Shown one piece after another: positions 1 through 62,524 of a DNA stretch of 62,524 nt. The notes beneath the pieces were generated by a model. It made no database searches and was not told where the DNA came from. It saw only the letters and a list, made by a program, of their open reading frames with translations. Every line of letters starts with the position of its first letter. The stretch's first letter is position 1. The position numbers were made by a program, and so were the translations under genes. The stretch covers positions 1 through 62,524 of the forward strand of contig JAJFUB010000171.1 of the NCBI GenBank assembly GCA_021372615.1. Reading direction: 5' to 3'. The stretch comes from a bacterium. GTDB taxonomy: Bacteria; Armatimonadota; Zipacnadia; Zipacnadales; UBA11051.

Positions 1-7
1 ACACGAC

Positions 8-26
8 GCGGCACCCACGCCTCAGC
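8..26. repeat. Dispersed 19-bp repeat, copy 1
   Basis: A 19-base string beginning GCGGCACCCACGCC is identical to positions 49626-49644. Similarity continues more weakly for about 25 bases downstream in both copies. It lies just beyond the stop of the first minus-strand gene. Function is unknown; it may be the edge of a larger dispersed intergenic repeat cut by the window boundary. Confidence 0.6.
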
Positions 27-50
27 GTTGCACTACTCACACACGGTTCA

Positions 51-791
51 CTAGGCCCCGTCGAGCCCCAGCACGCGACGCGGGTTGTCCCAGTAGATGG
101 CCTGCAGTTCCGCCTCGCTCAGCCCCGAGTTCTCATACTGCCCGATGACGAAGGCGGGATCAATGAGGTCCATGTCCGAGCCATAGAGCAACTGCCCGGC
201 GCCGCAGAGGTCCAGCGCCCGCGTGATCTTGCCCGCGCCGGCCCAACTGCTGCAGAACTCCAGGTACACATTGGGGTGGCGCTGCGCCACCTGCGCCGCC
301 TCGGCCACGGCGCTGCCGAGGGCGTGGGCGATGATGAAGTTGACGTGCGGGTACTGCTCGGCCCAACGGGACAGGACGCCGGTCACGTCCGGGCCGCCGC
401 TGTGGATCTTCACCAGCCGCGCCCGCCGGGCGATCTCGGCCATCAGGTCCTGCATCTTGGGGTCGGCGTTGTGCACCGCCGAGTATGAGGAGTGGATCTT
501 CACGCCCACGAAGTTCGGCAGTGACAGGTAGCGATCCATCTCCGCCACCGACCGGGCCAGGAAGTTGGCGTTCACATAGACGTAGGCGAGCAACCCCGGG
601 TGGCCGGCGAAGTCGGTGGCGATCTCCGCGTTGCCCTCCTCCATGCTGTAACACAGCGCCAGCACCGACGAGCACGCGACATGGGCGATGTCGTGCTGCT
701 CACACAGGGCCAGCAACTGGTCCACGCGTCGGGTGCCCGGGATCGGGAAGTTCCAGTGGCCATAGTGGCCATGGACATCAATCTTGGTCAT
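51..791 (-). CDS. Amidohydrolase (Amidohydro_2-type TIM barrel)
   Basis: A 246-residue metal-dependent hydrolase of the amidohydrolase-2 group, probably cytosolic, acting by hydrolysis or decarboxylation on an unknown small substrate. Visible are the N-terminal metal-binding DVHGH (residues 5-9), KIHS motifs on strands in the middle (near 98 and 128), IIAHALG (near 153) and the late YGSDMDLIDP, the usual strand-8 Asp. Length is short for the family (usually 270-350). It directly abuts the stop of the upstream gene at 792, so the two are almost certainly co-translated. The upstream gene is a diverged paralogue. Family assignment is firm; substrate is not predictable. Confidence 0.85.
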   Translation of the reverse strand: MTKIDVHGHYGHWNFPIPGTRRVDQLLALCEQHDIAHVACSSVLALCYSMEEGNAEIATDFAGHPGLLAYVYVNANFLARSVAEMDRYLSLPNFVGVKIHSSYSAVHNADPKMQDLMAEIARRARLVKIHSGGPDVTGVLSRWAEQYPHVNFIIAHALGSAVAEAAQVAQRHPNVYLEFCSSWAGAGKITRALDLCGAGQLLYGSDMDLIDPAFVIGQYENSGLSEAELQAIYWDNPRRVLGLDGA

Positions 792-1517
792 CTACTCGCC
801 CTCGCGGCCCAGGAACCGCAGCACATTGCCGGCGAAGAAGTCCGCGCGCTGCCCGGGGCTGAGCGCGGCACAGGCCCCCTGCTGGTAGGCCGCCGCGAAG
901 TTCCGGTCCGGGATGTTGCTCCCGAACACCAGCCGATCGAAGCCGGCCACCTGCCCCACGTACTCCAGCGTGCCCGGCGTGTCGTACATGTGCGACTCGC
1001 TGTAGAAGCCGGGCCAGCGCGCCAGCACCGAGGCCGTCTCGGCATTCACCCCGTAGCCCGACCCGATCAGCAGCACATTGCCTCCCAGCGGCCCGAGGCG
1101 CTCGCCGATGACCGTCTGCTGCCCGGGCGGGCCGGCCGGGAGGACGATCGGCAGGCCGACCTCGGCGATCAGCTCGCACAGGTCCAGGAAGGGCTGGAAG
1201 ATGATCGGCCAGCCCTGCACGTCGGGGAAGAACCGGACGGCGACGAAGCCGTCGTCCGCGCAGCGGAGGACCTCGTCGTGGCAGTGCAGATGCCGTCCGG
1301 GATGGACGGTCGCCACCGGCAGCAGCGCCGGGTGCTCCCGGCAGGCCTGGAGCGTTTCCTCGTTGCCGCTGAGGAAGTCATACTCCACCCCCCGCAGGCT
1401 GTGGGTGAGCGCCTGATCCACATGGTGGCGCTCCAGCAGCCCCAGGAGCGTGGTCAGCGACAGGTCGCGGGTGTCGCGCGGGCAGAGCCCGAAGCAGGTG
1501 TTGGCATCAATGAGCAT
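792..1517 (-). CDS. Amidohydrolase-like protein lacking the HxH motif
   Basis: A 241-residue paralogue of the following gene, with the same TIM-barrel outline: an N-terminal LIDANTCFG where the metal-binding HxH should be, VHPGRHLHCHDE in the middle, and a C-terminal FGSNIPDRN in place of GSD. The first metal ligands (H-x-H) are replaced by D-x-N, and the strand-4 Lys/His region is weak. Either it binds metal differently or it has lost catalysis and serves as a partner of the adjacent enzyme. Its stop codon touches the next gene's start with no spacer, suggesting stoichiometric expression. Substrate unknown. Confidence 0.7.
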   Translation of the reverse strand: MLIDANTCFGLCPRDTRDLSLTTLLGLLERHHVDQALTHSLRGVEYDFLSGNEETLQACREHPALLPVATVHPGRHLHCHDEVLRCADDGFVAVRFFPDVQGWPIIFQPFLDLCELIAEVGLPIVLPAGPPGQQTVIGERLGPLGGNVLLIGSGYGVNAETASVLARWPGFYSESHMYDTPGTLEYVGQVAGFDRLVFGSNIPDRNFAAAYQQGACAALSPGQRADFFAGNVLRFLGREGE

Positions 1518-1559
1518 GTGCGGAGGTCGCGTCAGTGTTGTGTCGGCTTGGAGGGGACG

Positions 1560-2153
1560 TTAGCCGCCGTTGCGGATGACGCCCAGTCTGACCAGGCGCT
1601 TGTAGTAGTGCCAGTACGCCCAGTACCACCAGATGAAGACGAGAGCGATGGTGAGCAGCAGCAGCCGGCCGGCCAGCGGCAGCGGGAGGGGCCGCCCCAG
1701 CCCGAACAGCACGTTGTCCACCGAGATGAACAGGGCGGCGGCGCCACTGGCCGGCAGCGCCAGCCCCGCCAACACGACGCCCAGGTACTTGAGCTTGCGC
1801 CGGTTGAACAGCCGCGCCCACAGGGACTTGGGGTACGGCTTGCGGTCCCACATGCCGTACCAGATCAGCGACCGCGGACTGCGCACGACCTTGTCGGGCA
1901 GGTAATGGTGGCGAATGCCCAGGTACCACCAGAAGGCCACGCCCAGGGCCCCCACCACCAGCACCTTCGTAACCACCAGTAAGGGCCAGCCCCCGTACCC
2001 CAGGTGCTCGGCAAACAGGTAGAAAGGGTTCCCCTCGTGTGACAGTTGCGGGTCGCGGAAATCGGTCGTGATCAGGTCCAGCACATGCGACAGAACGCCG
2101 AAAGCCAAGACATTGCGCAGACTGCTCACTTCGGGTGCGCCCAGGGGGCGCAT
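1560..2153 (-). CDS. Predicted integral membrane protein, four or five TM segments
   Basis: A 197-residue membrane protein of unknown function. Hydrophobic segments lie near residues 14-30, 55-78, 122-142 and 160-182, with a basic aromatic-rich loop (about 80-122) between the second and third. The LDLITT...GNPFYL pattern in and after the first segment recalls the DUF5658-type 'TT..NP' small membrane proteins, but this is a weak resemblance. I chose the ATG at 2153; an upstream in-frame GTG at 2222 would add a low-complexity 23-residue leader with no hydrophobic character. It sits between a sugar isomerase-like gene and the amidohydrolase pair. Confidence 0.55.
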   Translation of the reverse strand: MRPLGAPEVSSLRNVLAFGVLSHVLDLITTDFRDPQLSHEGNPFYLFAEHLGYGGWPLLVVTKVLVVGALGVAFWWYLGIRHHYLPDKVVRSPRSLIWYGMWDRKPYPKSLWARLFNRRKLKYLGVVLAGLALPASGAAALFISVDNVLFGLGRPLPLPLAGRLLLLTIALVFIWWYWAYWHYYKRLVRLGVIRNGG

Positions 2154-2236
2154 CTGCAGATCAGACAAGAGCGGCTCCCTCTGACACGACGATGATCTCG
2201 GCGCGGGACTGAGGCCCGCCACGGCAGGCCGGGCGG

Positions 2237-3019
2237 CTACTGGTAGCTCCTCAGAGCCACGAGCGCCTCGCCCACGACCCGTTGCACTTCGGGCAGCGGC
2301 AGGTCCCTGGTGCCCACCATCTCCAGCACCACGTACTGCAACCCGGGCACCTCGGTGAGCGCCTGGTAGTACCCCGGCACGTCCGCCATGCCCTTGCCCG
2401 GTATCTGGTTCTCGAGTGGCCCGATGCTCAGGTCATCCGACAGGTAGTCCCGAATGCGCGCGGTGCAGATCCGGTCGCGCAGCTCGTGCACGGCCTGGAT
2501 CGGGTCCTCCCCCACACGCTGCAGGTGCGTGTTGTCCATGTTCAGGCCGATCCACTCGCTCTGCAGTTCGTCGAGCATGCGGCGAGCGGTGGCGACATTG
2601 TACACCGCCGACCGCACGTGCGGCTTCACCGACAGCTTGATGCCGGTGCGCTCGCAGACCGGTAGCGCCTCGCGGAGCTGCGCCACCACCGTCTCCCACG
2701 AGGCCTCATTGTCGGAGGTGCCGCCGGTGCCCAGCGTCATGTACGGCGCGCCCATGGCCCGGGCGGCTTCCGCCAGCGGCTCGAAGCGGTCGGTGCCCAG
2801 CGCGCCACTGCACCCCACGGACTCCAGGGCCAGGCCGGCAGCATCCAGCTTCGCCCGCATGGCCTGGTAGACCTCGGGGGCTTCCCCCGGCTTCAGGTGC
2901 TCGCCCATCCCGGGGATGGCGCCCAATTCCACTGCGTCATACCCGGCCTCGCCGAGGGCGGCGATGGCCGTGTCAAAGTCGTGTCCAGCGAAGAGCAACG
3001 TCGAACAACCCAGCTTCAT
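2237..3019 (-). CDS. Sugar phosphate isomerase/epimerase-like TIM barrel
   Basis: A 260-residue cytosolic protein of the xylose-isomerase-like TIM-barrel superfamily (AP_endonuc_2 group). It starts with MKLGCSTLLF and has GYDAVELGAIPGMGEH after the first helix, KPHVRSAV and GLNMDNTH (metal-ligand-type Asp/His on a middle strand), then IRDYL and a late YVVLEMVGT with the expected acidic ligand. Length is normal for the family. These enzymes isomerise or epimerise ketoses or inositol derivatives using a divalent metal. A second, dissimilar family member lies at 3967-4761, so the region probably serves sugar catabolism. Exact substrate unknown. Confidence 0.85.
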   Translation of the reverse strand: MKLGCSTLLFAGHDFDTAIAALGEAGYDAVELGAIPGMGEHLKPGEAPEVYQAMRAKLDAAGLALESVGCSGALGTDRFEPLAEAARAMGAPYMTLGTGGTSDNEASWETVVAQLREALPVCERTGIKLSVKPHVRSAVYNVATARRMLDELQSEWIGLNMDNTHLQRVGEDPIQAVHELRDRICTARIRDYLSDDLSIGPLENQIPGKGMADVPGYYQALTEVPGLQYVVLEMVGTRDLPLPEVQRVVGEALVALRSYQ

Positions 3020-3088
3020 CCGTATCTTCTCTCCCGGGGGCCCGAGTGCAGTGACGGTGGGTGGAAGGGCCGCCCGTTCGTTACAGAG

Positions 3089-3949
3089 TTAGCCCCCAGC
3101 GTTGGTCTTGGCGCTCACCAGGATCTTCTTGGCGATGGGCTTGAACTTGTCCCATTGTGCCGCAGGAGCCTCCGCCCAGACCTGGTAGCCAAAGTCCCCC
3201 CCCGTGCACGAGATGCGCCACCCCTTCATCTTGACGGCAAAGAGGCCGACCTTCTTGACCGTCGTGTACTCCGAGTAGGCGGCGGGCATCCCGGCGAAGC
3301 TCCAGGCGTCCATGTCCCCCGACTCTGCGTACTTCGGGTCTCTCTTCTTCTGCAGCTCCCCCTGTGTGGCGTGGAACTTGCCCTCGCCGCGGGCCGCCAC
3401 CGAGGAGCCCCCCTCGGTCCCCATGGTCCGGGCCATGGCCGAGGCAACGTCGCTCATCGCGCCCTTGGTGCCACTGCCCTCCACGTGCACGCGACACAGC
3501 TTCGTGGCCTTGACCGTCATCTGCTCGTAGCTGCCCGACGAGCCCGAGGTCGTGAACTTGTAGTTGCCCGGAACCGACATCGAGAGCAGCTTGGTCATGC
3601 TCTGCTTGCTGGCCCAGTCGGCCGGGTCGGGCGGCGGTCCGGCGGCGGTCTTCATGCCGAGGAACTGCGCGACGAGCACCACCACCACGACCGCCACACC
3701 CGCGCCGGCATAGTAGGGCCACAGTGGCCGCGGCTGCTCGACGGTGGGCAGGGGGCGTCGCGTCGGTGCGGGCGCGGCCCCGACGGGCTTGGCCGAGGCC
3801 GGTGGGGCCCCGGGCGGCGCAGCGGGCTGCGCGCCCCCACCCGCGGGCGCTGCCGCGGGTGGCTTCTCGGCGACCAGGGACTTGTTACACCAGGTGCAGA
3901 TGTTATCGGCGTCGCTGACCTCCCCGCAGTGCGGGCACTTCTTGGCCAT
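3089..3949 (-). CDS. Zinc-ribbon protein with Pro/Ala linker and one TM helix
   Basis: A 286-residue protein with an N-terminal zinc ribbon (Cys5, Cys8, Cys18, Cys21), a Pro/Ala/Gly-rich linker at about 28-75, one TM helix at about 79-98 and a roughly 180-residue C-terminal domain. By this order the ribbon is cytoplasmic and the C-terminal domain probably outside the inner membrane. The C-terminal domain has repeated beta-type segments and I do not recognise it. The zinc ribbon plus Pro/Ala linker plus membrane anchor resembles the RING-containing protein at 21080-21886, although no RING is present here. Role unknown. Confidence 0.7.
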   Translation of the reverse strand: MAKKCPHCGEVSDADNICTWCNKSLVAEKPPAAAPAGGGAQPAAPPGAPPASAKPVGAAPAPTRRPLPTVEQPRPLWPYYAGAGVAVVVVVLVAQFLGMKTAAGPPPDPADWASKQSMTKLLSMSVPGNYKFTTSGSSGSYEQMTVKATKLCRVHVEGSGTKGAMSDVASAMARTMGTEGGSSVAARGEGKFHATQGELQKKRDPKYAESGDMDAWSFAGMPAAYSEYTTVKKVGLFAVKMKGWRISCTGGDFGYQVWAEAPAAQWDKFKPIAKKILVSAKTNAGG

Positions 3950-3966
3950 GTCCCACCTGCCTTCAT

Positions 3967-4761
3967 CTACAGCCCCTGGAAGTACGTCACCCAGCGCGGC
4001 AGCCCCGTCTCGATCGCCTCCAGGTCGCAGATCTCGTATTCAAGAGCGTAATCGCCCTTGTAGCCGATGCTCTCGAGGCTGTCAATGACCCAGCGGTAGT
4101 CAATGTCCCCGTCCCCGAGGTGGGTGCGCGCGAAGCCCTGATCGCTAACCTGTCCGTCCTTGATGTGAATGTGCACGATGTGCTCGTGGAAGAGGTCGAA
4201 CGCCTCGCGGTAGTCTACGCCGCCGTGCATCAGGTTGGCCGGCTCATAGAGCACCCCGAAGTGCTTCGAGCCGACCGCCTCGCACAGGCGCCTGGCGTCA
4301 CGGGGCGACCCGGCGAGGCTGCCGGCGTGGTTCTCCATGCCCATGTACACGCCGAGCTGCTCGGCCAGTGGCGCCGCCGCGGCGAAGCACGGGGCAATTC
4401 GGTCAATCTGCGCGGGATCCTCCCCGCTGCCCGGGATGATGCGAATAGAGCGGGCCCCGAGGGCCTTCGCCGCGCACAGCGTCGTCTCCAGGGCCTTCAC
4501 CTCGGCGGCCCGCACCAGCGGGTTCTCGCTGGCGAAAGCCCGGCCGGGGTAGCTGCCCAGGTTCGCGATCTGCACGCCTGCGGCCTGCGCCTTGGCCAGC
4601 AACTCATCGAGACTGCAGGCTACGGAGATCAGCGAGAACTGCGGCATGTTGCCCCACAGGTCTACCTTGCGCAGGCCGGCCGCAGCCATGATCGCGAAGG
4701 CGGCTGCGGGGTCCAACTCGCGGACAGGGTAGGTGCACGAGGAGATGCGGGCAATGTCCAT
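3967..4761 (-). CDS. Sugar phosphate isomerase/epimerase-like TIM barrel
   Basis: A 264-residue xylose-isomerase-like TIM-barrel protein. Key segments are a first-strand ISSCTYPV, LRKVDLWGNM, RIIPGSGED, a metal-ligand GMENHAG near residue 140, VLYEPANLMHGG, HIHIKDG near residue 196 and a C-terminal YALEYEICD. The Glu, Asp/Glu, His and Glu ligands expected of hydroxypyruvate isomerase/tagatose epimerase-type enzymes are in the right order. Length is typical. It is followed by a 17-base gap to the zinc-ribbon gene and preceded by two response regulators. Substrate unknown. Confidence 0.85.
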   Translation of the reverse strand: MDIARISSCTYPVRELDPAAAFAIMAAAGLRKVDLWGNMPQFSLISVACSLDELLAKAQAAGVQIANLGSYPGRAFASENPLVRAAEVKALETTLCAAKALGARSIRIIPGSGEDPAQIDRIAPCFAAAAPLAEQLGVYMGMENHAGSLAGSPRDARRLCEAVGSKHFGVLYEPANLMHGGVDYREAFDLFHEHIVHIHIKDGQVSDQGFARTHLGDGDIDYRWVIDSLESIGYKGDYALEYEICDLEAIETGLPRWVTYFQGL

Positions 4762-4805
4762 CGGGAAGCTCTCTTGGCGACGAGTGGTCGGGCGGGCGTA
4801 CCGCC

Positions 4806-5180
4806 TCAGTTCGCGGGAGGCGTCAGCTTGAGCGCCTTACACACGTGCTGTCTGACTTCCGCCGGCGCAAAGGGTTTCTGGATGAAGAGATGCTCCCGGT
4901 GCGCGGTCTCGGGCATCATGTCCCTGGTCGTGATGACGATGACCGGCACCGTGGCGAGGTGCGGGTCGCTGGCCATCTGCTCCAGCACTTCCTCCCCGCT
5001 CACCAGGGGCATGATGAGGTCGAGCAGCACCAGGTCGGGGCGCCGATCCATCATCCACCGCAGCGCCTCGCTGCCGTTGTAGGCGACGGCGGTGTCCGCG
5101 CCGCACCCCTCGACCAGCTTCGCCAACAGAGTCGCAATGGGACGCTCGTCTTCGACGATGAGCACTACCGGCTTGGCCAT
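4806..5180 (-). CDS. Stand-alone receiver-domain response regulator
   Basis: A 124-residue CheY-like receiver with no output domain. The acidic pocket is Glu10/Asp11, the phosphoacceptor is Asp54 in LLDLIMP, the conserved Thr is 84 or 85 (ITT) and the conserved Lys is 102 in KPF. Such single-domain regulators relay phosphate or act by protein contact. It starts 9 bases after the stop of the upstream gene, a paralogue with the same spacing of all signature residues, so the pair arose by tandem duplication and is co-transcribed. No histidine kinase is encoded in the window, so the partner must lie elsewhere. Confidence 0.92.
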   Translation of the reverse strand: MAKPVVLIVEDERPIATLLAKLVEGCGADTAVAYNGSEALRWMMDRRPDLVLLDLIMPLVSGEEVLEQMASDPHLATVPVIVITTRDMMPETAHREHLFIQKPFAPAEVRQHVCKALKLTPPAN

Positions 5181-5189
5181 GACCGCAAC

Positions 5190-5552
5190 CTACCCTTCGC
5201 CCAGCACATCCCGCAGAGTCTGCTTGACCTGAGCCGGCTCAAACGGCTTGGGGATCAGTGGGAACGCATCCCTCTTGTAGCCCCGGGCGCTCTGCCGGGT
5301 GCTCAGCAGGATGATCGCGATATCCGCGAGATCCGGGTCGCCCTGGATCTCCTGGATCAGCTCCTCACCCGTCATCACCGGCATGATCAAGTCCACGATG
5401 GCGGCGTCAGGCTTCGTCTGCCTGATCTTCTGGAGCGCTTCGGCGCCATTGCCGGCTGTGTCCACCTGGCACCCCAACTCGCGCACGATCAGCGCCACCA
5501 ACCTGACAATGGCCGCCTCGTCATCTACAACCAGGACGCGCTTGTCCTTCAT
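5190..5552 (-). CDS. Stand-alone receiver-domain response regulator
   Basis: A 120-residue CheY-like receiver. Asp10/Asp11 form the acidic pocket, Asp54 (IVDLIMP) is the phosphorylation site, Ser84/Thr85 and Lys102 (PKPF) complete the active site. It lacks an output domain. It is the first gene of a two-gene tandem with the paralogue ending at 4806. Both may be phosphorylated by one kinase encoded elsewhere, or form a small relay. Output is not predictable. Confidence 0.92.
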   Translation of the reverse strand: MKDKRVLVVDDEAAIVRLVALIVRELGCQVDTAGNGAEALQKIRQTKPDAAIVDLIMPVMTGEELIQEIQGDPDLADIAIILLSTRQSARGYKRDAFPLIPKPFEPAQVKQTLRDVLGEG

Positions 5553-5613
5553 CTCTTCGCCTCGGGAGCGCAGCGTTCACGGCGACCGTCGTTCCCTCAT
5601 TTCGGCGTCGCCG

Positions 5614-6648
5614 TCAGAAATCCTGTTCGCTCAGGAAGTACCCGCGGATCTGGGCCATCGGGCCATCATCCCGGATGTAGTTGACGACCACGAGGCGCCC
5701 GTCGGGCAGGGCGGCCCAGCCTGAGTAGCCCTGGTCCGGCGCCTCCCAGCGGTCGTGGTCCAGCGGCAGGATGATCCCGCCGCCTTGCGAGGGGTCGGTG
5801 CACCGGGCGCTGTCGGGACTCTCCCGGTACGCGAAGAAGTTCCGGGCGCTGCCGATGCGGCCCCGGCACGTGTGCCGGTGGGTGACCATGATGTTGCCGC
5901 TGGGCAGCAGGCCCACCACCGGCCGGTGGCAGCCGATGATGTCGGTCAGGTACGGCCCCTGCCAGGTCCGGCCGTCGTCATGGGAGAGGCACTTGGGTCC
6001 CGGCCAGCCGCGCCCGGAGTTCTCCCGCATGTAGCAGACCAGCGTGCCGTCATCCGGTAGTTGGACGATGCCGGCCTCGCACGGGTTCAGCCCTTCCTGA
6101 TCGCAGACCACGATGGGCTCCCACGTCCGGCCCTGGTCCTCGGACCGGAAGACGAACTGGACAATGAACCCGTGTCGGGTCTCGTGGATGTGCGCGGCCA
6201 CCAGCCAGGTGCCGCGGTTGGTCACCACCAACTTGTCCGGGACGATGCCGAAGATGCTGGTGGCCTCGGGTCCGGACCACGTCAGGCCGTCGTCGTCACT
6301 CCACCAGAAGTGAACGCGCGAGTCTACCGTGCGCGCCTCCCCGGGCGGGACGTCGTAGCCATCGCACAGCACCCACAGGCGGCCGTCGTCGAGCTGGCCG
6401 ATACGCGGGCAGTTCCACTTGTGCAAGACGCCGTCGCGCTGCACGCTCTCGGCGAGCACCTGGCGCTCGGACCACGTCTCGCCCTGGTCGGTGCTGCGCC
6501 GCAGCACCAGGTGTGAGAACGCCGCGGCGGTGTGCGAGTCGCTCTCGCGGTATACGGTGATCAGCGTGCCCGCCCGCGTCAGCGTCAGGCACGGGAAGCA
6601 CTCATACACGCCGTCGGTGTTCGAGATGACGATCCTGCGCACGGGCAT
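5614..6648 (-). CDS. BNR/sialidase-like six-bladed propeller protein
   Basis: A 344-residue protein with four clear Asp-boxes (S-x-D-x-G-x-T-W) at about residues 52-59, 117-124, 169-176 and 222-229, the mark of the sialidase/BNR propeller superfamily. An early YRESDSHT fits the region where sialidases carry catalytic Arg and Asp. There is no obvious signal peptide, so it is either cytosolic or exported by a non-classical route. Members of this superfamily are exo-glycosidases, but many uncharacterised ones in Armatimonadota and Planctomycetota are of unknown specificity. A second, more distant family member is at 18593-19561. Confidence 0.82.
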   Translation of the reverse strand: MPVRRIVISNTDGVYECFPCLTLTRAGTLITVYRESDSHTAAAFSHLVLRRSTDQGETWSERQVLAESVQRDGVLHKWNCPRIGQLDDGRLWVLCDGYDVPPGEARTVDSRVHFWWSDDDGLTWSGPEATSIFGIVPDKLVVTNRGTWLVAAHIHETRHGFIVQFVFRSEDQGRTWEPIVVCDQEGLNPCEAGIVQLPDDGTLVCYMRENSGRGWPGPKCLSHDDGRTWQGPYLTDIIGCHRPVVGLLPSGNIMVTHRHTCRGRIGSARNFFAYRESPDSARCTDPSQGGGIILPLDHDRWEAPDQGYSGWAALPDGRLVVVNYIRDDGPMAQIRGYFLSEQDF

Positions 6649-6686
6649 GACTGTCTTTCCCCTTCGCGGCTGTGGAACTGGCGCGC

Positions 6687-7658
6687 TCAGGTCAGCATCT
6701 CGGCATTGACCAGGAACCGGGGCCGCTGACCGGACAGCGCCTCAAACAGGTTCTCGCACACACGCTCGTTCACCTTGGCGACGGTGTCGTAGGTGAAGGA
6801 CGAGACGTGCGGCATGAAGACGATGTTGTCCAGTTGCAGCAGCGGATCGTTCGGATCGGGCGGCTCGGGGTCGAGCACATCCACCGCCGCTCCCGCGATC
6901 CAGCCCTCGCGCAGCGCCTCGGCCAGCGCCGCCTGATCCACGAGCCCGCCCCGCCCGGCGTTGATGAGGTAGGCCGTGGGCTTCATCAGGCGCAGGCGCT
7001 CGCGATTGATCAGATGCCGCGTGTCTGGGCACATCGTGCAGTGCAGGGTCACGAAGTCGCTCTCGGCGAGCAGCTCCTCCAGCGTCGGCTCCTCGATGAT
7101 GAGGCGCTCGCACAGCCCGTCCTCGCAGTACGGATCGTGGCCCAGGATGCGCATCGAGAAGCCCCGGGCGCGGCGGATGACCGCCTGCCCGATCTGCCCG
7201 AGGCCCACGACGCCGAGGACCTTGCCGAAGACCTGCCCGCTGAAGATCGTCGGCCATTCGCCTGCGCGCACCGACCGGTCGCCGTACGGCAGCCGCCGGG
7301 CGATGCCGAGCATCAGGGCCAAGGTCATGTCGGCCACGGCCTCGGTCACGACGCCGGGGGTGTTCACGAGCATGACGCCGTGGCGCGTGGCGGCCGCGAC
7401 ATCCACGCTGTCATAGCCGATGCCCCAGCGGGCAATGACCCGCAGCTCCGGCCGGGCCGCGAAGACGCGCTCGGTGTAGGGCTCCATCCCGGCGACGACT
7501 GCCACGCAGCCCTCCAACTCCGCGATGAGCCGCTCCTCATCCATCGGGCCGGAGCCCTGGGGAAGCTGGACCGTCAGGCCCTTGCTCTCCAGGCACGCGA
7601 CCCCGTCGTTGTTCAGGCGGCGGAACGCGCCCGCCGTGATCAGCACCTTACCGGTCAT
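6687..7658 (-). CDS. D-isomer-specific 2-hydroxyacid dehydrogenase (SerA-like)
   Basis: A 323-residue NAD-dependent dehydrogenase. The nucleotide-binding GLGQIG is at residues 152-157, and the catalytic triad is visible as Arg236 (INAGRGG), Glu265 (DPEPP) and His284 (FMPHVSS). These enzymes reversibly reduce 2-keto acids to D-2-hydroxy acids; candidates are phosphoglycerate, glycerate/hydroxypyruvate or another sugar acid. There is no ACT domain, so it is the short form. Placement beside a sialidase-like gene and isomerase genes favours sugar-acid catabolism over serine synthesis, but this is inference. Confidence 0.88.
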   Translation of the reverse strand: MTGKVLITAGAFRRLNNDGVACLESKGLTVQLPQGSGPMDEERLIAELEGCVAVVAGMEPYTERVFAARPELRVIARWGIGYDSVDVAAATRHGVMLVNTPGVVTEAVADMTLALMLGIARRLPYGDRSVRAGEWPTIFSGQVFGKVLGVVGLGQIGQAVIRRARGFSMRILGHDPYCEDGLCERLIIEEPTLEELLAESDFVTLHCTMCPDTRHLINRERLRLMKPTAYLINAGRGGLVDQAALAEALREGWIAGAAVDVLDPEPPDPNDPLLQLDNIVFMPHVSSFTYDTVAKVNERVCENLFEALSGQRPRFLVNAEMLT

Positions 7659-7762
7659 GGATGGCCTCTCTGGTCAGTAACGGGCGGGGGCACGTCGTCG
7701 CCCGGGACTCGCGAGTCTCTTCCTGTCTGCGTCTCACCCCCAGGGGGAGGCGGAGACGACCG

Positions 7763-8260
7763 TCACCGCTTCTTCGGCGTGGGCGCAGACTTCGCCCCGG
7801 TGAGCCGCACCAGGTGGATAAGCGTCTGCTTGCCGGCCAGGTCCTGCTTGATGTCCACCGTGAAGGTCGCGCCGGGAGCCCGCCAGGTCAGGGCCAGGGA
7901 GCGGCCCTCCTTGCTGTCGAGGTTGGTCACCTGCGCGAGGCCGACGTACTTCGCCTGGTAGAACCGAGCCACATCCACGTACGCGTCGCGCGTGGACAGC
8001 TTCACCACGGCGGTAATGCCTCGGGCGTCGCGAACGAGCGAACTCGCCTGTACTGTGGCGCCGGGGTAGAAGAGGATCCCCACTTCCCGGGCGGTGGCGA
8101 CGCCAGGAACGGGCTTGTTGCGCAGGGGATCATCCGGGGCGCGGCTGGGCTCGATGCGGATGTGGCTGGGCTCACCCGTCGCCGGGGGAGCGGGGCGATG
8201 GCAGGACACTGCCAGCAGCAGCAACGGCAGAGCAGTCAGCGGAAGGGACCAACGACGCAC
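7763..8260 (-). CDS. Predicted lipoprotein of unknown function
   Basis: A 165-residue protein starting at the GTG at 8260, which has a GGAG ribosome site 11 bases upstream. An ORF extended to 8458 would overrun the neighbouring gene's stop and is rejected. The N-terminus is basic (VRRW), then hydrophobic, ending in a lipobox LAVSC at about residue 20, so it is probably a lipid-anchored envelope protein. The mature part contains an alpha/beta segment with a FYPGATV stretch and a basic C-terminus. I do not recognise the domain. It follows the polytopic membrane protein by 80 bases and may share its transcript. Confidence 0.7.
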   Translation of the reverse strand: MRRWSLPLTALPLLLLAVSCHRPAPPATGEPSHIRIEPSRAPDDPLRNKPVPGVATAREVGILFYPGATVQASSLVRDARGITAVVKLSTRDAYVDVARFYQAKYVGLAQVTNLDSKEGRSLALTWRAPGATFTVDIKQDLAGKQTLIHLVRLTGAKSAPTPKKR

Positions 8261-8340
8261 GAAGCAATCATCTCCGGAAAGCCAGACAGCGGACGGGGCT
8301 TCTCGTCCGCGGCCATTGTAGCATCTTTGCCGCACGGTGC

Positions 8341-20360: not shown

Positions 20361-20378
20361 CCACGCGACAGCGTCCCC

Positions 20379-20407
20379 TTGCAGACTGACCGACCCTTGT
20401 GTATGCT
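20379..20407 (+). promoter_or_regulatory. Promoter of the E2-RING cluster
   Basis: TTGCAG (20379-20384), 17 bases, TATGCT (20402-20407). Transcription should start near 20414, giving a very short leader that holds the GGAG (20416-20419) used by the ATG at 20428. Confidence 0.65.
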
Positions 20408-20427
20408 TTGTGTCCGGAGTTGTTGCC

Positions 20428-20961
20428 ATGAATGCACGCCTGCGCCGCATCTACAGCGATTACCAGTCCATCCGCGATGAGTTTGCGGGCCATCCCTTCA
20501 TCACCGTCACGCCGGTGCAGGGCGATCCGCCGGAGGAGTACGTGATCGAGTACCGGGTGCGGGGGCTGGAGCTGGACCCGGCCACGAACCGCCCCAAGCC
20601 GCGCGACCGCCACCGCGCGCGCATCTACCTGCACCGCGACTACCCGCGCGAGAAGCCCAAGTGCGTGCTGGAGACGCCGATCTTCCATCCGAACTTCGGC
20701 AGCTACATCTGCATCGGCGACTTCTGGGCCGCCGGGGAGACTCTGGCTGACATCATCATCAAGATCGGCCAGATGATCATGTACCAGGACTACAACCCCA
20801 AGAGCCCGCTGAACGCCGTGGCCGCGCAGTGGGCGACGCAGAACGCCCGCTTCCTGCCGGTGGACAACCGCGACCTGTACCAGCCGGAGATTGACCTGGA
20901 CATCGAACTGCACGACTTCGGGGCCGAGCCCGAAGATGATCTGGACATTCAGTTGGGGTAG
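20428..20961 (+). CDS. Bacterial ubiquitin-conjugating enzyme (E2)-like protein
   Basis: A 177-residue protein with the UBC fold signature. After an N-terminal helix (RLRRIYSDYQSIRDEF) come the sheet strands, then DYPREKPKCVLETPIFHPN with the HPN tripeptide at 87-89, the candidate catalytic Cys95 in SYICIGDFW, Trp100, a WxxGETL-type turn, and the late PLNAVAAQWATQNARF matching the PLN-x-xAA-x(n)-N-x-x-x-F end of eukaryotic E2 domains. HPN to Cys is two residues shorter than in UbcH5-type E2s. A 30-residue acidic tail follows. In the family this Cys carries a thioester-linked ubiquitin-like protein for transfer to lysine. The ATG has GGAG eight bases upstream; an upstream GTG at 20410 overlaps the promoter region and is less likely. 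Two RING proteins follow. Confidence 0.87.
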   Translation: MNARLRRIYSDYQSIRDEFAGHPFITVTPVQGDPPEEYVIEYRVRGLELDPATNRPKPRDRHRARIYLHRDYPREKPKCVLETPIFHPNFGSYICIGDFWAAGETLADIIIKIGQMIMYQDYNPKSPLNAVAAQWATQNARFLPVDNRDLYQPEIDLDIELHDFGAEPEDDLDIQLG

Positions 20962-21079
20962 GAGTTGGGGACTGGGCACTGGGGACCGGGCATCGGGGAC
21001 GGCTGTCCCCAGCCCTCTGGCCACCACGCGCCGATCTCCCAGCCCGGGCCCCTGATCCCTGACCCCCGATCCCTGCCCT

Positions 21080-21886
21080 ATGCGCTGTCCCTATTGCCAA
21101 CAGAACATCCGCGTACAGGGGCGCTTCTGTCCGAAGTGCGGCGAGCAGATATTCGGCCTGCCCGTGCGGCCCCCGGGAGCGCCGCCCGGCACGCCGCCGC
21201 CTGCCAGCACGCCTGCTCCCGCTCCGGCTCCCCGGCCTGCAGCGCCAGCGCCGCCGCCCTATCAGCCCTTCCCCCAGCAGCAGCCGCGCCATGACTATGA
21301 TGACATCCAGGTCGAGGCGGAGCCGGCCGCCGCGCCCGCCCCGGCGGCGCCCTCCGGCGGGGCGCCGGGGGCGCCGCATCAGGCCACGCGCGAGGAAGTC
21401 GGCAAGACCTGTCCGTACTGCCGCTTCCCGATCAAGCCTGATGAGCAGGTCATCGCCTGCCCGGCCTGCAAGCTGCCGCACCATGCCGACTGCTGGACGG
21501 AGAACCGGGGTTGCACGACATACGGCTGCCGGGGCGCGGCCGGGGCGGCGCCCATGCCGACGGGGCCGACGCCGGCCATGCCCTCGACCCTCTCCCCCAC
21601 CGGCGGCCAGGTGCCGGGCCTGGACTACCTGCGCGCTAATGAGCTGACGGCGCGGGCGAACAACGCGTTGTACCTGGCGATCATTGGCCTGTTCTGCCTG
21701 TGCCTTCCCGTGGGGCTCGTGGGGCTCTTCATGGCGCTCGCGGTGCTCGGTGACGTCAACCGGATGCAGTCGCGCGCCGGCGACGCTCGCGGCAAGGCCA
21801 TCGCCGCCATCGTCATCGCCATCGTGGCCGTCGTGGCCTGGGTGGTCTACCTGGTCATTGCCATGGCGCACCCGTCCGGCGGCTAG
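21080..21886 (+). CDS. Membrane-anchored prokaryotic RING-finger protein (zinc ribbon-RING-2TM)
   Basis: A 268-residue protein. It has an N-terminal zinc ribbon (Cys3, 6, 17, 20), a long Pro/Ala linker (about 29-105), and a binuclear RING-type treble clef with Cys111/114, Cys127/130, His134/135, Cys138, Cys145 and Cys150 in the Prok-RING pattern CPYC...CPAC..PHH..CW....GC...GC. A DUF4190-like pair of TM helices follows (about 195-225 and 240-262). RINGs recruit E2s, so this is a candidate E3-like ligase on the inner membrane. It starts 118 bases after the E2-like gene without a clear ribosome site; the gap holds GGGGACTGGGGACC-type repeats. Many Prok-RING proteins have no ubiquitin link, so the E2 neighbour is the key evidence. 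Confidence 0.82.
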   Translation: MRCPYCQQNIRVQGRFCPKCGEQIFGLPVRPPGAPPGTPPPASTPAPAPAPRPAAPAPPPYQPFPQQQPRHDYDDIQVEAEPAAAPAPAAPSGGAPGAPHQATREEVGKTCPYCRFPIKPDEQVIACPACKLPHHADCWTENRGCTTYGCRGAAGAAPMPTGPTPAMPSTLSPTGGQVPGLDYLRANELTARANNALYLAIIGLFCLCLPVGLVGLFMALAVLGDVNRMQSRAGDARGKAIAAIVIAIVAVVAWVVYLVIAMAHPSGG

Positions 21887-21912
21887 CGGCGCGTCGGCCA
21901 GGGGCGGTACAT

Positions 21913-22521
21913 ATGGACGCGGACTCCGAGCTTCGTCCCGGACAGCCCCACTGGACCCTCCCGGTGGAAGCCGGCAGACTGTGCCCCTATTGCCGGTCCC
22001 CGCTGCACGACCATGAGCAAGTGATCGTCTGTCCCTCCTGCCACATTCCCCACCACCTGGAGTGCTGGGTGGACAATGGCCGCTGCACGACGTACGGCTG
22101 CCCGGAGGTGGCGGCACTGGGGCTGCGGCGTTACCTGCTGCGCCCGGCGCCGGAGGGCGGGGCCCTCGAGGTCCGTCTCGAGCCCGAACCTACGCCGCCC
22201 CCCGCGTTCGACTACGCCTTCTACCGCCTGACGCTCTGGTTCTCGCTCATCGCCCTGGTCGGCAACCTGCTGTTGCTGGTCGTGCACGGGTTGCCCATGG
22301 CCGTGACGGGGCAGCCGTTCAGTCTGCTCTTCGGCCTGCTGAGCCTCGCGATGGCCCTGCAACTGCGCCAGTACCTGCGCAGTGAGCCCGGTCAGGCCCT
22401 CGGTGCACCCGAGCGGCGTCGCATGTCCGTGGCCGTCCGTGCAGGCATCGGCCTCGCCCTCGGGCAGTTCGCGCTCAATGCCTGCCTGACTTGGCTGGCG
22501 CTGCTGGGGCCCGCGCAGTAG
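21913..22521 (+). CDS. Second membrane-anchored prokaryotic RING-finger protein
   Basis: A 202-residue protein 26 bases downstream of the first RING gene, with AGGGG eight bases before its ATG. The N-terminal RING (Cys24/27, Cys40/43, His47/48, Cys51, Cys58, Cys63) is nearly superimposable on that of its neighbour, with the same CW and TTYGC ends, but there is no zinc ribbon. Three hydrophobic segments (about 105-125, 135-150, 172-198) replace the DUF4190-like pair. The two RINGs are clearly paralogous while their membrane parts are not. It may form a heteromeric E3-like complex with its neighbour at the membrane, or handle different targets. It converges on the gene ending at 22540. Confidence 0.82.
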   Translation: MDADSELRPGQPHWTLPVEAGRLCPYCRSPLHDHEQVIVCPSCHIPHHLECWVDNGRCTTYGCPEVAALGLRRYLLRPAPEGGALEVRLEPEPTPPPAFDYAFYRLTLWFSLIALVGNLLLLVVHGLPMAVTGQPFSLLFGLLSLAMALQLRQYLRSEPGQALGAPERRRMSVAVRAGIGLALGQFALNACLTWLALLGPAQ

Positions 22522-22539
22522 CGGGGAGAGACGTGCGCC

Positions 22540-25500
22540 CTACAGAACCTCGATCTCCCGCAGCCACAGGATGTTCGGACGGGCCGCGTTGCCGCCGCCG
22601 GGGGCCTGCAGCAGGCGCAGACGACTCGTCTCCACCGGCGGGAAGCTGTGCACGGACATGTCGCGGCCGCCCTGACCGGCCACGGTCGCCACGTCGCGCC
22701 ATGCCCCGTCCACGAAGGCCTGCACCGCGTAGCTGCGCGAGGTCCAGGTGTTCGCCAGATCAATCGCCCAGTAGATGAGCACCGTCTTGAGGGTGACTTC
22801 CTGCGGGAAGGTCAACTCCACCCAGTGCTCCCCCTTGCTGTCCGCGGAGGCCCAGGCGGCCTTGTCCCACGCCACGCCCTCGGTGTCGGTCACGCCATCG
22901 GTGAGGGGCGCCGTCGTGTAGCCGCTGTAACTGCTGTCCGCGGTCACCTGGACCCCCGGCAGCAGCGCCAGGTCGGGGTCGGCTTCGGCCAGGAAGACAT
23001 CGTCGAACCAGGCCGTGCCCGGCTGGTTGCGGTGCAGCAGGTAGAGCGTCGCGTCCTTGACGGGCTTGCTCACATGGATGACCTTCTCGGCGAACTGCCA
23101 CCCCGCAGCGTTGCGGTCGAAGGTCGCGACTTGCCCATATAGAGCGCCCCCGCCCACATAGTGCAGGTCCACGTAGAGCGCGTAGTCGGACGAGCGGGCG
23201 GCGCTCGGGGTCGGCGCCTGCTCCGTCTGGCCGATGGTCATCACCTGCTCGGCGCCGCCCCCTGGCTTCTCATGCTTGCTCCAGCCGCGCAGCACCAGCG
23301 GCCGCGCGACGGTCTGGTTGAGCACGATCGCCTGCACCGCACCGGCGTCGGCGCCGGTGGCCCGGATGGCCTGCTGCCCCCCATGCTTCACCTGCGGGTC
23401 CAGCACGTAGCCGCCCTTGCCGTAGGCGCGCCAGTTGGCAGCCGTCGCGCCCTGCGTTTCCTCAAAGCCCGCGTTCTTGAGCAGGTTCGCGGCCGCAGGC
23501 ATATAGAGTTGGGCATACTGGTGGTCCTGCTCGCCGCCTTCCCAGGACACCTTGACGGTCGTCTCGCGCCAGCCGGTCTGCAGGTCGGCGCCGGCGGTCA
23601 GGACGATCGGCAGCTTCAGCTCCGCTCCCGCCTTCATCTCGACCGTCTCGGTAGTGACCGAGGAGCTGAAGCCCGGCGGGGCGGTCACGGCCACGCGCAC
23701 TGCCAGCGGCCGCTCACGCCGTGTGTTGCGGGCCACGAGCAGCAGCCGACGCACCCGTCCCGTCTCATCCTGCCCCTCGTCCGTCAGTGAGCTTTCGCAG
23801 GGCGAGACCACGGTGTAGGAGGCGTCGCGCTCAAGGCTGAGCGTCTGGCCCCCGGCGACCCGGGCGCGGGCGATTGCGCCGACGCGCTCCCCGCTGCCCA
23901 CGCCCCCCTGGGGGCTGACGACGAACTGCAGCGTCCGCGTCTGGCGCGGCGCCAGGCTGAATGCTCCCGGGCCGAGGCCGCCAGCGGCCAGGCTGACCTG
24001 GACCTCCTGCAGCGCCACGGGCCCGGCCTGGACCGTCACCTGGAACGCCGCCTGCTCGCCCAGCGCGACCTGGCCGCCGCCGGTGAGGGTCATCTGCCAG
24101 CCGGCGAGGATCCCGCCCGCCCGCCGCAGACGACCCGCGCTCGCCTCCAGGGCCGAGGCAATGCCCCCGTAGTCGGGCGTGTCGCGGCGCACACCGGCGA
24201 CCTGCTGATCCAGTTGTCCGGCCTGATTCAGCACCTGCCCGCACAGCGTCGCGTCGGCGGTCCGGGGCGCCGAGGCCGCAAGCTGCCGCAACTGGTCGGC
24301 CCGTTGCTGCAGCGCCGTCGTCAGCTTCTCATCGGCCGCCGACGGCGCGACGGGCGCCACCGGCAGCAGCGTCGTCTGCTTCCCATCGTCGCCCACGGTG
24401 ACGATGCTCGGGTCATCGAACCAGAGCGTGCCTGTGCCCTCGCCCTGGTGGGTGCCGACGAGGGCGAACATGACCGAGGCCGCATTGTCCGGGGCGGTCG
24501 CGTCCAGCTCGATCTGCTGCCAGTCGCCCGTGGCGCTGATCGAGGGGCTATTCACGGCCGGGGTGTCCTTGCCGGCGGCGTCCTTCCAGCGGATGTAGAA
24601 GCTCAGCGACCCCGGTGTCGGAAGTTCGGCCTTGCCCCAGAGCGAGAAATGGACCTTGCGCCCGCCCTTGACGGGCAGGTTGACCGACTGCACCGCGCGG
24701 GCCTTGCCGGCCATCGTCACCCGCGTGGCGCGGGGGGCCGAATGCACCGTCTTGGTGTCGGAGGCGAAGACGACCTCCCCCTCGCGGTACGGAGCGAAGC
24801 CCGTCGGGGTGCCGGTGTCGCCGGGATCGGTCTCGAAGTTGATCGCCACCGTGGGGTTCAGGCGCTCCCGCAGGCGCGACTGCGCGATGGCGCCATAGCG
24901 CGCGGCTTCGCCCAGGTCGAAGGAGGCCAGTTGCTGGTTCGCCGACGCGAAGGCCAGCACGGCCGCCCGTCGCGGCGCCAGGGTCAGGCGTACGCGCGCG
25001 CCGCCCCCTTCGCGCCGGGTGAGGGGCACCGCTGTTCCGTCCACGAGGTTGACTGCGCCGGTGAGGGGCCGCAGCGGCATGCCCTCCAGACGCGGGCCGC
25101 CCTCCGCAGGCCGCGGCGGGGTCGGCGGGTCCACATCGAGGTCGAAGGTGATCGGGGCGCCCTCGCGGGCGGGGTTGTAGGCGACCAGGTGCGGAACCAA
25201 CTTGCCGAAGCGCTCGACGACGATGCTCGGGTCGCTGGCGGCGGCGCCCGTGACCGGCTCCCAGCCGGCCAGCGCCAGCCGCTTGACCAGCGGGGCGTAT
25301 GCGATGAAGAGCGAACGATACTTATTGTACCAGTCGGGCCGCTCCCAGAAGTTGTAGTAGAAGCTGGGGTCCGTGTTGCTGAAGATCATGAACAGGCTGG
25401 GCTCGGCCGCGTACGGCAGGCAGGCGTGCATGTAGTCCACGAGATACGGCGTCAGGTCGCGGTCGAAGCGCTCCTCCAGGCGCGGCTTGTACAGCAGCAC

Positions 25501-27126
25501 CAGGGGCTTGTGGTACATCAGGGCCCGCGCGTAGGTCAGGTAGCTCAGACGGACCGGCGGGCTCTCGATGGAGGGCTCTTGCTCGGAGCCGCCCAGGTCG
25601 AGGTACTGCAGCGAGAAGGGGAACTGCGAGGGGATGCCGTTGGCCATCACGAGCCGCCCGGAGGCATGCATCTTGTCCGCGACCCGCTGCAGAAACTTGT
25701 ACGAGCTGAAGGCCCCGCACAGGATCGGGCGCTTCGTGTCGGGGCTGAAGGTCAGGGGTGCTGAGGCAAACGCGAACTGCTCGGCGGCGTAGTTGTCCAG
25801 CGGCCGCTCATCCACCCCGTCAAAGTAGAACCCATCCAGGAACGAGCCCGGCTTGTTGTAGGTAGCGAGGTCGCGGTCCACCGACGCCATGGTCTCGGTG
25901 CCGGTCGTCGGGCCCTTACCCAGTTGCCCCAGGTCCGGGTCGGCGTTGGCCGGACACATGGCATACCAGCCCAGGTAGCCGGTCTTGTGCGGCGCCCAGT
26001 GGGCCTGACCGACGGTGTATTGCAGCCCGCCCTGGGCGTTGCGCCCGGCGCAGTTCATGATGATCTGGGCGGCCTTGCGCGTGGCGGGGTTGTCGGACTT
26101 GAGGTCCTCGGCCAGCTTCTGCTGCACGAACTCCGGCGTCGGCTTCTCCTGCCGCTCGGGCATCCACAGCATGGCCCAGTGCGGGGAGATGTAGCGGAAG
26201 CTGTAGATCCCGTGGGCCTCGTCCCACGGGATGTTCGAGGCGCCCTCCTGGAAGGCGAAGTTGAAGTCCTCGGGGTCCTGCACCCTGGCGATGTCGGTGA
26301 AGGGCATCCAGAGGCCTTCCTTCTCGCTCCGGCGCGCGAAAGCCTCGGGGAAGAGGGCGTAGTAGGCGGCCGTAGCCGCGCGGAAGCCCTGCCGCGCGCC
26401 GGCGACGGTGCGCGCGTCGGGGGTGTAGATGACAAGCGAGAAGTCAGCCCGCGAGGGGAAGGCCTTCGTCAGCGGGCTAAGGCCGAAGTCGAAGTCCAGC
26501 GTGAAGCACTGCGCAGCCCCGTCGTAGGCGAGGCGGTGCACGACGAAGCGGTCCATCGGCACGCCGAGGCACAGTTCCCCCGGCGCGGCCGAGATCGCGC
26601 CCCAGGGGAAGGCCGAGGTGTTCCCGGTGGCCCCGACGCCGGTGTGGTGCAGGTTGGCATAGCTCCCACCGGCAATGGGCTCCTGGTTGAGGAGGTCCTG
26701 CCACCACACGCCGCCGGCCGCCTGGACCGGCAGGGCGAAGCGCACGGTGATCGCGCGGTCCTGGCCCGACAGGTCGTGTACGAAGCCCTGCACTTCCACG
26801 GCGCCGGGGCGGGCGCGGTAGGTGGCCGCGAAGTCCAGCTTGAGCGCGGCGTTCGTGCCGGCCTGGCGCAGCCCACCCTCGGCGGTCGCGACCGCGCCAC
26901 CGGCCGCCACGAACTGCCCGTCAGCGGCCGCGTCGCGCAGGAGCAAGCCGGACAGCGCCCCCTGCGTCAGTGGCCAGGGCTTGTCGCCCACAGAGAGACT
27001 GGTCACGGCACCGTCGGGCCCGAGGCCCAACTTCAGCCCTCCCGAGGCGATGAGCTGCTGCGCCTGGGCAGGCAGGGCTACCACTATCAGCAGCCCGAAA
27101 GCTGCCAGGAGCTGTTGCGTCTTCAT
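22540..27126 (-). CDS. Very large secreted protein with C-terminal discoidin domain
   Basis: A 1528-residue exported protein, probably acting on polysaccharide. The ATG at 27126 has GGAGG eight bases upstream and starts a signal peptide (MKTQQLLAAFGLLIVVALPAQA). The first ~750 residues form a large glycoside-hydrolase-like region (YDGAAQCFTLDF, EEAHGIYSFRYISPHWAMLW, DGFYFDGVDE) that I cannot assign to a family. Then comes a carbohydrate-binding-like beta-sandwich (about 770-890, ending WFDDPSIV), an NPCBM/alpha-sandwich-rich stretch, a second WFDDVFLAE sandwich and a C-terminal F5/8 type C (discoidin) domain over the last ~140 residues. It is the last gene of a minus-strand run with MurQ/GKRP-like and GH20 genes. 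Confidence 0.8.
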   Translation of the reverse strand: MKTQQLLAAFGLLIVVALPAQAQQLIASGGLKLGLGPDGAVTSLSVGDKPWPLTQGALSGLLLRDAAADGQFVAAGGAVATAEGGLRQAGTNAALKLDFAATYRARPGAVEVQGFVHDLSGQDRAITVRFALPVQAAGGVWWQDLLNQEPIAGGSYANLHHTGVGATGNTSAFPWGAISAAPGELCLGVPMDRFVVHRLAYDGAAQCFTLDFDFGLSPLTKAFPSRADFSLVIYTPDARTVAGARQGFRAATAAYYALFPEAFARRSEKEGLWMPFTDIARVQDPEDFNFAFQEGASNIPWDEAHGIYSFRYISPHWAMLWMPERQEKPTPEFVQQKLAEDLKSDNPATRKAAQIIMNCAGRNAQGGLQYTVGQAHWAPHKTGYLGWYAMCPANADPDLGQLGKGPTTGTETMASVDRDLATYNKPGSFLDGFYFDGVDERPLDNYAAEQFAFASAPLTFSPDTKRPILCGAFSSYKFLQRVADKMHASGRLVMANGIPSQFPFSLQYLDLGGSEQEPSIESPPVRLSYLTYARALMYHKPLVLLYKPRLEERFDRDLTPYLVDYMHACLPYAAEPSLFMIFSNTDPSFYYNFWERPDWYNKYRSLFIAYAPLVKRLALAGWEPVTGAAASDPSIVVERFGKLVPHLVAYNPAREGAPITFDLDVDPPTPPRPAEGGPRLEGMPLRPLTGAVNLVDGTAVPLTRREGGGARVRLTLAPRRAAVLAFASANQQLASFDLGEAARYGAIAQSRLRERLNPTVAINFETDPGDTGTPTGFAPYREGEVVFASDTKTVHSAPRATRVTMAGKARAVQSVNLPVKGGRKVHFSLWGKAELPTPGSLSFYIRWKDAAGKDTPAVNSPSISATGDWQQIELDATAPDNAASVMFALVGTHQGEGTGTLWFDDPSIVTVGDDGKQTTLLPVAPVAPSAADEKLTTALQQRADQLRQLAASAPRTADATLCGQVLNQAGQLDQQVAGVRRDTPDYGGIASALEASAGRLRRAGGILAGWQMTLTGGGQVALGEQAAFQVTVQAGPVALQEVQVSLAAGGLGPGAFSLAPRQTRTLQFVVSPQGGVGSGERVGAIARARVAGGQTLSLERDASYTVVSPCESSLTDEGQDETGRVRRLLLVARNTRRERPLAVRVAVTAPPGFSSSVTTETVEMKAGAELKLPIVLTAGADLQTGWRETTVKVSWEGGEQDHQYAQLYMPAAANLLKNAGFEETQGATAANWRAYGKGGYVLDPQVKHGGQQAIRATGADAGAVQAIVLNQTVARPLVLRGWSKHEKPGGGAEQVMTIGQTEQAPTPSAARSSDYALYVDLHYVGGGALYGQVATFDRNAAGWQFAEKVIHVSKPVKDATLYLLHRNQPGTAWFDDVFLAEADPDLALLPGVQVTADSSYSGYTTAPLTDGVTDTEGVAWDKAAWASADSKGEHWVELTFPQEVTLKTVLIYWAIDLANTWTSRSYAVQAFVDGAWRDVATVAGQGGRDMSVHSFPPVETSRLRLLQAPGGGNAARPNILWLREIEVL

Positions 27127-27155
27127 GGGTTCACCCTCCGACCAAGTCACTCCGC

Positions 27156-27181
27156 GTGGGCGGGTTCGTCCTCCAACCCGC
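27156..27181. repeat. Single REP-like hairpin
   Basis: GTGG followed by GCGGGTT-CGTCCTCC-AACCCGC (27160-27181). The arms match those of the hairpins at 20310-20331, although the loop is longer. It lies between the GH20 gene and the large secreted protein. Confidence 0.55.
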
Positions 27182-27206
27182 ATGGCTCACCGGCACACCG
27201 CGCGCG

Positions 27207-29057
27207 TCAGAACACCCGCGCCCCGCTGGCCAGCGCCCGGTAGCTCAGGGAGCGCTCGGGCAGGTAGACGCCCCGGGCCGCCTCGTCCAGTTCGGCGACC
27301 CCCTTGATCTCGCCCGCGAGGAACTCCCCGAGGCGTTGGGCCAGCTCGCGGTAGCGCACCGTCTGCCCGGCGAAGCGGATCTGGATGACCTCCAGGCCGA
27401 AGGGCTGGCAACACGCCAGCCACCGCCGGCGGAAGGAGGCGCCCAGGTCCTCAGCCAGCTCGGCGAGGGCCGTCGCCTCACCGACCAGCGGCTGCAAGGC
27501 CGCTCGGTCGCGCGCATCGTGGGCGTCGAACAGCTTCGCTGCCAGGGCCGTCTTGGCCGCCAGGAACCGCGCCACCAGCGCGGCATGACCGAGGTCGCCC
27601 GCAGCTGTGTCGCCGGCATGGGGCGCGAGGGCTGCCGCCACTGCGCGGTAGTGCTCCGCCGCCTCGCGCAAGGCGTCCGTGCCGTCCTTGGCGGCGTGCC
27701 GCAGGTACATCGCCTGCAGCGGATCGTCCCACAGGACGCTGCACACCTGCAGCCGGTCGTTGAGGCGCGAGGCCTCGCGGTGGGCCGCCAGGTCCGACCC
27801 GCACACGGCCGCGAAGCGCCGCGCGAGGACCGCCTCATCCACCGTCCCGTCGCCATGACACTGTTCGGCCATCAGGGCCACCCCGGCCAGCGAGGAGTCC
27901 ACGTCCCAGAACGCCCCGTCATCGGACCACAGGGCGAAGGTCATCTCACGCAGGCCGGCCTCGCGGCACGCGGTCACGCACGCGCCGCCGAACTGCTCGG
28001 TGCGCCGCCAGTCATGCCACGGCGTCGGCCAACTCCAGATGCCCGAGGCCATCACGGGTTCATAGCCCAGGGCGCGATGGGCCTCGATGCGGTCGCGGTA
28101 GTGCTGCGGGTCGGGGCTGTAGTAGTCCCAGTACGCCAGGTCCACGTTGCGTGGCAGCGCGGCACGCACCTCATCGGGGATGCGGCTCTTCTGGTCGTAG
28201 TGGGTCGTCCCACCGGCCAGGCGGAAGAGCACATCGGACCATACCATGGGGCGCACGCCATGCCGCTCGCAGGTCCGCGCCACGAGTTGTAGGTGCTCGG
28301 CGTAGGTCTCCAGCCCGCGCCGGTAACCGTGCTTGTCCAGGTAGCGCCCGCGCCCCAGGTCATACGTCTCGTCCATGCCCACGTGCAGCCGCCGGCTGCG
28401 GAAGGCCTTGGCCCAGAAGCCGACCATCTTGTCCACGAGCACCGCCGTGCCCGGGTCGCCCACCAGCAGCGTATGCTCCGTGTCGCGGACACCGGAATAG
28501 GGCGGCCACTTGAGCGCCTGCTCCAGGTGCCCCAGCGCCTGGATGCTGCCGATCATCTCGATCCCGAGCGTCGCGGCGTACTCATCCAGCTCACGCATCT
28601 CGGCGAGTGTGTATGAGCCGCGCTGGTAGCCGAAGGCCGGCTCATCCGGCAGGCGGTACCCGGCCTCGGTGTAGACCATGGCGGTGTCATAGCCGAGCAG
28701 CACGAGCCGGCGCAGCCACGTGCGGAAGTGCCCCGAGGTCACGGTGCAGTTGTGGCCGCAGTCCAGCAGAATGCCCAGCGTGGTGAAGGCCGGCGCGGAG
28801 CCGGTGTCATCATCCAGCCCCGCCAGCAGCGACCCGAGCGCCCGGCCGGCCTGCGACAGCGGGCCATAGCGCACGGTGGCCACGCCCCCGGCCCGCTCGA
28901 TGGCATAGCCGGGGCGGTCGGGCTCGTGGATCAGGCGCACGGTCGCGGCGGCGGTCTCGTACAGCGGGTACTCCTCGCCCAGGCAGCGCAGCATCGCGAC
29001 CGCCTCGGTGGGCGTTCCCTCGGGGCTCCAGGTCAGGGAGGGGTTCTCGGTAGACAT
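27207..29057 (-). CDS. Glycoside hydrolase family 20-like beta-N-acetylhexosaminidase
   Basis: A 616-residue protein starting at the ATG at 29057, which has AGGAG five bases upstream. The TIM barrel carries the GH20 catalytic Asp-Glu pair in HVGMDETYDLG (Asp229, Glu230), the typical MVYTEAGYRLPDEPAF strand with acidic residues and IGSIQALGHLEQ. GH20 enzymes cleave terminal beta-linked N-acetylhexosamine by substrate-assisted catalysis. There is no signal peptide, so it probably works in the cytosol, which fits amino-sugar or peptidoglycan fragment turnover. The gene is 30 bases downstream of a MurQ/GKRP-like gene, strengthening an amino-sugar role. Confidence 0.85.
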   Translation of the reverse strand: MSTENPSLTWSPEGTPTEAVAMLRCLGEEYPLYETAAATVRLIHEPDRPGYAIERAGGVATVRYGPLSQAGRALGSLLAGLDDDTGSAPAFTTLGILLDCGHNCTVTSGHFRTWLRRLVLLGYDTAMVYTEAGYRLPDEPAFGYQRGSYTLAEMRELDEYAATLGIEMIGSIQALGHLEQALKWPPYSGVRDTEHTLLVGDPGTAVLVDKMVGFWAKAFRSRRLHVGMDETYDLGRGRYLDKHGYRRGLETYAEHLQLVARTCERHGVRPMVWSDVLFRLAGGTTHYDQKSRIPDEVRAALPRNVDLAYWDYYSPDPQHYRDRIEAHRALGYEPVMASGIWSWPTPWHDWRRTEQFGGACVTACREAGLREMTFALWSDDGAFWDVDSSLAGVALMAEQCHGDGTVDEAVLARRFAAVCGSDLAAHREASRLNDRLQVCSVLWDDPLQAMYLRHAAKDGTDALREAAEHYRAVAAALAPHAGDTAAGDLGHAALVARFLAAKTALAAKLFDAHDARDRAALQPLVGEATALAELAEDLGASFRRRWLACCQPFGLEVIQIRFAGQTVRYRELAQRLGEFLAGEIKGVAELDEAARGVYLPERSLSYRALASGARVF

Positions 29058-29087
29058 GGTTTCTCCTGTCGGCACGGATGGGGTCGG

Positions 29088-30866
29088 CTACACGCGCCCC
29101 AGGCGGCGCACGGTCTCGGCCACCGGGGAGGTGCGCGCCTGCCCGGGCCGGGCGTTCGCCTGCTGCTCGGCGATGGTGCGATGCAGCTCGACACAGGCCG
29201 TCTCGTAGTCCACTCCGGTCAGCTCGGACACGAGCCGCGTGCCGCGGTCAATGAGCTTCTTGTTCGAGCACTCGACGTTCGCCATCCAGTTGCTCACCAG
29301 CCGCCCCAGGCGGCCCATGGTGGCGGTCGAGACCGTGTTCAGCACCAGCTTGGCGGCGAGGCGGTCCCACAGGCCCAGCGGCGTGGCTGTCAGGCGGCAG
29401 GGCACGTGCAGCGCCTGTTCGACCCCGCCCAGGTCCGCTCCGGCTTCTCCGATGGTGACAGCCAGCTTGCGGCCGAAGGGCTCCGCCGCCTCGGCGAAGG
29501 CCGCCTGCCACACCCCTGCGCCTGGCGCCGTCGTCTCATGGGACAACAGCACCCGCATGGCGGCGTTCGGCTCGACATCGGTGCGGGAGGGGTCGGGCTC
29601 GCAGCCGATGAGGAACTTCAGCAGTTCGGCGCCGCTCAGGGCCGGCGGGTTGGAGACAATCCGCAGGGAGGCCCCGAGGGCCCCATAGCGGGCCGGGGTC
29701 CAGTCCAGGCAGCGCGACTCGCGCCCCAGCACATGCCGCCAGGCCTCCGGCGTCGCCCGCACCGGGTCCTTGACGAAGGCCCACGACGGCGGGGAGACGA
29801 GATCATCGGACTTGCGGAAGGGCGGCAGCATGAACGTGGGCGCGCGCTCAGTGGTGTCCGTGAAGATGTCCAGGAGGCAGTCGCCGGCATAGTACGTGAT
29901 GCGCCCTCCGGCGGCGTACAGGCCGTGCTCCAGGTCCACCCACGCGGCGATGGCAGCCACGGCCTCGGGAGCGGCCAGATCATCCAGCAACGCTGCGAAC
30001 CGGGCCGCGCTGTCCACGGGCTGTAGCCACGCCGCCGGCAGGGCCTCCAGGGCCGCAGCGGGCAGGACCTGCGGCAGCAGGCGCAGCAGGGCCTGCTCCA
30101 GCGCGCAGCCGACGGCGAGCAGCTCTGCCGTCGTCGCCTGCATCCGCGTCGAGCCCGCGACACCCATGGGGCCGGTGGCGAGGTCGAGCACGGTGACGCC
30201 GGGGTCCTCGATGACGCGGCGCGAGCGCTCGATATGGGCGCTGAGGATGTCCGCCGGGTTGTTGAAGACGAAGAAGCGGCGCTGCCCTCTCTCCCCCGCC
30301 TCCAGCAGCGTGCCGTTGACCGTGGAGGTCTCGCCGCCCTCGCTGATGGCCACCAGCACATCGCCCGCGCTCAGCCCCGCCTCGATGACCTGCTGCTGCC
30401 CGAAGCTGAGGTAGTCCTCGAAGCCCTCGACCGAGCGGATCAAGGCGTAGTCGCCGCCGGTCATGATGCTGACGACCTGATCGCCCAGCTTCGCCGCCAG
30501 GGCCGCCTGCGTGGGCTGTTGCTGCGCCAGGTTCAGCCAGAAGTGCCGCCACATGGCTTCGAGCATGATGCTCAGGCGTCCCGTGGCGCCACAACCGGAG
30601 AAGCACACGCGGTGACCGCCGGCGATGGCCTCGGTCAGCGCGTCTACCAGTTGTGCCACGGCGTCGCCGGCCAATACCCGGTGCGCCAGGGCCGCGACAT
30701 CCTGATCCACCCCCTGCAGCAGCCGCACCCCGGCCGCGCAGTCCTCCTGCAGCGTCTCGGCCAGCCCGCGGGTCCGGGGGTGGGACTGCTCGGTCGGCAG
30801 CATCCCCAGGTGGAACTGCGTCTCCTGGGTCAGGAAGTGCTCGGCCTGGCGGCGATAGTCATCCAT
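29088..30866 (-). CDS. MurQ/glucokinase-regulatory-protein-like double SIS protein
   Basis: A 592-residue cytosolic protein (ATG at 30866 with GAGGAG seven bases upstream). The first SIS domain contains SGCGATGRLS (90-99) and Glu103, the position of the MurQ catalytic acid, and AISEGGETSTVNGTL (173-187), a phosphosugar-binding loop. A VAGSTRMQATTA segment follows, and a second SIS-like half ends in an ACVELHRTI helix. MurQ itself is about 300 residues; double-SIS members include the ~625-residue glucokinase regulator GKRP. So it may be a MurNAc-6-phosphate etherase or a sugar-phosphate-sensing regulator. Pairing with GH20 favours MurNAc/GlcNAc recycling. Confidence 0.8.
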   Translation of the reverse strand: MDDYRRQAEHFLTQETQFHLGMLPTEQSHPRTRGLAETLQEDCAAGVRLLQGVDQDVAALAHRVLAGDAVAQLVDALTEAIAGGHRVCFSGCGATGRLSIMLEAMWRHFWLNLAQQQPTQAALAAKLGDQVVSIMTGGDYALIRSVEGFEDYLSFGQQQVIEAGLSAGDVLVAISEGGETSTVNGTLLEAGERGQRRFFVFNNPADILSAHIERSRRVIEDPGVTVLDLATGPMGVAGSTRMQATTAELLAVGCALEQALLRLLPQVLPAAALEALPAAWLQPVDSAARFAALLDDLAAPEAVAAIAAWVDLEHGLYAAGGRITYYAGDCLLDIFTDTTERAPTFMLPPFRKSDDLVSPPSWAFVKDPVRATPEAWRHVLGRESRCLDWTPARYGALGASLRIVSNPPALSGAELLKFLIGCEPDPSRTDVEPNAAMRVLLSHETTAPGAGVWQAAFAEAAEPFGRKLAVTIGEAGADLGGVEQALHVPCRLTATPLGLWDRLAAKLVLNTVSTATMGRLGRLVSNWMANVECSNKKLIDRGTRLVSELTGVDYETACVELHRTIAEQQANARPGQARTSPVAETVRRLGRV

Positions 30867-30997
30867 GTCTCTGCTCCTCATCGGCAACGCTGTCATCCCC
30901 GGCGCGCGACCAGGCCGGAGGTCCGCAGGGCCCCCGGCGCGAAGTGGCGGCCAGACCCGTCTCGGCCTCGCCAACCACCACCCCGAGGGACTCCACA

Positions 30998-33304
30998 ATG
31001 TGGCGCAGCTTCAGCGTTCTGTGTCTGTTCTCCTCCCTGACTCTCGCCGTGGGGCAGACGGCCTGGCAGGAAGGCTTCGAGCAAGCCCAGGGGGGCCAGC
31101 CGATCGGGTGGAGCTTCTCGGCCACCCGGGGCGCCGTCAGCGGGGCCTGGGACGCCTCCGAGCCCGCTGGCGGCCACTCAATCCGCCTGGAAGTCAAGGA
31201 GGCCGGCGGCCGGGCCACCTGGATCTACGGGCCGCGCCTGCCCCTGAAGCCCTCCACCTGCTACCGCCTGCAGTTCAGGGTGATGCGCGTGAACGTGCAG
31301 GCGCGCGGGCGTGCCTACGTGATTCTGTACGAGAACGGCGTCGAGGCCCCGGCCTCCTGGCACGTGAGCCCGTATCTGGGCGGCACGCAGGACTGGCAGA
31401 CCTGCACGGTCACCTTCCGCACCCGCCCCGATGCCAGTTGGGGCCGCCTGCAGTGCAAGCTGTGGGAGGCGCCCGGTTACGCCTGGTTCGACGACCTGGT
31501 GCTGGAGGAAATCAGCCCCGACGCCATCTCCGAGGCAGCGGTGAAGCAGCGCCCCACACCGCCGGACGACGGCTCTCCGCTGCAGCTCATGTGGTATCCT
31601 GCCCAGCGGCGGCCGGACAACACGCTGCACCTGCTGCCCGGCGCGGTCAACCCGGCCGCGATGTTCTTCTGGGGGCGTAAGGACGAGGTGAAGGAGCCGG
31701 TCCTGATCGTCGAGACCCCGCCGCAGGTGACGGTGCGCGGGCCGGTGGTGTGCAGCCGCGAGACGATCCCGGAAGCGGTGGATATCAAGCCCGAGCGCGC
31801 CACCCGCGACGGCGCGGCGGCCCTGCGGTGGCGGCTGCCGATCCGCGCCGAGCAACTCACGGCCCGGCTGAAGCCCACCGGCCCGGAATGGACGGCCTAC
31901 CACTTCATCTACGTGCAGCCGGGGGCGGGCTGCCCGCGCACGTTCACGTGGCGCTGGCAGACCGAGTGCGCGGGCAAGCCGGGGCCGTGGCACGAGCTGC
32001 CCGCCCAACTGGAGCCCCGCGCCGAGGGGAAGCTCAGCCGCGTCCCGTCGTTCCCGCTCTATGCCCAGCACACCGACGCCCTGCGCCTGCCCACGCGCCA
32101 GGAGCGGCAGGCGGTGCTCGACAGTCTCGCCTATGCCGGGATCGAGGGTGGGCTGGCGCTGGCCAGCCACCAGCGCGAGTGCCACCCGATTGACCAGGAG
32201 CTGGAGCGCCAGGGGTTCCACACGTGGGAATGGCTCTGGGACGGCTACAGCCAGAAGGGCGGAGAGGGCTTCCCCCTGGTGTACGAAGAGCCGAAGGGCC
32301 CCTCGCGCCTGATGTGCCCGCAGGCGCAGGCCGAGCGGGCCGAGCCCTGGTGGTCGAGCCTGTGCGAGACGTACCGCGCGCGCATCGAGCGCGACACGAC
32401 GCGGCTCATCATCAACTTCGAGCCGCCGGTGTTCAACTGCTGCTTCTGCGAGCGATGCCGCAAGGCGTTCGCGGCGTGGGCGAAGTTGCCGCCTGAGCAG
32501 GTGGCCGCCCTGTCGCCCAGGCAGATCCAGGAACTGCCCGACGATGCCTGGGGGCGCTTCCGGGCGGCCCAGAACGGGCAGATCGTCAAGAACCACTGCG
32601 CCGCCATCCACGCGGCCAACCCGAGGGTGCAGGTGGGGCTGTGCGGGCCGCAGTACGACGACTGGACCGCCAGGCGCGGCATGGACATCCGCCAGTTCGA
32701 GCCCGACGTGGCCTTCCACGCGCCTATGATCTACACGGTGGGGCTGGCCTACGCCGATCCCATCCGCTCCACCTGCGAGAACACGAAGGCCCCCGTCATC
32801 CCCTTCGTGCTGGCTTCGGACCTGGCCGTGCCGCCGGTCTTCCCCACGGCCCAGGAACTGCGCACCAATCTGCTGGTGACCGCCGCCAGTGGCGGGGCGG
32901 GCGCGGTGCTGTGGGTGGGGATCGAGTCGCTGGACGGGGAGTACCTGAACGCCCTGCGCCAGGGCCTGCGCGAGATCGCGCTGCTGGAGCCGTACGTCCA
33001 GGGCGGCACGCGCATCGAGGGCCTCAAGCTGGACACCGTCCCCGAACGCACCCGCACGGTCAAGGTCGGGGACCAGAGCTTCGAGGTCTCGCCCTTCAAC
33101 ACGGGGACCTCGACGATGCGCCAGTGGGCCTGGCAGTCACCGCGAGGCCGCCTGTATGTGCTGGTCAACTACGACGAGTTGAATGCGAGGCGGATAGAGA
33201 CGCCGGGGGCGAAGTCGCTGCTTGGCCCGGCGCCGACGACAGTGGCGGGCCGGTCGGTGCTGACGCTGCAGCCAGGCGAGGCGGCGGCCGTCGTGGTCAA
33301 GTAG
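30998..33304 (+). CDS. Secreted protein with jelly-roll and TIM-barrel-like domains
   Basis: A 768-residue exported protein. The ATG at 30998 has GAGGGA seven bases upstream and begins a signal peptide (MWRSFSVLCLFSSLTLAVG). Residues about 20-165 look like a carbohydrate-binding jelly roll (WQEGFEQAQ start, YAWFDDLVLEE end). After a beta-rich middle comes a TIM-barrel-like region with LIINFEPPVFNCCFCERCRKAFAAW, where the Cys-rich FCxxC is typical of uncharacterised bacterial glycoside-hydrolase-like proteins, and VGLCGPQYDDW. The C-terminus is a beta domain typical of such enzymes. The large family is uncharacterised. Confidence 0.7.
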   Translation: MWRSFSVLCLFSSLTLAVGQTAWQEGFEQAQGGQPIGWSFSATRGAVSGAWDASEPAGGHSIRLEVKEAGGRATWIYGPRLPLKPSTCYRLQFRVMRVNVQARGRAYVILYENGVEAPASWHVSPYLGGTQDWQTCTVTFRTRPDASWGRLQCKLWEAPGYAWFDDLVLEEISPDAISEAAVKQRPTPPDDGSPLQLMWYPAQRRPDNTLHLLPGAVNPAAMFFWGRKDEVKEPVLIVETPPQVTVRGPVVCSRETIPEAVDIKPERATRDGAAALRWRLPIRAEQLTARLKPTGPEWTAYHFIYVQPGAGCPRTFTWRWQTECAGKPGPWHELPAQLEPRAEGKLSRVPSFPLYAQHTDALRLPTRQERQAVLDSLAYAGIEGGLALASHQRECHPIDQELERQGFHTWEWLWDGYSQKGGEGFPLVYEEPKGPSRLMCPQAQAERAEPWWSSLCETYRARIERDTTRLIINFEPPVFNCCFCERCRKAFAAWAKLPPEQVAALSPRQIQELPDDAWGRFRAAQNGQIVKNHCAAIHAANPRVQVGLCGPQYDDWTARRGMDIRQFEPDVAFHAPMIYTVGLAYADPIRSTCENTKAPVIPFVLASDLAVPPVFPTAQELRTNLLVTAASGGAGAVLWVGIESLDGEYLNALRQGLREIALLEPYVQGGTRIEGLKLDTVPERTRTVKVGDQSFEVSPFNTGTSTMRQWAWQSPRGRLYVLVNYDELNARRIETPGAKSLLGPAPTTVAGRSVLTLQPGEAAAVVVK

Positions 33305-33329
33305 CACGGGCGACAGCCGACCAGCAGCA

Positions 33330-33422
33330 GTAGGGCAGGCGGCCTCGCCTGCCCCGGCCCTGATCCGCGCGGGCGAGGCCGCCCGCGCTACTGACGAACG
33401 GAAGCGAGGCCGCCCGCGCTAC
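33330..33422. repeat. GTAG-type REP pair plus a third half unit
   Basis: GTAG-G-GCAGGCG-GCCT-CGCCTGC (33330-33352) is followed by CGCGGGCG-AGGC-CGCCCGCG-CTAC (33368-33391) and a truncated third copy ending in CTAC at 33419-33422. Same family as 18403-18486 and 43939-43999. Confidence 0.85.
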
Positions 33423-33475
33423 TGGCATGGATCGGGCACGTACCGCAGCCGCAACACAGACAGAGAGGTTCGCTT

Positions 33476-34270
33476 ATGTCATCCCTGCAGAGCAAGGCCT
33501 GGACGTGGGGCTACATGATCGCCGGTGACGTGCCTGGCGAAGTGCCGTTCGTGGGACGGTCGTACTGCAGCCTGGAGACAGCCGCCGCATACCTGGGGAC
33601 GCCCAATGTCGTGTTCATGAACAGCAACCACGACCGAGGCACGCTCACCCCGGAGCATCTCGACCCGCTGGCCGGCTGCGAGCGCATCATCTGCGGCCTG
33701 CAGCACGGCGCGTATGCCGAGACCGCGCGGCAGGTGAGCGCCCTGTCGCGCACGCGCCCGAACATCGTTGGCGGGCTGATTGACGACTACCTGGACTTCC
33801 ACGGCCCCAGCGCCAAGATGACCCCCGAGGAGACGCGCGCGGTCTACGACGCGCTCAAGAGCGAGAATGACGCGCTGCGCCTGACCGTGGTCCGCTACAC
33901 GTGGCAGGACCAGGCCGACCTGCTCCCCTACCTGCCGTACCTCGATGCCATCAACCTGTGGGTCTGGGTGGGGAACACGTACGACTGGCAGGTGCGGATG
34001 AGCGCCGAGCTGGAGCGGATCGGCCGCCTGACCGGCAAGCCCATCCTGCTGGGGCTGTTCCTGCATGACTACGGCGGCACGGGCGGGCCGATGCCGATGG
34101 ACGTGCTGGAGGCGCAGTTCCAGAAGGCCGTCGCCTTCGCGCGCAGCGGCTTGATCGAGGGCTTCGTCATCCTGCAGAGCGGCTGGCTGGACCGGGAGGA
34201 CCATCGCCCGCAGGCCCAGTGGGTGCAGCAGTACCTGCACTGGGCCTACGGCACGACGACGGGGCGGTAG
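33476..34270 (+). CDS. Conserved-looking protein of unknown function, TIM-barrel-like
   Basis: A 264-residue protein with no signal peptide. AGAGAGG upstream supports the ATG at 33476. Secondary-structure pattern suggests an alpha/beta barrel: GYMIAGDVPG, PNVVFMNSNHDRG, IVGGLIDDYLDFHG, LRLTVVRYTWQDQADLL, DAINLWVWVG, KPILLGLFLHDYGG, GFVILQSGWLDRED. Acidic pairs at strand ends (DDYLD, HDY, DRED) would fit a hydrolase, but no family motif is visible and I do not assign a function. Confidence 0.6.
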   Translation: MSSLQSKAWTWGYMIAGDVPGEVPFVGRSYCSLETAAAYLGTPNVVFMNSNHDRGTLTPEHLDPLAGCERIICGLQHGAYAETARQVSALSRTRPNIVGGLIDDYLDFHGPSAKMTPEETRAVYDALKSENDALRLTVVRYTWQDQADLLPYLPYLDAINLWVWVGNTYDWQVRMSAELERIGRLTGKPILLGLFLHDYGGTGGPMPMDVLEAQFQKAVAFARSGLIEGFVILQSGWLDREDHRPQAQWVQQYLHWAYGTTTGR

Positions 34271-34282
34271 GCGGCCTGTGCG

Positions 34283-35647
34283 CTAGCCGATGGCCCCGGA
34301 AGCGGCTGCCCGGGCGATGCGCTCGGCGTCGGGGCCCCCGACCTGCTCGATCTGGCGCCGCTGTGGCGTGCAGTGCGGGCCGCAGTTGCACGGGTAGTTC
34401 CACGGGTTGCCATCCAGCAGGTCGGCCAGCGCCTCCCACATGCGCTGGGTCTCGGCGCACAGCGTCACCGGCGTCTCGGGGCTCAGGCGACGCGACTCGG
34501 CGATGACGTGGCGATAGACCTCCTCTTTCACCTCGAAGGGGAAGGGCTTCTCGCCATCCACCACGTGCTGCCAGCAGGTGCCGCGCTCCGCCTCGGCCTG
34601 CTCGGCGGCGGCGACGAAGGCGGGCTCGAGCGTGTCCTTGCCCATCGTCTCGTCCAGCTCGGCCACGCTGTCCACAAACACCATTTCCATGCTCAGGTTG
34701 TCGGGCTTGACGCGCGAGTAGAGGGTCTCGAACATCTGCGTCGTCTCCTCGCGCCAGCCCAGGTGCGGGATGATCGGCTTGAGCTTGAAGCGGATGGTGT
34801 AGCCGGCCTCCTGCAGGCGGCGGGCAGCCTCGATGCGCTCCTCCATTGTCCCGGTCTTGTCCTCATACCGGCGGCTGGCGGTGTGGGTGGACAGGGTCCA
34901 CAGCATCATCGTGTGCCCGTTGTGCGGCAGCGACGCCAGGAAGTCGGTGTTGGCGCTCTTGGTGAACAGGATCAGGTAGCGGTCGTCACGGCGGGCGAAG
35001 TCGCGCACCAGCAGCTCGCAGGCCCCGTACTCGGGCTCGAGGGCGAAGACATCCTGCTCCACATCGTACCGGAAGGTCTTCTGCCAGGGCGTCTGGTCCA
35101 CGAACTCGCCGACCTTGTCCACAAATTCCTCGACGTTGAGGTTCACCACGTACACCGAGCCGCGCTGGCAGTACGAGCAGCGATGGGCGCAGCCCCAGGC
35201 GGAGTGCAGGTCGTGCAGGCTCCAGCATACGTGCGCGGGGTTCCACTTGTCGCGCAGCTCGTAGTGGAAGAACGGCGCGGCCCCCAGCATCGCCAGGATG
35301 CGCCCGCCGGTGAACCACTGCTTGCAGTCGCCGTAGGCGGCGTGCGCCTCCACGCACCGCTGGTACAGTTCGGTCTTCGCCACTTCAGCCCGCTGCTCGG
35401 GCGTGAGCCACTTGAAGGCCGTGAACAGGAAGTCCGGGTCGCCCACGTCGCGGTAGGCGCCCTGACGGACTTCGCCGATCCAGCCACTGTCGCGGATGGC
35501 CTGCGGCAGGTCCTCGGGGGTGAGCACCTGCACTTCGGACATGCTGCGGCCCAGGCCGGCGACCAGACGCTCCAGACGCCGGACGTTGCGGTCATCCTGC
35601 AGCGCCCAGTCCATCGCGTACAAATGGCGTGGCTGGAGGTTGTACAT
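34283..35647 (-). CDS. Spore photoproduct lyase-like radical SAM protein
   Basis: A 454-residue radical SAM enzyme. The Fe-S/SAM motif is Cys153-x3-Cys157-x2-Cys160 (CAHRCSYC). The LWTLSTHTASRRYEDKTGTMEERI segment and the following AARRLQEAGYTIRFKLKPIIPH strongly resemble SplB, which repairs thymine spore photoproduct. The C-terminus adds an extra CNCGPHC Cys cluster not in classical SplB. Given a non-sporulating-looking, secreted-GH neighbourhood, it may act on other DNA or RNA lesions or another substrate. It lies convergent to the unknown gene ending at 34270. Confidence 0.75.
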   Translation of the reverse strand: MYNLQPRHLYAMDWALQDDRNVRRLERLVAGLGRSMSEVQVLTPEDLPQAIRDSGWIGEVRQGAYRDVGDPDFLFTAFKWLTPEQRAEVAKTELYQRCVEAHAAYGDCKQWFTGGRILAMLGAAPFFHYELRDKWNPAHVCWSLHDLHSAWGCAHRCSYCQRGSVYVVNLNVEEFVDKVGEFVDQTPWQKTFRYDVEQDVFALEPEYGACELLVRDFARRDDRYLILFTKSANTDFLASLPHNGHTMMLWTLSTHTASRRYEDKTGTMEERIEAARRLQEAGYTIRFKLKPIIPHLGWREETTQMFETLYSRVKPDNLSMEMVFVDSVAELDETMGKDTLEPAFVAAAEQAEAERGTCWQHVVDGEKPFPFEVKEEVYRHVIAESRRLSPETPVTLCAETQRMWEALADLLDGNPWNYPCNCGPHCTPQRRQIEQVGGPDAERIARAAASGAIG

Positions 35648-35688
35648 GCGGTGATCTCCTGTTATGCGGCGGCGGCAGGCCGCCCCTG

Positions 35689-36444
35689 TCAGTGTGCGGC
35701 GACCAGCCCCAGCTTCTCATCGGGCGCCATCGGCACTACCCTGGCGTGCCACTGCTCGCCGAAGTGCTCGGCCATCCAGAAGCGCCCCGGGCCCCACCCG
35801 ATCAGCCCAATGGCCGGGGACACGTCGTAGATGCCCACCAGCGTGAAGTCCCCGTCGGCCTTCAGCAGGCCCTTCTTGCCCTCGACGGTGTAGCAGCCGA
35901 ACCACCAGTGGTCGTCGTGGTTGCAGACCGTCTGGATGCCCAGGTTGGTGTAGCCGCTCGGGAGCACGTGGGTGCGCAGGTAGCGCAGGTCGCCGTCGTA
36001 CTCGTACGCGTAGTTCTCTTCGTAGCCCTGGGGCAGGCCGCCGATGATGAAGAAGTGGCCGTCGTGGGCCTCGACGCCCCCGGCCCCGAAGGTCGCCTCC
36101 GGCACGGGCACGATGCGCTCCAGGGACAGGTCCGCCGCGTCGTAGACGTAGACCTTGGAGTCCGCGCCCGGCCGGTTGAACTGGTTCGACCAGGCGACGT
36201 ACAGCTTGTCGCCGGCCAGGCACAGGTCCCCGTGGTGGGTCGGGACCTCCACCCGCGCCAGCACCTGCCCCTGCAGGTCGGTCTTCACCAGGACATCGGT
36301 AAAGCTCCAGTACAGTGTGTCTACCGCGTTCCCGGCAATGCCCTGGAGGTGGTGGGGGTACTGCCCGTCGCAGATGACTTCGGCCGGCAGACCGGACGAC
36401 GGCGCGGCGGACGATGCCGCCGCGCCGGGCTTGGGTTCCAGCAT
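35689..36444 (-). CDS. Predicted beta-propeller protein of unknown function
   Basis: A 251-residue protein with alternating short beta segments (VDTLYWSFTD, GDKLYVAWSN, KVYVYDAADLSLERIV, GHFFIIGGLPQG, DHWWFGCYTVEG), the rhythm of a WD/Kelch-like or NHL-type propeller with about six blades. No signal peptide; the N-terminus is a Pro/Ala-rich segment. It lies in a minus-strand run with the QueG-like genes upstream and the radical SAM gene downstream. Function unknown. Confidence 0.6.
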   Translation of the reverse strand: MLEPKPGAAASSAAPSSGLPAEVICDGQYPHHLQGIAGNAVDTLYWSFTDVLVKTDLQGQVLARVEVPTHHGDLCLAGDKLYVAWSNQFNRPGADSKVYVYDAADLSLERIVPVPEATFGAGGVEAHDGHFFIIGGLPQGYEENYAYEYDGDLRYLRTHVLPSGYTNLGIQTVCNHDDHWWFGCYTVEGKKGLLKADGDFTLVGIYDVSPAIGLIGWGPGRFWMAEHFGEQWHARVVPMAPDEKLGLVAAH

Positions 36445-36504
36445 GACGTTCTCAGGCCTTCCTTCGGGCCGCCCGGCAGGCGGCCGTCACCCGGACCGCG
36501 CGCC

Positions 36505-37572
36505 TCAGTACCAGCCCTCGTCCTTCCGGGCCGGCGGCGGTTCGGGGGCGGGTGCGTCCGGGTCGTAGACGAGTCCCTTGTGATCGGCGGCGCGGTGCGC
36601 CGGCTCCTCGTCGAGGCGCCACGGCTTCGACTCGCTGAACACCGGACGAGTATTGAACTTGTTCGCGACGGTTCCCTTCTTCTCGACGTGTTTGAGGCAG
36701 CCGATGATGCAGCCGCGCGCGCCGCAGGCTGCCACAGGGTGGGCCGACAGGGCCTGCAGCGCCGGCATGGTCGGGAACATCGTCCGGCCCAGGTCCCACG
36801 CCTCCAGCCACGTGACTTCCTGCTCGCCAATCGCCATGCGCACACCGGGGAAGCGCTTGGCGAAGAACGGACCGCTGGCCTTGTTGAGGCCGAAGTGCGT
36901 CAGCTTGCACTTCCCCAGGTCCAGGTCGTTCCACTCGATCCGGTGGCCCTCGACCTCAATGGCGACGGCCTGGTCCGCCGCGATGGCGCCTGCCGGGCAC
37001 TCGGCGACACAGCGCTTGCAGCGGTCGCAGAGCACGCCGGTCTCGATGGGGTCGGGCTCCAACTCGGCATCGGTGAGCAGCAGGCCAAGGCGCTGCCGGG
37101 GGCCGAACTCGCGGGTCATGAAGACCTTCGACCAGCCCATCTCGCCCAGGCCTGCCAGGGTCGCGGCGATGCGGTGCTGCACCACGACTTCGCGTGCCGG
37201 CAAACCGGGGCCGGGCGAGGGCGCGGCCGGCCCGAACTCGCGTTGGGTCGCAATGCCGCTGAGCGAGCAGGCGTCATGGCCGTGCTGCTCGACAAACCGC
37301 GCCAGCCGGTAGTTGGCCACCCCGAGCATGTGGTTGAGCCCGGCATAGCTGAAGATGTGGTACGACGGGTAGTGCGTCCCCTCGTCCACGCCGCGATGCG
37401 TGCCGCGGATGATGCGCTTGACGAAGGCGACGACGGAGCGCGCTTTGGGCATGATGTTGCGCGGGTGCATGTCGGGCGGGGCGCCATCGAAGCGCTCGAT
37501 GTTCGCCACCCCGAGCTTGTCCACGCCGACGACGTTCAGGGCGTACTCACGCAGGGCTTCCTTGGTCAGCAT
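36505..37572 (-). CDS. QueG/reductive-dehalogenase-like Fe-S protein A
   Basis: A 355-residue protein of the cobalamin- and Fe-S-dependent QueG/RdhA superfamily. The middle contains LAGLGEMGWSKVFMTREFGPRQRLGLLLTDAEL, matching the corrinoid-domain signature of epoxyqueuosine reductase, then a 4Fe-4S motif Cys182-x2-Cys185-x2-Cys188-x3-Cys192 (CDRCKRCVAECP). A later CGARGCIIGC may hold the second cluster. It lacks a Tat signal, so is cytosolic and not a respiratory dehalogenase. The start at 37572 is five bases after the stop of the paralogous gene upstream. Proteins of this group without known substrate are common. Confidence 0.78.
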   Translation of the reverse strand: MLTKEALREYALNVVGVDKLGVANIERFDGAPPDMHPRNIMPKARSVVAFVKRIIRGTHRGVDEGTHYPSYHIFSYAGLNHMLGVANYRLARFVEQHGHDACSLSGIATQREFGPAAPSPGPGLPAREVVVQHRIAATLAGLGEMGWSKVFMTREFGPRQRLGLLLTDAELEPDPIETGVLCDRCKRCVAECPAGAIAADQAVAIEVEGHRIEWNDLDLGKCKLTHFGLNKASGPFFAKRFPGVRMAIGEQEVTWLEAWDLGRTMFPTMPALQALSAHPVAACGARGCIIGCLKHVEKKGTVANKFNTRPVFSESKPWRLDEEPAHRAADHKGLVYDPDAPAPEPPPARKDEGWY

Positions 37573-37577
37573 GGGCC

Positions 37578-38387
37578 TCACGCCTCCTCTTTCGCCGGGC
37601 GGAAGGGCGAGGCGAACTTGCGGGTGAGCTTGCCGCTGTCTTCCAGGTGCGCCACGCAGGCCCGGCCGCACGCCGCGCCCAGCCGGAACGGCTCCGAGCC
37701 GGTGGAGTACGGCAGGCGGCTGATGCCGGTCTTGCACACGCGGCAGTTCTCGATCCGCAGCGGGTACCAGCCGGCTTCACCGGCACACAGCGGAGCGCGA
37801 TGCAGCTCGGAGGCATTGAGCGCGGCGGCCGGACAGGCCACTGCGCAGGCACCGCAGTGGTCACAGACGCTGCCGGCGAAGGGCGCGTCGACCTCGAACT
37901 CGGCATCGGTGAGGATGATCGTCAGCATCTGCCGGGGACCGAACTCCGGGGTCAGCAGCCACTTGCCGCGCCCGATCTCGCCCAGCCCGGCGGCGTGGGC
38001 CGCGTAGTCGAACTCCAGGATGACGTTTGGCTCGGGCTTGTCAGGTCCGACACTGACGCCCTGGGCGCGCATGTCGCCGGCCTGGTGGAATATCGGCGTG
38101 GCTTCCCAGCCCTCGTTCTCCAGTCGCCGGCAGAGCTGGTAGGTCGTCTCCAGCGCCACGGAGCCGGGGATGCCCATGTTGAGGGTGTAGCCGGCCGTGC
38201 CCACCTCCATCCCTTGCAGCGACCCGCGCGGGATGCTGAAGGCCAGCACGATGACTGAGCGCGTCTGGGGCTGGATGGCCAGCGGGCTGGCCTCCGGGGC
38301 AAAGAGCGCGAACCGCTCGACCGGCGCCACGCCGATCAGGTCCACACCCATGCTCCGGGCGAGGTCTTTGAACTCCTGAGTTGTCAC
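37578..38387 (-). CDS. QueG/reductive-dehalogenase-like Fe-S protein B
   Basis: A 269-residue paralogue of the downstream gene. The GTG at 38387 has GGAGG seven bases upstream; the longer ORF to 38501 has no ribosome site. The corrinoid-type AAGLGEIGRGKWLLTPEFGPRQ and the 4Fe-4S motif Cys175-x2-Cys178-x2-Cys181-x3-Cys185 (CDHCGACAVACP) are clear, and a second Cys set follows (ENCRVCKTG...ACGRACVA). With the adjacent paralogue it may form a heterodimeric reductase for an unknown substrate. A weak promoter (TTTCGG-17-TATACT) lies at 38461-38433. The next upstream gene is an AraC regulator on the same strand. Confidence 0.78.
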   Translation of the reverse strand: MTTQEFKDLARSMGVDLIGVAPVERFALFAPEASPLAIQPQTRSVIVLAFSIPRGSLQGMEVGTAGYTLNMGIPGSVALETTYQLCRRLENEGWEATPIFHQAGDMRAQGVSVGPDKPEPNVILEFDYAAHAAGLGEIGRGKWLLTPEFGPRQMLTIILTDAEFEVDAPFAGSVCDHCGACAVACPAAALNASELHRAPLCAGEAGWYPLRIENCRVCKTGISRLPYSTGSEPFRLGAACGRACVAHLEDSGKLTRKFASPFRPAKEEA

Positions 38388-38432
38388 GGTAGATCCTCCC
38401 AGTCTGTGCCTGGTGGCAGTGTTCACGGTGGG

Positions 38433-38461
38433 AGTATACGCCGCGCGTCCCGGGGCCGAAA
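38433..38461 (-). promoter_or_regulatory. Possible promoter for the QueG-like pair
   Basis: Minus-strand TTTCGG (38461-38456), 17 bases, TATACT (38438-38433). The -10 is good and the -35 poor. An activator such as the neighbouring AraC protein could compensate. Confidence 0.4.
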
Positions 38462-38505
38462 TGGCCGCGGCGATAGTTGTGGTGGGACGGGACGATAGCA
38501 CCCCG

Positions 38506-39366
38506 TCAGTCGTCCTGCAGCCTCATCTGCTCGCGGTAACGCGTCGGCCGCAGACCCGTGTGGCGGGTGAACACGCGGCTGAAATGGCGCGGGTCGGGGA
38601 AGCCGCAGCGTTCGGCGATCTCGACCGAGGTCAGGTCGGTGTGGGCGAGCAGCGCGCGGGCCTGCGCCAGGCGGCGGAGCGTGACGTAGCGCATCGGGGG
38701 CACGCCGAGGGCTTCGCCGAAGATCTGCCGCACGCGCACGGGGCTCAGGTGCATCAGCTCGGCCAGCCGCGCGACGGTCCAGCCGCCGCGCAGGTCGGCA
38801 TCCACGGCCGCCAGTGCGGCGGTCAGGCGCTCATCGGCTGCACCGGCCGGGCGCAGCTCCCCGGCGGCCCCCAGCTCGCTGAGCCAGCGATCCACCAGCA
38901 CGCGCGCCCAGCCCTCGGCGCCGAGGGTCACGACGCCCTCGCGCCCCCGCAGTTGCGCGACCAGTTCGTCCCACGGGGCCACGAGCGCGGCGAGGTCGGC
39001 GACCGTGTAGACCGTCGGCACGCGATAGAGCCGGAAGAAGTCCACTTCGCCCCACACGTGCATCTGGAAGCTGAGCACATGGCGCGTGGCCGGCCGGTCG
39101 GAGCGGTTCTCGGCCTGTGGCGAGCACCCCGGGGGGAAGAGCACAAGCGTTCCCGGCCCGCAGTCGCTCTCGCCCTCCGGCGTCCGCAGATGCAGCGTGC
39201 CCTCGGTGATGAGCCATAGCACGGCATGGTCGCGCCGACCAGGCTGCAGCGTCCAACCCGGCGGGACCGTCATGCGTGTCGCCCAATAGAACGCAAACGA
39301 CAGCGCGCCGGCAAAGCCCACGTGCGGCAGGGGAGCGGAATGGAAGGGACTCTGGCTGGTCGGCAT
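38506..39366 (-). CDS. AraC-family transcriptional regulator
   Basis: A 286-residue regulator. The N-terminus is a cupin-like sensing domain (HAVLWLITEGTLHLRTP, GPGTLVLFPPGCS), and the C-terminus has the two AraC helix-turn-helix units over about residues 185-280, including AELMHLSPVRVRQIFGEALG and the family signature IAERCGFPDPRHFSRVFTRHTG. Such proteins respond to small metabolites, often sugars. It lies between the LarA/ceramidase-like genes (upstream, same strand) and the QueG-like pair (downstream), so either could be its target. Ligand unknown. Confidence 0.9.
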   Translation of the reverse strand: MPTSQSPFHSAPLPHVGFAGALSFAFYWATRMTVPPGWTLQPGRRDHAVLWLITEGTLHLRTPEGESDCGPGTLVLFPPGCSPQAENRSDRPATRHVLSFQMHVWGEVDFFRLYRVPTVYTVADLAALVAPWDELVAQLRGREGVVTLGAEGWARVLVDRWLSELGAAGELRPAGAADERLTAALAAVDADLRGGWTVARLAELMHLSPVRVRQIFGEALGVPPMRYVTLRRLAQARALLAHTDLTSVEIAERCGFPDPRHFSRVFTRHTGLRPTRYREQMRLQDD

Positions 39367-39399
39367 GGTCTTCCGTCTGCGACTGGCCGGTGTGGCGGG

Positions 39400-40629
39400 C
39401 TACACGATCCTGGGTATCTGCAGCGGCGCGACGGGGAAGACCGCCACCTTCGCGCGCCTGAAGCGCCGGGCCATCGCCGCCATGAGCCGGTCCCAGTCGT
39501 TGTCGCAGTACCAGTCGCGGTTCGGCGGGACGAAGCCCCGGCCATACTGCGGCGAGTAGAAGAACACCGGCGCCTTCATCAGCAGCTCGTCCGTGCGCGG
39601 CGCCGGCTGCAGCGGCGGGCGCTTCTTGAACTCCTTGAGCGGCCCGTGGTACAGCCCGTGGAAGATGCTGGGGTCGGCGAAGTCGCTCAGCAGCAGCATC
39701 GGGCAGCCGAACTGCAGCGCGGGCGCCTGGACTTTGCTGTACTGCGTGGCATCGGCATCCAGCGGGTAGCCGTTGCAGATGATGAGGTCCGGGTGGGCCT
39801 CGGCCATCGGCGTGTCCCCCACCTTGCGGGCCAGCGCGATGGCGGCGCGGTGGGCCTTGGTCGGGTCCCCGGCGTAAAGGCCACACATCTCCTTGCGGGA
39901 GTTGATGACGGCGCACAGGGACACGTTGAGGCCGAACAGCGCGGCGGCCTCCTCGATGTCGCGACGGGAAGCGTTCTCGCGGGGCGGACCGCCCCAGGGC
40001 CCCCCGGTAAGCCGCCCGTGGTGGAAGTGGGTCGTCGAGACATGGCAGATGCCCGGCAGCACCATCTTCGCCCCCCCGGCCCAGGCCACCAGCCGATGCG
40101 GATAGACGCACGAGATCGTCACCGAGAAGTCAGCGGCGGCCGCGACCTCATTCACGAGTACGGGCGTGCCGGCCGAGGTGAGGCCCATGTATGTCACGCG
40201 CGGGCTGTAGGCATCGTGCGATACAACCTGCCCGACCGTGTCGCACAGCGTCCCCAGGCGCCGGCGCACTTCCCGCCGGTTCATCGTCCGGTGGGCGCCG
40301 TTGCCCAGGACGATGCTGACCTGCCGGGGCGGGATGCCGGCTTCCTGCAGCTCGTCCAGGACGCGACGGCACAGCCACTCGGCGGGCGTGGGGCGCCGGA
40401 AGTCGTCCACCAGCAGCGTGGCGGTCCGCGCCCCGCGCGCGGCGACGGAGATCGGCTCAGCGCCCACGGGGTGCGCGAGGGCCCGCTGCACGTCCGCCTC
40501 GGCCATCGCCGGGCGGTCGCGCATCGGGCACACGGTGACGGTCCAGTTCGCCGGCAGCGCGAAGTCGCATTCGCTGTCATGGGTCGCCGACCCGACGCGC
40601 AGGCGCACCGTCTGGCCTCTCTTCGCCAT
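39400..40629 (-). CDS. LarA-like (DUF2088) nickel-pincer racemase family protein
   Basis: A 409-residue protein of the lactate racemase family. Matching segments are DDFRRPTP (75-82), GNGAHR with His113, SHDAYS with His138, PHRLVAWAGGAKMVLPGI with His178 and Lys188, the residue that binds the nickel-pincer cofactor covalently in LarA. LarA homologues racemise or epimerise 2-hydroxy acids and sugar acids. The start overlaps the upstream stop as TGATG, so translation is coupled to the ceramidase-like gene. Pincer biosynthesis genes (larB, larC, larE) are not in the window. Substrate unknown, possibly an aldonic acid given the neighbours. Confidence 0.82.
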   Translation of the reverse strand: MAKRGQTVRLRVGSATHDSECDFALPANWTVTVCPMRDRPAMAEADVQRALAHPVGAEPISVAARGARTATLLVDDFRRPTPAEWLCRRVLDELQEAGIPPRQVSIVLGNGAHRTMNRREVRRRLGTLCDTVGQVVSHDAYSPRVTYMGLTSAGTPVLVNEVAAAADFSVTISCVYPHRLVAWAGGAKMVLPGICHVSTTHFHHGRLTGGPWGGPPRENASRRDIEEAAALFGLNVSLCAVINSRKEMCGLYAGDPTKAHRAAIALARKVGDTPMAEAHPDLIICNGYPLDADATQYSKVQAPALQFGCPMLLLSDFADPSIFHGLYHGPLKEFKKRPPLQPAPRTDELLMKAPVFFYSPQYGRGFVPPNRDWYCDNDWDRLMAAMARRFRRAKVAVFPVAPLQIPRIV

Positions 40630-41939
40630 CAGCGCAGTGCCTCCAGTCCGGCCACGGCGGTGTCGGCCCACAGCTTGCCGGTGCCCTGCGGGGCGCGCAC
40701 GTGCCGGCACAGCCGCGTCTCGTAGCTGCCCTCGTCGAGCGCCTTGTCCGTGGCCACATAGCCCACGGTGCCGTTGGCGATGCCGATGTTCATCGTCTGG
40801 GCGAACGGCGAGCGGGCCTTGATGTCCAGGCCAATCTCGGTGAACACCTCGCCCGGCAGGCCGACAATGGCCAGGTCGCCCAGGCGCAGGCTGTGGATGG
40901 GCACGGGCCATTCGCTGGGCTCGTCCGCCAGCAGCACCAGCTCGCGCGCGTAGATCCACTCGGCGTCCTCCCACTTCTCGCCGCTCTCGTAGACCGTTCG
41001 GGCGGCCGCCAGCTCCTCGGCGGTCGGGGTGCGGGCGGGGAAGTTCACGTGCGCCAGCCGCGCCCCCAGCGGCACGTCGTCGCGGAAGTCGTCCTCGCGC
41101 AGGCCGCTCCAGATCCGCCAGGCCTCGGCGGCCACGACGTTGGCCACACGCTCGATCTCGAACGTGATGCCCTGGCTCACCCGCGCCGGGTTGGCGGCGT
41201 CAATGTTGTTCACATCGCCGAAGGTGCCGTTGGCCAGGGGGCAGACGAACTGCGCCCCCGCGCAGCGGTTCAGCGACCGGCCGAAGGCGGCGAAGTAGTC
41301 GGCGCAGATCACGTTGTGGTCCTCGCGCACGCCCACGTAGTGCAGGCTCAGGTTGCCCAGCGCGGCGATGGGCGCGCCCTCGGGGGTGCGCAGGACCAGC
41401 AGCCCCAGTTGCGGGTCGGTCGGGCCGGCGGGGCGCAAGGCGTCCGGGTTCTGGTGCCCCGGGTTCATCCGCACCGTGCCGTCCTTCATGTGCCAGCGCC
41501 GGTTGTGGACCTCGCCGGGACACGACCCGGCGGCATGGGCCATCTGGGCCGGCTGCAGGCGCTTGAGCGCCAGGGCGAAGGCATCGGCGATGCGGGAGGC
41601 GACCCATTCGGCATAGCCCTCTTCGGCCGGCGTGCCCAGCGCGCCGGAGATGGCCGGCCCGGTGTGGGTGTGCGTGCCGGCGATGAGGACGTTCTCGGGC
41701 GCGATCCCCGTGCGCTCGGTGATGAGAGCCTTGGCGGCGTCCACGACCTTCGTGGGTACCACAATGAGGTCGCAGATCACGAACCCCAGGGTCGTGTCGC
41801 CGTTGGACACCGCGATGGCCTTGGCATGCAGCGGGTCCATGATGTTGGCGGCGATGCGGTCGTTGAAGTAGCCGATCAGATGGCAGCCCAGGCCGGGCGT
41901 GATGTCCACCTGGGCGGCTCCAGCGGTCAGTTGGGGCAT
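40629..41939 (-). CDS. Neutral/alkaline non-lysosomal ceramidase-like hydrolase
   Basis: A 436-residue protein with AAQVDITPGLGCHLIGY at the N-terminus and the zinc-ligand AGTHTHTGP (residues 87-95), both features of the neutral ceramidase N-terminal domain. Later HYVGV, NGTFGDVNN and an NRCAG region fit that fold. It has no signal peptide and lacks the C-terminal Ig-like domain of true ceramidases, so amide hydrolysis of ceramide is unlikely; many bacterial relatives, found in carbohydrate gene clusters, have unknown substrates. It is translationally coupled to the LarA-like gene. Confidence 0.82.
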   Translation of the reverse strand: MPQLTAGAAQVDITPGLGCHLIGYFNDRIAANIMDPLHAKAIAVSNGDTTLGFVICDLIVVPTKVVDAAKALITERTGIAPENVLIAGTHTHTGPAISGALGTPAEEGYAEWVASRIADAFALALKRLQPAQMAHAAGSCPGEVHNRRWHMKDGTVRMNPGHQNPDALRPAGPTDPQLGLLVLRTPEGAPIAALGNLSLHYVGVREDHNVICADYFAAFGRSLNRCAGAQFVCPLANGTFGDVNNIDAANPARVSQGITFEIERVANVVAAEAWRIWSGLREDDFRDDVPLGARLAHVNFPARTPTAEELAAARTVYESGEKWEDAEWIYARELVLLADEPSEWPVPIHSLRLGDLAIVGLPGEVFTEIGLDIKARSPFAQTMNIGIANGTVGYVATDKALDEGSYETRLCRHVRAPQGTGKLWADTAVAGLEALR

Positions 41940-41972
41940 GGCACTCTCCTGTACAGCATTCAGTAAGCAGCA

Positions 41973-42004
41973 GCTACCGGCGGCCAGAGTTGGCCGTCGG
42001 TAGC
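41973..42004 (-). terminator. Hairpin after the secreted GH-like gene
   Basis: GCTACCG, one G-T wobble, CGGCCA, loop GAGT, TGGCCG, CGGTAGC give a 14-bp stem. It lies just past the stop at 42034 on the minus strand, followed by TGCTGCTTAC and no T-run. It may terminate transcription, or be a REP-related hairpin because CTAC/GTAG lie near its ends. Confidence 0.5.
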
Positions 42005-42033
42005 GAACGGACCTCCTTGGCGGCAGGCGGCGG

Positions 42034-43866
42034 CTACTGGGCCGCCAGCGTGGCGCTGCCGTACGCCGGCAGCGACACCTTCAGCGTGTGATCGGCCACC
42101 TCGACCTCGCCGACGCCCTGCAGCCGTCGGCACTGGGTCACGTCCTGCGCCAGCTTCAACGTAACCGTCTGCGGCTGCGCGGTCGGGTTGGTGACGAGTA
42201 CCCGGGTCTGCACTTCCGCCTGCCACGCGGCGGCCTGGACGTCCTTGTTGTCCACGGTGACGGGCGGCAGTGGCCGGCCGGTGGTGACCAGCTTGCCCGC
42301 CAGCGCCGTCTCCGCGTTCAGCTCCTTCATCCGCGCCCACAGCGGGGTCTTGGTCAAGTCCCAGCCGGGATCGTGCACGGAGTACCAACTGATGCCCTTG
42401 GCCCCGTTGATGAGCGCCAGGTAGACCATGGACAGCGCCTGCTCGTAGGTCGGCTGGTTGGCGGGCTTGTCGCGATCCATGACCCAGCCGCACTGCAGCA
42501 CCGCCGTCAGGTGCTGCCACGGCCGCAGCACCGCCTTCGCGGCCTTGACGGTGTCGGACACCTGGGTCAGCGGGTTGCGGGGCAACGGGTACGGGTCCAC
42601 CTGCAGCATGTCGCAGAAGTTGACCCAGAAGGGGAAGCTGGGTGGGCTGGCGATGGTCAGCAGCACCGGGTGGGCGCCGTCCAGCGCGCGGATCTCCCGG
42701 TAGGCGTTGGCGACCTCGTCCATGACGTCGGGCCGCAGGTCCGGCTCGTCAATGATTTTCCAGTTCAGCACCGCCGGATGGGTCTTGAAGGCCGCGACCT
42801 TGGCCAGCGTGTTGGGCAGGTTGGCGGCCACCTTGCCCCCGGTGTAGAAGGGCACGTCCATCATGATCCCGGTGCGCAGGCCCTCGTCCAGGAGCTTGCG
42901 GAAGTCCTCCAGCGCCGTCGGGTTCCCGCCCTGCACGGCGTTGAAGCCGTTCTCGGTGAGCAGCGGGTACTCGTTCACCCCGACATGGTAGGCGCCGATG
43001 GGGAAGAATGGCTTGCCCCCCACCAGCAGCGTCCCGTCCTCGGTCATGTTGGCGGAGCGGCGCACGTCGTAGGCGAACACCTTGACGGCCCCCGCGCCCG
43101 AGCCGAAGGTCAGCTTGAGCGCATAGTCGCCGGCCGGCAGCGCGGGGATGGTGGCCGTCACCACCAGCACGCCATCAGGCCGGGCTTCGGCCTGGGCGGA
43201 GGCAGCCGGCAGGGCGCCGCCCGCTCCGCCGGTCAGCGCCGCTTGCGGCTGCTGTTGGTCCCAGGCGTCGCGCAGACGCACATCGAGCTTCGCCGTGGTG
43301 GCCTGCCCCGCGGCGACCGCGATACGCACCGGATTGGTGGTTACCGGCGCCGGCGCCTCGGTCATCACGAAACTGACATCGTCGAACCAGGCCTCGCCCG
43401 GCGACATCAGGCGCAGCAGCAGGCTGGCACGCACGGTGTCGGGGTCGGCGGTAGCCTCCAGGGAGAGCTGCCGCCACTCCTCGCTGTCGAGCGTTACGGC
43501 GTCCGAGTACTGCCCCTTCGTGTTCGCGCCCTGGGCGTTGTAGTACTCGATCTTCAGAACAGCCTTCGTCTGGCCGCCCTTCACACCGCGCGCCCAGACA
43601 CGCAGTGCGTACTTCGCGCCGCCCTGCAGGTCCTTCACCGACTGAGCCACGAACGGGTGCGACTGGTCCTCGGCGCTGAGCTTCAGCGAGGCCGCGCCCG
43701 TGTGGCCAACGGCCGTGTCGCTCGCGGCGTTCGCGGGCTTCACGAGGGCCCAGCCTTGCAGGCCCTGCTCAAAGCCGGGGTTCGCCAGCGTCCATTCCTT
43801 CAGCGGTTGGGCTGCACACATCGCCACCACCAGCATCCCCCACACTGACATCTCCATCCAACGCAT
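42034..43866 (-). CDS. Secreted glycoside-hydrolase-like protein with jelly-roll domain
   Basis: A 610-residue exported protein. The ATG at 43866 has AAGGAG nine bases upstream and a short signal peptide (MRWMEMSVWGMLVVAMCAAQ). Residues about 22-165 are a carbohydrate-binding jelly roll (NPGFEQGLQGW start, AWFDDVSFV end). After a beta-sandwich the TIM barrel includes GGKPFFPIGAYHV, LNWKIIDEPDLRP with the candidate acid Glu, and ISWYSVHDPG, a pattern of GH2/GH5/GH42-like clans. The family cannot be fixed. It is flanked by Gfo/Idh and ceramidase-like genes. Confidence 0.75.
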   Translation of the reverse strand: MRWMEMSVWGMLVVAMCAAQPLKEWTLANPGFEQGLQGWALVKPANAASDTAVGHTGAASLKLSAEDQSHPFVAQSVKDLQGGAKYALRVWARGVKGGQTKAVLKIEYYNAQGANTKGQYSDAVTLDSEEWRQLSLEATADPDTVRASLLLRLMSPGEAWFDDVSFVMTEAPAPVTTNPVRIAVAAGQATTAKLDVRLRDAWDQQQPQAALTGGAGGALPAASAQAEARPDGVLVVTATIPALPAGDYALKLTFGSGAGAVKVFAYDVRRSANMTEDGTLLVGGKPFFPIGAYHVGVNEYPLLTENGFNAVQGGNPTALEDFRKLLDEGLRTGIMMDVPFYTGGKVAANLPNTLAKVAAFKTHPAVLNWKIIDEPDLRPDVMDEVANAYREIRALDGAHPVLLTIASPPSFPFWVNFCDMLQVDPYPLPRNPLTQVSDTVKAAKAVLRPWQHLTAVLQCGWVMDRDKPANQPTYEQALSMVYLALINGAKGISWYSVHDPGWDLTKTPLWARMKELNAETALAGKLVTTGRPLPPVTVDNKDVQAAAWQAEVQTRVLVTNPTAQPQTVTLKLAQDVTQCRRLQGVGEVEVADHTLKVSLPAYGSATLAAQ

Positions 43867-43938
43867 TGCTTTGCACTCCTTGTCATATGACCAGACGCCC
43901 GCCCAGTGTTGCGTCCCCGAAGAGGCCGACCCTCCCCC

Positions 43939-43999
43939 GTAGGGCAGGCGGCCTCGCCTGCCCACCGTCGTCGCACGCGGGCGAGGCCGCCCGCGCTAC
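43939..43999. repeat. GTAG-type REP pair
   Basis: GTAG-G-GCAGGCG-GCCT-CGCCTGC, then 14 bases of spacer, then GCGGGCG-AGGC-CGCCCGCG-CTAC ending at 43999. The two units are inverted with GTAG and CTAC at the outer borders, a textbook BIME layout. It lies between the GH-like gene's start and the Gfo/Idh stop. Confidence 0.85.
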
Positions 44000-44031
44000 T
44001 GGCGGATGAGACGGAACGGCGGGACACGCGC

Positions 44032-45321
44032 CTAAGGCTGCAGCGGCCGGGTGGTATCGAGCACCGCCCAGTCAGCGGGCGGCATGCCGAAGTCGGGGAT
44101 CGTCATCCGCTCCCCGTCACGCTTCGCCGATTCGTGGGCCACGATCCCCGGGGCGTCGTACCGGGCCGCCTGCCACACATGGTTGGGCGGGAGCTTCTGC
44201 GCCACGACCGAGCGCACGAAGTCGTTGACCAGGAAGACATGGGTGCCATCGTGGCCGTTGGGCACGCCGGCGAACTCCACGGGCAGCTGCCACCATGGCT
44301 GGGCGTGCGAGAGGCCCAGGAACTTCTTGCCCAGGTACTCGCGTGGCAGGTCGCCCAGGTTCTCCTCCGTCACTTCCACCCCGTCGAACACGCGGATACC
44401 GCTGACATCCTCACGCCGCAGCGGCACGAGCTTGGCGGCCTCGCGGTACCGGATGTCGCTCGCCCGCCCGAAGTCCTCGGGGAAGTCGAGCCAGGTGAAG
44501 ACGCCCTGGCCCGGCTGTTCCTCATAGGCCGCGCGGGTGCCCATGATGGTCATGCGCCCGTCGCCGGCGCCGACGCGGCGGAACTCATTGACCCGCGCCA
44601 TGCCCCCGTCGGAAGTGCGGAAGAGCGCCGACTCGTTGCTGAACACATTGCCCCACAGGCTCGTCTCGGCGCGGAAGACGCCGTCGTCGTGGTGGTCCAG
44701 GTCCACCTGGCCAAAGCAGCACACCTCGGTCATGCGCCGGAACGTGACGCCGAGGACGAAGGCCGTGGAGTGCGTCGGGTAGAGCATCGGCGGGAAGCTG
44801 GCAGTCGGCTTCCAGGCATCGCCGCCGCTGTGCATGTACGAGGCGTAGAAGTGGGCCATGTCATGGTGGTACTGCCCCTCGCCATAGACGAACTCGCCGA
44901 ACTTCCCGGCCGCGAACTTGTCGCGGCAGAACGTCGTCTGTGCCCGGTAGTAGCTCGTCTCCCCCAGCATGTAGATCAGCCCGGTGGACTTGACCGTGTC
45001 CACCAGCTCGTCCAACTCCTCCAGCGTGACGCCCGCCGGCACGGCGCTGTAGACATGCTTGCCGGCCTTGAGCGCATGGACGGCCTGAGGGCCGTGCAGC
45101 CAGCGCTGGGTGAACAGCGCCACACAATCGCAGTCGCTGCGGCACAGGGCCTCCAGCGAGTCGAAGGTCTTGGTCACGCCGAAGCGTGCCGCTTCCTTGG
45201 CCAGACGGTCGGGTATGACGTCGGCCAGGTACACTTCGGCGACATCCGGGTGCCGCTGGAACACGGGCACGAAGCACGTCCCGAACTGCCCGGCTCCACA
45301 AAGGCCAACCTTGATCTTCAT
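44032..45321 (-). CDS. Gfo/Idh/MocA-family oxidoreductase
   Basis: A 429-residue NAD(P)-dependent oxidoreductase; the ATG at 45321 has GGGAG seven bases upstream. The Rossmann motif is GLCGAGQFG (residues 6-14), followed by VYLADVIPD, a conserved SAVPAGVT (family EKP-like motif varied to VPA) and a C-terminal alpha/beta domain with SYYRAQTTF. The catalytic Lys of the EKP motif is replaced, which is common in divergent members and makes activity uncertain. Likely acts on a sugar, inositol or glycoside. No signal peptide. Confidence 0.82.
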   Translation of the reverse strand: MKIKVGLCGAGQFGTCFVPVFQRHPDVAEVYLADVIPDRLAKEAARFGVTKTFDSLEALCRSDCDCVALFTQRWLHGPQAVHALKAGKHVYSAVPAGVTLEELDELVDTVKSTGLIYMLGETSYYRAQTTFCRDKFAAGKFGEFVYGEGQYHHDMAHFYASYMHSGGDAWKPTASFPPMLYPTHSTAFVLGVTFRRMTEVCCFGQVDLDHHDDGVFRAETSLWGNVFSNESALFRTSDGGMARVNEFRRVGAGDGRMTIMGTRAAYEEQPGQGVFTWLDFPEDFGRASDIRYREAAKLVPLRREDVSGIRVFDGVEVTEENLGDLPREYLGKKFLGLSHAQPWWQLPVEFAGVPNGHDGTHVFLVNDFVRSVVAQKLPPNHVWQAARYDAPGIVAHESAKRDGERMTIPDFGMPPADWAVLDTTRPLQP

Positions 45322-45493
45322 CGGTCTGCTCCCTGACGAGGCCGGGCGTGACGTCCGGCCAGCTTGCTGGGGGTGTTGTTCGCGGGCCGGGGCAGTATTC
45401 CCTCCGCGCCAGGGTCGGTGCGGACCGACGTGCCCCACTCGGCACACCCGCGGGCGGCGAGATTCTCCGGAATGTGCTCGGAGCCCCGTGCGT

Positions 45494-45512
45494 CTACTAT
45501 GATTGATAGTAG
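45494..45512. promoter_or_regulatory. Perfect palindrome in a divergent intergenic region, possible operator
   Basis: CTACTAT-GATTG-ATAGTAG, a 7-5-7 perfect inverted repeat, in the 267-base gap between divergent genes starting at 45321 (minus) and 45589 (plus). It is AT-rich in very GC-rich surroundings and overlaps a possible TATGAT -10 for the plus gene, consistent with a regulator binding site. Confidence 0.5.
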
Positions 45513-45588
45513 CCACGAAGCCTGACCATGAGAGACCGCAGACACCGCGCAGCCAGACCATGGCCAGCCCACGAAAGGACCGAGTCAC

Positions 45589-46566
45589 ATGAAGACGCTA
45601 CGCACCATGCTGGTACTCACAGCCCTCTGTCTGGCCGTCGTGGTCTCGGCCGCCCCCGCTGGCAAGCCCCGCCAGGGCGCCCGGAACACGCCGCCGACCG
45701 CGACGATGGCGCAGAGCCACAGCCAGCCGGCCAATCAGGCCGCAGCGAACCGCGGCTGGGGCAAGACGACCCCGACCCCGCAGCGGCCGCAGGGCAACGG
45801 CCCGGCTGCCTCGGGCAACGCCCCCGGCACACCGGCAACGGGCCCCTTCGGCCAGGGCGGCAATGCTCCCGGCTACGGCCAGCCGAAGCCCAACGCCCCG
45901 AGCGGCCATGGGCCCGGCCAGACGCCCGCCGGCAACGCCCCCGGCTACAGCCAGCCGAAGCCCAGCACCCCGAGCGGCCATGGGCCCGGCCAGACGCCCG
46001 CCGGCAACGCGCCCGGCTACAGCCAGCCGAAGCCCAACGCCCCCAGCGGCCACGGGCCCGGCCAGACGCCCGCCCGTGACGAACGCAGCCGCTCCTACGA
46101 CCACCGTGGCTTCGCGCCGCCGCAGCCGCAGTGCCCGGCGCCCCGACACGATGGCCACGACCGGCCGTCCGGTCGGCACAATGACGGCCACTGGCGCTAT
46201 CTGCCGCTGGTGGCGCTGATCCTGCGCGCCTTCACTCCGTCCGATCCGGATGTGCTGGGTGCGGTGATCATCGGGGCCGACGACACCTTCCTGGGCGTCA
46301 TCAGCCGCGACACCGACGACCCGGAGTCCATCACGAACCGCGAGGGGCGGTGGGGCAGCCGTTGGTCGGACGAGTGCATCTGGAACCCGGAGGGCTCGTG
46401 GGGCAGCCGCTACGCCCCCGACAGCCCGTGGAACCCGTATGCGACCCGCCCGCCCCGGGTATTCGACGACCACTACTTTATCGGCTACCTGACCACCAAC
46501 ACCGACCTGCATCCGCGGATTGACCCGGAGTGGCTGCGGACCTACCTGCGCGTCCCGCGCTGGTAG
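45589..46566 (+). CDS. Secreted Pro/Gly-rich protein with three 24-residue repeats
   Basis: A 325-residue protein. AAGGA is nine bases upstream of the ATG. A signal peptide (MKTLRTMLVLTALCLAVVVSA) is followed by a low-complexity Gln/Pro/Gly region containing three tandem 24-residue units (GNAPGYSQPKPNAPSGHGPG...), a HDGHDRPSGRHNDG His-rich linker and a C-terminal domain with repeated WGSRxxxxxxWNPxG segments (WGSRWSDECIWNPEGSWGSR, SPWNPYATRPPRVFDDH). The last part resembles a short uncharacterised bacterial repeat with pattern G-x-Y/W-G-S-x(n)-N-P-Y. Likely a surface or secreted structural protein. Confidence 0.75.
   Translation: MKTLRTMLVLTALCLAVVVSAAPAGKPRQGARNTPPTATMAQSHSQPANQAAANRGWGKTTPTPQRPQGNGPAASGNAPGTPATGPFGQGGNAPGYGQPKPNAPSGHGPGQTPAGNAPGYSQPKPSTPSGHGPGQTPAGNAPGYSQPKPNAPSGHGPGQTPARDERSRSYDHRGFAPPQPQCPAPRHDGHDRPSGRHNDGHWRYLPLVALILRAFTPSDPDVLGAVIIGADDTFLGVISRDTDDPESITNREGRWGSRWSDECIWNPEGSWGSRYAPDSPWNPYATRPPRVFDDHYFIGYLTTNTDLHPRIDPEWLRTYLRVPRW
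45859..46074 (+). repeat. Three 72-bp coding tandem repeats
   Basis: Copies at 45859-45930, 45931-46002 and 46003-46074 encode GNAPGY(G/S)QPKP(N/S)(A/T)PSGHGPGQTPA. They differ by only a few, mostly synonymous, bases, so the array is recent or homogenised. Confidence 0.92.
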
Positions 46567-46587
46567 CCGCACCCTCTGCACGCAGCG

Positions 46588-46623
46588 CAACGGGGCCGCC
46601 GAGGCGGCCCCGTTGCTGTTCTC
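46588..46623. terminator. Bidirectional intrinsic terminator
   Basis: CAACGGGGCCGCC-GA-GGCGGCCCCGTTG is a perfect 13-base inverted repeat (effectively a 12-bp stem with a CGAG loop), followed by CTGTTCTC. It sits between two convergent genes (stops at 46566 and 46636) and can serve both. Confidence 0.75.
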
Positions 46624-46635
46624 AGGGCAGGGACG

Positions 46636-49413
46636 CTACCGTGGCAACTCGATCTGCACCGGGCAGCCGAGCTTCATCTGCCACACCGCGCCTTCGGCAT
46701 GGTTCACACCGGCGGCGGTGCTGATGCGGAAGGTGTTGCGGCCGGTGAAGGTCCGGCGGGGGAAGAAGACCTCCTTCGTCTGGTCGCCGACCAGCGTCAG
46801 ACCATGGTCGCGCGCGAGCACGATCAGGCTCTTGTCGCCCTGTCGCCTCACCTCGGCGATCTCGTACCCGTGGGTGTAGCCTCCCGGATGGGTCACGATC
46901 ATCCAGCCGCCTTTGAGGGTGTCGCCCACGGGCAGCGTCGCCGCCGTCACGAAGCCATTCACCCCTTGCCCCGCGGCCCGGCGCGGCGCCGCCTCGATCG
47001 CCCCGCTGTACGCCGCCGTCTGGCAGGTGACACCGAAGCCCTCGCCGGCCAGTGACTCGCCCTCGAGGAGCCAGGCGCCGATCACCTTCCCGGCCTGTCG
47101 GCGCACGATCCCCAGCCGTCCCCGCAACCGCACACCGGTCGCCGTGACCCGCTCGGGGTACGGGGCCTCGTCCGAGGTGCTGATGATGGTGTCCACACAG
47201 TCCCCATGCGTCACCTGCAGCGCGGTCGCGAAGTCGTCCGCCGGAGCCAGCGCCAGGGGCTGCACGCTGCCGAGGAAGGGCTTGCCGGCATAGGGCTCTT
47301 CCACGACGGCGAAGAGGCTGGTGAGTGTGTCCCCGGCTTGACGGCGGACGACCAACTGCGGCATCCAGAACGCGAAGGACTGGGCGGAGTCGCTCTTGCT
47401 GCGCCGGACGGACGGGCTGCGCCCCAGGTATACCTGCGCGGGAACGCCACCGACGACGTGGGCGCGTACGCCGCGCCCGGGGGGCTCGGGGTAGGTGAAG
47501 GTCACATCGCACGGGGTGGCAGCTTGCCCCTCCCCCACCTCGCGGATCAGACCGTACGGGTTGTACTGCGATTGCTCGTCGCGCGGCTCCTGCCAGGTCT
47601 CACCGGGTTCGAGCAGGCTGCCTTCCCGGGGCTTGAGCGGCAGGCTGCAGGCGGCTGTGGTGTCGGTGTCGGCGTCACCGTGCAGCAGCCAGTCATGCGT
47701 GCGGCCGCCCCTGACCCGGAACAGGTCCACCACGTAGGCGTCACGGGCGGAGACGGGCACCATGACCAGTAGCCGCCGGTAGGCCTGTAGGTCCTTCACC
47801 GCCGCATAGGCCCGGCGGCCGTCGGCCTCGACGGCCGAGACGCCCGCGGTGTCGGGGAAGAACCACAGCAGGTCGCCATCCGACTTCGCGCTGTTCTGGC
47901 TCTGCCGGTCAATGGCGACGAGATTGTGGCTGATGGTGCAGGAGTTCCAGCACCGGGCCCGCGTGTGGTTGTAGCCCAGGTCCGGGAGCATCTCCCGCTC
48001 CCTGGCCCACAGCGACAGGTTGAGGCTATCCAGGTGGGAATGGCCATACGCGCCCGAGAAGTGCAGTTGCGCCTGCATCTGGTCCGCCCCCTCGCCACGC
48101 CCCAGCGAGGCGTGCCCGTAGCCGGGGCAGATGCTGGAGACGGTCTGTTGCCGGGGCCGCGAGCGGCGTTCCCCGGGCCAGGTGTCGTGTACGGGCGTCG
48201 AGCAGCCGTTGGGGAGGTCCAGCACCTCCGGCGCGTGCAGGGCCGTGGCGATGAAGGGGGCTTCGTTCAGCGGGTCGAGGTTCTCGAAGTGCTTGCCATC
48301 GGCCGGGTCCACGAAGCCCGGCGGGTCGCTGTAGCCGGTCAGCGCCACGAAGTCGGCATTGACGCGACTGATCGTCTGGTAGTGGTACGAGGGGGCTTCC
48401 TTCCACATGCCGTCATAGAAGCAACCGCCGTACAGGATCTCCTTGAGCCAGTTGTACGCCCAGTGGACGTAGTGGGGCTCGTTGATGACTTTGCCCATCG
48501 CCACGGCGGTCATGAGCGAGGAGGGCGCGATGTTCCCGGCGTTGATCTCGGGGCCGAAGGTGTCCTCGTAGGCGAAGCACGCCTTCAGGAAGTCCTTCTC
48601 GAAGCGCGCGCGCGCGTCGTAGCCGCGCTGCCCGGAGAGCCGGTCGAACTCGGGGCTGTCGTAGACGAGGTCATAGGCCTCGGGCACACCCCCGGGCAGC
48701 TCATCCTCCGCCCACCGGCCCCACTTGCCGCCCGCGGAGGGGTACGGGGGCTGCTGGGACTTCCGGATGTAGAAGGTGGTGATCCACTGATCCATGACCG
48801 GGTAGTGCGGGTAGACCTGGGCGATGCGGTCGAGGATCAGGGCAGCCCGATAGGCGTAGGCAGGCTTCTGGGTTGCCTGGTAGGCCATCCCGAGCGCCCG
48901 GCACTGGCCCACGATCCAGTTGCGCCGGTGCATCAGCAGGTGCGCGGGCAGGAAGATGCGGATGCCGGTCTGCTTGTCCACCTGGAACGGGTAGCTGAAG
49001 CTCTCGCCCAGCACATTGGGCCCGGCCATCACCTGGTCATCGGGATAGGCCGCGTTCGGGTACGTCGTGCCACACTGCTTGCACTGCAGCTCGTTCGGCC
49101 GCTCCACCGTCCAGGTGAAGGTGTCGCCCGGGTAGCCGGCGTGGCAGTGGGGGCAGTAGCAGAACCGGCAGAAGGGCCGGTCGGGCACGAAGGCGAGCAT
49201 CTCCTCCTCGCTCATCGCCATGACCCGCGCGACGGCCCGCTCGTACTCGGCTGCCCGCGCCGGGTCCAGGTCGTGCTTGAGCACGGGGTGCTTGAGGCCC
49301 ACTGCCTGCCCGGCGCCGTGGGCGGGCGCCGCTGCCAGCGCCATCAGCAGCACGCCGCAAAGCGCGGCCAGACAACCGGCGGAGGCGAGGGTGTGGCTTG
49401 CCATGGGTGTCAT
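46636..49413 (-). CDS. Secreted heparinase II/III-family polysaccharide lyase
   Basis: A 925-residue exported protein; I chose the ATG at 49413, with an alternative at 49404 beginning MASHTLASAGCLAALCG. A signal peptide is followed by a zinc-ribbon-like CRFCYCPHCHAGYPG...CKQCGTTYP insertion near residue 80-125, an alpha/alpha barrel (HYPVMDQWITTFYIRK, YNWLKEILYGGCFYDGMWKE) and the C-terminal beta-sandwich with HFSGAYGHSHLDSLNLSLW, the metal/catalytic His region of heparinase II/III. These lyases cleave uronate-containing polysaccharide by beta-elimination. The cysteine cluster is unusual for the family. Confidence 0.85.
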   Translation of the reverse strand: MTPMASHTLASAGCLAALCGVLLMALAAAPAHGAGQAVGLKHPVLKHDLDPARAAEYERAVARVMAMSEEEMLAFVPDRPFCRFCYCPHCHAGYPGDTFTWTVERPNELQCKQCGTTYPNAAYPDDQVMAGPNVLGESFSYPFQVDKQTGIRIFLPAHLLMHRRNWIVGQCRALGMAYQATQKPAYAYRAALILDRIAQVYPHYPVMDQWITTFYIRKSQQPPYPSAGGKWGRWAEDELPGGVPEAYDLVYDSPEFDRLSGQRGYDARARFEKDFLKACFAYEDTFGPEINAGNIAPSSLMTAVAMGKVINEPHYVHWAYNWLKEILYGGCFYDGMWKEAPSYHYQTISRVNADFVALTGYSDPPGFVDPADGKHFENLDPLNEAPFIATALHAPEVLDLPNGCSTPVHDTWPGERRSRPRQQTVSSICPGYGHASLGRGEGADQMQAQLHFSGAYGHSHLDSLNLSLWAREREMLPDLGYNHTRARCWNSCTISHNLVAIDRQSQNSAKSDGDLLWFFPDTAGVSAVEADGRRAYAAVKDLQAYRRLLVMVPVSARDAYVVDLFRVRGGRTHDWLLHGDADTDTTAACSLPLKPREGSLLEPGETWQEPRDEQSQYNPYGLIREVGEGQAATPCDVTFTYPEPPGRGVRAHVVGGVPAQVYLGRSPSVRRSKSDSAQSFAFWMPQLVVRRQAGDTLTSLFAVVEEPYAGKPFLGSVQPLALAPADDFATALQVTHGDCVDTIISTSDEAPYPERVTATGVRLRGRLGIVRRQAGKVIGAWLLEGESLAGEGFGVTCQTAAYSGAIEAAPRRAAGQGVNGFVTAATLPVGDTLKGGWMIVTHPGGYTHGYEIAEVRRQGDKSLIVLARDHGLTLVGDQTKEVFFPRRTFTGRNTFRISTAAGVNHAEGAVWQMKLGCPVQIELPR

Positions 49414-49513
49414 GTTACCTGATGCTCCCCTAACCAATGAGGTCTACAGCAATACGAAGACAGGCCGTGGGTGCCGCGTCGTGGCTCACGGTGCACCGGA
49501 TATGCACCGGTGG

Positions 49514-49612
49514 CCCTCACCCCCGGCCCCTCTCCCAGGGGGAGAGGGGTGAACGACTCCGGCCGAAGGCCTCTCCCCCCTCTCCCCCTGGGAGAGGGGC
49601 CGGGGGTGAGGG
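49514..49612. repeat. 99-bp perfect palindromic repeat
   Basis: Arms of 36 bases (49514-49549 and 49577-49612) are exact inverted copies beginning CCCTCACCCCCGGCCCC, with a 27-base loop. Each arm is itself a CCCCTCTCCC-AGG-GGGAGAGGGG hairpin. It is intergenic between the heparinase-like gene's start and the stop of the gene at 49690. It is related in style to the 10478-10691 element. Confidence 0.9.
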
Positions 49613-49625
49613 AGCCGTCAGGTGT

Positions 49626-49644
49626 GCGGCACCCACGCCTCAGC
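49626..49644. repeat. Dispersed 19-bp repeat, copy 2
   Basis: Identical to positions 8-26; both copies precede a stop codon of a minus-strand gene by less than 70 bases and share weaker similarity for the next 25 bases. Confidence 0.6.
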
Positions 49645-49689
49645 ATGTGGCTGCTTACCCAAGGCTCACTACCGTGCGCAGCGCAGCCG

Positions 49690-52600
49690 CTACTTCCCCC
49701 GGACCCATACCACGATGTACCCCAGCGACTTGAGCGGGGCGGCCAGCAGCCCGTTCTGCAACGTCAGGTTGGCCTCGCCCAGGACATCGCGCGCCGTCAG
49801 GGCGCCCTTCTGCCGCAGCGCGGCCAGGTCGAACGTCACCTCGGCGGCCTGCTCGGCGCGGCCGACGTTGGCGATGACCGCGATGAAGCCCCGGCCGGGG
49901 CGGTTGTAGAGGCTGACCTTGATGTCCGGGCCACTGGTGCGCACGAAGCGCTCGCTTCGCCAGTACGGCAGCCAGGCACAGTCAGCCTGGCCCCGCCCGA
50001 ACTGGTCGAAAGTGCGCCAGAGCGGGGCGAGAGCATCGGTGTAGCCGCGCACCGGCACATCGTGCAGCAGGCTGAAGGCCATCGCCTCGTCGCGCGTGTA
50101 GGCGGTGGTGGCGACGAGGAAGTCGGCCGGGACGCCCCACTGGTGGCCCATGAACTCACACCGGAAGGCATCCAGCGGCAGGATGTCGAGCGCGAACGGC
50201 CCGCGTTGGTGGCCCTGGAACTGCTCGCCGTCGAGGTAGCTGGTGGCGAAGGCCAGCGTGGGGATGGTCATGCACGAGGACTGGTGCACATCCACCTGCC
50301 CCTGCGGGTTGTGCCGCTTCACGATCGTGTGGATGCGCTTCATCAGGTTGCGCACCGCGAAGACCGGGTAGGTCTTGCCGACACTCCCGTCGGGTCTGAC
50401 ATAGCCGCAGCCGTGGGCGGCGTTGGTGCAGCCCCAGGGCTCGGAGGTGCCGTCCAGGTAGACGCCGTCGTTGCCGTACTCGGTCATCTGCCGGTCCAGG
50501 CCGTCGCAGATGAAGTCCTGCCAGGCGCTGTTGTAGCAGACGATGGAGACCCACTCACCGTAGTAGTTCTCGCGGCTCTCCGGGGTCACGATGCAGTCGG
50601 CGTGGTAGGCGTCGTACTCGGGCGCGCGGTCGCTGATGAGGTAGCCGTAGTACAGCAGCAGTTGCAGGTTGTGCGCGTGGCAGCCCGCCACGAGCTTGTG
50701 CAGCTCCTCGGGCCGCTTGGCGACGGGGTGGTTCTCGGCCATCGCCCAGTGCTCGTGGAACTTGAGCGTCCGCACCCCCAGGCCCTGGAGGTGGTCGAGG
50801 TACGTGGTCGGGCGATCCGTGCCCGGGATGAGCAGGGCCCGGCCGAACTTGCCCTCCCCGAAGACGCCGTCGGTCACCACGCCGCCTGCGCCCTTGACCG
50901 GTCGGGTCGCCAGCCGCCCGTTGGGGGTGAAGGCCTCATCCAGGTGGTCCAGCAGCAGCGTGTCGGCCTCGGCCTGCAGGGGTTGCGTCAGATCGAAGGT
51001 GGTGTGAGGGGTCGAGGAGACGCGCACCTCGTCGAAGTCGAAGCCGCTGAGGGGCTGGCCGAGCGTGATCGTCGCCTGCGACAGCTCCCCCGCCGGCAGG
51101 CCCTGGAAGACCTGTTCGCCCGCCAGCTTCCCGTCGAGATACGCCCGGGCGGCGCTTCCCCATGTGAAGGCGATGTGGTGCCATTCACCGACCTTCCACT
51201 GTGCGCGCGTGGCGAGCAGCACCGGGTGGCTGCGCCCCTGCCGGAAGTACAGCCGCAGGCTGCGGTCCTCAATGTTCCAGTAGTAGCCGACATGCACGTC
51301 GTTGCTGAAGCTGAAGTCCACGCAGTTGCGATTCAGGGCGCCGTTCGCTCCCCTGGGGTCCCGCGGGGGGAAGGGATCGAAGTGCGGCCGCACCCAGCAT
51401 TCGAACGTTCCCTGCTTCAACTCCAGGTTGCCCTGCAGGGGGTACGTGAGCACCGTGGGTGCGAAGAATGGCAGGCTCTCGATACCGTAGTTCCCCCCGC
51501 CGCCGGCGCGCTGGTCCCAGACACTGGGTCGGGCCGCCTTCACCGGGGTCGCCTGCAAGCCGAAGGTGTAGTCGAGGGGCTTGGTCAGCGTCTGCGGCTG
51601 CGTGATGAGGTTCACCCGGAAGATGACGCTCTGCCCCTCCCGGCGGATGTCAATGACCTCTTCCTCGCGGGCGTTGAAGAAGTTGCGGTCCGACTCGGAG
51701 AACCAGCACAACCCGCGCGCCTCGTCCCCCAGCCAGAAGAACGGCTTGAAGGGCCCCCGGTAGCCCTCGGCAGGCAGCGCCCCGGCGTTGCTCGACTTCC
51801 CCCAGCGCCCCGGCCAGCAGTACAGATACCGGGCATACTCCGCCTTCAGCGGGATCTCCAGGGCGAGGCTGTCCACGGACGCCTGCCCGGTGGGGGTCAG
51901 CCTGAAGTCCGACCGGATCATGCCGTCATACTCGACCACCACGGTGCCGTCGCAGGTGAGGCTACCCGCCTGCGCCCGCCCAGCGAGCTTCGCCATAGAC
52001 GGCCGGGCCGACATCACCTTGCAGCCCGCCCCGCTCCACACGAGCCGCTTGCCCCCCACGCTGCCGACCAGGGCGATCGGCCCGGAGAGCACCTCCGTCT
52101 GCCGCGTCAGCGCCGACGCGGGGAAGGGGAGCGCCCCCCACTTGTACGTGCGGCCCCAGCACGCCACTTGCTGCCCCGTAGCCCGCACCGGCGTCCACGG
52201 CGGCAGCACCTCGTCGCTGATCCCCGCCCGGCTGCCCAGCCATACCGGCTTCTCGGGCTTCTCCAGGGCCACAGTCACGGCGTAGGGCTCAGCGCGCCCC
52301 GGGCCCGACACCACCACTTGCAGGTCGTACTTGCCGGGGGCGAGCGCGGCCACCGGCAGCGTGAGGCTGGCTTCACCCTCGGCCGAGAGTTGCCCCGTCG
52401 CCTCCCCGGCCGCCTGCCCGGCGGCACTGACGAGCTTGGCCTGGGCGGTCAGTTGCTCGGGCGCGGCGCTCAGCGTCGGCCCGGACAGCCGCGCAACCAC
52501 CTTCCCGCTCAGCCAGTACTTCTCGACCTCGACGGTCAGAGGCGGCTTGACCGTCGCCGCGGCCGTCGCCGACCACAACACCTGCGCCCCGGCCCTGACC

Positions 52601-53505
52601 TGCGCCGTCACGCGGTAGTCGCCAGCCGTGGGCAGCCCCTGTGTCTGCGGGAGGGGCACGGTGAGCAGCAACGGCTCGCGCTGCGTCCCCCCGGTGGCGC
52701 GCACCGTCCCCGCCGGCACAGTCTTCCCGCCCTGGATCGCGGTCAGCGTCGCCTCGGCCTGCAGGGGAGCAGCAGAAGGGCCCCATTGCCCGCGCAGTTC
52801 CAGGGCCGTGCTCAGCACCTTCGGCCCCCGCAGCACGACCGGCGCCGCCTGGCGGGAGAAGACGAGCGTGCCGAAGCCCGCCGGCTGGTGCAAGCCCGAG
52901 GGCATCGGCGACCAACTGCCGCCACGCTGCCCGGGCGCGGTGCAGTCCCAGGCGAAGTTGGCGGCCCAGGACTGCCCGTCCGTCGGCAGGTCAGCCTTCA
53001 GCGCCGCGAACGGTACGGCCACTTCCAGCGTCCAGCCGTCAGCGGCGATGCGAGTCCGGGCGGTCCAGGCGGCATTGAAGCCCGCGTCCATCCTGATGGC
53101 GTCGTACTGCACGCCGGCGGCAGTCACGATGAGCTGGAAGTACGAGCCGCGCTTCCCGGTCGGGTCGAGGAAGATCTCAAAGGCGTCGTCGGTCCACACG
53201 GCGCCGTCGCGCTCGGTCACGGCCGTCCGGGGTCGCCGGCCCTGTGGCATCGGCAGCCGCGCCGCAATGTACAGGGCGTTGGCGTCGTAGGTCAGGAACA
53301 TCTCGGCCTGGACGGGGGCTGCCATGCCGTCGGGGAGAGTGAACCCGCCGGGGCCGCAGGCGGCGTCCCATTCGCCGGGGGACAGCGCGCCATCCATGAC
53401 CGGCGGGGCGGTGCACATCGGCACAGCCACCTGCGGGGCGGCGAGGCAGACGGCAGCGGGCAGGAGGGTCAGCGACAGCAGGGCGAGGCAGGCGAACCGA
53501 GGCAT
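49690..53505 (-). CDS. Very large secreted glycoside-hydrolase-like protein with CBM9-like and LamG domains
   Basis: A 1271-residue exported protein; the ATG at 53505 has GGAG ten bases upstream and a signal peptide (MPRFACLALLSLTLLPAAVC). Residues about 25-200 are a CBM9/DOMON-like sugar-binding sandwich (APPVMDGALSPGEWDAACG, DDAFEIFLDP). A beta-rich region follows, then a LamG-like concanavalin domain (FECWVRPHF, HIAFTWGSAARAYLDGKLAG, GFDFDEVRVS) and a TIM barrel with LKFHEHWA, YGNDGVYLDGTSEPWGC and DVHQSSC. The barrel resembles the uncharacterised DUF6067-type glycoside hydrolases. Substrate unknown; diverges from the GH106-like gene at 53671. Confidence 0.78.
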   Translation of the reverse strand: MPRFACLALLSLTLLPAAVCLAAPQVAVPMCTAPPVMDGALSPGEWDAACGPGGFTLPDGMAAPVQAEMFLTYDANALYIAARLPMPQGRRPRTAVTERDGAVWTDDAFEIFLDPTGKRGSYFQLIVTAAGVQYDAIRMDAGFNAAWTARTRIAADGWTLEVAVPFAALKADLPTDGQSWAANFAWDCTAPGQRGGSWSPMPSGLHQPAGFGTLVFSRQAAPVVLRGPKVLSTALELRGQWGPSAAPLQAEATLTAIQGGKTVPAGTVRATGGTQREPLLLTVPLPQTQGLPTAGDYRVTAQVRAGAQVLWSATAAATVKPPLTVEVEKYWLSGKVVARLSGPTLSAAPEQLTAQAKLVSAAGQAAGEATGQLSAEGEASLTLPVAALAPGKYDLQVVVSGPGRAEPYAVTVALEKPEKPVWLGSRAGISDEVLPPWTPVRATGQQVACWGRTYKWGALPFPASALTRQTEVLSGPIALVGSVGGKRLVWSGAGCKVMSARPSMAKLAGRAQAGSLTCDGTVVVEYDGMIRSDFRLTPTGQASVDSLALEIPLKAEYARYLYCWPGRWGKSSNAGALPAEGYRGPFKPFFWLGDEARGLCWFSESDRNFFNAREEEVIDIRREGQSVIFRVNLITQPQTLTKPLDYTFGLQATPVKAARPSVWDQRAGGGGNYGIESLPFFAPTVLTYPLQGNLELKQGTFECWVRPHFDPFPPRDPRGANGALNRNCVDFSFSNDVHVGYYWNIEDRSLRLYFRQGRSHPVLLATRAQWKVGEWHHIAFTWGSAARAYLDGKLAGEQVFQGLPAGELSQATITLGQPLSGFDFDEVRVSSTPHTTFDLTQPLQAEADTLLLDHLDEAFTPNGRLATRPVKGAGGVVTDGVFGEGKFGRALLIPGTDRPTTYLDHLQGLGVRTLKFHEHWAMAENHPVAKRPEELHKLVAGCHAHNLQLLLYYGYLISDRAPEYDAYHADCIVTPESRENYYGEWVSIVCYNSAWQDFICDGLDRQMTEYGNDGVYLDGTSEPWGCTNAAHGCGYVRPDGSVGKTYPVFAVRNLMKRIHTIVKRHNPQGQVDVHQSSCMTIPTLAFATSYLDGEQFQGHQRGPFALDILPLDAFRCEFMGHQWGVPADFLVATTAYTRDEAMAFSLLHDVPVRGYTDALAPLWRTFDQFGRGQADCAWLPYWRSERFVRTSGPDIKVSLYNRPGRGFIAVIANVGRAEQAAEVTFDLAALRQKGALTARDVLGEANLTLQNGLLAAPLKSLGYIVVWVRGK

Positions 53506-53670
53506 GGTGCAGTGACTCCGTCGTCGGGACTGGCGGCTCACAGCAGCTTCGTTGCACGGAGTTCACCGTTGGGGCTGTCGCCGCCTCCTGCCCCGTACGG
53601 CGGGACGGACAGGAATCGCCGCCGCTGCGGCGAAGTGGGGGCCAGCCAGCATCACCCGAGGTTCTCGCCG

Positions 53671-56600
53671 ATGACACGCCTCTTCCCGGCTCCTGTGCTC
53701 CTGGCCATGGCTGTCCTGCCGGTCTGCGCGGCACCCCTGGCGCTCGCCGTGGAGCCCGGCAATCTGGAGGGTCTGTGGCTCTTCCACACCGACCCCTCCG
53801 ACGTCGGGGAGCAGGAGGGCTGGCAGGCCCTCGCCTTCGCTGACGCGGACTGGCGGACGATCCGTGCCCCCGGCGGCTGGGAGGCGCAGGGGATCACCGA
53901 CCCGCGCCCCGGCGAAGTCCCGCATCCCCGGAACGGCATGACGTACTCGGACTATGACGGGGTGGCGTGGTACCGGCTGCATGTGCTGATCCCCGCCGCC
54001 TGGGCCGGGCAGGACCTGCTGCTGCGGCTGGGCAGCGTGGATGACGAGGACCGCACGTTCGTCAATGGGCAACTCGTGGGGGCCACGCCCGACCGTCGGC
54101 CCGGCGCCCCCCCGCTGACCGTCCGGTCCGTGCAGGCCATGCGACGCTACGTCGTGCCCGCGGCGCTGGTGCGGGCCGGCGCGGAGAACGTGATCGCCGT
54201 CCGCGTGCTCGACGGCGGCGGACCGGGCGGCATCCCCGGCCCCAGCCTGTCGCTACTCCCTCCCAAGGCGCTGAGCACCATGCCCAAACACCCCCAGCCC
54301 GACCGCCCCCTCGCCGAGCGTTTCGCCGATCCCCCGGCGTGTGCGCGGATCATCAAGATCATCCACAACTGGCCCGACCATCTGCCCGCCCAGGACGATC
54401 TCATCGAGACGCTCCTATCCCAGGGCTTCGGCGGGGTGGTCAGCAACGTGTCCTTCACCGACTACCCGTCCAGCGAGGACAAGTGGACTGCCTTCTTGCG
54501 GGGGGTCGCCCAGGCGAAGCAGGCCGGGATGGCGCTGTGGCTCTATGACGAGCGCGCCTACCCCTCCGGCGCCGCCGGGGGGATCACGATGGAGGGCAAG
54601 CCGGTGCCGCAGTGGCGGGACCGGACGGCCCTGCCCCCGCCGCCGGCGCTGCACCCGGACTGGGAAGCGCGTGGGCTGTTCGTGGCGGAGGTGGAGACCG
54701 GTGCGGGGGAGGTGAAGCTCGACCTCCCGCCCGGCCGCTTCGTCAGCGCCGCGGCTTACCCGGTGCGCGAGGGGCAACTGGACCTGGCGCACGCTGTTGA
54801 CCTGGGCGGAAGCGTCGCCGAGGGCAAGCTGTCCTGGCAGGCTCCGGCGGGCGACTGGCACGTCCTCGCCCTGACTGAGGGCCGCCTGTACGAGGGCACC
54901 CACGCCCAGATGAGCCTCAATGAGAAGATCCCCTACATCAACCTGCTGATGCCCGAGCCGACCGCGCGCTTCCTGCAGGTCACGCACGACCAGTACGCCG
55001 CCCGTCTGGGCCAGGACCTGGGGCAGACGTTCATCTCGACCTTCACCGATGAGCCGTCACTGATGAGCGTCTTCCTGCGCAAGATGCCCTACCGGCCGCT
55101 GCCGTGGTCGCCGAACCTGCCGACCGAGTTCGCGAAGCGCCGGGGCTATGAACTCGCCCCGTTCCTCCCGGGGCTGGTGGCCGACTGCGGCTCGCGGGGG
55201 CTGAAGGCCCGCTACGACTACTGGCAGACCGTGGGCGAATTGGTGTCGGAGAGCTTCTTCGGCCAGATACAGGAGTGGTGCCATCGGCATGGTGTGCTGT
55301 CGGGCGGGCACCTGCTGGCCGAAGAGTCGGTCGCGGCCCACCCCGGTTTGTATGGCGACTTCTTCCGCTGCATCCGGCGGCTGGACGCCCCGAGCCTGGA
55401 TTGCCTGACCAGCGTGCCCGAACAGGTGCCGTGGCATGTCGCCCGCCTGCTGGCCAGCGCCGGCGACCTGACCGGCAAGACGGTCGTCATGTGCGAGACC
55501 TCCGACCATGCTCAGCAGTACCGGCCCGCCGGCGATACCCGGCCGGCGGTGGTGGTGTCCGAGGAGCAGATCCGGGGGACCTGCAACCGCCTGATCTATG
55601 GCGGCGTGAATGTCATCACCAGCTACTACAGGTTCGTCGGGCTGACCTCCGCCCAACTGCGGCGGCTGAACGAGCACATCGGCCGCTGCTGCACGATGCT
55701 GACCGGCGGCCACCAGGTCACCGACGTGGCGGTCCTGTACCCGTCGGAGACGCTGTGGCGGCATACGGTCCCCTCGCACCTGTGGGCCACGGACGCCGGC
55801 GGCGCGCGACAGGTGGAGCAGGCGTACTTCGCCGCCTCTCGCGCCCTGTATGCCGATGGCCGCGACTTCACGTATGTGGACAGCCAGGCCCTGGCGGACG
55901 CGCAGGTACGGGATGGCGTGCTCACACACGGGGCGCTGCAGTGGCGTCTGGTGGTGCTGCCCAGGGTGGACACGCTGCCCATGGCGGCGTGGGAGAACCT
56001 CGCCCGCTTCTGGCGGCAGGGCGGAGCGGTCGTCGCCCTCGGGGCGCTGCCCACCAACAGCGAGAGCGAGTTCCCGTCAGCGGCGGTGCAGGCGCTGGCC
56101 CGCGAGATGTTCGGGCAGCCCACGGGCCCCGGCGTGGTCACGAATGCCGCCGGCGGTGCGGGCGTGTACCTGCCACCCGGCTCCGAGGCGCTGCTGTCGC
56201 TGGCGCTTGGGGGGCTGCTGGAGCCTGATGTGCAGACCGCCCCCGGCAGCCCGATCCGCGCTACACACCGGCGCCTGGACGGCCGGGAGGTGTACTTCGT
56301 CATCAATGACAGCCCGGCGTCGTGGACGGGCGAGGTGTCGGTCTGCGCCACCGGCGACGGCGAGCAATGGGACCCGGTGACCGGCCAGATGACCCCGGCC
56401 GCGCCGAAGCTGTCGCTGAGCCTGCAGCCCTATGGCGCGACGCTGCTGCGCTTCCCGCAGGCCCGCCTCCCCCGGCGTAACCGACCGACAGGTGAGGCCC
56501 TGCCCGGCCTGAACTTCACCCGCCTGCCGGCCGTCGTGCCTGTGCTCGCCGGCAACCCGAAGGTGCAGCAACAGCAGACCCAGGACGCAGCCCACAGCGG

Positions 56601-57021
56601 TCCGGACAGCCCGGCCTGGGAGATCGCGGGGACGCTCGCCGAGGGCGGCGTGGATACGCACCTGTTCGCCTGCTTCCAGTACCCGCAGGCAGTGGACATG
56701 AGCGGCGCGGTGTGCCTGGCCCTGGAGGCATGGGCCCCGGCAGGACAGCGTACGACGGCCGAACTGCTGGTCATCCTCCAGGACGAGGATGGGGGCGACT
56801 ACATGGCGAACACCGGGTGCTTCCTGGGGGTCGCCGGGCGGCATGAGATGTTCGTGCCCCTCAGCGCCTTCCGGGCGGCCGGCTGGTCGAAGGACCCGGA
56901 CGGCAAGCTGGACCTGGGGGCGATCCGCGAGGTGCGCGTGGGGTGGGGCGGGTACTTCGGCCGCACGGGCGAGCGACTCACCTTCAGCCTGAGCCTGCCG
57001 CAGGTGGGTCGGGTGAAGTAG
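53671..57021 (+). CDS. GH106-like alpha-L-rhamnosidase candidate
   Basis: A 1116-residue exported protein. The ATG at 53671 has GAGG nine bases upstream and a signal peptide (MTRLFPAPVLLAMAVLPVCAAP). Residues about 30-190 are a GH2-type sugar-binding sandwich (LEGLWLFHTDP, GVAWYRLHVLIP). The catalytic barrel has GFGGVVSNVSFTDYPSSEDKW, ALWLYDERAYPSG, an FTDEPS near residue 458 and MCETSDHAQQYRP, matching large GH106-like families that release L-rhamnose. The C-terminus adds an NPCBM-like/jelly-roll domain from about residue 960. A continuous plus-strand ORF joining back to 49471 is an artefact of antisense open reading. Confidence 0.78.
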   Translation: MTRLFPAPVLLAMAVLPVCAAPLALAVEPGNLEGLWLFHTDPSDVGEQEGWQALAFADADWRTIRAPGGWEAQGITDPRPGEVPHPRNGMTYSDYDGVAWYRLHVLIPAAWAGQDLLLRLGSVDDEDRTFVNGQLVGATPDRRPGAPPLTVRSVQAMRRYVVPAALVRAGAENVIAVRVLDGGGPGGIPGPSLSLLPPKALSTMPKHPQPDRPLAERFADPPACARIIKIIHNWPDHLPAQDDLIETLLSQGFGGVVSNVSFTDYPSSEDKWTAFLRGVAQAKQAGMALWLYDERAYPSGAAGGITMEGKPVPQWRDRTALPPPPALHPDWEARGLFVAEVETGAGEVKLDLPPGRFVSAAAYPVREGQLDLAHAVDLGGSVAEGKLSWQAPAGDWHVLALTEGRLYEGTHAQMSLNEKIPYINLLMPEPTARFLQVTHDQYAARLGQDLGQTFISTFTDEPSLMSVFLRKMPYRPLPWSPNLPTEFAKRRGYELAPFLPGLVADCGSRGLKARYDYWQTVGELVSESFFGQIQEWCHRHGVLSGGHLLAEESVAAHPGLYGDFFRCIRRLDAPSLDCLTSVPEQVPWHVARLLASAGDLTGKTVVMCETSDHAQQYRPAGDTRPAVVVSEEQIRGTCNRLIYGGVNVITSYYRFVGLTSAQLRRLNEHIGRCCTMLTGGHQVTDVAVLYPSETLWRHTVPSHLWATDAGGARQVEQAYFAASRALYADGRDFTYVDSQALADAQVRDGVLTHGALQWRLVVLPRVDTLPMAAWENLARFWRQGGAVVALGALPTNSESEFPSAAVQALAREMFGQPTGPGVVTNAAGGAGVYLPPGSEALLSLALGGLLEPDVQTAPGSPIRATHRRLDGREVYFVINDSPASWTGEVSVCATGDGEQWDPVTGQMTPAAPKLSLSLQPYGATLLRFPQARLPRRNRPTGEALPGLNFTRLPAVVPVLAGNPKVQQQQTQDAAHSGPDSPAWEIAGTLAEGGVDTHLFACFQYPQAVDMSGAVCLALEAWAPAGQRTTAELLVILQDEDGGDYMANTGCFLGVAGRHEMFVPLSAFRAAGWSKDPDGKLDLGAIREVRVGWGGYFGRTGERLTFSLSLPQVGRVK

Positions 57022-57052
57022 GCAGCAGACTGACTACGGGGCCAGCCCGACC

Positions 57053-57128
57053 GCAGGGGTGTGTCCCCGGAACGTTGGGGTCTGTCCCCGCAGGGCCGGC
57101 GTCAGCCGGGCCGCAGGGGGCTGACCCC
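57053..57128. repeat. Three 13-base GGGG...CCCC palindromes
   Basis: GGGGTGTGTCCCC (57056-57068), GGGGTCTGTCCCC (57077-57089) and GGGGGCTGACCCC (57116-57128) lie in the 150-base gap between two plus-strand genes, with a GGCC-GGC-GTCA-GCC-GGGCC hairpin between the second and third. Non-coding; another repeat family of unknown role. Confidence 0.7.
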
Positions 57129-57171
57129 ACCACCAACAAGCGTCGCCAACCTCCCTCATCGGGGTGATATC

Positions 57172-60100
57172 ATGCGATCTCTCGTGCCTCTGTCCCTCCT
57201 CGTCTGCACCCTCGCGCTGGCCCAGGCGCCCGCGCCGCGACTGGTCGAGGACTGGCGCCATGCCTACCAGGGCGAGGACGCCACCGGCCCCCATGTCATC
57301 GCCCTGTGGCAGTTTGAGCGGGGGACGGAGCTGAAGGACGCTTCCGGCAAGGGCCATGACTTGACGCTGCGAGGCGCGCGGCTGAACGCCGAGGGGCGCT
57401 TCGGCGGGGGGCTGCAGAGCTTCCGCGGCTGGCCCGACAAGGACGAGGCCCACTGCGCCATAGCCGCCAACGACCGCGCCCTGTCGCCCACGGGGGCCTT
57501 CACCATCGAGCTATGGCTATGCCCCAAACCCGAACTGGAGGGCTACGCGACGGCCTTCCTGCTCGACAAGATGTACGGGGACAAGACCGACTACCAACTG
57601 GTCCTGACCGGGACGGAGAAGGACCCCCTCAAGATGCTCCGGGCCAACCTGGGCTTCGGCGACGCGGTGGTGAGCTTCACGTCCGATCCCGCCCGCTATG
57701 AGCCCGGCGTCTGGCACCACGTGGCCTTCACCTACGACGGCGAGGGCACCGCGCGCTTCTACCACGACGGCGTGTGCCTCGGCGGGCGCACGGAGGCCGG
57801 ACGCTCGGCCCTCTGCCCCGGCAAGCTGCCGCTCGCCCTCGGCGACCGGGGCGGGAGCCTGTACCGTGGCTTCCCTGGCGTGCTGGATCAGGTCCGGCTG
57901 TGCAACGGTGTCATGACCTTCGGCCCGGTCGCCATGGCCTGCGTGTCGGACCGCCGGGCCTTCGTGCGCATGGAGCGGGCGACGCTGCGGTTCTCGGTGA
58001 CGAACCTGCAGCGGACGGCCCTGGCGGGGGCGGAGGTCGTCTTCTCGGTGGCGGGGAGGGAAGCGGCGAAGCTGCCTGTGCCCGATCTCGCGCCCGGCGC
58101 AAGCCACGTGGTGGAGACGCCGCTGGACACCAGCGTGCGCCCGCAGGCCTATGAGGTCAGCGCGCGCGTGACGATCCCCGGCGGCGCGACCGACGAAGAG
58201 CGCTTCCGCGTGACCATCGTGCCCCGGCCGCTGCCCCAACGCTTCTCGGTGATGATGTGGGGCGGGGCCTCCGTCAAGGACTTCGCGCGGCTGAAGGACC
58301 TGGGCTTCACCCACTTCATGGGGCTGAACGCGGACTACGGGAAGATCTGGGATGCCGGCAAGCCCACCGAGGCCTCCGCCCCACAGGCGGTGGCCAGCAC
58401 GAAGGCTGCGCTGGACGACGCCCTGGCGGCGGGGCTGGGCATCCTGGGCTACCTGTACCCGGGCCGCTGGGCGCAGTGCAAGCCGGAGTTCCAGCGTGTG
58501 AATGAGCAGGGCCAGCCCTATCCCAAGCCCACCGATGTCTGCGGCCTGTTCCCGGAGATCAAGCAGTACTGCGCCAATGTCGGCGCCTCCGTGGCCCAGA
58601 CGTACGGCGCTTTCCCCGCCCTGCAGTGGGTGGATGTGCATAGCGAGGTCCGCGACGGCTCTCGCCCGTGCTTCCACGCGCACGACCGGGCAGCGTTCAA
58701 GCAGTTCGCGGGGTTTGAGATGCCGGCGTTCCCCGCTCCCGTGGTACACCTGCGAGGCATACCGTATGCCAGCATCAAGGGCTTCCCCGCCAGCCACATC
58801 ATCCCGGACAACTACCCCCTCTACGTGTACTACCAGTGGCTGTGGAAGCAGGGCGATGGCTGGAACGACTTGCACACGGCTGTGGACCAGGGCCTCAAGT
58901 CCACCGGCCGCCAGGACCTCATGACCTTCTACGCCCCGGCGGTCCGGGCGGCCAGCGTGTGGGGCAGCGGCGGGCATGTGGACCAGATCGGCCAGTGGAG
59001 CTACTCCTACCCCGACCCGATCCGCGTCGGGATGGATGTGGACGAGTGCTTCGCCATGGCCGCGGGCACCGACCGCCCCGGCCAGGTGCAATCCGCCGTG
59101 CAGCTCATCTGGTACCGCTCGCAGACGGCCCCGCCGCCGGGCGAGGCCGCCACGGCGCAGACGGCGCAGTTCATTGACAAGGACACGCCCGGCGCCCGCG
59201 GCGACGGCAAGGTGGGCCCTGCGGTGGCCGACTGGGAGCGCGAGCAGCCCGACGCCCGCTTCATCACCATCGCCCCGATGCACCTGCGCGAGGCCGTGTG
59301 GACGAAGCTGTCGCGGCCCATCCAGGCCATGCAGCACCACGGCTGGCAGTCGCTGGTGGACACGGGCCTCAAGGACGCCTACCGGTACACCAACCCCGAC
59401 ACGCAGGAAGAGCTGCGGCGACTGGCGCGCACGGTCTATGAGCCGTTGCAGCCGGCGCTCATGCAGGTGCCCGACCGCCCCACCGACGTCGCCTTCCTCG
59501 AGAGCTTCGCTGCCCAGATGTTCGCCCAGCGCGGCACGTTCGGCTGGAACGGCGGCTGGGAGGGCGATGCGTACCTGATCCTGCAGTACGCACAGTTGCA
59601 GCCACAGGTGATCTACGACGAGACGGTGATGAAGCGGGGGCTGGACGGGTACAAGGTGCTGGTGCTGACCGACTGCGACGTGCTGACTGAGGGTGTCGTC
59701 CAGCGGATCAAGGCCTTCCAGGCCAGGGGCGGGCTCATCATCGCCGACGAGCGACTGGTCGGGGCCATCAAGCCCGACATCCAGTTGCAGAGCTTCACCC
59801 GCCCGAACAGGGCCGACGAGGCCAAGGCGCTGCTGCTGAAGACGGCAGCGGCCCTGCGGGCGGAACTGGACGCCCACTACCAGCGCTACGCGGCCTCCGC
59901 GAACCCCGAAGTGGTGACACGATGCCGGCGCTACGCCACGACAGACTACCTGTTCGCGATCAATGATCGGCGGGAGTTCGGCGACTACGTCGGCCGGCAC
60001 GGGCTGGTGATGGAGAACGGCCTGCCCTCGGAGGCGACACTCACCCTCCGGCGGCCCGGTGGCGCGGTGTATGACCTCGTCGCGCACCGGCCGGTTACGG

Positions 60101-60492
60101 CGACGGCGGCCAAGGGCGCCCTGAGCTTCCCGGCGGCATTGGGGCCGTGCGAGGGGCGGGTCTACATGGTGACGGACCGCCCCCTCGCGGCGGTGCGGCT
60201 GACCGCCCCGGCGACGGTCGCCCGAGGGACCGCGGCGCGCTGTCGGGTGGCGGTAGTCGACGATCGCGGCCAGCCGCTGGCAGCGGTCGTGCCGCTGCGG
60301 GTGGACTTCCTCGACCCCGCCGGGCGACCAGCGGAGTTCAGCGGCTTCTACGGCGCGAGGGACGGGCAGGTGGACATCAGCTTCGACCTGGCGTCGAACG
60401 ACACGCCGGGCGTCTGGCGCCTGCATGTGACCGAGCTGGCATCCGGCCGCGAGGCCGACGCCTACGTGCGGGTCAGCGCAGGGAAGCCGTAG
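57172..60492 (+). CDS. Large secreted protein with N-terminal LamG domain
   Basis: A 1106-residue exported protein. The ATG at 57172 follows GGGGTGATATC, whose GGTGAT can pair with the 16S 3' end; the N-terminus is a signal peptide (MRSLVPLSLLVCTLALAQA). Residues about 35-245 form a LamG/concanavalin-like domain (IALWQFERGTELKDASGKGHDL, WHHVAFTYDGEGTARFYHDG). A CARDB-like segment follows, then a TIM-barrel-like catalytic region (LQWVDVHSEVRDG, PDNYPLYVYYQWLWKQGDGW, DVDECFAMAAGTDRPGQ) and beta-rich tail. It belongs to no family I can name, but clearly acts on extracellular polymer. Confidence 0.75.
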   Translation: MRSLVPLSLLVCTLALAQAPAPRLVEDWRHAYQGEDATGPHVIALWQFERGTELKDASGKGHDLTLRGARLNAEGRFGGGLQSFRGWPDKDEAHCAIAANDRALSPTGAFTIELWLCPKPELEGYATAFLLDKMYGDKTDYQLVLTGTEKDPLKMLRANLGFGDAVVSFTSDPARYEPGVWHHVAFTYDGEGTARFYHDGVCLGGRTEAGRSALCPGKLPLALGDRGGSLYRGFPGVLDQVRLCNGVMTFGPVAMACVSDRRAFVRMERATLRFSVTNLQRTALAGAEVVFSVAGREAAKLPVPDLAPGASHVVETPLDTSVRPQAYEVSARVTIPGGATDEERFRVTIVPRPLPQRFSVMMWGGASVKDFARLKDLGFTHFMGLNADYGKIWDAGKPTEASAPQAVASTKAALDDALAAGLGILGYLYPGRWAQCKPEFQRVNEQGQPYPKPTDVCGLFPEIKQYCANVGASVAQTYGAFPALQWVDVHSEVRDGSRPCFHAHDRAAFKQFAGFEMPAFPAPVVHLRGIPYASIKGFPASHIIPDNYPLYVYYQWLWKQGDGWNDLHTAVDQGLKSTGRQDLMTFYAPAVRAASVWGSGGHVDQIGQWSYSYPDPIRVGMDVDECFAMAAGTDRPGQVQSAVQLIWYRSQTAPPPGEAATAQTAQFIDKDTPGARGDGKVGPAVADWEREQPDARFITIAPMHLREAVWTKLSRPIQAMQHHGWQSLVDTGLKDAYRYTNPDTQEELRRLARTVYEPLQPALMQVPDRPTDVAFLESFAAQMFAQRGTFGWNGGWEGDAYLILQYAQLQPQVIYDETVMKRGLDGYKVLVLTDCDVLTEGVVQRIKAFQARGGLIIADERLVGAIKPDIQLQSFTRPNRADEAKALLLKTAAALRAELDAHYQRYAASANPEVVTRCRRYATTDYLFAINDRREFGDYVGRHGLVMENGLPSEATLTLRRPGGAVYDLVAHRPVTATAAKGALSFPAALGPCEGRVYMVTDRPLAAVRLTAPATVARGTAARCRVAVVDDRGQPLAAVVPLRVDFLDPAGRPAEFSGFYGARDGQVDISFDLASNDTPGVWRLHVTELASGREADAYVRVSAGKP

Positions 60493-60496
60493 GCCG

Positions 60497-62524
60497 CTAC
60501 TGCGGGTACTGCTTCACCACCTGCACGCGCAGGCTGAAGTCGCCGACGGACTTGCTGTCAAAGCTGAAGCGCACCTGGTTCGAGCCGGGCTTGAGGGTGG
60601 GCGCAGCGCCCTCGGGCCGGCAGCGCTGCCGCACCAGGCCATCGCGCCCGTACACGGTCGCCTCGCCGCTGCCGGAGTACGCCAGGCGCTCGCCCGTCCC
60701 CATGGTGACCGGGAAGGTCAGCGTCTTGCCGTTGACGGTGAAGGCAGGGCGGGACACATTGCCGCTGTCGCGGAGGGCCTGGATCTCGTCCAGACAGCAG
60801 GACACGGTCCGACCCGAGGGTACGCCGTTGAAGAAGACGATCAGGTACTCCACCTGTGACAGGTTGACGGTCGCCCGGCCACCGAGGGGGAACTCGACCC
60901 GCTTCCAGCCGGTGAAGTCCACCGGGGTCACCATGTCCTGCCAGCCGCCCGCCGTGTCGCGCAGTTGCAGCTTCAGCGATTGCCCACCGGCATCGCCATA
61001 GACCCAGCAGCCCAGCGCAGAGTAGTCGGTCAGGTTCAGGGGCGTGGCGAAGCGCCGGCCGCGCGCGCACCAGCCACCCCCGTCGCCCCGCGTGCTGGTG
61101 GCGCTCAGACGCAGGCTGCCCTGCCCGGCCTTGACCGGGTTGCTGACCGGCTCGAGCTTCACTGTCACCCCGGGCTTGGCGGCCACGCCCTGCACCTCCC
61201 CGTCGTACACATACTGCGTGTACTTGTTGTCCGGCGTGTCGGCAAAGCCAGTAGCGTTCTCGCAGCCCTCGATCACCAGCGGCTTGGCCTCCTCGGGCGT
61301 ACCGGATCGCCCGGCCGTGCGCTCCACGACCAGGTCCACCTGGAACGCGGCGCTCTTCACGCCGGGGCGACGGGCCATGGTCCACTGGTTCTGCTTGCCA
61401 TCGAGCGCCTGGATGGTGCGCGGGGCGTCATACTCGGTGCGCAGCCTCTGCCAGTCCACTGCCTGCTTCGGGGCGGCGCCGGCCAGGGGCGCCCCCTGGC
61501 CGATGACCGTCACGCGGGCACGGGCCTGGCAGCCCTCGGGCTGGTCGCAGGCGAAGGCCATCGCGTTGTCACCGGCGGCCAGGACGGGGGCGTCGCCCTG
61601 CGGGGTGACCCGCGTGATGATCTCCCCCCGCTCATCCCGCACGCAGCAGTCGTCGGGGCCCTCGTACTCGATGTACTGCCCGCTCTCCAAGGACACCGGG
61701 AAGACGAGGCGCTTGCCGCCGATAGACACGGTGGGGTTGTTCAGCCGGACCTTCAGCGCCGGCAGGGCCTTGACCGGGCCGATGGTGCACTGGACGGCCT
61801 CGCCGGGGGGCAGGTCGTTGGTGTAGATGTTGAAGGCCCCGACCCGGCCGCGCTGCAGCGGCGTTCGGCCTACCTCGCAAGGCCCACCGTAGGGCCAGAT
61901 GTAGTCCTGGTGACGCTGGGCGTCGCGTTCGCGCAGCAGCAACTCGAAGTAGCGCCAGCCGGTGAAGTTGACGTCCACATAGTGATCGTCCCAGGCGGTG
62001 TAGTATTCGGGGCAGTTGTTAAGCTGGAAGTTGAGCAACTCGCCCTTGCCGTCGCCATACACCCACACACCCAGCGCACCGCAGCGGGCCATGTTCAGCG
62101 GCGGCGTGAACACCTGCCCGAGCTTCGTCCATGCACCCCGCCGGGCCGCCGTGGCGTTCTTCGCCGTCAGACAGCCCCCGGTCGCTCCGCCCCTGATGCC
62201 CTGCGTGGCCGTCGTGAGCTGCTGGGTGACGCCCTGGGCGGTCACCTTCACGCCAAAGTCCTCGGGGCGGCTGAAGTCCGAGAGCACCACCGCGTCGGGC
62301 GAGTCGTAGGGCGCGCAGGCGTAGAGCGCCTCGACCCGCAGCTTCGCCGGCTGGGCCGCGAAGCGGTTGGTGGTCGTCCAGCCCTGGGTGCCGTCCGTCA
62401 GCGACGTGATGCGGTGGGCGGCGTAGTCGGTGGGGCGCAGTTGCCAGGCGCCGTCGGGAGCCTGGGCCAGGCGGAACTGCTCCCCCTGCGTCCGCAGCTT
62501 CGCCCGCACGGACTCGGGGAAGTA
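60497..62524 (-). CDS. Carbohydrate-binding-like secreted protein, truncated by window edge
   Basis: The frame is open from the stop at 60497 to the end of the window (675 codons visible, in-frame YFPESV at the edge), so the true start lies outside. Three or more beta-sandwich repeats with CGALGVWVYGDGKGELLNF, YSALGCWVYGDAGGQSLKL, WRYFELLLR and WKRVEFPL look like tandem carbohydrate-binding jelly rolls (CBM11/CIA30-like) separated by LRLNNPTVSIGGKRLVF-type Ig-like modules. No catalytic domain is visible in this part, but one may lie upstream. Confidence 0.72.
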   Translation of the reverse strand, partial: YFPESVRAKLRTQGEQFRLAQAPDGAWQLRPTDYAAHRITSLTDGTQGWTTTNRFAAQPAKLRVEALYACAPYDSPDAVVLSDFSRPEDFGVKVTAQGVTQQLTTATQGIRGGATGGCLTAKNATAARRGAWTKLGQVFTPPLNMARCGALGVWVYGDGKGELLNFQLNNCPEYYTAWDDHYVDVNFTGWRYFELLLRERDAQRHQDYIWPYGGPCEVGRTPLQRGRVGAFNIYTNDLPPGEAVQCTIGPVKALPALKVRLNNPTVSIGGKRLVFPVSLESGQYIEYEGPDDCCVRDERGEIITRVTPQGDAPVLAAGDNAMAFACDQPEGCQARARVTVIGQGAPLAGAAPKQAVDWQRLRTEYDAPRTIQALDGKQNQWTMARRPGVKSAAFQVDLVVERTAGRSGTPEEAKPLVIEGCENATGFADTPDNKYTQYVYDGEVQGVAAKPGVTVKLEPVSNPVKAGQGSLRLSATSTRGDGGGWCARGRRFATPLNLTDYSALGCWVYGDAGGQSLKLQLRDTAGGWQDMVTPVDFTGWKRVEFPLGGRATVNLSQVEYLIVFFNGVPSGRTVSCCLDEIQALRDSGNVSRPAFTVNGKTLTFPVTMGTGERLAYSGSGEATVYGRDGLVRQRCRPEGAAPTLKPGSNQVRFSFDSKSVGDFSLRVQVVKQYPQ

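Follow-up and report, generated by a model that had tools for sequence, protein, structure and literature searches.

An E2–RING–RING locus of Armatimonadota as a probable part of a split, membrane-associated ubiquitin-like system with a shared tail motif

Introduction

Prokaryotic E1–E2–Ubl–JAB–RING systems with a YukD-like modifier encoded together were reportedly predicted by Burroughs, Iyer and Aravind in Mol. BioSyst. in 2011. The Pfam note on Prok-RING_1 mentions such E1–E2–JAB–RING neighborhoods together with transmembrane helices. In Caldiarchaeum subterraneum, according to the excerpts drawn on here, a ubiquitin-like protein, an E1, an E2, a RING E3 and a JAMM peptidase are encoded in one cluster and were reconstituted in vitro (PMC5654768). 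That system is archaeal, the di-glycine of its modifier is exposed by the JAMM protease, and the same excerpts make no mention of membrane RINGs, a trypsin or a tail motif. The corresponding excerpts on the bacterial Bil and Bub operons describe E1, E2, modifier and peptidase together (PMC13373217, PMC12687455) and do not name RING genes, unlike the locus described below.

Here we analyzed a stretch of 62,524 nucleotides (the window) from a bacterium of the Armatimonadota, together with the rest of its genome and other genomes of the phylum, and established by computation the parts of a ubiquitin-like system, the fold of its E2, the linkage and split of its genes, and a motif with its limits. 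As in the kind predicted in 2011, an E1, a YukD-like modifier and JAB peptidases are present in the same genome (contig C11); beside that kind, the system of this genome occupies two loci and includes a pair of E2s, a trypsin in the membrane and a tail motif common to several parts. The kind of system was predicted before, and the shared tail motif is its unexpected part.

Results

An E2 and two RING proteins at the window locus

As an earlier note on this DNA had claimed, three consecutive plus-strand genes encode an E2 and two RING-finger proteins (Table 1). The E2 and RING1 genes are separated by 118 bp, the two RING genes by 26 bp. A shared promoter (TTGCAG-17-TATGCT) had been taken as a sign of a single unit. 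We dropped this argument because the match is at chance level: it fits 7 of 12 consensus positions, 303 sites at least as good occur on the plus strand of the window (4.8 per kb), and a consensus promoter scan of 19600–22700 returned no site. The earlier start at 20379 belongs to that proposed promoter and not to the E2 gene.

In the profile search that the note had proposed, all three proteins scored above the curated Pfam cut-offs, the E2 with 33.8 bits for UQ_con (cut-off 27), and RING1 and RING2 with 37.2 and 40.1 bits for Prok-RING_1 (PF14446, cut-off 29.1), while the zinc ribbon of RING1 stayed below its cut-off. Structure prediction gave the UBC fold: the AF2 model of the E2 (pLDDT 83.6) aligned over 127 residues with the E2 structure 6mj9 in VIA (Z 14.2, rmsd 2.6), and Foldseek returned a UBC-fold match (E 4.6e-8). 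The residues named in the note, H87, P88, N89, C95 and W100, were invariant (13/13 aligned E2s). In the alignment Cys95 pairs with the cysteine of the HPN...C stretch of yeast Ubc4, which we take to be the catalytic cysteine, arguing against a Cys95 placed away from the HPN pocket. NCBIfam and PADLOC gave no family for the window E2 or either RING, and no PADLOC model matched the three proteins; a filing as a defense system was dropped on these grounds. A viral origin of the E2 was also dropped, as no relative of it emerged when viral contigs were scanned with a pattern.

RING1 and RING2 are the only two Prok-RING_1 matches in this genome. The full C2-C2-HH-C-C-C sets assigned to them stood in part: C5, C8, C21, C24, H29, C32, C39 and C44, the eight zinc residues, were invariant among 13 aligned RING domains, but the first H of 'HH' was not. 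Hydrophobic segments lie C-terminal to both RING domains, in line with the membrane linkage claimed earlier, and by hydropathy an attachment of the RINGs at the membrane is plausible. In six genomes of the family RING2 lacked a close orthologue: its best match by E-value showed 39% identity over residues 20–112, and its highest identity was 56% over 63 residues. Therefore, this RING pair is not the conserved unit, and the idea of a conserved pair was abandoned. Several of the RING2 matches in the family genomes are RING1 genes.

Table 1. Features of the window locus
Feature	Coordinates	Strand	Evidence
E2 (UBC-fold) gene, 177 aa	20428..20961	+	UQ_con, fold, invariant residues
First acidic alternating-hydrophobic motif, E2 tail (IDLDIEL)	20890..20910	+	sequence; model pLDDT <50 at residues 157-177
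C-terminal motif copy, E2 protein end (DDLDIQLG)	20935..20958	+	sequence; similar ends in most relatives
RING1: N-terminal zinc-ribbon-like stretch, motif linker, Prok-RING_1, hydrophobic segments	21080..21886	+	Pfam, hydropathy
Motif in RING1 linker (DYDDIQVEAEPAA)	21293..21331	+	sequence
RING1 domain, C4HC3	21398..21529	+	41.4 bits; alignment; AF2 pLDDT 90.8
RING1 hydrophobic stretch 1 (possible re-entrant hairpin)	21674..21766	+	hydropathy; sub-threshold DUF4190, CD225 matches
RING1 hydrophobic stretch 2 (likely transmembrane)	21809..21865	+	hydropathy
RING2: RING domain then three hydrophobic segments	21913..22521	+	Pfam, hydropathy
RING2 domain, C4HC3	21973..22098	+	42.8 bits; alignment
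Motif-like stretch ALEVRLEPE, RING2 domain to membrane part	22162..22188	+	read from sequence; fails strict rule

The other half of the system lies at a second locus

No E1, modifier or JAB gene adjoins the window E2, so the pathway would have to bridge two loci. Contig C11 of the same genome encodes a second E2 (UQ_con), a membrane trypsin (Trypsin_2), a YukD-type modifier (54.1 bits), a ThiF-type E1 (180 bits), two JAB peptidases and a TPR protein. The modifier ends in ...PEITAG, with a single glycine (TAG) and no di-glycine. PADLOC gave only general E1, JAB and protease matches for the system, plus a weak match of the E1 to BilD (22.5 bits). The system parts of this genome are not in one operon, the window and C11 loci being separate, and the description of a 'minimal E2 plus two membrane RINGs' gave way to this arrangement; a stand-alone minimal module was rejected because the remaining parts turned up at the C11 locus and at those of relatives. 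The split may reflect misassembly in a draft genome. It is not unique to this genome, an idea dropped because of a similar split in G016, whose E2–RING–JAB locus lies 108 kb into contig C2 while its E1 is on contig C13. E1 and E2a also lie on different contigs in G001, G003, G017, G020 and G283, with a contig end near in most. A neighboring HAD gene lies on another contig than the E2 in G001, so the window neighborhood is not common to that genome.

E2 and RING genes are linked across the phylum

Co-occurrence of E2 and RING, on which the earlier note had made its reading depend, was found in 34 of 291 genomes of the phylum (E2 in 48, over-cut-off RING in 46; odds ratio 47, p 3.6e-23). Prok-RING_1 above cut-off occurred without E2 in 12/46 genomes, and E2 without such a RING in 14/48. 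The neighborhood survey that the note had called for covered 33 loci with an E2a match of at least 180 bits, weaker E2a matches having been dropped before the count. A RING gene adjoined E2a in 24/33 loci, on the downstream side in 21 and on the upstream side in 3; a JAB gene immediately preceded E2a in 24/33. Trypsin, modifier, E1, JAB, E2a and RING were all together in 13 of the 54 stretches examined, and in several relatives the E2–RING pair stands in the same gene run as E1, modifier and JABs. All family genomes (7/7) had at least two E2 matches, one nearer to the window E2 and one to the second E2; both E2s share one locus in G002 and G006. When L051, L052 and L058–L071 were left out, all 22 modifiers of the class carried EITAG and 67/68 JABs the JAMM pattern; a narrow trypsin histidine-region pattern fitted 6/20 trypsins only.

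Unrelated families of the system share an acidic tail motif

A short, acidic, alternating-hydrophobic motif (DDLDIEL-like) recurs in the tails of E2, trypsin, E1, JAB, RING and TPR/FHA proteins. For the leave-one-family-out counts the threshold was set at the 99th percentile of the background (229 proteins); 148 genes lying no more than 1.5 kb from a system gene were kept out of the background, and L051, L052 and L058–L071 out of the system set. The motif was found in 31/35 E2a, 14/20 trypsin, 11/26 E1, 17/68 JAB, 16/39 RING and 2/4 TPR proteins, and in 0/10 E2b and 0/22 modifiers. In a separate count, in which ALEVRLEPE of RING2 was not scored as a motif, 86 were observed vs 4.9 after shuffling the same proteins, and the spacing from motif to C-terminus is equal in most E2 and trypsin ends. 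An open-licence library search found no literature on such a bacterial tail motif.

We then asked how far the motif extends. Across 19 further, held-out loci the strict rule found it in 8/80 system vs 2/77 background proteins (p 0.099) and in 3/47 nearby genes. A motif general to all E2/JAB systems of the phylum was rejected, since this wider test was not significant. A trained matrix scored 13/80 system vs 6/77 background proteins (p 0.023; shuffled tails 3.9), and 5/58 when L053 and L054 were removed (p 0.19; shuffled tails 2.0). All 13 matrix-positive proteins come from L053–L057, whose modifiers, where found (none on L055), end in EITAG or in EITAG plus six residues. L053 and L018 are one contig, which was already in the discovery set, and only L054–L057 are fresh motif-bearing held-out loci; several of L020–L052 are again the contigs of L009–L019, the source of the motif idea. 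The motif is nearly confined to systems with an EITAG-ending modifier, a restriction read after the result. An exception is G042 (L051), which has another modifier type and one strict motif in a Ubl–E2 fusion, while L050 has an EITAG modifier yet 0/8 strict motifs, with relaxed copies seen by eye only.

Discussion

Our results suggest that the three window genes probably supply the E2 and E3 half of a ubiquitin-like conjugation system of Armatimonadota that is associated with the membrane and, in this genome, split over two loci. For this system we infer a route, including its chemistry, RING–E2 contact, topology, motif receptor and substrates. The C11 E1 would adenylate the YukD-type modifier at its C-terminal glycine and hand it on by thioester, either to Cys95 of the window E2 or to the second E2. 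The charged E2 would then be bound by RING1 and RING2, which would sit in the inner membrane with the RING domain facing the cytosol and stimulate attachment of the modifier to proteins located at the membrane or close to it. The JAB peptidases, one with a membrane segment, would trim extended precursors where present and take the modifier off, and the membrane trypsin, its protease domain outward, may link envelope events to the pathway. The acidic tail motif probably keeps these components assembled. The simplest way would be for it to bind the modifier, and we propose it as a candidate docking code there.

SUMO-interacting motifs have acidic flanks. According to the excerpts used here, they are short, linear and at least partly beta-strand, engage a hydrophobic ubiquitin-like groove, and occur in E3s and effectors (PMC12687455). 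The predicted tail motif resembles them, yet it is found in several unrelated families of one bacterial system. One motif at the cytosolic tails might gather on the modifier the enzymes from E1 through E2 to E3, the peptidases that deconjugate and a membrane protease that faces outward, as a transmembrane ubiquitin-like tagging machine and a bacterial counterpart of SUMO and its interacting motifs, a picture that we offer only tentatively.

There is a real possibility that the motif binds a hub other than the modifier, for example an FHA/TPR membrane partner or a protease. The trypsin tail itself ends in the motif, operon partners vary, and E2b is also motif-free, so the modifier is not alone in lacking it; however, the absence of the motif from every modifier is as expected of its receptor. 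A RING1-type zinc ribbon is unlikely as the hub, because the six motif-bearing RING proteins of L053 and L054 show no separate zinc ribbon in their N-terminal 60 residues. The zinc-ribbon pattern matches 24/37 RING proteins but also fits a RING at the N-terminus, and hence these two loci were judged on the first 60 residues.

The Prok-RING_1 proteins could instead be membrane adaptors or sensors, with PHD- or C1-like peptide-binding zinc domains that recruit the E2, which would transfer without an E3. The RING-domain model has a RING/PHD-like fold. In favor of adaptors, the top Foldseek rows for this domain are PHD fingers, the sequence search mixed RING and PHD chains (best E 0.014), and some RING genomes lack an E2. 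However, both top VIA rows belong to an E3 RING engaged with UbcH5b~Ub (Z 5.5 and 5.3, weak matches, as a Z below 8 may reflect no more than a common arrangement), and with the RING adjoining E2 in most of the loci surveyed we regard adaptors without E3 function as unlikely.

Decay or misplacement of the window genes, with the C11 locus and its own E2 working alone, appears improbable. Such a remnant would fit a locus that has no E1, modifier or JAB and a RING2 without close orthologue, as well as an FHA/membrane partner with general FHA-domain matches only. Against it, the active-site residues of the E2 and the zinc residues of the RINGs are intact, the only Prok-RING_1 proteins of the genome are encoded here, the family genomes keep a match nearer to each E2, G002 and G006 hold both in one locus, and the E2–RING–JAB locus of G016 is likewise apart from its E1. 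We also consider it improbable that the motif simply follows from having acidic, low-complexity tails in a GC-rich genome. In favor of this, all tails concerned are acidic and those of the E2 model disordered, the held-out test lacked significance when every class was included, and six held-out background proteins exceed the matrix threshold in their tails; but the excess over shuffled proteins, the C-terminal spacing shared by most E2 and trypsin ends and the leave-one-family-out counts speak against it.

The only prokaryotic RING-bearing ubiquitin-like cascade that we found to be reconstituted biochemically is archaeal, as the excerpts describe it (PMC5654768). If otherwise unrelated enzymes of a bacterial pathway have a motif in common, this would offer a direct way into the assembly of such a cascade at a membrane. 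If the docking code is true, unrelated protein families within one pathway have reached a code like that of SUMO-interacting motifs. The system also bears on the origin of E1–E2–RING cascades and of their docking motifs.

The window encodes an E2 followed by two RING proteins

The predicted structure of the window E2 (mean pLDDT 83.6, with residues 157–177 forming a low-confidence tail) matched E2 enzymes in both VIA (Z 14.2, rmsd 2.6, 127 residues) and Foldseek (E 4.6e-8), bearing out the UBC fold proposed in the earlier note. H87, P88, N89, C95 and W100 showed no variation among 13 aligned E2s, and in the profile of these 13 the cysteine of the yeast Ubc4 HPN...C stretch, which we take to be the catalytic one, aligned with C95. 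The single promoter (TTGCAG-17-TATGCT) claimed for the three genes did not hold up, as it agrees with the consensus at 7 of 12 positions and 303 sites at least as good occur on the window plus strand; a consensus promoter scan of the E2-RING region returned no site.

Features of the two conjugation loci in the window's genome (strand given for the window genes only)
Feature	Location	Strand	Description
E2-like protein, 177 residues	20428-20961	+	UQ_con 33.8 bits, cut-off 27
RING1	21080-21886	+	Prok-RING_1 37.2 bits, cut-off 29.1
RING2	21913-22521	+	Prok-RING_1 40.1 bits, cut-off 29.1
Trypsin	contig C11	-	signal-like N-terminus and membrane segment
YukD-type ubiquitin-like modifier	contig C11	-	C-terminal end PEITAG
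First JAB protein	contig C11	-	membrane segment
TPR protein	contig C11	-	one hydrophobic segment

Both RING domains are C4HC3, with a spacing of four residues between the final two cysteines. For the RING domain model (pLDDT 90.8), the top Foldseek match was to PHD fingers (E 0.043) and the top VIA match to an E3 RING in complex with UbcH5b~Ub (Z 5.5), so we describe the predicted fold class only as RING/PHD-like, structure alone not separating RING from PHD. Hydropathy placed hydrophobic segments C-terminal to the RING domain in both proteins. Membrane topology commonly follows the positive-inside rule, by which RING2 would have its RING side in the cytosol; in RING1, matches to DUF4190 and CD225, both under their cut-offs, would fit a membrane part made of a hairpin plus one transmembrane helix. 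RING1 and RING2 were the only Prok-RING_1 matches in the genome, and RING2 had no close orthologue among six family genomes.

Elsewhere in the window, the 1280-residue SecA (12548-16390) contains, around residues 519-527, a stretch rich in lysine and arginine that lies beyond its DEAD and P-loop matches, and a motif-like ETIDVTL comes after it; a short repeated stretch with repetitive translations (GIGDWGLGIGDWGLGI and the like) lies downstream of secA at 16390-16480. Family genomes hold many partial matches (28 in G004, 25 in G001) to a 1547-residue minus-strand gene at 22540-27183.

The remaining conjugation genes lie at a second locus

The window's genome (6.41 Mb, 171 contigs) encodes two E2s, the window copy and one on contig C11, where the gene order is second E2, trypsin, YukD-type modifier, ThiF-type E1, JAB, JAB and TPR. 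Cysteine 193 and cysteines 312, 315, 335 and 338 of the E1 were each kept in at least 23 of 24 E1s, and C193 is probably the catalytic one. The FHA/membrane protein adjoining RING1 in family genome G001 had only general FHA-domain matches in the window's genome; in genome G000, several FHA-type matches sit near one another, three on contig C13 at 128.5-130.4 kb, another there at 133 kb and two on contig C68.

Among the named relatives were genomes of Candidatus Zipacnadia, WS1 and Armatimonadetes. A search of 61 genomes, one of them the window's, found the E2 in 30; across the phylum it was present in 48 of 291, and all seven genomes of the window's family had at least two E2 matches. Trypsin, modifier, E1, JAB, window-type E2 (E2a) and RING occurred together in 13 of 54 stretches examined, many of the others being interrupted by contig ends or lacking parts. 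The commonest order was trypsin, modifier, E1, JAB, JAB, E2, RING and a third JAB (e.g. L032, L034, L036-L038), and in genomes G002 and G006 the second E2 starts a gene run that closes with E2-RING. The window thus carries an E2-RING piece separate from the remainder. That the split occurs solely in the window's genome was ruled out by G016, in which the E1 is on a different contig from the E2-RING-JAB locus, itself deep inside a long contig.

Among 33 loci with an E2a match of at least 180 bits, a JAB gene lay directly upstream of E2a in 24, and a RING gene directly downstream in 21 (window included) or directly upstream in 3. Across the 291 genomes of the phylum, E2 and an over-cut-off RING were found together in 34, E2 alone in 14 and RING alone in 12 (odds ratio 47, p 3.6e-23).

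Functional signatures of the system class

We defined the class as loci with the window's order plus genome G047 and loci L053-L057, excluding L051, L052 and L058-L071. EITAG was present in all 22 modifiers, terminal in 13 and followed by one to six extra residues in 9, and the JAMM pattern in 67 of 68 JAB proteins. HPN, five residues and Cys were found in 31 of 35 E2a frames, and NSGGP in 17 of 20 trypsin frames (absent from L032, L050 and the cut L041); a narrow histidine-region pattern matched 6 of the 20. These signatures are consistent with activation, conjugation and removal of a modifier, steps that are predicted from the enzyme families involved.

Several loci showed further arrangements. 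L051:4289-5212 (G042) encodes a YukD-type modifier fused to an E2 in a single 307-residue frame with a motif-like tail (YukD part 22.8 bits, below the cut-off of 27; E2 part 34.1 bits), and L043:5728-6870 (G028) is an AAA_21 ATPase gene within the conjugation run, between the E1 and the JAB genes. L025:3380-7948 (G004, C266) is a 1522-residue frame with a P-loop-like stretch, many WD40 repeats and a window-type E2 domain at its C-terminus, an NLR/APAF-1-like layout with the E2 as a possible effector; the gene after it (8109-12779) also encodes a large WD40 protein.

A short acidic motif is shared by several of the system proteins

The window E2 ends in DDLDIQLG, with a second copy, IDLDIEL, shortly N-terminal. 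A similar acidic alternating pattern was found at the trypsin C-terminus (e.g. DLSDIDIELR), close to the N-terminal end in E1, JAB and TPR proteins, and in the RING1 linker and FHA/membrane proteins. By a strict rule, 86 of 197 system proteins carried the motif, compared with 4.9 when shuffled, 3 of 152 genes more than 1.5 kb from system genes and 7 of 101 nearer genes; five of these seven encode FHA/membrane proteins, assigned by Pfam for L020 and L048 and by resemblance for the others. With a leave-one-family-out matrix, trained without the tested family and thresholded at the 99th percentile of a background of 229 proteins, passes were 31/35 for E2a, 14/20 for trypsin, 11/26 for E1, 17/68 for JAB, 16/39 for RING, 2/4 for TPR, 0/10 for the second-E2 type (E2b) and 0/22 for the modifier (shuffles, 0 to 1.2), rows that include related genomes and are not independent events.

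Applied to 19 further loci, the strict rule gave 8/80 system proteins versus 2/77 background, which was not significant, and the matrix 13/80 versus 6/77. All 13 matrix positives fell within L053-L057 and none within L058-L071, where modifiers were of other types or none was found. The strict rule found no motif in L050 or L055-L057, relaxed copies being seen by eye in L050, L055 and L056, and one strict copy occurred in L051, which has another modifier type. The motif is therefore confined mainly to one class of system.

By analogy with SUMO-interacting motifs, we read the motif as a candidate docking tag; passages of one review describe a hydrophobic groove of SUMO whose bound peptides are at least partly beta-strand (PMC12687455). 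Co-occurrence of the motif across the parts would also follow if the system as a whole had descended from a common ancestor. The modifier as receptor of such a tag fits its never carrying the motif itself, although E2b never carries it either.

Relation to known systems

Burroughs and colleagues reportedly predicted, in 2011, RING-bearing operons of the E1/E2/JAB/Ub-like kind, and YukD-like modifiers. Bacterial E1/E2/JAB/Ub-like operons appear as a 2006 prediction in passages of PMC1779556, and portions of PMC5654768 describe reconstitution of an archaeal E1/E2/RING cascade and record that some bacteria have complete operons; parts of PMC13373217 and PMC12687455 present Bil and Bub as further kinds in bacteria. 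The main text of the Armatimonadota genome paper naming Zipacnadia (PMC10290634) does not mention ubiquitin. The E2-RING-RING genes of the window are real and are part of a membrane-linked conjugation system that is split over two loci and carries a shared, largely class-specific tail motif.
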